The translations under genes and the position numbers were made by a program. From the IMG/VR virus record IMGVR_UViG_3300045117_000491, positions 1 through 32,626 of that record: a DNA stretch of 32,626 bases, one strand, 5' to 3'. Positions 1-32,626 of this stretch are shown piece after piece. Each line of letters starts with the position of its first letter. Position 1 is the stretch's first letter. Source of the stretch: a virus. The notes beneath the pieces were generated by a model. That model worked only from the letters and a program-made list of their open reading frames with translations. It was not told the DNA's origin and did not search any database.

Positions 1-960
1 TCACTGCGCGACCCGCTTCTCGGTGAGCGCGACGCCGAGCTCGGCGACGACCTGCGATGCGAGGTCGTCGGGCAGCTGGTCGAGGATCGCGTCGGCGATG
101 GCCTTCGCGTCGACCTGGACGTCGACCTGCGGGGTCTCCTTGCGGATCGCGCGGACGTTGTTGCGGATCTCGCGGAGCATCGCCCCGCCGGGGCCGTCGT
201 GACGCTTCCCGGCCGCGCCGACCGCGAGGTCCTTCGCGATGTCGACCAGGAGGTCGAGCTGGTCGGCGATCTTGTCCTGCTGCTTGTCGGTGAGTGCCAT
301 GAGGAATCCGTTCTCTCGTGCGCCGGACGGTCCGGCCTTGACTCGTGCGATGACGTCTCGACGGAACGCGCCCATGTCGAGGTTCGGGTCGGCGTAGGAC
401 CGGTTGTTCGATGCCTCGCCGTGGCCGATGGAGCCGCGGCCTGTTCGGCGCGCGAGGCGGGACAGGGCGGCGCAGATCCGCACCGACGCGGCGCGCTGCG
501 CGGTGGTCATGCTGGTGGCAGCAATGTTCTCGATGCCGTACCAGACGGTGTTCCCGTCGGCGTCCGACCCGCGCAGGTTGCCCTGGTAGCCCTCCGTGGA
601 GAGCTGCTGGTTGCGGCTGGCCGCGACGGCACGGGATCCGCAGGTGCCGGCGTGGTTCGCCCGGCCGGCGCCGTTGAGGTAGACGACGCCCTCGGGGTCG
701 GTGACGAACTGGCTCTTGAACGGGGTGCTCGGGTCGCCGTTGATGATGTCGGCGATGTACTGCAGGGGGCTGCGGCCGCCGAGCCCGCCGGCGGTGATGT
801 GGACCATGACGTCACCGGTCGGCGCGAACGCCCGCACGAGCGGTCCACCGTTGCTGTGCGGGCCGGAGTGGCAGCGGCACCGGCCGCGGGAGCCGGGCAC
901 CTCGACCACCTTGAGGCCCTCGGCGCGCAGGGCGCGCAGGATCTGGTCGTAGGTGAACAT
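1..960 (-). CDS. lysA: Endolysin, N-acetylmuramoyl-L-alanine amidase (AmpD-like)
   Basis: This 319-aa enzyme should cleave the amide bond between muramic acid and the stem peptide of host peptidoglycan at the end of the lytic cycle. The N-terminal two thirds read as an Amidase_2 (AmpD/PGRP) fold. His54 (in VMVHITAGG), His180 (in SIGHGEAS) and Asp191 (in YADPN) fit the His-His-Asp zinc triad of AmpD-type enzymes. Residues from about 225 to the end are a helical, charged C-terminal region without a recognisable wall-binding domain. It may be a cell-wall targeting or oligomerisation segment. The ATG start is fixed by a one-base TGATG overlap with the upstream collagen-like membrane protein gene. 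No signal peptide is seen, so export probably needs a holin. A longer reading from base 1008 is possible but would run into the upstream gene. The family call is firm; the role of the C-terminus is not known. Confidence 0.9.
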   Translation of the reverse strand: MFTYDQILRALRAEGLKVVEVPGSRGRCRCHSGPHSNGGPLVRAFAPTGDVMVHITAGGLGGRSPLQYIADIINGDPSTPFKSQFVTDPEGVVYLNGAGRANHAGTCGSRAVAASRNQQLSTEGYQGNLRGSDADGNTVWYGIENIAATSMTTAQRAASVRICAALSRLARRTGRGSIGHGEASNNRSYADPNLDMGAFRRDVIARVKAGPSGARENGFLMALTDKQQDKIADQLDLLVDIAKDLAVGAAGKRHDGPGGAMLREIRNNVRAIRKETPQVDVQVDAKAIADAILDQLPDDLASQVVAELGVALTEKRVAQ

Positions 961-1559
961 CAGGGCGTCTCCTCGGGCGTCGGCTCGACGGGCGGCAGCT
1001 GGCCGCACGTGAAGTCCTGGGTGGTGCCGTCGGTGTAGACGACCGTGTACGTCTGGGGTGTCAGGCCGCCGGTGCAGCCGATGGAAGCGATACCGCGGCC
1101 CGGCTCGCCGTCCTTGCCGTTCGTGCCGTCCTTGGGGGCGGGCGGGGTGCAGTCGTTGCGGGCCGAGCAGTACGCGGCAACCTGGGCGGCGACCTGCTCG
1201 TCGGTGGCGCCTGGACCCTGCGGCCCGGCAACCGTCGAGTCCTGCCCGTCCCGGCCGTTCCTGCCGTCGGCACCGTCCTTGCCGTCGTCGCCCGGGATGC
1301 GCAGGATGTGCGGCAGGGGCGTGGACGGGTTGACCACAGGCTCCTCGCCCAGGCCCTTGATCTGCTCGACCAGCAGGTTGATCTTCGTGCGGTCCTCGTT
1401 GATGGCCTCGCGCAGTTCGGCGCGGTCAGCGATCGAGAGACGGTCCACGCCCTCGAGCTGGTCGTTCTCCGAGGCCAGGGACAGGACCGTGAAGACCAGC
1501 CACGCACCACCCGCCACGAGCGCCAGGATGAGGGCGTACTTCAACCACTTGCGGATCAT
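960..1559 (-). CDS. Membrane-anchored collagen-like protein in the lysis cassette
   Basis: This 199-aa protein starts with a short basic stretch (MIRKWLK) and one transmembrane helix at about residues 7-28. A charged helical segment follows (about 32-72). Two Gly-X-Y collagen-like blocks come next: about 89-118 (PGDDGKDGADGRNGRDGQD and GPQGPG) and about 143-157 (KDGTNGKDGEPG). Four cysteines (131, 137, 162, 185) lie in the distal part, which would be outside the membrane. The topology suggests an N-in anchor with a trimerising external stalk. The ATG start overlaps the stop of the upstream coiled-coil membrane gene by four bases (ATGA), and its own stop overlaps the endolysin start. Position suggests a lysis accessory or holin-like role, but the collagen-like ectodomain is unusual for a holin. 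A lysogen surface protein is an alternative. The function is inferred from context only. Confidence 0.75.
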   Translation of the reverse strand: MIRKWLKYALILALVAGGAWLVFTVLSLASENDQLEGVDRLSIADRAELREAINEDRTKINLLVEQIKGLGEEPVVNPSTPLPHILRIPGDDGKDGADGRNGRDGQDSTVAGPQGPGATDEQVAAQVAAYCSARNDCTPPAPKDGTNGKDGEPGRGIASIGCTGGLTPQTYTVVYTDGTTQDFTCGQLPPVEPTPEETP

Positions 1560-1945
1560 GATGCGCCCCCCGACGCGTTGAGGATGAACCCGACCACGCC
1601 GACCAGCGTGCCGAGGCCAGTGAGCGCGATGCCGATACCCCATCGTCGTGACCCTTCGATGCGCGCGGCCTGCTCCTTCATCGCGGTGTCGCGCGCCTGC
1701 TGTTCGGTTGCGACCGCGGCGATGCGCTCGACCCGCTCCTGGGCCAGCCCAGCGGTCAGTTCTTTCAGGTTCTCGCCCATCGACTTCATCTCCGCATCGC
1801 GGGTCGCGAGGTACGCCAAGAGGATGTCGTTCGTCGGCATCCGATCCAGTCGCACGCCGATGTCACGGAACGACGTGCGCATCTCGTCACGCAGGTCGTC
1901 AACTCGACGCGAAAGCTCTGCTGGCCGCGGCTCTTCGACGCTCAC
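1556..1945 (-). CDS. Coiled-coil protein with C-terminal membrane helix, possible holin or XhlA-like
   Basis: The 129-aa product has a long amphipathic, heptad-like helix (about residues 7-100) rich in Glu, Arg, Ala and Leu. A single hydrophobic segment (about 103-122, GIGIALTGLGTLVGVVGFIL) and a short polar tail follow. Cytosolic coil plus C-terminal membrane anchor is the layout of XhlA-type holin accessory proteins and of many phage membrane proteins next to endolysins. A GTG start is chosen because it overlaps the stop of an 18-codon upstream frame (GTGA). The stop overlaps the next gene by four bases. The reading frame is open further upstream, but there it would lie over the tail fibre gene. 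I infer a holin or holin-partner role from position and topology; no diagnostic motif is present. Confidence 0.65.
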   Translation of the reverse strand: MSVEEPRPAELSRRVDDLRDEMRTSFRDIGVRLDRMPTNDILLAYLATRDAEMKSMGENLKELTAGLAQERVERIAAVATEQQARDTAMKEQAARIEGSRRWGIGIALTGLGTLVGVVGFILNASGGAS

Positions 1946-1998
1946 AGGCTGATCCCCGCCTTCTTGAGATTGGTCATCGAGCGGGGGGCGACACGCAT
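1942..1998 (-). CDS. 18-codon micro-ORF coupling the tail fibre gene to the lysis genes
   Basis: The frame encodes MRVAPRSMTNLKKAGISL. Its ATG overlaps the tail fibre stop by one base (TGATG) and its TGA overlaps the GTG of the membrane protein gene (GTGA). It exactly fills the space between the two larger genes. The peptide is basic and too short for family assignment. It may simply keep ribosomes moving across the junction, or it may be a true small protein. The double overlap is seen in sequence; translation is inferred. Confidence 0.35.
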   Translation of the reverse strand: MRVAPRSMTNLKKAGISL

Positions 1999-4247
1999 CA
2001 GGCGCCCTCTCGTGTGAAGGTGACCCGTTGGCGCAAGATGTCCAGCTCACCGACGACGCCAGAGGTCTCGACGGTGCGGAACGAGACTGTCTGCCCGGCC
2101 GCGAACCGACGGGTGAACATGATCTGCTGACCGACGGGGTAGGAGCCATTGGGCACCATGTCTGAGCGTTCGATCTGCGGCGTCGCGTCACCATCCAGCT
2201 CCCACACCAGCGTCCTGCGGCCGGTGCTGTTCGCCTCCCAGACCAGCGAGCACACCACGGCGTACACGCCCGGCGTGATGCAAGTGAACGCGTAAGGCGA
2301 CGTTGACGCCATGGACCACGCGCCCGAGACGATCGGGTTGGAGCCGAAGAAGCGCAGGTACCCGGTGGGGGTGAGCCCCGAGGTGTCCTGCCACATCGAG
2401 AAGTTCGAGACCATCGCGGTATCGACGTACCCCTTGTTCGCTGCGTGGTCCGGCATCAGCGGGTCAGGGACGGTGGCGATCTCGGAGACCGCGAGGGCAC
2501 CCACCTTCAGGTCCGACACACGCGTCGCGCCGGACGGGTCGACCTGCAGTCCCGTTGCGAGCGCAGTTACGTCGATGTTGTCGAACTCGAGCTGCGCGTC
2601 GAGTGGTTCGTTGGAACTGTGCGAGTCGGTCCGCGAGTAGAAGCCGACACGTCCGGGCGCCGGGGTCAGTCCAGGGATGATCCCCGACCACTGGTACGCC
2701 CACGCGGTCGCGCCCCGCGGCTTCGCGGCGAAGGACACCGACGAGCCCCTCACGACGACCTCAAACGTGTGCCAGACGGCCACGGGCAGCGTGAAGTTCA
2801 GGCCGTTGTCCAGGCCGCCGACGGTCTCGATATCGGCCAGGAGCCGCACGCGACCCTGGCCCTTGATCTGCAGGTCCACCGCGTCGTTGCCGACGATGCC
2901 GTCGAGGACTTGGTCCTGCTCCCGCAGCAGCATGCCCGCGAAGAACGACCAGTTGGCCCCACCAGTTCGCCGGACGTCGAAGGTCACGATGGTGTCCTGG
3001 GACATCTCCGGCAGGACGGACGGCTTCGACAGGTACACGAAGTCGAAGTCGTTACGGTCGCCAGCGGCGGCCCGCTCGTTCACGACCGCACGCAACAGGG
3101 CCTGCGCCTCGCCGGCCTCGCGGGTGGACACGAACTTGAGCCGTTCACGGCTCGGGTCCGTCCGCCTCAGCACCCAATCAGGGGTGGGGCTACCGACCGG
3201 GAGGCCCGGATCATCGAGGCCCGACCACGTCTCGAGGTACTGCCCGGAGCTGCCCTCGGCGATCGAGATGGTGCCGCCCACGATGCTGACGCCTTCGAGA
3301 TTGACCGCTGACAGGTCGGACACACGCAACGCTTCGATCAGGGCGTCGTTCGCGACCAGTAGGTCGGCGGTGATGACATCAGCGGCCAGGTGGTACGTCT
3401 GGATCTCGTTGTCGCCGATCTGGGTGCGGACGATCTTCGACAGACGGATCGGGCCCACTGTCGTCGAGGTCGGACCGTCGCCGTCGGCGTCGAACGGGGC
3501 GGCCCGGAAGTAGTAGTCCACGCCCTGGGCCAGGGGTGCCCCGCTGATGGCCCGAACGGCTCCCACGCCGCCGTTCTCCATCACGCCGACCTGCACGAAC
3601 GGTCCAGCCGGATTCGTAGAAACGAGGACGCGAACCTGTACGGGGTCCGCGTTCGTGATCTCGGTGAGCCGAACGGCCACGAAGTCGGTCGCCGCGAACG
3701 CTTCCAGCGTGGGAGCGGTCGACGGCGGGTTGCCGTCGGTGAGGGCGGCCGGCGGGATGGTGGTGTTGGGGTCGATGAAGCTGCCGTCGTCGGCGCCGCG
3801 CCCGTCGACGCCCACGATGAACCACTCGCCGTCGAACTGCTCGACGTCGACTGCCGGTCGGTCGGCGCCCTCGTACACGCCGACCTGCAGGTCGACCTTG
3901 CCCTGCAGGCCCTGGTCGACGGTGACGTCGTCGAGCACGCCGAGCGGCTCGGCGAGCACGACGCGCGCGAGCGTGTACTCGACGGCAGGCAGGATGCCCA
4001 CCGGCTCGCCCGCCTCGAGGCCGGCGGTCAGCGCGGTGGCGAGCAGCACGACGTCCGGGTCGTCCTCCCCGCCCCCGGGCGTCACGGTGAGCACGTCGTA
4101 GGGCAGGCCGCCGACGACGGCCTGCGCGCCCAGCACGGCGAGCCGAGTGCCGTCGTCGACGACCAGCTCGGTCGCGCCGGCCTCGACAGGCGCGAGGAGG
4201 AACGTGCGGACGGGCACGACCTCGACCCGCTCGACCAGTCCCCTCAT
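1998..4247 (-). CDS. Tail fibre / receptor-binding minor tail protein
   Basis: This 749-aa protein appears modular. The N-terminal part (about 1-150) is Val- and Asp-rich beta structure. A fibronectin-like stretch follows (about 165-265), then a helical spacer typical of siphovirus central fibres (QIGDNEIQTYHLAADVITAD). Next is a LamG/concanavalin-like segment (about 340-570, from ETWSGLDDPGLP to FDNIDVTAL). Near residue 600 is the motif DPLMPDHAANKGYVDT, a linker common in phage tail fibres. The last 130 residues form a C1q-like beta domain (about 625-749, TPGVYAVVCSLVWEAN), a likely host-contact head. The ATG start is fixed by a four-base overlap with the upstream minor tail gene. The protein is probably the distal tail-tip fibre. 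Which domain binds the receptor is inferred. Confidence 0.8.
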   Translation of the reverse strand: MRGLVERVEVVPVRTFLLAPVEAGATELVVDDGTRLAVLGAQAVVGGLPYDVLTVTPGGGEDDPDVVLLATALTAGLEAGEPVGILPAVEYTLARVVLAEPLGVLDDVTVDQGLQGKVDLQVGVYEGADRPAVDVEQFDGEWFIVGVDGRGADDGSFIDPNTTIPPAALTDGNPPSTAPTLEAFAATDFVAVRLTEITNADPVQVRVLVSTNPAGPFVQVGVMENGGVGAVRAISGAPLAQGVDYYFRAAPFDADGDGPTSTTVGPIRLSKIVRTQIGDNEIQTYHLAADVITADLLVANDALIEALRVSDLSAVNLEGVSIVGGTISIAEGSSGQYLETWSGLDDPGLPVGSPTPDWVLRRTDPSRERLKFVSTREAGEAQALLRAVVNERAAAGDRNDFDFVYLSKPSVLPEMSQDTIVTFDVRRTGGANWSFFAGMLLREQDQVLDGIVGNDAVDLQIKGQGRVRLLADIETVGGLDNGLNFTLPVAVWHTFEVVVRGSSVSFAAKPRGATAWAYQWSGIIPGLTPAPGRVGFYSRTDSHSSNEPLDAQLEFDNIDVTALATGLQVDPSGATRVSDLKVGALAVSEIATVPDPLMPDHAANKGYVDTAMVSNFSMWQDTSGLTPTGYLRFFGSNPIVSGAWSMASTSPYAFTCITPGVYAVVCSLVWEANSTGRRTLVWELDGDATPQIERSDMVPNGSYPVGQQIMFTRRFAAGQTVSFRTVETSGVVGELDILRQRVTFTREGA

Positions 4248-5524
4248 CGCTTCCTCGCCTTCGCTGCTCGACGCTTCTCCGCGGCCTTGCGCTTCTTCGC
4301 GGCCGCGATCCTCTTCCGCCGGCGCTCCGCCGCGGCCTTCTTGGCGGCGTTGACCTCGGCGCGAGCGAGGCGCTTCGTCTTCGGCTTGATCCGCACCGGG
4401 CGCCGAGAGCGGGGGGTGCGCGAGTTGAAGCCGAACGACTGCATGCCGTCGCAGTCGAGCGGGATCGTCATCTCCTGCACCGACGCGGTCACCTGGCCGG
4501 TCGGCGTCTCGACGATGTACGGGTCGTACTCCTGCAGGTGCCAGAACGGCATCGCCTCGAAGCTCGCCGTGGTCTGCTGGATGCTCAGCTCGCGCAGGCG
4601 CCGCTCCGCGAGCTCGGTCGCCGCCGCGAACGAGTCGACCTCGGAGTCCTCGATGTACTCCGTCTTGGGCCAGCGGACGTCGCCGACGCGCATGTTCTCC
4701 GGCGACAGCGGGTGGTCCGCTGCCAGCGTCGCCTGAGCGGTGATCTGCGTCTTCGAGATCACGCCGCCGAGCACGATCACCTGGTTGACGAGGTCGCCGT
4801 CCCAGTAGCCGGTGTGCACCTCGGTCGTCAGGCTGCCGCCGACGCCCTCGCGGAAGCGCGTCACCGGCGTCGTCGACCGGCGCCGGCACACGAGGTAGCC
4901 GTCGCCGTCGTAGAACGCGACCCAGCCGATGGAGCGGCACAGGCGCTGCACGAGGGCCCACGGTGTGAGCTCGCGCGAGAGCGTGTGCGACTTCGTCAGC
5001 TTCCTCGAGGTCGCGGCGATGCGGAACCGCGTCTCGCCGACAGCCTCGCCCATGATCTGACGGATCGCGGTGCCGACGTTCGTGCCGGCGCGGACGGTGA
5101 ACGCGGGCCGGGGGCCGACGGCGAACATGGCTCGGTCCTGCGCCTCGAGCGTGAGCACGTCGTCCGCGCGCGAGACCCGCGAGAGGGGCCCGAAGATGAC
5201 CGGGAGGTCGACCCAGTCCTCCAGGTCGTCGACGAACAGCCCGCGGCGTACCCGCACCATGCGGTTCGGGCGCACGACCTTGACGTTGTCGCCCAGGTTC
5301 AGCTGGTCGGAGGGGTCGAAGAGGTCGACCTGGAGCGAACGCGTCGGCCCCTCGCGGCTGGCGCGGACCTGCACGGACCCGGCGATCCTGCTGGACGCGA
5401 GCCCGGCGACGCGGTGACGCCGGTAGCTGTACAGGTCGATCAGCACCCGCATGCGGTAGCTGCGGCGCATCTGCGCCTCGACGGCGTCCAGCTCTCTGGC
5501 CGTGAGGCCCGATGCGTAGGTCAC
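4244..5524 (-). CDS. Minor tail protein (tail-tip/baseplate hub type) with a basic tail
   Basis: A 426-aa structural protein lying between two larger minor tail proteins. The first 370 residues look like an actinophage tail-tip hub or adaptor. They are beta-rich, with segments such as SLQVDLFDPSDQLNLGD, VLTLEAQDRAMFAVG and WALVQRLCRSIGWVAFYDGDG, the last two resembling late-control/gpD-like hub folds. The final 45 residues or so are almost only Lys, Arg and Ala (KKAAAERRRKRIAAAKKRK and similar), an H1-like polybasic extension. The GTG start overlaps the upstream stop by four bases (GTGA), and the downstream fibre gene overlaps by four bases. A longer frame reaching base 5893 is excluded because it would lie over the upstream gene. 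Hub function is inferred from order and texture. Confidence 0.75.
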   Translation of the reverse strand: MTYASGLTARELDAVEAQMRRSYRMRVLIDLYSYRRHRVAGLASSRIAGSVQVRASREGPTRSLQVDLFDPSDQLNLGDNVKVVRPNRMVRVRRGLFVDDLEDWVDLPVIFGPLSRVSRADDVLTLEAQDRAMFAVGPRPAFTVRAGTNVGTAIRQIMGEAVGETRFRIAATSRKLTKSHTLSRELTPWALVQRLCRSIGWVAFYDGDGYLVCRRRSTTPVTRFREGVGGSLTTEVHTGYWDGDLVNQVIVLGGVISKTQITAQATLAADHPLSPENMRVGDVRWPKTEYIEDSEVDSFAAATELAERRLRELSIQQTTASFEAMPFWHLQEYDPYIVETPTGQVTASVQEMTIPLDCDGMQSFGFNSRTPRSRRPVRIKPKTKRLARAEVNAAKKAAAERRRKRIAAAKKRKAAEKRRAAKARKR

Positions 5525-7368
5525 GACTGCTCCCAGGGCAGCTCGCCCTGCTGGTAGAACTCGAAGGACGCCCCGTACATCAGCTCGTGGTCGGGCTGGG
5601 GCACGACGTTGACGTTCCGCAGGATCACCGGGATGTTCAGGTCCGAGAGCGCGAGCCGCCAGACCTTCGTGGGGCTGAGCTTCGTCTCGAGGATGCGGTT
5701 CCGCTGCTCCTGCGCGGACGTGAGGCCCATGGCCTCGACGTGGGAGATGAGCTCGCCGTTGCAGCTTCCCTCGTACCCGCGGAACCCCTCGTGGATGATG
5801 TGCACGCGGTCGCCGCCGCGGGTCTCGACGACGGCGGACTGCTCCGGCAGGGTGAACTCTCCAGCGTCCTGCCCGGCGGCCGCGAGCAGCCACTCCGGGT
5901 CGTCCGGGTCGGCCAGCCAGATGAACTGCATCCGCAGCACGGTCTCGACGGCGTACGGCGCGTCACCGATCGACCGGTTCTGCACGGGACGCACCCGGTA
6001 GGCCAGGACGTGGTGCGCGGGCGCGGTGACGTCGCGCCACCTGAACCGGCCCCCACCGATGGCCACGTCGGAGACCTCGACGCGGAAGGACTCCCAGGTG
6101 CCGGCGTCGTCCGGGTCGGTCTCGAGTCGGATGCGTCGCTCGACGATGTAGGCGTCCGGCGTGACGCCCTTCCAGGTGACGTCGACGGCGGGCCCGAGCG
6201 GGGTGTCGACGGCGAGCTCGGTCACGGGCTCGAGCACCGGGGTCGGCAGGAGGAGGAACGGCTCGGTGTAGGCGAGCACGTAGGTCTTCACGCCGGGGCT
6301 GGGGACGCGGTCGACGTCGTCCCAGATCCGCACCTCGCGCACGAGGTAGTCGTCGAGCCACCCGGTGAGCGGCTTGGAGGGGGTCCACTGCGTGTCGTCA
6401 CCGACCATGTACCCGGAGTCGGCCGCGACGGTGGCCTCGCCGGCGCGGCTGTAGTTCAGGAGCCGGACGCGGAACGCGGACTGCTCGCCGCCGGACACGC
6501 TCCAGGTGGTCGTCGGTGTGGCGTCGGACGTCTCCTCGTCCGTCGAGGTGATCGTCAAGGTCAGGGGCGCGTCGTAGTCCAGGCGAATCGGGTCGGACCA
6601 GGGCGACTCGCGGCCGTCGATCGACCGGTGGCGGATGCGCACCCAGACGCCCTCAGGCGGGACGCCCGTCAGCTGGTGGGTGGGCACGCCCGACGCGACC
6701 CAGCCGGTGTCGAGGGCGGGCGTCGTCCACACGTTGTTCGGGTTGCTCTGCACCTGGTAGGCGCCCATCGGCTCGACGCCGGCGCCGCCGTAGCGCCAGG
6801 CGAGGACCGGGTCGGGCGTCGAGATCGTGCCTGTGGCCGGCCGGATGTCGTCAGGCGCCTCGGGCGGGTAGGAGACGTCGAGCAGAACGACCGGCCGGTA
6901 CTTCGCGTTCGTGCCGCTCGCGTTCATCGAGTAGAACGACCGGCCGGCGGCCGCCGTCGACGTCGTCTCGATGCGGATCCCGCGGTTCGGGGTGTCGGAG
7001 AGCCACGCCGTCACGAAGTTGGAGATGTCCAGGTCCATCGGCTCCCGGCGCTGTCCGGACGCCGTGCGGGTCGTCGTCGGCCCTGCGTCGGGCATGCGGC
7101 TCCAGCGGACCGTCGACGGCGTCCAGGTGTCGAGAGGGCGCCGCAGGTGGAACGTCGTGGTCGGGAAGTCCTCGGTCGGGAACAGCCGGAGGGTCGCGGC
7201 GTTGACGATCGCCCCGTCGCGGTCGAGCAGCCCGCGCACCTCGATGAACGTGAGCAGTCGCCGGTCGCTCACGTTCCGCACCGACAGGGTCGGCCGCCCG
7301 ACGTAGGTCTCGGACGGCGACGCCTCCGAGACGATCGTGTCCGCGAGGGTGGTGAGCGTCGACTGCAT
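5521..7368 (-). CDS. Minor tail protein with DNRLRE-like and fibronectin-like domains
   Basis: This 615-aa protein follows the tape measure gene, where actinophages place the distal tail and minor tail proteins. Residues about 1-165 resemble a DNRLRE domain, a beta-sandwich found on secreted and surface proteins. The region starts TIVSEASPSETYVGRPTLSV and includes RPLDTWTPSTVRWSRMP. The middle (about 170-450) contains two or three fibronectin III-like modules. The C-terminal 150 residues (ending FEFYQQGELPWEQS) may attach to the tail tube, as distal-tail proteins do. The ATG start shares one base with the tape measure stop (TGATG). A tail-tip role that touches surface sugars is inferred; no enzymatic motif is visible. 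Confidence 0.75.
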   Translation of the reverse strand: MQSTLTTLADTIVSEASPSETYVGRPTLSVRNVSDRRLLTFIEVRGLLDRDGAIVNAATLRLFPTEDFPTTTFHLRRPLDTWTPSTVRWSRMPDAGPTTTRTASGQRREPMDLDISNFVTAWLSDTPNRGIRIETTSTAAAGRSFYSMNASGTNAKYRPVVLLDVSYPPEAPDDIRPATGTISTPDPVLAWRYGGAGVEPMGAYQVQSNPNNVWTTPALDTGWVASGVPTHQLTGVPPEGVWVRIRHRSIDGRESPWSDPIRLDYDAPLTLTITSTDEETSDATPTTTWSVSGGEQSAFRVRLLNYSRAGEATVAADSGYMVGDDTQWTPSKPLTGWLDDYLVREVRIWDDVDRVPSPGVKTYVLAYTEPFLLLPTPVLEPVTELAVDTPLGPAVDVTWKGVTPDAYIVERRIRLETDPDDAGTWESFRVEVSDVAIGGGRFRWRDVTAPAHHVLAYRVRPVQNRSIGDAPYAVETVLRMQFIWLADPDDPEWLLAAAGQDAGEFTLPEQSAVVETRGGDRVHIIHEGFRGYEGSCNGELISHVEAMGLTSAQEQRNRILETKLSPTKVWRLALSDLNIPVILRNVNVVPQPDHELMYGASFEFYQQGELPWEQS

Positions 7369-9905
7369 CAGACCTCCATCTCGTCAAGCTGGCGCTCGTG
7401 GTCGACCAGGCCGTCGAGGGCGTCCTCGACCATCAGCTCGAGGCGCGCCATGCCGGACTCCCAGTCGGTGATCGCGAAGTCGAGCACGGTGATCTCGATG
7501 CCTCCGCGTCCGCGGCCGGCGCCGTCGAGGAGCGCGTCGAACTTCCGGGTCTCGACGGGGTTCAGAACACGCTCAGGCTGGATCGTGTTCTTGTACATCC
7601 AGCCGGTGCCCTCGGCGACGCCGCCGTCGTCGAAGACTTTGTCGAGGACCCAGTCCTTCACGTCCCCGCCGATCGCGCCGAACATGCCGGTCGCGTCGCC
7701 CATGAGGCCACCGAGGTTCGCCTTCGACGTGAGCTTCTCGCGGATCCACTCGCGGATCTTGCCGGCGGCGCCGGAGAGGGTGTCCCAGATCGATCCGCCG
7801 CCGCCTGCGGGGCCGCCCTTGTAGGGGCCGCCCATGAACTCGGCGTGCAGGTGCGGGCCGGTGCTGTTGCCGGTGGAGCCGCTGTAGCCGATCGTCGCGC
7901 CCCGGCGGACGCGCTCACCCATCTCGACCGCGAAGCGACTCAGGTGCGCGTAGAGGCTCGAGGTGCCGTCGTCGTGATTCATCCGGATGTGCTTGCCGTA
8001 AGACCCCGTCATGGTGCGCACGAGCGCGATGACGCCGGGCTTCCACGCATGGACCGGAGTGCCCATCGGGACCGGGAAGTCGCCGGCCCACGACGCCCAC
8101 GGGTACTGGGCGCGGGAGTGCTGCTTGCCCGTGCCAGCCACGACGCGGCCGCCCGCAGCGAAGGCGGGCAGGTGGTAGCCGCCACCGGCCAGCACTGCGG
8201 CGCGCATGGCCTCGACCGCGCGGTGCCCGCCGGCTGCCGCGACCTCGCGAGCGGTCCACACGTGCTCGTTGTTCGACAGGAGCGCCTGGATCGAGTCCGA
8301 CGTGCTCGTGCCGGCGCCGAAGACGGGGCCGCCCGTCGCGCGGCGGACGGGGCCCCGGCCGGCCATGGCCCGGTCGGACCCGGTCTCCTTCGCGCCCGAG
8401 CCGGGCTCGGCCACGCGGAAGCTGAGGCTGACACCAGGAATGGAGTCGATCGCGTTGAGGAAGCCGTTGATGATGCGCACGGCGCCGCGGATCGGCCGGG
8501 CGATCACGTCGCCGAGCTTGTCCCAGACGGCGGAGATGCCACGCTTGGCGGCGCCGAAGGCGTCAACGAGGAGGCCGATCCCCTTGCGCGCCAGGCCGAA
8601 GACGGTGCTGACGACGGTCCACCAGACCTTGAAGTGCGTCTTCAGCACGGTGAACACGACGCCGCCGACGGCCTTCAGCACGCCGAAGGCGGCCGGCAGG
8701 CGCGCGCCGACCCATGAGCCGATGCGGCTCAGCACCGGGCTGATGAAGGCCCAGGCCGTGGAGAACGCGCCCTTGACGGCCGTCCAGGTGGTGTCGACGA
8801 CGCTGCGGAACTTCTCCGAGCGCTGGTAGGCCAGCACCATTCCGCCGACCAGCAGGGTCAGTGCGGTGACGACCAGCCCGATGGGGTTCGCGCGCAGGGC
8901 GGCGTTCAGCGACCAGGTCGCACCCGTCGCACCGGCGGTGCCCGCCGCGTAGATCGCCTGGAAGGCGGCCGAGGCCATCATGGCGGCCTTGTAGGCGACG
9001 AGGCCGCCGACCAGGACGCCCAGCATCGACGCGTACTCCTTGACCTTGTCGGGGTTGTCCCCAATCCAGGCGACGGCGTCCAGGCCCTTCTCGGCCAGGT
9101 CTGACAGTTTCGGCAGGAGGCCGGCGGCCAGGGTCTCGCCGAGGTTCCCGACCTGGTGCTCGAACTGGGCCATCTTGCCCTCGGTCGTGTCGCGGAACGC
9201 CTCGCCGGCGCCGCCGACCTGCGACTCGACCTCCTTCAGGATGATCTTCTGCGCGCTGAGGGTGTCGCCCGTCTTCACGAGCGCCTTGATCTGGTTCTTC
9301 TGCTGCTCGGTGAAGGTCACGCCCGAGCGCGAGAGGGCACTGATGCCCTTGACCGGGTCGTTCAGCGCCTTGCCGAGCTGCTTCGACGTCGTCTCCACCG
9401 AGCCGAAGCCGGCGTAGGACAGGTCGACGACCGACTTGGTGGCGCGGTCGAAGATGTCGGCGCCCTTGCCGGCCTCGTTGCGCACGTTCTTGAACGTGAG
9501 CAGGAGGTTGGCGCCCTCCTGGACGGTCTCGGCCTCCATCGACGTCGTGCGCTCGAGGGAGTCCGCGAGCCGCACCACGTCGGTCGTCGCGACCTTCGCG
9601 GCGCCGCCGGTGGCCGCGATGCGCGCGTCCGTCTGGGCATTGATCTTCTCGACCCGCTTCAGGCTCGTGACGGACTCCTTGGCGAAGTCGCCGATCTTCT
9701 TGGCGACGAAGACGCCGCCGATCGTCGCCGCGAGGCCCTTCATCGACCCGCCGAAGCCGCCCGCGAACTTCTTGCCGGCCTTCTTGCCCTCGCGGTCAGC
9801 CAGGGCCGACGTCGGGGCGAGTTCCTGCGCGATCGCACCCTGCACGCCCGTCATCGACGGAACGAGGCTGATGTAGGCGGTAGCCAGCTCGACAGCAGCG
9901 GTCAT
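7368..9905 (-). CDS. Tape measure protein with internal M23 (LytM) peptidase domain
   Basis: The 845-aa product sets tail length and probably enters the cell envelope during infection. The N-terminal 290 residues are helical and charged. Residues about 290-470 carry the hydrophobic segments typical of tape measures (MLGVLVGGLVAYKAAMMASA, PIGLVVTALTLLVGGMVLAY). An M23 zinc peptidase domain follows at about 595-690. It has a His-rich entry (KQHSRAQYPWASWAGDFPVP), the GTPVHA strand, YAHLSRF and the signature GPHLHAEF. The first-ligand His and the Asp are separated by more residues than in classic HxxxD enzymes, a spacing I believe occurs in some phage relatives. A helical tail ends the protein. 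The ATG lies 30 bases after the chaperone frame. The domain suggests local peptidoglycan cutting by the tail tip. Confidence 0.92.
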   Translation of the reverse strand: MTAAVELATAYISLVPSMTGVQGAIAQELAPTSALADREGKKAGKKFAGGFGGSMKGLAATIGGVFVAKKIGDFAKESVTSLKRVEKINAQTDARIAATGGAAKVATTDVVRLADSLERTTSMEAETVQEGANLLLTFKNVRNEAGKGADIFDRATKSVVDLSYAGFGSVETTSKQLGKALNDPVKGISALSRSGVTFTEQQKNQIKALVKTGDTLSAQKIILKEVESQVGGAGEAFRDTTEGKMAQFEHQVGNLGETLAAGLLPKLSDLAEKGLDAVAWIGDNPDKVKEYASMLGVLVGGLVAYKAAMMASAAFQAIYAAGTAGATGATWSLNAALRANPIGLVVTALTLLVGGMVLAYQRSEKFRSVVDTTWTAVKGAFSTAWAFISPVLSRIGSWVGARLPAAFGVLKAVGGVVFTVLKTHFKVWWTVVSTVFGLARKGIGLLVDAFGAAKRGISAVWDKLGDVIARPIRGAVRIINGFLNAIDSIPGVSLSFRVAEPGSGAKETGSDRAMAGRGPVRRATGGPVFGAGTSTSDSIQALLSNNEHVWTAREVAAAGGHRAVEAMRAAVLAGGGYHLPAFAAGGRVVAGTGKQHSRAQYPWASWAGDFPVPMGTPVHAWKPGVIALVRTMTGSYGKHIRMNHDDGTSSLYAHLSRFAVEMGERVRRGATIGYSGSTGNSTGPHLHAEFMGGPYKGGPAGGGGSIWDTLSGAAGKIREWIREKLTSKANLGGLMGDATGMFGAIGGDVKDWVLDKVFDDGGVAEGTGWMYKNTIQPERVLNPVETRKFDALLDGAGRGRGGIEITVLDFAITDWESGMARLELMVEDALDGLVDHERQLDEMEV

Positions 9906-9935
9906 CCGTGGGCCCCTCTCGCTGATAGTGGCGGG

Positions 9936-10331
9936 TCAGCGCTTGCGGGCGCGGAGGGCTTGCTCGTGGCGGCGACGGGCCTGGGCGGCCCGGTCGGCCT
10001 TGGAGTTGGCCTCAAGGGCCGCGGCGTGCTTCTCGTGCGGCAGCAGGGCCGGTCGAGGCTTCTCGCCCTTGCCACCACCGCGCTGCCAGTTCGCGCTGGC
10101 GGTGCCCTGGTCGATCTGACGCAGCAGCAGCCACTCCTCAGAGACGGCGCGGTCGTCGCCGAGGGCGGACCAGCAGCGGGCGCCCCGCGGCAGCTGTGCC
10201 GCGAGGACGCCCGCCTTGCGCAGCGAAAGGTCGCCGCGCCACAGGTCGATCAGGTCGCGCTGGTAGTACTGCTCGAAGTCGGCTTCGAGCTCCTCGTCGT
10301 GGTGCGTCAGGAGCCAGACGAGGAGTCGGAG
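9936..10331 (-). CDS. Tail assembly chaperone, frameshift extension (gpT-like part)
   Basis: This frame has no credible start of its own and is entered by -1 frameshifting from the chaperone gene upstream. At 10331-10337 (minus strand) the upstream frame reads CAG GGA AAC TCC, giving the slippery heptamer G GGA AAC. After slippage the next codon is CTC, and translation continues LRLLVWLLTHHDEELEADF to the stop at 9936. The extension is 131 residues, so the fusion product would be about 253 aa. It contains a conserved-looking segment (YYQRDLIDLWRGDLSLRKAGVLAAQLPRGA cut into parts, residues about 20-50 of the extension) and a basic, Ala-rich C-terminus. In lambda, G and GT proteins coat the tape measure during tail assembly, and the order here is the same. 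An open stretch reaching 10436 exists but overlaps the first frame without a ribosome site. Confidence 0.85.
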   Translation of the reverse strand, partial: LRLLVWLLTHHDEELEADFEQYYQRDLIDLWRGDLSLRKAGVLAAQLPRGARCWSALGDDRAVSEEWLLLRQIDQGTASANWQRGGGKGEKPRPALLPHEKHAAALEANSKADRAAQARRRHEQALRARKR

Positions 10332-10696
10332 TTTCCCTGGCCGGCAGCCCCGAACAGCGCGCGCAGGAACGGCTCGGCGTCGCTGGCCTTCGTGCGCCCG
10401 TTCTCCCCGCGCGCCCGGTCCTTCCATGCCTGCCACTGGTCGGCGCCGAGGATCTGGCGGATCACGAGGATGTTCTTGCCCTCCTCGAGCAGCTCGGCGA
10501 TCTCGATGTCGTCGAACGCGCCGGCCTCGATCACGTAGGTGTGACCCTCGTACTCGAAGACGATGTCGTCGGGGTTGCCCGGGTCGGCCTCGTTCTTCTT
10601 CGCCTGGTGGTCGGCGGGGGCCTTCGCTCCGGCGGCCGCGGCGCGCTTGGCCGTGGTGGTCTTCTTGGCGGGGGTCTTCTTGGCGGTGGTGCTCAT
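10307..10696 (-). CDS. Tail assembly chaperone, first frame (gpG-like)
   Basis: A 129-aa acidic protein located between the major tail protein and the tape measure gene, the standard place of siphovirus tail assembly chaperones. It begins with a Lys/Ala/Thr-rich stretch (TAKKTPAKKTTTAKRAAAAG). A compact domain follows (about 45-105), including DDIVFEYEGHTYVIEAGAFD and WQAWKDRARGENGR. The end is a short Ser-rich tail, SDSSSGS, that is replaced when ribosomes shift at G GGA AAC. The ATG start is 82 bases after the major tail stop, beyond a strong hairpin that could lower its expression relative to the tail protein. The chaperone assignment comes from position, size and frameshift site. Confidence 0.85.
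   Translation of the reverse strand: MSTTAKKTPAKKTTTAKRAAAAGAKAPADHQAKKNEADPGNPDDIVFEYEGHTYVIEAGAFDDIEIAELLEEGKNILVIRQILGADQWQAWKDRARGENGRTKASDAEPFLRALFGAAGQGNSDSSSGS
10331..10337 (-). promoter_or_regulatory. Programmed -1 frameshift slippery site GGGAAAC
   Basis: The heptamer has the X XXY YYZ form in the zero frame (G GGA AAC). It lies eight codons before the first-frame stop at 10307, and the -1 frame stays open for 131 codons. Lambda uses GGGAAAG in the same gene pair. I did not identify a definite downstream stimulatory structure. Confidence 0.88.
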
Positions 10697-10738
10697 GCGT
10701 CAGCTGCTTCCTTCAGGGGTGCGTCGGGCTGAACAGCG

Positions 10739-10774
10739 CTGGTGGGGACGGGCCGACGCGTCCGCCCCCACCAG
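10739..10774 (-). terminator. Strong hairpin after the major tail gene
   Basis: The arms CTGGTGGGG (10739-10747) and CCCCACCAG (10766-10774) pair over nine bases, and the loop contains a further short GC stem (10749-10753 with 10760-10764). It begins four bases after the major tail stop in the direction of transcription. No U-run follows, so it could be a partial terminator, an mRNA-stabilising structure or an attenuator that keeps chaperone levels below tail protein levels. The structure is seen in sequence; the role is inferred. Confidence 0.5.
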
Positions 10775-10778
10775 CTGC

Positions 10779-11330
10779 TCAGGACCCGGCGACGGCGAGC
10801 GCCGGGTTGTTCGTGACGATCTCGTACTCGTACATGACGACCGTGAACTGGTAGGCCGTCATCTCGTCGTTCTTGTGGGGCAGCTCGCCGCGCTCCATGA
10901 CCTCGCCACGGATCACCTCGTAGCGCTTCTCGATGCCGCCGTCGATGAAGCGGATCATCCACTTCCGCTCGTCGCTCGGGACGCCGACGGCCGGCTTCAG
11001 GCGGGTGACGCCCGACGTCGTCGTGACCGTGGCGCCGGGCTCCCACAGGCCCATGACGATCGCGTTCTCCTCGAGCGCCGTGAACTGGAACGTGTCCTCG
11101 GTGCTCGTGAAGCGACGGCGGACGATCTTGCCGCCCTGCCAGGCGTTGTGCGCGGTGTTGTCCTGGTCCTTCGAGACGGGCGCGCCGTCCTCGGAGATCC
11201 AGCCGACCTCCTTCATGGGGTCGCTCGCGCCGGGCAGCGCAGGGAACGTGGGGAAGGTGGCCGTCTTGGGCCCCACCCACACTCCGCTGTCGCCGTCGCC
11301 GTAGATCCGGATGTCGGCGAGGTTCTTCAT
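10779..11330 (-). CDS. Major tail protein
   Basis: A 183-aa protein immediately before the chaperone pair, the expected place and size for the tail tube subunit. The sequence is beta-rich: VWVGPKTATFPTFPALPG near the start, then EVGWISEDGAPVSKDQDN, a strand-rich centre with TFQFTALEENAIVMGLWEPG, and a C-terminal strand (YQFTVVMYEYEIVTNNPALAVAG). The phrase WISEDG is common in actinophage tail tube proteins. The ATG start (MKNLADIRIYGDG) overlaps the stop of the upstream 93-aa gene by four bases. An open extension to 11561 is only Arg/Ala shadow sequence over the neighbour. The assignment rests on order and family texture, and I consider it likely. Confidence 0.85.
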   Translation of the reverse strand: MKNLADIRIYGDGDSGVWVGPKTATFPTFPALPGASDPMKEVGWISEDGAPVSKDQDNTAHNAWQGGKIVRRRFTSTEDTFQFTALEENAIVMGLWEPGATVTTTSGVTRLKPAVGVPSDERKWMIRFIDGGIEKRYEVIRGEVMERGELPHKNDEMTAYQFTVVMYEYEIVTNNPALAVAGS

Positions 11331-11608
11331 CGGCCCTGCTCCTTCGTCTTGTCGACCTCGGTGGTCGGGGGCTGCGTCGGCTTCGAGCTGATGCTCGGCT
11401 TCTGGACGTCGGCGGGCTGCTCGTCGGCGGGCGCGGGCGCCTCGTGCTCCTCGGCGAGCACGGCGTGCCCGACGTGGATCGCGAGCCGCGCCTCGGCGGG
11501 CTCCAGCGCCACCGGGGTGTGCTTGTCGGTCGGCTCGTGCAGGGTCTCGCCGTCCTGGCACAGGTGCTCGTGGATGATGACGACGTCGATGGTGTTCGCC
11601 TCGGTCAT
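11327..11608 (-). CDS. Small hypothetical protein before the major tail gene
   Basis: A 93-aa acidic protein. The N-terminal half (TIDVVIIHEHLCQDGETLHE to AIHVGHAVLAEEHEA) is likely folded, and the C-terminal 40 residues are Pro/Ala/Glu/Lys-rich and probably disordered. It overlaps both neighbours by four bases (ATGA at each end), so it is translated in the head-tail operon between the tail terminator candidate and the major tail protein. I do not recognise a family. A minor structural or assembly role is possible from position alone. Confidence 0.65.
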   Translation of the reverse strand: MTEANTIDVVIIHEHLCQDGETLHEPTDKHTPVALEPAEARLAIHVGHAVLAEEHEAPAPADEQPADVQKPSISSKPTQPPTTEVDKTKEQGR

Positions 11609-11994
11609 GGCTGGATCACTCCTCGTAGGTGCAGCTGGAAGGTGGCCGAGTACCGGGCACCCGGGATGGTGGGATGGGGCAAGTTGGCCGGCCCGCCGAC
11701 CTCGTCGACGTTCTTCACGTTCACGTTGGCGACGACGCTGCCGGCCATCGCCTCGAGGGCGGCACAGCACGTCTGGATGAGGTTCCAGGCGGCGGTCTCG
11801 GTCTGCGCGAACGCCTCGACGGCGATCGTGGGCTGGTCGCTGACGGGCGAGCGGCGCGTGCCGCCGGTCCGCACGATGCGCACCCAGGCGTCGGGGAGCG
11901 GGTCGGGCGTGCGGGTGGCGACCGGAACGCCGACGCCGAGGTGGTCGCAGAGGAAGGTCTCGGCGTCGACTCGCGCAGCGAGTTGCTCAGCCAC
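11605..11994 (-). CDS. Putative tail terminator / tail completion protein
   Basis: The 129-aa product lies just ahead of the 93-aa gene and major tail protein, where siphoviruses encode the tail terminator. It has alternating beta strands and helices: FLCDHLGVGVPVATRTPD, WVRIVRTGGTRRSPVSD, then a helix WNLIQTCCAALEAMAG and a final strand ARYSATFQLHLRG. Alpha/beta proteins of this size with a C-terminal strand occur in the gpU/gp17 terminator family. A GTG start is chosen at VAEQLAARV. It overlaps the upstream gene's end by eight bases, and no start nearer to that stop is better. The family call is by context and fold pattern. Confidence 0.65.
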   Translation of the reverse strand: MAEQLAARVDAETFLCDHLGVGVPVATRTPDPLPDAWVRIVRTGGTRRSPVSDQPTIAVEAFAQTETAAWNLIQTCCAALEAMAGSVVANVNVKNVDEVGGPANLPHPTIPGARYSATFQLHLRGVIQP

Positions 11995-12250
11995 GGCCGG
12001 CGTCCAGCGCTGCGGAGAGCGTGCGGTCCTCGGCCTCGGCGCGCTTGGCCTCGATGCTCTCGGTGCCGACGTGCACGCGCACGCGGTCACGGCCCTGGAA
12101 GACGCAGACGGTCACGCCCTCGCCGGCGGCCGCTGCGATCGCCTCGCCCCGCTCGCGCATGTTCTTGCGCAACTCGTCGTTGCGGATGCTCAGGAGCTCG
12201 CGGGCGCCGGCGCGGTTCATCTTGATCCGGATGCGGGCCACGGTCCTCAC
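11987..12250 (-). CDS. Putative head-tail connector or neck protein (HK97 gp10-like)
   Basis: An 87-aa basic protein: an Arg/Lys-rich start (ARIRIKMNRAGARELL), a helix with RNDELRKNMRERGEAIAAAAG, a strand pair VTVCVFQGRDRVRVHVG, and a helical end. Long N-terminal helix followed by strands is typical of the HK97 gp10 / neck group that lies between stopper and terminator genes. The GTG start overlaps the preceding stop by four bases (GTGA). It ends inside the start of the tail terminator candidate. The assignment is mainly from order and size. Confidence 0.6.
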   Translation of the reverse strand: MRTVARIRIKMNRAGARELLSIRNDELRKNMRERGEAIAAAAGEGVTVCVFQGRDRVRVHVGTESIEAKRAEAEDRTLSAALDAGRG

Positions 12251-12588
12251 TCCTCCCAGCGGTCGAGCCGGACGACGACGTGGTCGAGGCCGAGCCCGGT
12301 CTCGAACGGCTCGGGCTCGCCGTTGACGGTGTAGACGCGCCCGGCGATGCGGACCCGGTCGTGGTGGTCGATGGTCGCGGCCGGAGGCATGAAGAGCGTG
12401 CCGGTCACGGCGGCGGCCGCGCGGTGCTGGTTGTCGCTGGGGCCGACGCCCGGCTGCCAGGAGCAGCCGCGGACCTCGTCGACCGTGGCGGGGTCCTGCG
12501 ACCAGTCGGCGGCGCGGTGACCGCGCTCGACGACGAAGACGGGGTGAAGGATCTCGACCGTCGTGCGGGCGAGAGAGGGAAGGGCCAT
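12247..12588 (-). CDS. Head-tail stopper / connector protein
   Basis: A 113-aa beta-rich protein. Features typical of actinophage head-tail stoppers are the GCSWQPGVGPSDNQHRAAAA segment (about 41-60) and the barrel-like second half with TIDHHDRVRIAGRVYTVNGE. Such proteins seal the portal-adaptor complex after DNA packaging and attach the tail. The ATG shares a base with the stop of the preceding adaptor gene (TGATG), and the end overlaps the next gene by four bases. The family call is by sequence texture and order. Confidence 0.72.
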   Translation of the reverse strand: MALPSLARTTVEILHPVFVVERGHRAADWSQDPATVDEVRGCSWQPGVGPSDNQHRAAAAVTGTLFMPPAATIDHHDRVRIAGRVYTVNGEPEPFETGLGLDHVVVRLDRWEE

Positions 12589-13115
12589 CAGCGGGTGAGC
12601 CTGTAGGGCGCGAGGTCGGCCTTCTCGGCCTCCGTCAGCGGCAGGCCGGTCGCGGTGAAGCCGACGCCGACTTGGCCCACCTGCTCACGGACACGACCCG
12701 CCGGGGAGTCGCCGAGCCGGGCGGCGTAGCCGAGAATCGCGGCGACCAGCCCGTCGGGAACAGGGTCGTAGCCGTGCTCGAGGGTGACCTTGACGGATCG
12801 GAAGGCCGCTGGCCAGCGAGCGCCGTCGCGGCGCTCGAGCATGCCGTCCGCCGACCACCGGTACTTCGACGGGTCCAGCAGCTCGTCGTCGACGAGCACG
12901 GCCGCCACCTCGGTGACGTGCATCGTGGGCAGGTGGAGCAGCGAGGACCCGTCGCCGTCGACGACGAGATCCTCGTTGCGACGGGGGGCGACGTGCCACC
13001 CGCAGTAGTCGCGGACCTTGCCCTGGGCCTGCCGGAGCAGCATCTCCTCGTCGCCGGCCTGGTGGTTCGCCAGGTCGGTGGCGTCGACGATGAGATCGGC
13101 AGGGCCCAGGGCCAT
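12588..13115 (-). CDS. Head-tail adaptor (gp6-like connector)
   Basis: The 175-aa product is mostly helical with a central beta region. It contains LANHQAGDEEMLLRQAQGKVRDYCGWHVAP near the N-terminus (in two parts, about 16-45), a strand region (DGSSLLHLPTMHVTEVAAVLV) and a helical end DGLVAAILGYAARLGDSP. The core DYCGWHVAP is characteristic of actinophage gp6-like adaptors that sit under the portal. I choose the ATG at 13115 rather than the GTG at 13121, because GGAGG lies seven bases before the ATG but directly against the GTG. The gene starts two bases after the 57-aa gene and ends in a TGATG overlap. Confidence 0.75.
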   Translation of the reverse strand: MALGPADLIVDATDLANHQAGDEEMLLRQAQGKVRDYCGWHVAPRRNEDLVVDGDGSSLLHLPTMHVTEVAAVLVDDELLDPSKYRWSADGMLERRDGARWPAAFRSVKVTLEHGYDPVPDGLVAAILGYAARLGDSPAGRVREQVGQVGVGFTATGLPLTEAEKADLAPYRLTR

Positions 13116-13117
13116 GG

Positions 13118-13291
13118 TCACGCCTCCTTCGTGCTGGCCGAGCGCGACTTGTTGCGCGGCTGGGCCTGCTTCTCGACGACGACCTGCTTCTCGCCCACGG
13201 GGGGCAGCGGGTCGGCCTCGAGCTTCAGGCGCTTGGCGTCCTCGGGGGTGTAGAGAACCCCCTGGACCTCGACCATGTCCGGCGCGCTCAT
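13118..13291 (-). CDS. Small 57-aa protein after the major capsid gene
   Basis: This short gene fills the gap between capsid and adaptor. The product starts MSAPDMVEVQGVLYTPEDAK and continues with a Lys/Arg/Ser-rich tail ending SRSASTKEA. The ATG overlaps the capsid stop by one base (TGATG), and the stop lies two bases before the adaptor ATG, so coupling on both sides supports translation. The start of the product resembles a short strand-turn-helix; the tail is basic and disordered-looking. Small genes at this place occur in many actinophages, with no defined role known to me. Confidence 0.7.
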   Translation of the reverse strand: MSAPDMVEVQGVLYTPEDAKRLKLEADPLPPVGEKQVVVEKQAQPRNKSRSASTKEA

Positions 13292-14613
13292 CAGGCGGCC
13301 GGCTTCACGATCGCGAGCCGGTTGGGCTTCCAGATGACCTGGGAGGCCCGCAGCTCGGCGCGGACGTACGTCATGTTGCGCTGCGCGTAGTCCTTGTGCT
13401 GGTTGAACGCCAGCACCGACAGGCCCTCGCGGTCGAGCAGGGCGACCTGCTTGAAGTCGCCGAGCACGGCGTGCGAGTCGGTCAGGCGCTCACTGGTCAC
13501 GCGGGGGCGACCGTGCAGGGTGCCCGCGCCGCCGCCGAACGGACCGCCGGCGTAGTACCGGCCGTCGTTGTCCTGCAGCAGGTCGAGCGCGGCGTCCATC
13601 TCCGGGGAGAGGACGATCGCGTCGACGCGACCACCCCTCAGGCGCACGATCCGCATGATCGCCAGGCGGGTCGCGCGGATGAACGCCTTCACCGCGTCGT
13701 CCGTGGGGAGGGTGTCCGCCCCGGCCGCGTAGGTGTAGGTGACCTGCTGGACGCCGGTCGTGTTGTAGATGCCGCGCGGCTCGCCGCTGGTGCCCGAGCC
13801 GTTGAGCAGCTTCTCCTCGACGACCGAGTTCAGCGAGTACTGCAGCTCGACGTCCATGTAGGCGGCGAAGGCCGGGGCGTCGGCGAGCAGCTGGTTGGTG
13901 ACGTCGTAGCCGTCCGCGTAGGTGTACGGCTTCGCGTCGGCCAGCTGCGTGGCCAGCTCGCTGGTCGGCTTGAGCGCCGCGTCGTCCGTGCCGCTCGTCG
14001 CCTCGGGCACGATCTTGGCGTTGCGGGTCACGCCCGTGATCTGGACGTACTCGAACGCGCCCTCGGTCGTGCCTCGGCCGATCAGGTCCAGGAACGTCAG
14101 CTGGTCGCGCTCGACCTGGTCGATGGTCGGGTAGCGGGTCGGCTGGACGCGCGCCTGCGGGCTCGTCAGCGCCTTGCGGTGCGCCTGCCACTCCTTGAGC
14201 GAGCCGACCTTCACGCGGCCGAGCTGGACCGGGGAGCCGTTGCCGACGCCCGTGGGGTGCGCCTTGCGGAACTCGACGTACTCGTTCGACTTCACGAAGC
14301 GCTCGCCGAAGCTCTTCAGGTCGAGCTGCTCGGAGCGGTCCTTCAGCTCGAAGCGCCCGTCCTCGGGGGCGTCGTCGCCGGGCTCGCTCTTGGAGCCCGA
14401 GAGCTCGGCGAGCAGCGCCTGGGAGTCGGCATCCTTCTTGGCCTGGTCGGACTCGGCCTTCTTCGCGACGGCCAGGTCGTAGTGCTTCTGGTACTCGGCT
14501 CGCTCGGCCTCGGTGAGGTCGCGGTCGCCGTCGGCCTTGGCCTTGGCGGCGATGTCGCTCGCCGACTTGGCCGCCGCCTGGGCCTCCTTGAGGAGGCGGA
14601 GGTGCTTCTCCAT
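13291..14613 (-). CDS. Major capsid protein (HK97 fold)
   Basis: The 440-aa product has the classical HK97 layout. A helical, charged N-terminal scaffold-like (delta) region covers about 1-105 (HLRLLKEAQAAAKSASDIAA), and the mature shell domain follows. In the shell are FLDLIGRGTTEGAFEYVQ, the E-loop/P-domain region with VTRNAKIVPEATSGTDDAAL, YDVTNQLLADAPAFAAYMDV, LLNGSGTSGEPRGI, AIVLSPEMDAALDLLQD and the C-terminal strand RNMTYVRAELRASQVIWKP. The prohead protease upstream would remove the delta region. The ATG follows a GGAAG ribosome site, 20 bases after the protease stop. The open frame beyond this start overlaps the protease gene and is not real. Confidence 0.93.
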   Translation of the reverse strand: MEKHLRLLKEAQAAAKSASDIAAKAKADGDRDLTEAERAEYQKHYDLAVAKKAESDQAKKDADSQALLAELSGSKSEPGDDAPEDGRFELKDRSEQLDLKSFGERFVKSNEYVEFRKAHPTGVGNGSPVQLGRVKVGSLKEWQAHRKALTSPQARVQPTRYPTIDQVERDQLTFLDLIGRGTTEGAFEYVQITGVTRNAKIVPEATSGTDDAALKPTSELATQLADAKPYTYADGYDVTNQLLADAPAFAAYMDVELQYSLNSVVEEKLLNGSGTSGEPRGIYNTTGVQQVTYTYAAGADTLPTDDAVKAFIRATRLAIMRIVRLRGGRVDAIVLSPEMDAALDLLQDNDGRYYAGGPFGGGAGTLHGRPRVTSERLTDSHAVLGDFKQVALLDREGLSVLAFNQHKDYAQRNMTYVRAELRASQVIWKPNRLAIVKPAA

Positions 14614-14633
14614 GATCTTCCCTTCCGGTGTCG

Positions 14634-15419
14634 TCAGCTCGCGGTCGCGAGCTGGATCTCGTGGAGCGTCGACTCCTCGAACGCGGACGGGTTGAAACGC
14701 AGCTCCTCGGACTTGCCCCGGGGGGCCTCGTCCTTGGCCGAGTCGTGACCGCTGGCCTTCTCGTTGTCGTCTTCGGTCTCGGTGCCGAGGGCGCCGAGCA
14801 CGTTCTTGATCTCCGCGGCGGACGACTCGATGGACTCGAGCGCCGTGCGCAGAGAGGTCTCGTTGGTAGCCGAGAGGACTCGGCCGGCCTTCACCGATCC
14901 CGCGAGGTGGCGGGCGGTCGCCGCGGCGGCCTTCACCGCGAGCAGCTCGGTGTCCTGGTTCGCGCCGATGGGGGTGGGGCCGACCTCGTGCAGCTTCAGC
15001 TGCCGCAGCTCGTACCACCACTCGTCCTCGGTCTCGACGAACGCGGCCTCGACGATGTCGTAGGCGAAGGAGAACTGCGTGACCCGACGGCCCTTCAGCA
15101 GGCGATGGACCTGCGGGGCCTTCGAAGTCGCAGTGGGGTTGTCCAGGTCGAGCTGGCCCTTCACCCACAGGCCGGACTCGACCTCCTTGGCGTCGAGCAC
15201 CCACCCGATGTTGAAGTCCGGGTCGTCCATGCGGTGCGACCAGTAGACGGGGATGGGGTCGCCCTTCGCGGCCCACTCGCGCAGCGTCTCCGCGAACGCG
15301 CCCGGGACGACCTTGTCGCCGTAGGAGTCCTTGTTGCCGAACACGGAGACGATCGCCTCGAACGTGCCGGCCTCGGCGTCGACGGCCTTGACCTCGACGG
15401 GTGCGGTCTTGACGAGCAT
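14634..15419 (-). CDS. HK97-type prohead maturation protease
   Basis: A 261-aa serine protease of the caudoviral prohead protease family, which digests the delta domain of the capsid protein after shell assembly. His62 lies in VYWSHRMDDPDFNIGWV, and the likely nucleophile Ser117 lies in VTQFSFAYDIVEA. The segment LKLHEVGPTPIGANQDTELL (about 141-160) corresponds to the conserved LxEVSxVxxPANxxA region of the family. From about 175 onward the protein is a variable, acidic, helical tail. The ATG has GAGGAGG eight bases ahead. The gene sits between the portal-MuF fusion and capsid, the canonical order. Confidence 0.9.
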   Translation of the reverse strand: MLVKTAPVEVKAVDAEAGTFEAIVSVFGNKDSYGDKVVPGAFAETLREWAAKGDPIPVYWSHRMDDPDFNIGWVLDAKEVESGLWVKGQLDLDNPTATSKAPQVHRLLKGRRVTQFSFAYDIVEAAFVETEDEWWYELRQLKLHEVGPTPIGANQDTELLAVKAAAATARHLAGSVKAGRVLSATNETSLRTALESIESSAAEIKNVLGALGTETEDDNEKASGHDSAKDEAPRGKSEELRFNPSAFEESTLHEIQLATAS

Positions 15420-15439
15420 GCTGGGGCCCTCCTCTGGGC

Positions 15440-17362
15440 TCAGAACGAGATCTCGAGGTCGCACAGGCAGCCGGCGACCTCGTCGGCACCGCCGGCTGGG
15501 TCGCCGGGCCACTCCATGCCGTTGCTGAAGGTCTCCGAGAGCCCGACGGTCTCGCCGTTCATGGCGGCGTGCGAAGCTCGGGGGTTGCGAGACGTGGCAA
15601 TCCAGGTCTTCTCCGCGCGGGTGCCGACGAGCTGCTGAGCCGACTCGACGGTCGCAAACGCGGAGAAGGTGGTGACCAGCGCGGCCGCGGAGACAGGCGC
15701 CCGGTTCTCCTGCGCGTCGGTGAAGACGTCAGCCGGCCCCTCGTCGTCGGCCTCGACGGCCGCCGCGACGGCGTCGCGGGTGGTCGCGTTCACCATGCCG
15801 GCACGCGAGTCGGCGACGCTGCGCAGGAACGCCAGTGTGCGGTCGACGTCGTACTCGTCCCCGTCGAAGCCGAGCGCCTCGGCCGAGCGGCGCCCGACCT
15901 CGCTCGACGTCGTGACGGCGAGCGCGTAGAGGTCGTCGGAGAGCTCGCGGTCCCATCGCTCGCCGTCCCACCAGTCGTCAACGTCAGCGCCGAGCGCGGA
16001 GAGCACTGCGGCCCCCTGGCGGTCGAAGAACGCGACGAGCACCTGCTGCACCTTCGCGTCGGCGGTCTCGTCGGCGCGTGCCTTCAGGCGGACGGTGCGC
16101 GACTTGTGGCGGCGACCGACCGAGGCCGGCGGCTCGAGTCTCGCGACCGGGTCGGACTTCGGCGCGGAGTCTCGCGGGTTCGCCTGCCCACCGACGAGGA
16201 CGTTCAGCGGGACCACGAGCTCGTCGCCACCGTCGACCGGCGGACGGTTGACCAGGGCACGACCCTCGTTGCGCGTCAGCCACGGTGCACCGATCGAGGA
16301 CTGCATGGACTGCAGCCGCTCCTCGAACGTGCCGCGCAGCATCGCCTCGACGTTGGCCTCGATGTACAGGTCGGTGTCGGCGGTCAGCGCCGCGTTCAGC
16401 GCCTGGTCGAAGGCGGAGATGATGGGCCCCAGCGCGGGGCCGTAGAGCGCCTTGCGGAAGGACTCGATGTTGGAGAACGTGCCCTCGCGTGCGCCGACGA
16501 GCTCGGGCGCGATGTGGAAGCTCGAGGCCACCTCGACGTCGCTCAGCTGGCGGCCCTGCAGGTCGGCCAGGTCGACTGGCTTGACCTGCGTCGCCGCGTG
16601 GGGCGTCATGCCGTCCTCGAGCAGCGCCCAGGCGCCGGCCTTCGAGCCGCCGCGCTGGTACTCGCGGAAGTCGCGCGTGAAGCGGTTGCGAGCCTTGTCG
16701 CTTGACCACTCCTTGTCGCGCGTGATGAACCCGCCGACCCGCGCGCCGCGCTTCCACAGGTCGCGCCGGTAGTCGACCGCCTCGTTCTGCTCGGCGATGA
16801 TCGCGGCCAGGGTCTCCATCGGGCTCGTGCCGTTCGCGCCCGAGTGCGCGTAGCCGTGGTCCAGGACGAAGTCCTTCGGGTCGTACTCGCGCCAGCGGCC
16901 GTCGACGAAGACCTTCACGGCCTCGACCTCGTCGTAGCCGTTCGCCTTGAAGCGGACCTTGCGGGCCGGCACCCGGTGCAGCTCGTAGGAGCCGCTGTCG
17001 GTGGCGAGCTGGGCGCACCAGCGGTCCTGCAGGCAGTAGTCGACGGTCAGCGCGTGCACGAAACGGAACGCGGTCATCGCCGGCGTGCCGTTGGGGCGCG
17101 AGAGCATGCGGGCGATCGGGTGGTCGGTGACGCGCTCGCGCTCGGTGTCGGAGACGCGGCGGTAGAGGTTGCGCGGGATCGCGGCGTGGTTGCGAGCGAT
17201 GAAGTCCACGACCTTGCGCACGCTCGGCTGGGACTTCCAGATCGCGGTGTGGTCGAGCGTGCCCCCGGCGTCGATCAGCGGCACGCCGGGGTCGACGACC
17301 TCGAGCTGGGCTCCGGTGCGCTCGAGATGCGACCCGAGCTGGCCGAGGGACTCGAAGATCAC
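15440..17362 (-). CDS. Portal protein fused to a MuF-type minor head domain
   Basis: This 640-aa protein combines two head functions. The N-terminal 400 residues are an HK97-type portal: VRKVVDFIARNHAAIPRNLY, DHPIARMLSRPN, then APELVGAREGTFSNIESFRKALYG (in two parts), a strong portal signature. A linker follows, then a helical region (about 430-575). The last 65 residues match the end of MuF/SPP1 gp7 proteins: KTWIATSRNPRASHAAMNGE, ETFSNGMEWPGDP and a Cys pair in GCLCDLEI. MuF proteins lie inside the capsid near the portal. A GTG start at 17362 is chosen because it overlaps the upstream stop by four bases (GTGA). No separate MuF gene is present between portal and protease. Confidence 0.88.
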   Translation of the reverse strand: MIFESLGQLGSHLERTGAQLEVVDPGVPLIDAGGTLDHTAIWKSQPSVRKVVDFIARNHAAIPRNLYRRVSDTERERVTDHPIARMLSRPNGTPAMTAFRFVHALTVDYCLQDRWCAQLATDSGSYELHRVPARKVRFKANGYDEVEAVKVFVDGRWREYDPKDFVLDHGYAHSGANGTSPMETLAAIIAEQNEAVDYRRDLWKRGARVGGFITRDKEWSSDKARNRFTRDFREYQRGGSKAGAWALLEDGMTPHAATQVKPVDLADLQGRQLSDVEVASSFHIAPELVGAREGTFSNIESFRKALYGPALGPIISAFDQALNAALTADTDLYIEANVEAMLRGTFEERLQSMQSSIGAPWLTRNEGRALVNRPPVDGGDELVVPLNVLVGGQANPRDSAPKSDPVARLEPPASVGRRHKSRTVRLKARADETADAKVQQVLVAFFDRQGAAVLSALGADVDDWWDGERWDRELSDDLYALAVTTSSEVGRRSAEALGFDGDEYDVDRTLAFLRSVADSRAGMVNATTRDAVAAAVEADDEGPADVFTDAQENRAPVSAAALVTTFSAFATVESAQQLVGTRAEKTWIATSRNPRASHAAMNGETVGLSETFSNGMEWPGDPAGGADEVAGCLCDLEISF

Positions 17363-17565
17363 CGAGGCACCTGCACCCACAGGACGCGCGAAGCCGGGAT
17401 GACGAGGTGGCCGTCCATGCTGGTGCGTCCGCCGTCGTCCGCGACCGCGGCGGGGCCGGTCAGCGTCAGCGACTCGGCGCTCGTCTCCTCGACGTGGCCC
17501 TCGAAGGTCCCGTCCTCGGTCGCCACGAGCACGCGGCGGCCGCGGTGCTGGCGCAGGTCCTTCAT
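17359..17565 (-). CDS. Small beta-barrel-like protein between terminase and portal
   Basis: A 68-aa protein. The sequence alternates short strands: RGRRVLVATEDGTFEGHVEE, ESLTLTGPAAVADDGG and DGHLVIPASRVLWVQVP. This resembles an SH3/Lsm-type small barrel. The ATG has AAGGAGAT six bases ahead, and the stop overlaps the portal GTG. It starts 11 bases after the large terminase stop. Small barrel proteins at this position are common in actinophages, but their role is not known to me. Confidence 0.7.
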   Translation of the reverse strand: MKDLRQHRGRRVLVATEDGTFEGHVEETSAESLTLTGPAAVADDGGRTSMDGHLVIPASRVLWVQVPR

Positions 17566-17576
17566 GGCGATCTCCT

Positions 17577-19223
17577 TCAGTCCAGGACGAGGAGTCCGTG
17601 TTCCTCGTAGGCCGACTTCTCGGGCGGGGGCTCGACGGCCGTCAGGCCCCAGTGCGCGCCGTTCACGGCGATCAGGGGTGCGGCGTCGGTCGGTGACTTC
17701 ATGCGGTCCCACAGCCAGGAGTCGGCGGTCGGCTTCGTGACGGCGGTGCTGGCCGCGACGTCGAGGACGGGCTGGGGCATCGTGACGAGCTGAGGGCCGT
17801 CGGGGTGGATGACGGCGTCGTAGAACGCGCCGGTGCCCTTGGCGAGGTCGCTGCCGCCCCAGCGGACGACCTCGACCCCAGGGATCGCGTCGAGCTCGTC
17901 GATCAGCGAGGACGCGGGCGCGCCGCGCTCCTGCACGACCACCCGGATGCGCTTGTAGGTGCCGTGGTGCTCGCTGCGCTTGGGCAGCCCGTCCTCCTTG
18001 CGCGCCGGCCTTGAGCGGGCGCGGAAGTACGGCGCGACCCACGCGGTGCCGCCGCGCTGGGCGACGACCTCGACCTGCGGGCGTCCGTCCTCGCGCCAGC
18101 CGGCCAGGCCGACGTAGCTGCGCGTGCGGTCGTGGCTGGTGTCGACCGCCCACATCAGGTCGGAGTCGGCGCTGATGCCCGAATCGGTAGCCAGCTCCTC
18201 GCGCGGAGGCTTTGTGGCTTCCCAGGTGCCCTCGGGGAACGGGCCGTCCAGGGAGGTGTTCATCCACTGGCACAGCACCTCGGTGCGCACGACCCACTCG
18301 GGGTCGGTGCGGATCGCGGAGAACAGGCTGCGCTCTGTCATCTCGGTGTACCCGCAGGAGGGGTTCGCCTGTGCGATGGCGGCACGGTCGGTGACCGCGG
18401 CGTCAGGGTGGGCGGACCACTCGAAGATGCCGAGCGTGTCCTCGCCGAGATCGATGTCCTCGAGCAGCTCGGCGCCCTCGGTCTCGTCGGCGAGCGGATC
18501 CTCGGGGTCGCCGAGGCGGTCCGGGTCGCCGAGCGGTGCGTGCGCCATCTTGCGCAGGTAGCGCAGCACGACGCTCGTGGCGTCGCCGGCGTTCGACAGG
18601 GCCAGCACCAGCGCGCGGGCACGGGCGAGGGTCGTCTTCGTGATCGCGCCCCATGCGTCCCAGTTCTGCTGCTCACGCAGCTCGTCGAGCATGATGAGGT
18701 CGCCCGAGAGGCCGCGGCCGGCGCGGCGATTGGCGGCCTTGACCTTGTAGCGCTCGCCGGTCTTCAGCTCGACGTACTTCTTGCCGTTGGTCATCGAGAC
18801 CTTGTGCTTCAGCGAGTCGAGGAACTCGTCCTCCTCGATGAGGTTGACGGCCTCCTGCCAGGTCTCCTCGGCGGTGTCCAGATCCTGCGCGGTGCCGAGA
18901 ACCGTGCGGGCGCCGACGACGTACATGAAGAACAGGGCCAGGACGATCGAGAGCATCGTCTTGCCGTTCTGGCGCGCCACGATGACCACGACGGTGCGGT
19001 AGCGGGGCGTGCCGTCGGGTAGCAGCTCGAGCATGTGGACGAGCAGCCAGCGCTGCCACGGGACGAGCGAGACCCGCAGGATCTCGTCGGCGAAGTCGAT
19101 GACCTGGTAGCCGAGCGTGTGCTGCTCGGTCTGTGGTGTCCTCGGTTCGAGGGGGCGCAGCGGCGGGGTGAAGATCCGCGGGGTGGTCTTCCCGCGCAGC
19201 GGCTCAGCCTGCGTGCGCGCCAC
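17577..19223 (-). CDS. terL: Terminase large subunit
   Basis: The 548-aa protein drives DNA translocation into the prohead and cuts the concatemer. The ATPase half has a Walker A-like VARQNGKT at residues 82-89 and Walker B LIMLDE at about 176-181, with Glu181 catalytic. The adjacent TVLGTAQDLDTAEETW is typical of the phage terminase_1 family. The nuclease half begins near residue 355 with MWAVDTSHD (Asp361, metal ligand) and has a later acidic position in VVVQERGAPASSLIDEL. A GTG start gives MARTQAEPLRGK and overlaps the small subunit gene by 20 bases. The length is normal for the family. Cos or headful packaging cannot be read from this protein alone; the linked HNH gene favours cos. Confidence 0.93.
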   Translation of the reverse strand: MARTQAEPLRGKTTPRIFTPPLRPLEPRTPQTEQHTLGYQVIDFADEILRVSLVPWQRWLLVHMLELLPDGTPRYRTVVVIVARQNGKTMLSIVLALFFMYVVGARTVLGTAQDLDTAEETWQEAVNLIEEDEFLDSLKHKVSMTNGKKYVELKTGERYKVKAANRRAGRGLSGDLIMLDELREQQNWDAWGAITKTTLARARALVLALSNAGDATSVVLRYLRKMAHAPLGDPDRLGDPEDPLADETEGAELLEDIDLGEDTLGIFEWSAHPDAAVTDRAAIAQANPSCGYTEMTERSLFSAIRTDPEWVVRTEVLCQWMNTSLDGPFPEGTWEATKPPREELATDSGISADSDLMWAVDTSHDRTRSYVGLAGWREDGRPQVEVVAQRGGTAWVAPYFRARSRPARKEDGLPKRSEHHGTYKRIRVVVQERGAPASSLIDELDAIPGVEVVRWGGSDLAKGTGAFYDAVIHPDGPQLVTMPQPVLDVAASTAVTKPTADSWLWDRMKSPTDAAPLIAVNGAHWGLTAVEPPPEKSAYEEHGLLVLD

Positions 19224-19764
19224 GGAGCTTGCTCAGCTTCGCGGCCCGGTCCGCGCCCTGGGGGAGGGCGGTGGGAGCCGACTGAGGGTCCGGGGTCGCC
19301 TCGGGCGCGGCTTCGGCCGGCGGCGCTACCTGCTCGGCGCGGGGCGTCTTCGGGCGAGAGCCGGGCGCGCGCTGCTCGCCGACGGGGCGCCCGGGGAGCA
19401 GGCACAGCTTCTCGGAGAACTTCAGATAGGCAGACAGCGAGACGTTGTCCGGCGACGGCGGGCGCGTGCCGTGGCGCTCGGCGTCCTGGGCGAGCGCCTG
19501 CATGTACGCGTCGGTGACGTCGATCTTGCGGGCCAGCGCGAGGATCGCCTCGATCGGGCCGGCGTTCAGTCGGCGGTCGAGCACGCCGAGTCGGACGGCG
19601 TCCTCGATCGACCGCTCCGTCGCGGCCACGAGCGAGTCCGGGTCGCCGCTGACCCTTGCGAGCACGTCCTCCTTGCGCCGCAGGCCCGTCAGCTCGATGC
19701 CGTGCTCTGCCGCGAAGCCGCGCAGGGCCTGCAGCGTCCAGGTGCTGTCCGGGGTTTCGCTCAT
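19204..19764 (-). CDS. terS: Putative terminase small subunit with SAP-like N-terminus
   Basis: This 186-aa protein directly precedes the large terminase. Residues about 8-40 (WTLQALRGFAAEHGIELTG then LRRKEDVLARV) resemble a SAP/LEM-type helix-extended-loop-helix DNA-binding motif. A helical centre (about 60-100) is followed by LSAYLKFSEKLCLLPGRPVG, a segment I associate with actinophage small terminase or terminase-associated proteins. The last 55 residues are Pro/Ala-rich and probably disordered. The ATG has GAGGAGG five bases ahead. The small subunit should recognise the packaging site in the DNA nearby. The assignment is from position, size and C-terminal motif, and the SAP reading is by eye. 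Confidence 0.72.
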   Translation of the reverse strand: MSETPDSTWTLQALRGFAAEHGIELTGLRRKEDVLARVSGDPDSLVAATERSIEDAVRLGVLDRRLNAGPIEAILALARKIDVTDAYMQALAQDAERHGTRPPSPDNVSLSAYLKFSEKLCLLPGRPVGEQRAPGSRPKTPRAEQVAPPAEAAPEATPDPQSAPTALPQGADRAAKLSKLRGAHAG

Positions 19765-19904
19765 CGATGCCTCCTCGTGTGCGCACGACCCCCCGTCCCG
19801 TGCGGGCGCTCAGACCCTCGGGGGGAGAGGAGCACTGCCGGTGAACTCCAGGCCGCCCCTCTCGGCCCCCACGATCCGAACGCCCCTTCCCCCGCACGGG
19901 GGGC
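19765..19904. other. Intergenic block between HNH and small terminase, candidate cos or TerS-binding region
   Basis: No gene is seen in these 140 bases. CCCGTGCGGG at 19797-19806 and its reverse complement CCCGCACGGG at 19891-19900 form a 10-bp inverted pair, and each half is itself close to a palindrome. The second copy lies in a CCCCC/GGGGG hairpin (19889-19902) just after the HNH stop and could also act as its terminator. A GTGCGCAC palindrome lies near 19778-19786. Cos-type actinophages often have cos close to HNH and small terminase genes, so this block is a candidate, not a demonstrated cos. Confidence 0.35.
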
Positions 19905-20201
19905 TTACCAGGGACGGGATCGCAGGCCGAGCGAGGTCGGGATCGGGCCCTTGCCGCGTCGGTTGTTGCAGTCGAAGTGCGAGGCCCGCAGGTTGCCGAT
20001 GTCCTCGGCGTGCTCGGGGTGCTCGGCCACGGTCAGGTAGTGGTCGGGCGACCAGGCCATGGGGTGGGGCCACTGCAGCTCGTAGTCGATCGGTTGTCCG
20101 CACAGCCAGCACGGCTCGTTGCGCTTGGCGCACCACTCACGGAACTGCGCTCGGATCTTCGCCCAGCGTCGGGTGGAGCGGCCGGCGTACTTGCTGGTCA
20201 C
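19905..20201 (-). CDS. HNH endonuclease, packaging-associated
   Basis: A compact 98-aa HNH nuclease. It has a zinc-knuckle pair CWLCG (Cys31, Cys34), the catalytic region SPDHYLTVAEHPEHAEDIGN with Asp53-His54 and Asn70, and the final ASHFDCNNRRGKG with His75, Cys78 and Asn79. HNH proteins next to terminase genes are needed for cos cleavage in several siphoviruses, including HK97. A GTG start is used because GGGAG lies about five bases ahead and all domain parts are included. The frame remains open far upstream (to 21119), but that part overlaps the preceding gene and has shadow composition. The stop is TAA, rare in this window. Confidence 0.88.
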   Translation of the reverse strand: MTSKYAGRSTRRWAKIRAQFREWCAKRNEPCWLCGQPIDYELQWPHPMAWSPDHYLTVAEHPEHAEDIGNLRASHFDCNNRRGKGPIPTSLGLRSRPW

Positions 20202-20305
20202 GGTCGCTCCCGCCCAGCATGGGGCGGGGTGAACCACGAAGGTTCGCCGTGCCCCACGAGGGCATGACGAACCGGGGTCCAGAGTGACACCCCGAATCGC
20301 ACGTG
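20202..20305. repeat. Cluster of three short hairpins upstream of the HNH gene
   Basis: Three stem-loops follow one another: GAACC/GGTTC (20231-20235 with 20241-20245), TGCCC/GGGCA (20250-20254 with 20260-20264) and CGGGGT/ACCCCG (20273-20278 with 20289-20294). The first two share five-base loops of related sequence (ACGAA and CACGA). They lie in the leader between the upstream zinc/HTH gene and HNH. They may be a terminator group, protein-binding sites or part of a packaging site. The function is inferred only. Confidence 0.4.
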
Positions 20306-21223
20306 TCAAGCACCCGCCCGGATCGTCGCGTCGGCCTTGAACTTCCCGTCGTGCCCCTCGGCCGCGAGGCGACGGCGCTCGAGCACGTCGTCGACGTCGT
20401 AGGTCACCCGGCCGCTGCCGTCCCGGGCGTGCTTGCGCACGTGGCCGCGCTCTGCCCACTTCCGCAGGGTCGCCATGGACACGCCGTACTCGAGCAGGAT
20501 GTCGCTCGCGCACAGCGCGGTGGCGGTCAACCGGTGCGCGGCGGCCAGTGCTCGGCGGTAGTCCTCGCGCGTCAGCAGGGCGCCACAGCGGGCGCAGTGC
20601 CACTGGTCGTCCTCGCCGTCCACGGCCTCGCCCCAGATCGGCTGCAGCCGACCTCGCTCCTCGCCGGTGCAGCGGATGCAGGGCACGGAGTGGTCGTCGG
20701 GGGAGTCGTGCAGGACGGCCTCGAGCCGGCGGCGGAGTCGGGCGAGGTCGTAGGCCAAGGCGTCGGCCTCGGGGAACCGGGGCTCGCCGGTCAGGTCGGC
20801 GCCAGTGATCCAGTCGAGCTGATTGACCAGGAACGTCAGCTCGCGCTGGATGGACGGCTGCCACTGGGCACCGGGCAGGCCGAGCTCCTTGCGCACGATG
20901 TCGACCCAGGAGCCGAGCACCAGCAGCGGGGGCTGAGGGTCGAGATCGGTGTCGTAGATCTCCGGCCACCGTGGGCGGCGGCCGGCGGCCCGACCGTCGT
21001 AGTACAGGGCCTCGGCGCGGTTCACCTCGCGGTCGAAGTGGGCGTAGGAGACGGCCGTCGGGCCGAGCATCGCCAGCGCGTCCCCCCCGGGCAGGTCGCG
21101 GTCGGAGTGGCGGTGCCACGCCTCGACGCGCAACATGCCGCTGAGGTCGCCCACCTCGTGCAGGTCGCGGGCAATCTCGTGGCGCAGTCGGTCGAGGTGC
21201 TCGCAGGTCTCAGAACGGGACAT
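20306..21223 (-). CDS. Zinc-motif protein with C-terminal MerR-like HTH
   Basis: A 305-aa protein of a type common in actinophage genomes near the replication-terminase boundary. The N-terminal 175 residues are helical without a recognised domain. A zinc ribbon pair follows: CIRC (182-185) and CARC (210-213). Then comes a helix-turn-helix of the excisionase/MerR type at about 232-285 (ATALCASDILLEYGVSMATL and KWAERGHVRKHARDGSGRV), ending with a short basic tail. This combination suggests a DNA-binding regulator, perhaps of late genes, since it precedes the packaging genes. The ATG has AGGAGA seven bases ahead, and the start overlaps the preceding gene by 14 bases. The regulatory role is inferred. 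Confidence 0.65.
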   Translation of the reverse strand: MSRSETCEHLDRLRHEIARDLHEVGDLSGMLRVEAWHRHSDRDLPGGDALAMLGPTAVSYAHFDREVNRAEALYYDGRAAGRRPRWPEIYDTDLDPQPPLLVLGSWVDIVRKELGLPGAQWQPSIQRELTFLVNQLDWITGADLTGEPRFPEADALAYDLARLRRRLEAVLHDSPDDHSVPCIRCTGEERGRLQPIWGEAVDGEDDQWHCARCGALLTREDYRRALAAAHRLTATALCASDILLEYGVSMATLRKWAERGHVRKHARDGSGRVTYDVDDVLERRRLAAEGHDGKFKADATIRAGA

Positions 21224-21629
21224 CGGCGGTCTCCTGTCGGGTGGTGGGGCGGGGAAGTGCGCTGGTGGTGCTCGGCCAGGTCGGGCCGCCGCAGACGTGG
21301 TCGGCGACGACGTCGAAGGTCCGGTCGGGGTCGTCGGGGCTTTGGTCGCGGATCGTCCACTGGTCGCGGCAGTCGAGCGTGAGGCGGCCGGCGAAGATGC
21401 TCAGTCGGTAGGTGCAGGTGCCGCCCATCCGGGCCACGGCCTCGCCGAGCGTGCTGAGCGGGGTCGGGGTGACGGTGGCTGGGCCGGCGCACAGGTCGGC
21501 GTCCAGGCCGACGAGGACGCCCTCGCCGCACCCGTCGCAGCGGCGCCCTCGGGCGGTCCGAGTGACGCCGTCGGTGTTCCATCGGCCGGCGAGGACGAGC
21601 TGCGCCTTGAGCCAGGTCGGCATGCTCAT
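21210..21629 (-). CDS. Hypothetical Cys-rich protein downstream of the candidate origin
   Basis: A 139-aa protein with CDGC (31-34), further cysteines at 47, 72, 87 and 113 and a His at 111, so one or two metal sites are plausible. Strand-rich segments such as TYRLSIFAGRLTLDCRDQW occupy the centre, and a Pro/Thr-rich tail ends the protein. It starts directly after the repeat-rich non-coding block and overlaps the next gene by 14 bases. ATG at 21629 or 21623 are both possible. I do not recognise a family. The position next to the candidate origin could suggest a replication accessory role, but this is speculative. Confidence 0.6.
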   Translation of the reverse strand: MSMPTWLKAQLVLAGRWNTDGVTRTARGRRCDGCGEGVLVGLDADLCAGPATVTPTPLSTLGEAVARMGGTCTYRLSIFAGRLTLDCRDQWTIRDQSPDDPDRTFDVVADHVCGGPTWPSTTSALPRPTTRQETADVPF

Positions 21630-21858
21630 CGGCTCGCCTTGGCAGGGCCCTGAGGGTCACTAGGGTCACTTGGTCCGAAACCTTTGCCACGCGTGCACAT
21701 ACGCGCGTACGCGAGGGAAGTTTCTGGACCAAGTGACCCTAGTGACCCTCGATCACGTTTGCGCAGGTCAGAGGGGGTGAGCGTTGGAAGTTCGGAGCAA
21801 GTGACCCTCGAACTTGTCCACAGTTCGGAGCAAGTGACCCTGTGGACAACCTGCGCGG
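21630..21858. repeat. Candidate replication origin: inverted repeat, iterons and DnaA boxes
   Basis: This 229-base block between the primase-helicase stop and the next gene is dense in repeats. A perfect 25-bp inverted repeat has arms at 21652-21676 and 21726-21750, with a 49-base spacer containing the palindrome CGCGTACGCG. The core AGTGACCCT occurs six times: twice reversed (21653-21661, 21662-21670) and four times forward (21732-21740, 21741-21749, 21800-21808, 21833-21841). A 20-base unit AGTTCGGAGCAAGTGACCCT is directly repeated at 21789-21808 and 21822-21841 (period 33). Two perfect actinobacterial DnaA boxes TTGTCCACA face each other at 21814-21822 (plus) and 21841-21849 (minus). All this is seen directly. 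Origin function is inferred from the architecture and the adjacent replication gene. Confidence 0.65.
21814..21849. promoter_or_regulatory. Pair of inverted DnaA boxes
   Basis: TTGTCCACAG at 21814-21823 and its reverse complement CTGTGGACAA at 21840-21849 flank the last iteron. TTGTCCACA is the consensus actinobacterial DnaA box. Host DnaA binding would explain how a phage without a loader or DnaB gene opens its origin. Confidence 0.6.
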
Positions 21859-24453
21859 TCACCGATCGCTCCAGTGCAGGTCGGTGTCGTTCTCGCTCGT
21901 CGAGGCGAGCGTCAGGCCCGTGTAGTAGCGCCGGCCGCTGGACTTCGTCGTGTCGATCCCGAAGCGGTCGCGCAGCTCCTGGGTGAGCCTGCGGGCGCTC
22001 GCGGGTGACTCCCCGGCGTCGCTGCACCAGCGCTCGTAGGAGGCCCGCAGCTCGGCGACGAGAACCCGCGCTGCGGGGTTGGTCGGGGTGCGAATGACCA
22101 CGTCCTCGACGAAGCGCCCGACGGTGTCCTGATCGGCCGCGTAAGCCTCGGTGGCGGTCGAGACGTCGACCGGCTCGCCCATCCCGTTCGTGGCGTAGTC
22201 GACGGCTCCGCGGATGGCCCAGGCGAGCACGGCTGGGGCTGCCGCAGCGAGCTTGTCGCCCAGAGCGGGGTCGCGGCGCTCGGGCGGGACGATGCGGCTG
22301 AACTCGAGCAGCTTGACCCGGCGCCAGAACGCCATGCCGCCGGTGCTCGCCTGGGGCCGGTGGTTGCCCAGCAGCCAGATGGTGTGGGTCGGGCTGAACG
22401 TGAAGGGCTGGCCGTAGAGGAAGCGGGCGTTGATGCTGTCGCGGCCGGTCAGCTGCTTGATCTTGGCCTCGGCGAACTTCTGGCCGTCGTCGAGCTCGGA
22501 GCAGACCACCAGGCGCGCCCCGGCGAGCTGGGCGAGCTCGGCGGGGTGCTCGGAGTGCTTGCGGATCATCAGCATCTCCGCCGGCGCCGCGATGGCGTAG
22601 CCGGACTCTCCGATCCCGACGGCGTGCATGACGGCCTCGAGCAGCGTGCTCTTGCCGTTGGCGCCCTGGCCGTGCGCGAAGGGCAGCACCTGCTCGAGCA
22701 CCTGGCCGACGAGGCTCACGCCCATCAGGCGCTGCACGTAGTCGCGCAGCACGAGGTTGTCTCCGAACGTGTCAGCCAGGAAGCCCTGCAGGCTCGGGTC
22801 CTCGCGGTCGAAGTCGGGCGCGGCCGTCGTCATCTTCGTGGCGAGCATGGCCGGGTCCGGGGCCTCGAGCGCACCGGTGCGCAGGTTGACCACCCCGCCG
22901 GGGGTGTTCAGGTGCCAGGGGTGGCGGTCCAGCTGGTTGAGCCGGACGACGACGCGCTCGTCGCTCTCGGCCTGGCGCAGGCAGCCGGCGGTCCCGGCGG
23001 CCGAGAGCGCGCGGCGCTTGTGGTTCGTGGCCGCGGTGTCGCCGGCGGGGAAGGTGCGGGCGATGGTCTTGGCGTACTCGCGCACCTGCCCGCCGCCCTT
23101 GGGCTGCCAGCGCCAGACCATGCCGTCCCAGCACAGCCACTTCTCGCGCTCGGGGCAGAACCGGATCAGCTCGCCGTACGCGGCGATGAGCTGCTGAGCA
23201 TGGCCGTCCTCCGAGCGCTCCAGCGTGCTCAAAGCTCGCTGCGGGGCCAGGGCGGTCGCCCCGTTCGTCGGCGTGTCATCGTGCTGCGTGCTCGTCGCCG
23301 TGGCGCTCGCCTGGCCGCCGGGGAGCACCTGGGGCGTCCAGCCGGGCCCGGGCGCGCTCTGGGCCGCCTGAGGGGCGCCGGGGGCAGGCTGGGTGGGTGC
23401 GGGGCCGCCCACGAGCGTCAGGGTGGCGTTGTCGTGCGTGTGCGCGCCGAGCTCGGCGAGGGCCTGCTCGTCGGTCTTGACGGCGATGCGCGCCCGACCC
23501 CAGCCGAGCGCGTCGGCGATCTCTCCGGGCGCCTCCTTGCGCACCTCCCCGCCGCTGAGCAGCTGGCGGAAGCGGCTCGCCAGGGCGTCCACGGCGCGGC
23601 GGTGCGCCTCGGGGCTCAGACAGCCGACGCGGTGCGCAGCGGCGACGCGGGTGGCCTGGGATAGCAGCCAGGGGTGGCGGGCAGCGGGAGAGTCGGTCGC
23701 CCACTGTTCGACCATCGCGCGCACGTAGTGGCAGTCGCGCTCGGAGTAGGCCCAGTCGCCCTCGGGGGCGATGACGGCGCTCAGGGCTTCGCGGTCCTCG
23801 GCCTGCTCGTGCACGCCCCACTCGTCGAGGCGCTCGAGCACGTCGGACGCGGCCAGGGCGAAGCCGGTGTCGGTCAGGCCGATGACCGGCTTGGGCGCGT
23901 CCACGTCCTTGAGGTTCTGGCTGCCGGGCACGCGCAGCACCCGGGCGAGGTCGTAGACGCTGTCGACGGCGCCGCCATGCCGCTCGGCCGCCGCGGCGAC
24001 GAGCCGGCCGAAGCGGCGCAGCATGGCGCGGGCGTCGGGGCCGGTGATGCGCTCGTCGTGCTCGAGCGGCCAGTAGGGCTGCAGCCCGTTGCCCGAGAGC
24101 ACCACGGCGCTCGGGCGCGAGCCCAGCTGCTCGCTCACGGTGGCGATCACGGCCCAGGCGGCATCTGAGGAGCCCATGCCGCCGGCCTTCACGTCGAGGT
24201 CGGCGTAGAGCCCGGCCAGGCGCAGCACCTGCTCGGCCGTGCCGCGGCCGGCGTTCTCGCGCGCGGGTCCCATGACCGGCTGGACCCCGAACCAGACGTT
24301 GGAGCCGGCGAAGGTCTCGACGACCGCGGGCGCGTCGGCAGCCGCGACGACCGAGGAGGAGAAGATGCCGCCGGGGCGCTGGTGGCAGACGGCGACGTGC
24401 GAGCCGTGGCCGAGCAGCTCGAGCAGGTCGGCGAAGGAGAGCGGGGTCGTCAC
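21859..24453 (-). CDS. Primase-polymerase / SF3 helicase fusion replication protein
   Basis: An 864-aa protein in three parts. Residues about 1-230 are an archaeo-eukaryotic-type primase-polymerase: metal-binding LYADLDVKAGG (Asp85, Asp87), then SGNGLQPYWPL (120-130) and RVLRVPGSQNLKD. Residues about 345-405 form a Pro/Ala/Gln/Thr-rich linker. The C-terminal half is a D5-type SF3 helicase, with Walker A GQGANGKST at 595-603, Walker B VVCSELDDG at 649-657 and motif C TIWLLGNHRP (691-700). A winged-helix-like tail ends the protein. The enzyme would prime and unwind at the phage origin. The GTG start lies 85 bases after the upstream gene, beyond a hairpin. The candidate origin begins right at its stop codon. 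The assignment is firm. Confidence 0.92.
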   Translation of the reverse strand: MTTPLSFADLLELLGHGSHVAVCHQRPGGIFSSSVVAAADAPAVVETFAGSNVWFGVQPVMGPARENAGRGTAEQVLRLAGLYADLDVKAGGMGSSDAAWAVIATVSEQLGSRPSAVVLSGNGLQPYWPLEHDERITGPDARAMLRRFGRLVAAAAERHGGAVDSVYDLARVLRVPGSQNLKDVDAPKPVIGLTDTGFALAASDVLERLDEWGVHEQAEDREALSAVIAPEGDWAYSERDCHYVRAMVEQWATDSPAARHPWLLSQATRVAAAHRVGCLSPEAHRRAVDALASRFRQLLSGGEVRKEAPGEIADALGWGRARIAVKTDEQALAELGAHTHDNATLTLVGGPAPTQPAPGAPQAAQSAPGPGWTPQVLPGGQASATATSTQHDDTPTNGATALAPQRALSTLERSEDGHAQQLIAAYGELIRFCPEREKWLCWDGMVWRWQPKGGGQVREYAKTIARTFPAGDTAATNHKRRALSAAGTAGCLRQAESDERVVVRLNQLDRHPWHLNTPGGVVNLRTGALEAPDPAMLATKMTTAAPDFDREDPSLQGFLADTFGDNLVLRDYVQRLMGVSLVGQVLEQVLPFAHGQGANGKSTLLEAVMHAVGIGESGYAIAAPAEMLMIRKHSEHPAELAQLAGARLVVCSELDDGQKFAEAKIKQLTGRDSINARFLYGQPFTFSPTHTIWLLGNHRPQASTGGMAFWRRVKLLEFSRIVPPERRDPALGDKLAAAAPAVLAWAIRGAVDYATNGMGEPVDVSTATEAYAADQDTVGRFVEDVVIRTPTNPAARVLVAELRASYERWCSDAGESPASARRLTQELRDRFGIDTTKSSGRRYYTGLTLASTSENDTDLHWSDR

Positions 24454-24497
24454 GGGTGGGTGGCCTCTCGCGTGGGGGTGGAAGACGATGGGGTGGC

Positions 24498-24532
24498 CCG
24501 GGCCGCCCTGCGTGCAGTGCAGGACGGCCCGG
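24498..24532 (-). terminator. Hairpin between the ssDNA-binding candidate and primase genes
   Basis: CCGGGCCG (24498-24505) pairs with CGGCCCGG (24525-24532). After one C-A mismatch, CCTGC (24507-24511) pairs with GCAGG (24519-24523) around a seven-base loop. It lies a few bases after the stop of the upstream gene. No U-run follows, so partial termination or mRNA processing is more likely than a classic terminator. Confidence 0.45.
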
Positions 24533-24538
24533 AGCCGG

Positions 24539-25261
24539 TCAGCCCTGGACGGGCTGGGGGAGCCGCGCGGCCTGCGCGTCGGTCAGCACCACGCCGGGGA
24601 AGACCGTTCGCGGGTCGACCTGGGCGGCGAGCAGCGCCTCGATCTGCGCCTGGTCCGGCCCGGCCGGCGCCTGAGCGACGGGCTGGGGTGCGACGGGCTG
24701 CTGCGGCTGCACCGGCGGCTGGGCGGCAGGGGCCTGCGGAGCCGAGTACTGCTGCGCCGGAGCCTGCTGAACGACCTGCGGGGCCTGCTGGGCCGACGCA
24801 CCGCCGCCCGCCAGGTCCATCGCCGGCGGCGCGTAGGAGGCGGTGTAGTTCCTCGGGTCACCCGAGAAGCCCATGCCGGAGACCCACGTGACCGTGAGCC
24901 GTCCGCCCCGCTGGATGGACGTCCCGCCGGTCGCCTCCCGCACGGCGTCGAGCACCGCGCAGATGCGCGACTTCACGCCGGTGTCGGTCGGCTTCTTGCG
25001 GCCGTCCAGGTAGAGCTCACGCTTGCCGTCGTCGTTCGGCACGCTCGGGTCGCGCAGGTCCGTCTGCAGGGTGATGCGGGTCTGCATCTTCGGGTCCCCG
25101 TTGTCCCAGAACTCCGGCTTCTTCGTGTCGTAGTTGGTGCGCTGCACCTCCTTCATGTCGAGGATGGTGCCGGTGATGCTGGCGCCGGGCTGGGCGCCCT
25201 GGGGGCCGAACGAGAAGCCGATGTTCCCGCCGTTGCCGCTGAGGTCGAACGAGTCGCTCAT
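24539..25261 (-). CDS. Putative ssDNA-binding-like replication protein
   Basis: A 240-aa protein between the Cas4-like nuclease and the primase-helicase. The first 150 residues look like one beta-rich domain, possibly an OB fold: SITGTILDMKEVQRTNYDTK, MQTRITLQTDL, a helix SRICAVLDAVREA and a strand GGRLTVTWVSGMG. Residues about 150-205 are a Gln/Ala/Pro-rich linker. The end has a helix and VDPRTVFPGVVLTDAQAARL. A domain followed by a flexible linker resembles SSB architecture, but the acidic SSB tip is absent. The ATG has AGGAGAG ahead. The homologous protein is frequent in actinophage replication modules. Function is inferred. Confidence 0.55.
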   Translation of the reverse strand: MSDSFDLSGNGGNIGFSFGPQGAQPGASITGTILDMKEVQRTNYDTKKPEFWDNGDPKMQTRITLQTDLRDPSVPNDDGKRELYLDGRKKPTDTGVKSRICAVLDAVREATGGTSIQRGGRLTVTWVSGMGFSGDPRNYTASYAPPAMDLAGGGASAQQAPQVVQQAPAQQYSAPQAPAAQPPVQPQQPVAPQPVAQAPAGPDQAQIEALLAAQVDPRTVFPGVVLTDAQAARLPQPVQG

Positions 25262-25335
25262 GATCTCTCCTGGTGTGGGTTCGCTGATTCGCTGGATCGC
25301 TGGTCAGTCGTGGTGGTGGTATCGGCGCGATGCCG

Positions 25336-25357
25336 CTTGGCCGCGCAGGCGGCCAAG
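25336..25357 (-). terminator. Nine-base-pair hairpin after the Cas4-like gene
   Basis: CTTGGCCGC (25336-25344) and GCGGCCAAG (25349-25357) form a perfect stem with loop GCAG. It lies eight bases past the nuclease stop and before the ssDNA-binding candidate. No U-run follows. Probably an attenuator or stability element. Confidence 0.45.
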
Positions 25358-25365
25358 ATCGTGGG

Positions 25366-26217
25366 TCAGCCCTCGAGCGTGAGAGCCGGCGCGGGGCGCT
25401 TGTTGGCCACCGCGGCGTCGCCCGGGCAGCCGACACGCAGGTCGGTCGAGCCGGGGGAGTAGAAGGGGCAGAGCCGGCAGTACGACTCCGCGGTCGGCAG
25501 GTGCTCGAGCGCGTCGTGCCCGCGCAGCCGCGTGGCCATGGCGATGCCGGTGGCGCGCAGCAACCCGTCCAGAGCGATCTGCTCGTCGTAGGGCTCGTGC
25601 CAGACGTAGGCGTCGGCCAGGGCCCCGTCGCGCGGCAGGAAGACGATCATCACGTTGCGCACCGTCATGCCGCGGCGCTGCCAGCCGCGCCCGTACAGGT
25701 GCGCCTGCGTCCGGTACTCCGAGCTCGGGCCCTTGCGCACGTACTTCTTGAGCATCGTGGGCCCGGTCGTCTTCCAGTCGATGACGGTGCCGGTCACGCG
25801 GTCGAAGACGTCGCACGAGCCGGTGATCGTCTCGCCGTCGATCTCGCCGACGTCGACGCGCGTCTCGACGTACCAGCGCTCCAGCCCGCTGTTCGTGCGC
25901 TGGGCGTAGTCGAGGTTGTCCGCGTCGAGCATGTCCTCGAGCCAGGAGTGCAGCGCCGTGCCGACCGTGGCCTTCCAGTTCGGGGGCTGGTCGGAGCGCT
26001 CGGGCTGGCCGAGCATCTTGTAGCCGAGCCGGCGGGCACACGCCTGGCCGATCTCGCTCGGGCCGATCGCGGTCTGCAGCGAGCGCGGGTGGCGCTCGAT
26101 CGTCGTGCGGATCAGGTCGAGCAGCTCGCGGCCGACCATGCGCGGCTCGGTGGTCGTGCGCTGCAGCGGGGCGGGCAGGTCGCAGGCGTCCGGCTCGCCG
26201 AGGGTGGTGATGCTCAT
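25366..26217 (-). CDS. Cas4/RecB-like PD-(D/E)XK exonuclease with Fe-S cysteines
   Basis: A 283-aa nuclease. The catalytic core reads His90 in VGTALHSWLED, Asp136 in ITGSCDVFD, Asp147 and Lys149 in GTVIDWKTTG, and the QxxxY motif in YRTQAHLYG (171-175). Four cysteines fit an iron-sulphur cluster as in Cas4 and AddB: Cys60 (GQACARRLGY) and Cys247, Cys250, Cys264 (SYCRLCPFY and GCPGD). It probably processes DNA ends during phage replication or recombination. There is no CRISPR array or other cas gene, so a CRISPR role is not supported. The ATG has AGGAGA six bases ahead and overlaps a 40-aa membrane protein gene by four bases. A longer frame to 26316 is excluded by this. Confidence 0.85.
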   Translation of the reverse strand: MSITTLGEPDACDLPAPLQRTTTEPRMVGRELLDLIRTTIERHPRSLQTAIGPSEIGQACARRLGYKMLGQPERSDQPPNWKATVGTALHSWLEDMLDADNLDYAQRTNSGLERWYVETRVDVGEIDGETITGSCDVFDRVTGTVIDWKTTGPTMLKKYVRKGPSSEYRTQAHLYGRGWQRRGMTVRNVMIVFLPRDGALADAYVWHEPYDEQIALDGLLRATGIAMATRLRGHDALEHLPTAESYCRLCPFYSPGSTDLRVGCPGDAAVANKRPAPALTLEG

Positions 26218-26336
26218 CGGGTCTCCTGACAGGTCGGGTCGTGCTGGGCGTTCTGCTCGAGCGCGAGGGTCGCGCCGGCAGCCAGGCAGAGGGCGAGGGC
26301 GAGGAGGACGAGCCACTCGCGCACGGGCGGGGTCAC
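26214..26336 (-). CDS. Small 40-aa single-span membrane protein
   Basis: The product is MTPPVREW, then one hydrophobic helix (about residues 8-25, LVLLALALCLAAGATLAL), then a polar end with one Cys. The GTG start has an AGGA ribosome-site core seven bases ahead, and the TGA overlaps the ATG of the nuclease gene (ATGA), so coupling is likely. It is the first gene of the leftward replication operon. It is too short for family assignment. The Cys in the helix does not make a clear lipobox. Existence is inferred from the overlap and a clean membrane helix. Confidence 0.55.
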   Translation of the reverse strand: MTPPVREWLVLLALALCLAAGATLALEQNAQHDPTCQETR

Positions 26337-26389
26337 GGCTGGTCCTGGTGGCTGTGGACGAGCGAGCCGGCAGAGGTCACTGGAGGCGT

Positions 26390-26401
26390 TACGGTCTTGC
26401 C
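26390..26401 (+). promoter_or_regulatory. Possible leaderless promoter of the 73-aa gene
   Basis: TACGGT (26390-26395) has the TAnnnT form of actinobacterial -10 boxes. Its last base is six bases before the ATG at 26402, so transcription would start at or next to the start codon. No clear -35 box is visible. Confidence 0.35.
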
Positions 26402-26623
26402 ATGAACGTCACGAACAGCACGCTGAGGGCGCTCGCCGCTCAGAACGCCAAGAACCTGCAGGACTTCAACGACTTCGCCGACTCCGACCTGGGGAACGAC
26501 TCGGCCCGGGTCGTCGGAGCGCTGGCCGAACTCGCGCGCCAGAACTCCGAGACGCTGGCTGATCTGATCGTCTGGGTCGACCGGAACAGCGTCGAAAGCC
26601 TCGGTCGCGGCGCGGGGTTCTGA
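26402..26623 (+). CDS. Hypothetical 73-aa protein on the opposite strand
   Basis: The product MNVTNSTLRALAAQNAKNLQ continues as an acidic helical protein (DFNDFADSDLGNDSARVVGA and LAELARQNSETLADLIVWVD) with a short Gly/Arg-rich end. It is the first of two genes transcribed against the surrounding early operon. A GGAGG lies too far upstream (about 16 bases), while a TAnnnT box ends six bases before the ATG, so leaderless expression fits. A hairpin follows the stop. No family is recognised. Small acidic proteins in such cassettes can be regulators, antitoxins or inhibitors, but nothing here decides among them. Confidence 0.6.
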   Translation: MNVTNSTLRALAAQNAKNLQDFNDFADSDLGNDSARVVGALAELARQNSETLADLIVWVDRNSVESLGRGAGF

Positions 26624-26627
26624 CTCC

Positions 26628-26643
26628 GCGGGTGTCAACCCGC
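26628..26643 (+). terminator. Short hairpin after the 73-aa gene
   Basis: GCGGGT and ACCCGC form a six-base stem with a GTCA loop, five bases after the stop. No U-run. A weak terminator or separator between the two cassette genes is possible. Confidence 0.4.
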
Positions 26644-26699
26644 TCACGTCTCGCCCTCGCGCATCGTCCACGGCGGTCACCGGGCGTCCTTGATCGCAG

Positions 26700-26712
26700 T
26701 AGGTTGCAGAGC
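26700..26712 (+). promoter_or_regulatory. Possible leaderless promoter of the 207-aa membrane protein
   Basis: TAGGTT (26700-26705) fits TAnnnT and ends seven bases before the ATG at 26713. No convincing ribosome site precedes the gene, which supports leaderless transcription. A -35 box is not clear. Confidence 0.35.
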
Positions 26713-27336
26713 ATGAAGAAGCCGTCTGCTCCCGCACTGGTGTACGGGGTCACGATCGTCGTAGTGCTGCTGCTGGTCACCTGGACCTTGCGCCCATGGG
26801 AGGACGGGAGCGCCAGCCGCCTGACCGCTTCGGGACTCGTCCCTGTCCTCGTACTGCTCATCGGCCAGGTGAGCTCTTGGGCCGTCGCCGACGGAAGCGC
26901 GCGAAGCGCCCGGGAACTTCGTCTGGTGGAACTGGGGCACGACGTGGACGAGGCGAAGCGCCAGGAGACTCGAGAGGACGAGGCGGCGGCTCGGCAGTCC
27001 GAAGCGGCCGCCCTGGACTCGGAGCGCTCGTTGTTCATCGGAGCAGTGCGCGCCTCGAGCATCCTGAGCACGGACATCGCGCTGGTTGCTCACGGTCCGC
27101 TGGGAGCTCAGGTCGATCCACGGAAGTACGCGGATGCCCGCGTCCTGTTCCTCCAGATGCTCCAGCGCATGCAGGCCCGACCCACGATCAGAGCGCGTGT
27201 CCACGCCGTCCTCGAAGCCATGGACACCTTCGTCAACTCGACTGGGTTCGACACCCAACGCGACAGCGCACGTGAACTGCTGGTCGCCCTCCTCGACCTT
27301 GAGCGCGACATGGGCACGGAGGGCTTGCTGCGCTGA
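26713..27336 (+). CDS. Two-span membrane protein with cytoplasmic helical domain (accessory)
   Basis: A 207-aa protein. The N-terminus has a basic start (MKKPS) and two hydrophobic helices (about 8-24, ALVYGVTIVVVLLLVTW, and about 40-57, SGLVPVLVLLIGQVSSWAV). A long charged coil follows (about 65-105, ELRLVELGHDVDEAKRQETR). A helical C-terminal domain runs to the end. By positive-inside reasoning the coil and C-terminal domain are cytoplasmic. No enzymatic motif is seen. The gene is opposite in direction to all early genes around it and has its own promoter-like box, the pattern of lysogen-expressed accessory genes such as superinfection exclusion or defence proteins. Codon use also looks somewhat less GC-extreme. 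The role is inferred only from topology and setting. Confidence 0.75.
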   Translation: MKKPSAPALVYGVTIVVVLLLVTWTLRPWEDGSASRLTASGLVPVLVLLIGQVSSWAVADGSARSARELRLVELGHDVDEAKRQETREDEAAARQSEAAALDSERSLFIGAVRASSILSTDIALVAHGPLGAQVDPRKYADARVLFLQMLQRMQARPTIRARVHAVLEAMDTFVNSTGFDTQRDSARELLVALLDLERDMGTEGLLR

Positions 27337-27341
27337 GTTGC

Positions 27342-27641
27342 TCACTCCATGACCTCCGGAGCGACGCCCGACCCGGGGCAGCGCAGCGTCATGGAGCCGA
27401 CGCGCTTGGTGTGCTCGCGGAACACGAGCTCGCCATCGGCGTCGCGGACCAGGCTGGTCTTGCCGTCGTTGCGCGCGGTGCGCTCGAAGCGGTGCGACGG
27501 GCAGACGGCGTAGCCAGCGGTCTTCGCGGTCTTGCGCTTCACGGGTGCCAGCGCGGTGCCAGCGTCGACCTCCTCGAGCCCGAGAAGGCTGTCCTGCGGG
27601 ATGTCGGCGTGGCGCTTCTGGATCTTGCTCAGGTCGCTCAT
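27342..27641 (-). CDS. Hypothetical 99-aa protein with possible zinc site
   Basis: The product has a basic helical start (MSDLSKIQKRHADIPQDSLL), then TAGYAVCPSHRFERTARNDG and SMTLRCPGSGV. The two Cys-Pro turns and the His between them suggest a small zinc ribbon or a pseudo-ribbon. The ATG overlaps the WhiB stop by four bases. The end is only five bases from the end of the convergent membrane protein gene. I do not recognise the family. It is probably the last gene of the early WhiB operon. Confidence 0.6.
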   Translation of the reverse strand: MSDLSKIQKRHADIPQDSLLGLEEVDAGTALAPVKRKTAKTAGYAVCPSHRFERTARNDGKTSLVRDADGELVFREHTKRVGSMTLRCPGSGVAPEVME

Positions 27642-28069
27642 GCCGCGCGCTCCGGGCGGTGCGGCGCGGTGTTGACGGGCAGGCCCATGCGCGAGCGGGC
27701 GCGCTGGACGGTCGCGGTGTTGCAGTCGACTTCGCGCGCGATCTGTCCGTCGGTCATCCCTGCGGCATGCAGCGCGCGCAGGCGGTCCGTGCTCAGGACC
27801 CGCTCACGCGACGGGGCGGGGATGTCCTCGGCCTTCACGAGCTTGCGCCGCTCACGCTCGGACAGGCCACCCCAGATGCCGTGCGCCTCACGGTCCGCGA
27901 GCGCCTGGGCGAGGCACTGCTCGCGGACCGGGCACAGCGAGCACGCCCGCTTCGCCTCCTTGGTCGAGCCGCCCTTCTCAGGGAAAAACAGCTCGGTGTC
28001 GATCTGGGCGCACAGGGCTTCGTCCATCCACGGACGGGCGGCGAGCAGGCGCTCGAGCCCGGTGCTCAT
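27638..28069 (-). CDS. WhiB-family transcription factor with extra C-terminal HTH
   Basis: A 143-aa regulator. The WhiB domain has four iron-sulphur cysteines (Cys20, Cys43, Cys46, Cys52; ALCAQID, RACSLCPVREQCL) and the turn GIWGG (64-68) followed by the basic LSERERRKL. WhiB proteins bind a [4Fe-4S] cluster and modify sigma-factor-dependent transcription, and they are restricted to actinobacteria and their phages. Residues about 88-130 (STDRLRALHAAGMTDGQIAR, then EVDCNTATVQRARSRMGLP) add a helix-turn-helix not found in short WhiB proteins. The ATG overlaps the upstream Lsr2-like gene end by four bases. It may control early-late switching or host genes. The family call is firm, the target unknown. 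Confidence 0.92.
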   Translation of the reverse strand: MSTGLERLLAARPWMDEALCAQIDTELFFPEKGGSTKEAKRACSLCPVREQCLAQALADREAHGIWGGLSERERRKLVKAEDIPAPSRERVLSTDRLRALHAAGMTDGQIAREVDCNTATVQRARSRMGLPVNTAPHRPERAA

Positions 28070-28734
28070 GCCGCACCCGCCTCGTGGGCGCGGACGTACG
28101 CCTCCTTGATCGAGTCGGGGACGCGCCCGAACTTCGGGCAGTCGAGACCTTCGCTCTTCGCCCACAGGCGGATCTCCGCGGCGGGCACACCCGCCTCGAC
28201 CTTGGGAGAGCTCGTGTAGGGCGTGGGAGGGAGGGTCGCCGCACGGCTGGTCGAGGCGGGCGCGTTCGTGGGCCCTGCCGCGGTGGCGAGGGCCTGGATG
28301 GCCTGCACGGCGAGCTTGCGCAGGTCGCGCACGAGCTTGTCCGGGTGGCCTTCGGTGGTGGACAGCACGAGGGCGGCGTCGCGCACGTAGGTCGTGACGA
28401 CGGTCGGCGCTCCTTCGGTGCTGGTGACGAGCTCGGGCATGGGCACCTCCGTGGTGCTGGTCTGGATGGTCGTGTCGTGCTGGCGGTACGGGTCGGCCTC
28501 GCGGACCTCGTCGTAGTGCTGCTGGCATCGGCCGGGATCGGGGGAGTCGGCGGGCGCGGCGCAGACGTGACACCGCCGGACCCGCGCGGTGGGCGCGGCG
28601 TCGTCCTCGAAGCGCGGCCGCATGGAGGACCAGTCGAGACCGACCTGCTTCGGCTTCGGCGCGCCGTAGGGCACGTGCAGCGGCGGCAGTGGGGCGTCCC
28701 CGCCGGCGACATGCGTCAGGCTCGAGCCCTTCAT
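28066..28734 (-). CDS. Lsr2-like DNA-binding protein with N-terminal zinc motif
   Basis: The 222-aa frame ends in a clear Lsr2 C-terminal domain (about 185-217): AAEIRLWAKSEGLDCPKFGR then VPDSIKEAYVRAH, matching the EIRxWAxxxG...RGRxPxxxxEAYxxAH pattern of this xenogeneic silencer. The N-terminal half has CHVC (55-58) and Cys70/His73, a likely zinc site. The centre (about 99-155) is an unusual strand-helix part. Translation starting at 28734 is supported by an ATGA overlap with the upstream gene. A second ATG at 28440 (MPELVTSTEG) has GGAGG five bases ahead and could give a 124-residue short form with only the Lsr2-type part. Two products from one frame are possible. The fold of the N-terminus is inferred. 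Confidence 0.78.
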   Translation of the reverse strand: MKGSSLTHVAGGDAPLPPLHVPYGAPKPKQVGLDWSSMRPRFEDDAAPTARVRRCHVCAAPADSPDPGRCQQHYDEVREADPYRQHDTTIQTSTTEVPMPELVTSTEGAPTVVTTYVRDAALVLSTTEGHPDKLVRDLRKLAVQAIQALATAAGPTNAPASTSRAATLPPTPYTSSPKVEAGVPAAEIRLWAKSEGLDCPKFGRVPDSIKEAYVRAHEAGAA

Positions 28735-28913
28735 CGTCGCCACCACCGCTTCTCGCGCGGCGGCACCGGCACGCGGGCCACGGCCGGGTCGCGCAGAACG
28801 GGCGCCGGCTCGGCGACGTGCCGCCCACGGCCGGTGCACACCGGGCACGCCTTGCCCAGCGGGGTGGCCAGATGGACCTGGCAGACGGGGCACCAGGTGT
28901 TCGCGGCGGTCAT
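28731..28913 (-). CDS. Small zinc ribbon protein
   Basis: A 60-aa protein with two Cys-x-x-Cys knuckles (WCPVCQVHL and ACPVCTGRG), which together form a rubredoxin-like zinc ribbon. A basic, Pro-rich tail ends in EKRWWRR. ATG and stop both overlap neighbours by four bases (ATGA). Small ribbons in phage early regions often bind host proteins or nucleic acid, but this is a family-level expectation and not shown here. Confidence 0.75.
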   Translation of the reverse strand: MTAANTWCPVCQVHLATPLGKACPVCTGRGRHVAEPAPVLRDPAVARVPVPPREKRWWRR

Positions 28914-29278
28914 CGGTCCACCCGCTCACCGGTGAGCAGGGCCACGAGGTCGCGCACGGTCATGAACACGACCTGCTCGAGCGGGTCGGTCGTGCCGCGG
29001 CGCTTGGCGACCACGAGCCCGGCGAGGGCGTCGTCGTTGCCGCGCTCGGCCTCGGCCTCGGCCAGCCACGGGCCGACGCTGTACCGGCCCCCGTAGTCCT
29101 TGCACTCCAGGACCAGGCGCTCGCCGCGGTGGCGGACGCCGGTGATGTCGCCGCGGTCCTTCGCGCCCGTCTTCACGCGCCGGTCGATCCGGTCGTCGAC
29201 GAGCTCGGCGAGGCAGTCCGCGATGGAGCGCTCGAAGCGGGAGCCGGCGGCCTTGGCCGACTGGCGCGAGCGGCTCAT
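28910..29278 (-). CDS. PD-(D/E)XK nuclease, Holliday junction resolvase-like
   Basis: A 122-aa protein with the compact resolvase layout: Glu16 in GSRFERSIADCLAEL, Asp44 in DRGDITGVRH and Glu58-Cys-Lys60 in RLVLECKDYGG. These fit the E-D-ExK metal site of Hjc/endonuclease VII-like PD-(D/E)XK enzymes. The helical second half (EAEAERGNDDALAGLVVAKR) fits as well. It likely resolves branched DNA before packaging or during recombination. The ATG overlaps the upstream gene by four bases, and the next gene overlaps its end by four. Alternatively it may be a restriction-like nuclease. Confidence 0.8.
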   Translation of the reverse strand: MSRSRQSAKAAGSRFERSIADCLAELVDDRIDRRVKTGAKDRGDITGVRHRGERLVLECKDYGGRYSVGPWLAEAEAERGNDDALAGLVVAKRRGTTDPLEQVVFMTVRDLVALLTGERVDR

Positions 29279-29592
29279 GCCACGCACCCCCGCTCGCTCC
29301 GCGCGGCCCAGGCGGACTCCTCGGCCCGCTCGCGCGCCCGGACGTCGGCGCAGTGCTCGCACCCGTCGACGCAGCGCAGGTGGTGCTCGCCGACCTCGAC
29401 GCACTCGGCGACGCCGTGCGTGTGCTCGGCGCAGACCATGCCGCCGCACGGCTCGCAGATCGTCAGGCCCGGGCAGCGCTCGGACGGGCAGCCCGCCTCA
29501 CGCTCGACGAGGATGGCGAAGTCCTCGGCCTCGGCCTCCTCGCGCGCGGTCGGCTCGTCGGGGTGCACGAGCGGCATGTCGTGGCGGCTCAT
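29275..29592 (-). CDS. Cysteine-rich hypothetical protein
   Basis: A 105-aa protein with many Cys and His residues: GCPSERCPGLTICEPCGGMV, CAEHTHGVAEC and HHLRCVDGCEHCADV. This suggests two zinc sites, perhaps like a small RING or ZnF fold. The N-terminus is acidic (EEAEAEDFAILVEREAG). The ATG at 29592 is chosen over a GTG at 29607 because it overlaps the stop of the 39-aa membrane gene (ATGA). No family name can be given. Confidence 0.65.
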   Translation of the reverse strand: MSRHDMPLVHPDEPTAREEAEAEDFAILVEREAGCPSERCPGLTICEPCGGMVCAEHTHGVAECVEVGEHHLRCVDGCEHCADVRARERAEESAWAARSERGCVA

Positions 29593-29708
29593 CGCCGACC
29601 CCCCCACGACGGGTGACGGCGCGCCCGGTAGGTGTCGCGCACCGCGACGGCCAGGCCGACGACCGCGGGGGACAGGACGATGAGCAGGACCAGCAGCTGC
29701 GCGCTCAC
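29589..29708 (-). CDS. Small 39-aa membrane protein
   Basis: The peptide MSAQ is followed by a hydrophobic helix (about 5-24, LLVLLIVLSPAVVGLAVAV) and a basic end RDTYRARRHPSWGGRR, so the C-terminus is probably cytoplasmic. The GTG overlaps the upstream stop (GTGA) and the TGA overlaps the next ATG (ATGA), which strongly supports translation in the early operon. It is too short for a family call. Possible roles include membrane attachment or host inhibition. Confidence 0.7.
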   Translation of the reverse strand: MSAQLLVLLIVLSPAVVGLAVAVRDTYRARRHPSWGGRR

Positions 29709-30016
29709 GACGCCACCACCTGCGAGGCGTGGTCGAGCGCGGCGAGCAGAGCCCGGTTGGCCCGGTCCCAGTCCTGGACCATGTCGACCACGTAGGGGGG
29801 CAGGTCGACGTGGTCGACGAGGCCCTTGACCGCGTGCGCCAGGGCGTTCGCCCGGCCGTTCAGCACGATCAGCTTCTGGTCGACGACGGCGTCGAGGCGC
29901 TGGACCTCGGCCAGGTGGCTCGCCATGGCCTGGCGCGCACGGTCGAGCTCGTCGACGTACTCAGCGATGTTCGGCGTGCTGTCCTGCGCGCCGATGGGGG
30001 TGGGGGTGTCGTTCAT
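29705..30016 (-). CDS. Hypothetical helical protein of the early operon
   Basis: A 103-aa acidic, mostly helical protein: IAEYVDELDRARQAMASHLA, then VQRLDAVVDQKLIVLNGRAN and a last helix DRANRALLAALDHASQVVA. It may form a coiled coil. An AGGAGC site lies about ten bases before the ATG. It is the third early gene after the HTH pair, separated from it by 73 bases that contain the palindrome GGGGCCGGCCCC (30064-30075). No family is recognised. Confidence 0.6.
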   Translation of the reverse strand: MNDTPTPIGAQDSTPNIAEYVDELDRARQAMASHLAEVQRLDAVVDQKLIVLNGRANALAHAVKGLVDHVDLPPYVVDMVQDWDRANRALLAALDHASQVVAS

Positions 30017-30089
30017 GGGAGACTGCTCCTGTTCGTGCTGGTGGGCCGGTTCTCGTTGGACGCGGGGCCGGCCCCCGGTCTGTGGTGGG

Positions 30090-30287
30090 TCAGGCGCTGC
30101 GCGTGCGCTCGGCGATGAACGTCTCGAGGTCCGCCTCGTAGACGCGCGTCTTGGCTCGGCCAATGCCGATCTCGACGCCGCGCAGCTCCTTGCGGGCCAC
30201 GAGGTTGAGCACGTGGCCCCGCGAGCACGAGAGCCGCTCGGCGGCCTCGGCGACGGAGAGCAGCTGCGTCTTCTTGGTGGCGGCCAT
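30090..30287 (-). CDS. Excisionase-like HTH protein
   Basis: A 65-aa protein of the HTH_17/MerR-like type: LLSVAEAAERLSCSRGHVLN then LVARKELRGVEIG and VYEADLETFIAER. Proteins of this form are excisionases or small transcription regulators that bend DNA. It lies two bases after the Cro-like gene, so both are made early. With the tyrosine integrase present, an excisionase (directionality factor) is a reasonable role, but a regulatory one is equally possible. Confidence 0.75.
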   Translation of the reverse strand: MAATKKTQLLSVAEAAERLSCSRGHVLNLVARKELRGVEIGIGRAKTRVYEADLETFIAERTRSA

Positions 30288-30289
30288 CG

Positions 30290-30532
30290 TCAGCCCGCCA
30301 CTGCCGTCGGGGTGTCGCCCGGGCCCCACAGGGTGGCGACTGGGACGTCGAGCCAGAGCGCGATCCGCTCGAGCTCGACGACGTCGAAGGGGACCAGTGC
30401 GCGCATGCGCCGCCCCGCCGTGTGCTCGCTGATGCCCAGCGCCTCGGCGAGGTCGCCCTGCGTTTTGCGCTGGCGAGCCATCTGCGCCCGGACCTCGGCG
30501 GCGACCCGTTCGGCGGTCGAGTGATTCGTCAT
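30290..30532 (-). CDS. Cro-like HTH regulator
   Basis: An 80-aa protein with a helix-turn-helix (about 14-50: RAQMARQRKTQGDLAEALGI then SEHTAGRRMRALVPFD) of the Cro/CI type and a short C-terminal helix region ending TLWGPGDTPTAVAG. It is the first leftward gene from the divergent region and faces the CI-type repressor, the standard place of Cro. The ATG has no ribosome site ahead; a promoter with TTGACA and CATCGT would start transcription at the ATG (leaderless). The gene probably controls the lysogeny promoter in lytic growth. Confidence 0.8.
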   Translation of the reverse strand: MTNHSTAERVAAEVRAQMARQRKTQGDLAEALGISEHTAGRRMRALVPFDVVELERIALWLDVPVATLWGPGDTPTAVAG

Positions 30533-30538
30533 ACGAAG

Positions 30539-30567
30539 ACGATGAATGCTTAATCACACACTGTCAA
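30539..30567 (-). promoter_or_regulatory. Early leftward promoter
   Basis: The minus strand has a perfect -35 TTGACA (30567-30562), 17 bases, and a -10-like CATCGT (30544-30539). The Cro-like ATG begins six bases further, so the mRNA would be leaderless. Confidence 0.55.
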
Positions 30568-30581
30568 GTTCGCCATACGTA

Positions 30582-30610
30582 TTGACTAAAAATCATTCAG
30601 GTGGAACGCT
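30582..30610 (+). promoter_or_regulatory. Repressor (lysogeny) promoter
   Basis: TTGACT (30582-30587), 17 bases, then AACGCT (30605-30610) as a weak -10. The repressor ATG follows after six bases, again leaderless, as for lambda cI from PRM. The central palindrome touches the -35 box. Confidence 0.5.
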
Positions 30611-30616
30611 GCTCGT

Positions 30617-31021
30617 ATGACACCTGCACCGAGCGACGAGTACCTCGAGCGCTTCTCTGCCGCCCTCGTCCTGGAGATCAAGGCCGAAATGGGGCGGCGA
30701 GATCTGTCGGCGCGAGGTCTCGCGACGCTCATCGGCGTCAACCCGCAGTACGTGACGTCACGCATCGCCGGCGGGAATCCCCGCACCGGGAAGCGGGTGG
30801 AGATCACGGTGCCCGACCTGAAGCGCATCGCGGGCGCACTGGACCTCGACCCCATCGACCTGATGACCCGGGCACGTGACGCCGCGTCGTCCGGCGACGA
30901 CCTGGCCGCTCGACGCGCGAGTCGAGTGTCAGACCCCGCGCCTATCGTCACGGACGCGGACCTGGCCAAGCTGCCGGCGGCCGCGGAGCCCAAGCGACGG
31001 GACGACGGGACGAGAGAATGA
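30617..31021 (+). CDS. CI-type immunity repressor
   Basis: A 134-aa DNA-binding protein with an N-terminal helix-turn-helix (about 28-52: RDLSARGLATLIGVNPQYVT) and a following VPDLKRIAGALDLDPIDLMT segment typical of the XRE repressor family. The C-terminal 45 residues are charged and probably flexible. No LexA-like S24 protease domain is present, so RecA-stimulated self-cleavage is unlikely. The adjacent ImmA-type peptidase gene (four-base overlap) offers a different way of inactivation. It is transcribed from a leaderless-type promoter facing the Cro-like gene. It should keep the early leftward promoter silent in the lysogen. Confidence 0.85.
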   Translation: MTPAPSDEYLERFSAALVLEIKAEMGRRDLSARGLATLIGVNPQYVTSRIAGGNPRTGKRVEITVPDLKRIAGALDLDPIDLMTRARDAASSGDDLAARRASRVSDPAPIVTDADLAKLPAAAEPKRRDDGTRE

Positions 31022-31470
31022 CGATCAGTGCACGCGACCTGCTGGCCTCGGTGCCGGACGTGGAGGTCCGCTACACCCAGGATCAGGCCGTGCTCCGCGG
31101 ACGCAACGCGCAGTGGTTCCCCCAGCACCGCATCATCGCGATGCGCACCGACCTGCGCGGCAAGCGCTGGCGCTGCTCCATCGTGCACGAGCTAGCGCAC
31201 GTGATCCTCGAGCACCCCGCGCCGTGCGGCAACGACTTCTTCGACCAGCGCGTGGAGGCCGAGGCGGACGCCCTGGCTGCGCGCATCCTGCTGCCCGACC
31301 TAGACGTCGTGGCGCGCGAGCTCGCGGTGACGGCGCACCATGGGCACGCCGCGGCGCACCTCGGTGTGATCTGCGACCTGCTCGACGTCCGGCTGGCGAC
31401 GCTGACTGCTGAGGAGCGGGAGCACGTCGACCGCGTTGTGTGGTCGGTACACGAGGGCATCGGCGCCTGA
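31018..31470 (+). CDS. ImmA/IrrE-family metallopeptidase
   Basis: A 150-aa zinc peptidase with the HExxH motif in CSIVHELAHVILEH (His57, Glu58, His61) and the third-ligand region RVEAEADALAARILLP (about 79-93), as in ImmA of ICEBs1, which cleaves the ImmR repressor during induction. The C-terminal part is helical. The ATG overlaps the repressor stop by four bases (ATGA), so repressor and peptidase are made together. Cleavage of the repressor is the expected role from the family. How it is triggered is not visible. Confidence 0.9.
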   Translation: MTISARDLLASVPDVEVRYTQDQAVLRGRNAQWFPQHRIIAMRTDLRGKRWRCSIVHELAHVILEHPAPCGNDFFDQRVEAEADALAARILLPDLDVVARELAVTAHHGHAAAHLGVICDLLDVRLATLTAEEREHVDRVVWSVHEGIGA

Positions 31471-31471
31471 C

Positions 31472-32626
31472 GTGGCGAGCTACCGCAAGCTGCCCAGCGG
31501 GAAGTGGCAAGCGATCGTGAAGCACCCGAGCGGGAAGCGCTACACGAAGACCGACACGCTCAAGCGCGTCGTCGTCGAGTGGGCCGAGGCGAAGACCACC
31601 GAGATGCGCCGTGGAGACTTCGTCGACCCCGCGGCGGGGAAGATCACGCTGGGGGACTGGTGGGAGCGCTGGCGGGCCACCTGGCGCGTCCAGAGCGCCA
31701 CCGCGGCGAAGCGCGACAGCGTGTGGCGGACCCACATCGAGCCGGCGTTCGGCTCGTGGCCGATGGACAAGATCGGCTCGTGGGACGTCGAGGCGTGGGC
31801 GACCGCTCTGCGCGGTGGCCCACACGCCGCGGCCTCGGCTGTGCGACTGCTCAAGCAAGTGCTGCACGAGGCGACCCGGCACAAGCTGCTGCGCGTCGAC
31901 CCCTCGGAGACCATCGACGTGCCGAGCGTGCCGAAGCACGTCGACCGCATCCTGTCGATCGAGGAGGCCGACGCCCTGGTCGAGGCGCTCACGCGGCCGA
32001 CGGGGGAGCGCAAGGGCGTCTCGCGCGACCAGCCCTACCCGCGCGAGCCCGACGAGGCCGCCCAGCTCTTCGTGCTGCTCATGCTCGAGGCGGGGCTGCG
32101 CTGGGAGGAAGCCGCCGGCCTGCACGGCTTCCGCGTCAACCTGATGCGCCGCCAGGTGCGCGTGCAGGAGGTGATCGAGCGCGGCCGGCGCGTGAAGGCC
32201 GAGCCGAAGAGCGCCGCCGGCCAGCGCGAGGTGCCGCTCACCGACGAGCTCGTGGCCCGTCTCTCGCGCCACATGGCCAGGCGCGACCTGGCTGGCCTGC
32301 TGTTCACCGAGAGCGACGGCCGCCCGCTCGACTACAGCAACTGGCTCAAGCGGGTCTGGAACCCCGCGGTGCGTCGGGCCGAGCTCGACGAGCCGCGCCC
32401 CACGCCGCACGACTGCCGGCACTCCTACGGCTCGTGGCTCGCCGAGCAGGGCGTGCCTCCGCACGAGATCCGAGACCTGATGGGCCACGGCTCGCTGCGC
32501 GCCGTCGAGCGCTACCTGCACAGCACGACGACGCGCATGGACCGTGCTCGCGGGGCGCTCGATCGACGACGTCTGCAGGATTCGGGCGCACGTAGGGCGC
32601 ACGAGGCTGCTGACAGGGAGTCCTGA
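31472..32626 (+). CDS. int: Tyrosine integrase
   Basis: A 384-aa site-specific recombinase. The N-terminus has an arm-binding-like three-strand part (SYRKLPSGKWQAIVKHPSGK). A SAM-like core-binding domain follows at about 58-145 (ITLGDWWERWRATWRVQSAT). The catalytic domain has Arg210 (LEAGLRWEEAAGL), Lys246 (EPKSAAGQREVPL), His313 and Arg316 (TPHDCRHSYG), His339 (LMGHGSLRAVERYLH) and nucleophile Tyr348. All key residues are present, so it should be active. A GTG start is used, one base after the peptidase stop, so the integrase is in the lysogeny operon. The attachment site would normally lie near the gene, but the sequence stops with the last codon. Confidence 0.95.
   Translation: MASYRKLPSGKWQAIVKHPSGKRYTKTDTLKRVVVEWAEAKTTEMRRGDFVDPAAGKITLGDWWERWRATWRVQSATAAKRDSVWRTHIEPAFGSWPMDKIGSWDVEAWATALRGGPHAAASAVRLLKQVLHEATRHKLLRVDPSETIDVPSVPKHVDRILSIEEADALVEALTRPTGERKGVSRDQPYPREPDEAAQLFVLLMLEAGLRWEEAAGLHGFRVNLMRRQVRVQEVIERGRRVKAEPKSAAGQREVPLTDELVARLSRHMARRDLAGLLFTESDGRPLDYSNWLKRVWNPAVRRAELDEPRPTPHDCRHSYGSWLAEQGVPPHEIRDLMGHGSLRAVERYLHSTTTRMDRARGALDRRRLQDSGARRAHEAADRES

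Follow-up and report, generated by a model that had tools for sequence, protein, structure and literature searches.

Where does replication begin in a temperate phage that encodes its own primase-helicase, and which protein would recognise the start site? We addressed this question in IMG/VR record IMGVR_UViG_3300045117_000491. The window (the whole 32,626-bp stretch analysed) has the gene content of a temperate phage, with genes for an endolysin, tape measure, major head protein, portal, terminase and exonuclease, and also for a RusA-like resolvase, WhiB, a repressor-like protein, a metalloprotease-like protein and an integrase. The stretch 27638-28929 holds the WhiB-like gene and an adjoining ORF with a weak Lsr2-like match. 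As the earlier note had stated, a DNA polymerase is missing from the genes scanned, in a record that is classed as linear or unclosed and may be incomplete.

Repeats in the gap 3' of the primase-helicase gene

The primase-helicase gene and the next gene, both on the minus strand, are separated by 229 bp in which no credible conserved ORF was seen. The earlier note, made from the sequence alone, had read this gap as a plasmid-type iteron origin without a credible gene. The features of the locus are as follows.

21210-21629, minus: small cysteine-containing gene, 3' boundary of the origin cassette (phrog_16156, function unknown)
21630-21858, no strand: intergenic origin block (229 bp), in which the repeats cluster; an equivalent block lies 3' of the primase gene in relatives
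21652-21676, plus: perfect 25-bp inverted repeat, left arm
21653-21661, minus: iteron 1 (outer, left arm)
21662-21670, minus: iteron 2 (inner, left arm)
21671-21731, no strand: spacer of 61 bp that separates the tandem-iteron arms (putative opening zone)
21688-21713, no strand: 26-bp alternating purine-pyrimidine tract at the spacer centre
21726-21750, plus: perfect 25-bp inverted repeat, right arm
21732-21740, plus: iteron 3 (inner, right arm)
21741-21749, plus: iteron 4 (outer, right arm)
21760-21771, plus: TGCGCAGGTCAG element between the direct iterons and the palindrome, common to a minority of relatives
21800-21808, plus: iteron 5, within the 20-bp direct repeat copy 21789-21808
21814-21822, plus: DnaA box TTGTCCACA
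21833-21841, plus: iteron 6, within the 20-bp direct repeat copy 21822-21841
21841-21849, minus: DnaA box TTGTCCACA, inverted
21859-24453, minus: primase-helicase of the D5/P4 family (864 aa; Pfam D5_N, DUF5906), proposed initiator
21910-22119, minus: codons for about aa 779-848, the predicted C-terminal winged helix and putative iteron reader (AlphaFold2, Foldseek and iteron coupling)

The iteron AGTGACCCT occurs exactly six times in the record, twice on the minus and four times on the plus strand, and all copies lie within 21653-21841; 0.17 copies are expected by chance, and none of 100 shuffles reached six. The arms of the 25-bp inverted repeat are perfect complements, and with a few mismatches the repeat reaches 21652-21684/21718-21750 (91% over 33 bp). 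The 9-bp iteron spacing of the left arm (21653/21662) is mirrored in the right arm (21732/21741), and the two copies of the 20-nt direct repeat, 33 bp apart, are 100% identical. The two facing boxes of the form TTGTCCACA (TTRTCCACA) are the only ones in the record, with 0.03 expected. All these elements had been described in the earlier note, and each proved correct.

The spacer is not AT-rich; its GC fraction is 0.59 (vs 0.71), and at its centre lies the alternating tract, a CG/CA sequence in the place normally expected for an AT-rich opening element. Phage P4 uses a second site, crr. In this record, which may be incomplete, no second, crr-like cluster of AGTGACCCT was found. GC skew along the record showed no turning point at the block, which argues neither for nor against an origin.

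Occurrence of the layout in related loci

A single-sequence search of genome contigs returned no relatives, but an alignment-based search did, and by alignment of the helicase half we gathered 80 viral and 80 genome loci. Direct DNA similarity to known phages gave nothing useful (the match to Cornie was 28 bp, E 0.08). Among viral contigs, the nearest two relatives of the primase (best-segment identity 68 and 60%) have a like block at a like place; it contains AGGGTCACTTACTCCGAAACC-type repeats, and its palindrome surrounds an alternating tract. In the corresponding gap, mycobacteriophage Ekdilam carries GGCACAGAT repeats, Gordonia phage GMA4 carries CACGGGTGC repeats, and further viral contigs carry other 9-mers. 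Annotated hypothetical genes, which may be spurious, lie over the iteron block in Arthrobacter phage Constance (gp60, L022:4467-4808) and in Aminay (gp70, L026:5635-5796).

A single pipeline took the 460 bp spanning and following each primase stop, picked the best repeated 9-mer and refined it; it then required two oppositely oriented tandem pairs at a distance of 40-110 bp. Random regions from these loci were put through it as controls. Inverted tandem arms were present directly 3' of the primase gene in 75 of 121 distinct non-Streptomyces loci vs 1 of 242 controls, although these loci share ancestry and their counts are thus not independent events. For the other 46 the pipeline found no paired arms; some of them have scattered iterons and some show nothing clear. 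A period of 9 predominates, with a spacer mode of 60-62 bp; the values in this phage are 9 and 61. The layout offers a rule for finding origins in dozens of actinobacterial phages and prophages: directly 3' of the D5-type primase gene. In open papers, the literature that the search covered (most subscription papers lay outside it), no previous account of such a layout from actinophages was found.

The arms of 48 loci gave the consensus A-N-(G/C)-(T/C)-G-T-C-A-(C/T), i.e. A-NNN-GTCA(C/T), with a conserved core (G 98%, C 94%, A 90%) and with positions 2-4 variable between phages. In the register common to the relatives, the 9-bp unit of this phage reads AAGTGACCC and TAGTGACCC, departing from the consensus at two core positions; in close relatives the repeat lengthens to about 20 bp (AGGGTCACTTNNTCCGAAAC). 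Mean GC of the spacer in relatives was 0.58 vs 0.68 for the locus. In 52 of 73 loci the spacer held 12 or more consecutive alternating purines and pyrimidines, vs 0 of 313 control segments, and the tract centre deviated from the spacer midpoint by 2.3 bp (sd 3.1) in the 46 of 48 loci with a run of at least 10. The TGCGCAGGTCAG element, with at most one mismatch, was seen in 11 of 113 relatives vs 4 of 565 controls.

Two perfect DnaA boxes, the sole ones in the record, could suggest that host DnaA opens the DNA there and that the repeats are accessory. Exact boxes are indeed enriched in relatives, at 9 of 113 (8%) vs 7 of 565 control segments (1%), but they are rare, being missing from more than 90% of the relatives. 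We consider a DnaA-dependent origin highly improbable. Of the earlier proposal that the boxes form part of the origin, their presence in this phage holds, while across the relatives they are a lineage-specific extra.

The layout has limits. In the Streptomyces/Nonomuraea group (L155-L193), 0 of 38 loci had downstream iterons; in several members the primase start is instead preceded by 9-bp repeats, for example AGCGACTGA. Three Streptomyces loci (L161, L174 and L192) carry 7-12 copies of GTGATTACG repeats, with pairs 10 bp apart, distant from the primase stop. No clear iteron block was seen directly downstream in relatives beyond the actinobacterial group or in some distant actinophages (phiC31, BPP-1, Joemato, Cappuccino).

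The iteron itself, which the earlier note had thought possibly new, is not unique to this phage: tandem copies of AGTGACCCT recur in other viral contigs, in one of them directly 3' of a VapE-type helicase gene. In the IMG/VR contig L200, AGTGACCC iterons form inverted clusters (2715-2890) directly 3' of a gene with a VapE-like domain (1491-2714); no relative of this phage's primase is detectable in L200, so that a like iteron stands beside another helicase family. At L202:20-190 and L199:1-440, AGTGACCCT or AGGGTCACT repeats likewise stand in tandem beside other genes, arranged much as in an origin; the stretch examined there contains no relative of this phage's primase.

The primase-helicase C-terminus and the iterons

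The product of the gene adjacent to the block matched TIGR01613 (primase_Cterm), D5_N and DUF5906 above the cut-offs and phrog_2478 with E=4e-229. In an AlphaFold2 model, its C-terminal region (pLDDT 89.7) is predicted to be a DNA-binding winged helix. Based on Foldseek, this model matched the RFX-type winged-helix DNA-binding domain 1dp7 (TMt 0.74, rmsd 2.0) and also the ASFV primase-polymerase (AsfvPrimPol), with marginal E-values (about 1e-3); a profile search independently found the ASFV protein (E 2e-5). The domain of P4 alpha was not among the best 50 fold matches. The helicase half, whose modelled ATPase core is poor, matched solved relatives, namely hexamers and dodecamers of ASFV PrimPol and the head-to-head double hexamer of MPXV E5. 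RFX proteins recognise GTNRCC, which resembles GTGACC of this phage, a lead only.

Across 80 loci, iteron distance was correlated with identity of the C-terminal domain (aa 779-848; partial r -0.21 with the other regions controlled for, 0 of 1,000 permutations), whereas for the ATPase core partial r was +0.06, and the region before the core gave a weaker value (-0.14). Where two loci had cores more than 0.8 identical, their C-terminal identity dropped from 0.75 to 0.56 with growing iteron divergence. The correlation is modest and the loci are phylogenetically related; judged from these sequence comparisons, iteron identity appears to follow the C-terminal winged helix and not the ATPase core. 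Many natural pairs of winged-helix and iteron sequences are thereby at hand, a possible source for a recognition code.

Two natural swaps between otherwise near-identical phages, as their alignments indicate, have replaced the C-terminal part of the protein along with the origin. In L014 and L019, the first 300 aa of the primase are 96-100% identical, the C-termini are 20% identical and the iterons are unrelated; identity of 99.8% resumes at the start of the next gene. Because this swap also exchanges the helicase half, it cannot by itself isolate the winged helix. In L016 and L018, aa 51 to 750 are 84-98% identical, and identity then falls to 70 and 50% at the C-terminus; the iterons differ (CTGTCAC-type vs GGGGTACT-type), and the DNA after the block is again 90% identical. 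These two loci correspond to two contigs of one Nocardiopsis salina genome (L147/L148). Such exchanges suggest how related prophages avoid cross-initiation in one host.

The position of the block and its exchange with the primase C-terminus bear on two other readings. Since a repressor-like gene and an integrase are present and repeats inside an operon can be stoperators, the array could be an operator/stoperator array for the phage repressor or an element of transcription control or termination in the late operon. However, AGTGACCCT occurs neither near the repressor gene nor elsewhere in the record, no T-run follows the inverted repeat, and in diverse phages the block lies 3' of the primase gene and swaps with the C-terminus of its product; this explanation has a very small chance of being right. 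Smaller still is that of a site for packaging (cos/pac) or partition. In its favour, the terminase genes are about 2-4 kb distant, but the block remains with the primase gene in mycobacteriophages and others, and no ParA/ParB-like match was found among the genes scanned.

An iteron replication origin, as claimed in the earlier note, is supported by the recurrence of the architecture in relatives and by its movement with the primase gene. The plasmid-type part of that claim needs amending. Rep-type iteron plasmids of the RK2 and pSC101 kind likewise combine iterons with DnaA boxes, but this phage had no Rep-type initiator match among the genes scanned; the origin is neither Rep-type nor DnaA-type, and its initiator is most likely the SF3 primase-helicase, acting through its C-terminal winged helix.

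Related helicase systems and a proposed initiation scheme

The pRN1 family of crenarchaeal plasmids (pRN1, pHEN7, pRN2 and pDL10) resembles the phage in that the block lies 3' of the gene for a D5/SF3 primase-helicase with a C-terminal winged helix and has inverted arms of about 20 bp, separated by 57-58 bp (72 bp in pDL10); in the phage, 18-bp iteron arms flank a 61-bp spacer. Unlike the phage, these plasmids have an AT-rich spacer, an archaeal host and no reported extra direct iterons. According to the pRN1 study, a 100-bp element 3' of the primase-helicase gene is necessary and sufficient as the origin; it was interpreted there as a stem-loop without iterons, and its recurrence in Bordetella phages was suggested (PMC4234260).

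Inspection of the sequences showed tandem 9-mers in the arms of pRN1, pHEN7 and pRN2, whose spacers measure 57-58 bp. The units are TTATGTCCA and TAGTGTCCA in pRN1, TTATGTCAC and CACTGTCAC in pHEN7, and ATCGGACCG and ATAGGACAG in pRN2; those of pHEN7 fit the actinophage core. Offset 9 was best in all four plasmids (combined P 3e-5 for the pre-chosen offset), although in pDL10 it was weak and the period not significant. pSSVx, whose replication gene appears to cross the start of its record, lay outside this comparison. The inverted repeat of BPP-1 showed no clear 9-bp period.

An origin recognised as an extruded stem-loop, with incidental repeats in the arms, as proposed for pRN1 and Bordetella phage BIP-1, would fit the perfect 25-bp stem of this phage and the pRN1 element described above. 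Such a stem is not conserved among the relatives: in 73 of them the median perfect stem was 11 bp, with 40 below 12 bp, while the iterons persist. In 26 of the 73, the two arms have unlike internal periods, which makes continuous pairing impossible, and at least three extra iterons lie outside the arms in 70. Moreover, three of the four pRN arms are themselves tandem 9-mers. We regard a hairpin origin as very improbable. The published deletions of one arm and of the loop, as given in the text covered, do not separate a hairpin from iteron pairs (PMC4234260). Since most relatives lack a good hairpin, the conserved feature is the paired protein sites, and the archaeal pRN origins are open to reinterpretation in the same terms.

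SaPI Rep and SCCmec Cch2 recognise iterons directly 3' of their own gene via a C-terminal domain (PMC7581432). The phage shares with them a self-loading helicase of the D5/P4 SF3 kind, short repeats directly 3' of its gene and a predicted C-terminal DNA-binding domain. The iteron layout was compared with that of SCCmec Cch2, whose sites are three 5-nt direct repeats (PMC7581432), in contrast to the 9-bp units, inverted tandem pairs and central alternating tract of the phage. In P4, according to the pRN1 report, the C-terminal winged helix of the alpha primase-helicase binds repeats at the origin (PMC4234260), an arrangement like that proposed for the phage, although P4 alpha has a TOPRIM primase and the phage origin has one repeat cluster only. 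The phage locus is very probably an origin of the SaPI/pRN1 kind, here with inverted tandem pairs of 9-mers.

SV40 T-antigen and papillomavirus E1 are SF3 helicases that act as double hexamers on inverted short sites; their N-terminal DNA-binding domain is unrelated, and the sites are pentameric or hexameric. The analogy to SV40 is also drawn in the pRN1 report (PMC4234260).

Very probably, the phage starts replication at this block, its own primase-helicase reading the site through the winged helix and the facing pairs of iterons loading two hexamers. The winged-helix domain would recognise the 9-bp iterons, and the tandem copies, two per side and facing across about 60 bp, would bring two SF3 helicase hexamers onto the DNA in a head-to-head arrangement. 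The earlier note had pictured two dimers facing each other; two facing hexamers are more likely. The outlying direct copies may raise the local concentration of the initiator or regulate initiation. The hexamers would open the spacer, whose GC content is below that of the genome and whose centre is the alternating CG/CA tract; the primase half would then lay primers there for a host polymerase, and replication would start bidirectionally. The DnaA boxes may recruit host DnaA as an accessory.

A layout of paired 9-base sites recurs in dozens of actinobacterial phages and in archaeal plasmids. On a wider reading, which we consider about evenly balanced as a whole, D5/SF3 primase-helicases with a winged helix would share one design from archaeal plasmids to actinobacterial phages: tandem pairs of 9-bp sites (core TGTC or GTCA) would face each other across about 60 bp, in the phages with an alternating purine-pyrimidine tract mid-spacer; the helicase C-terminus and origin would form a swappable cassette that lets several elements replicate in one cell; and the published pRN stem-loops would be misread iteron pairs.

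The N-terminal primase modules were compared with those of L014 and L007. A Prim-Pol Pfam match was found in L014 and none in this phage; the N-terminal modules differ although the helicase halves are related, which suggests that primase type and origin module combine freely.
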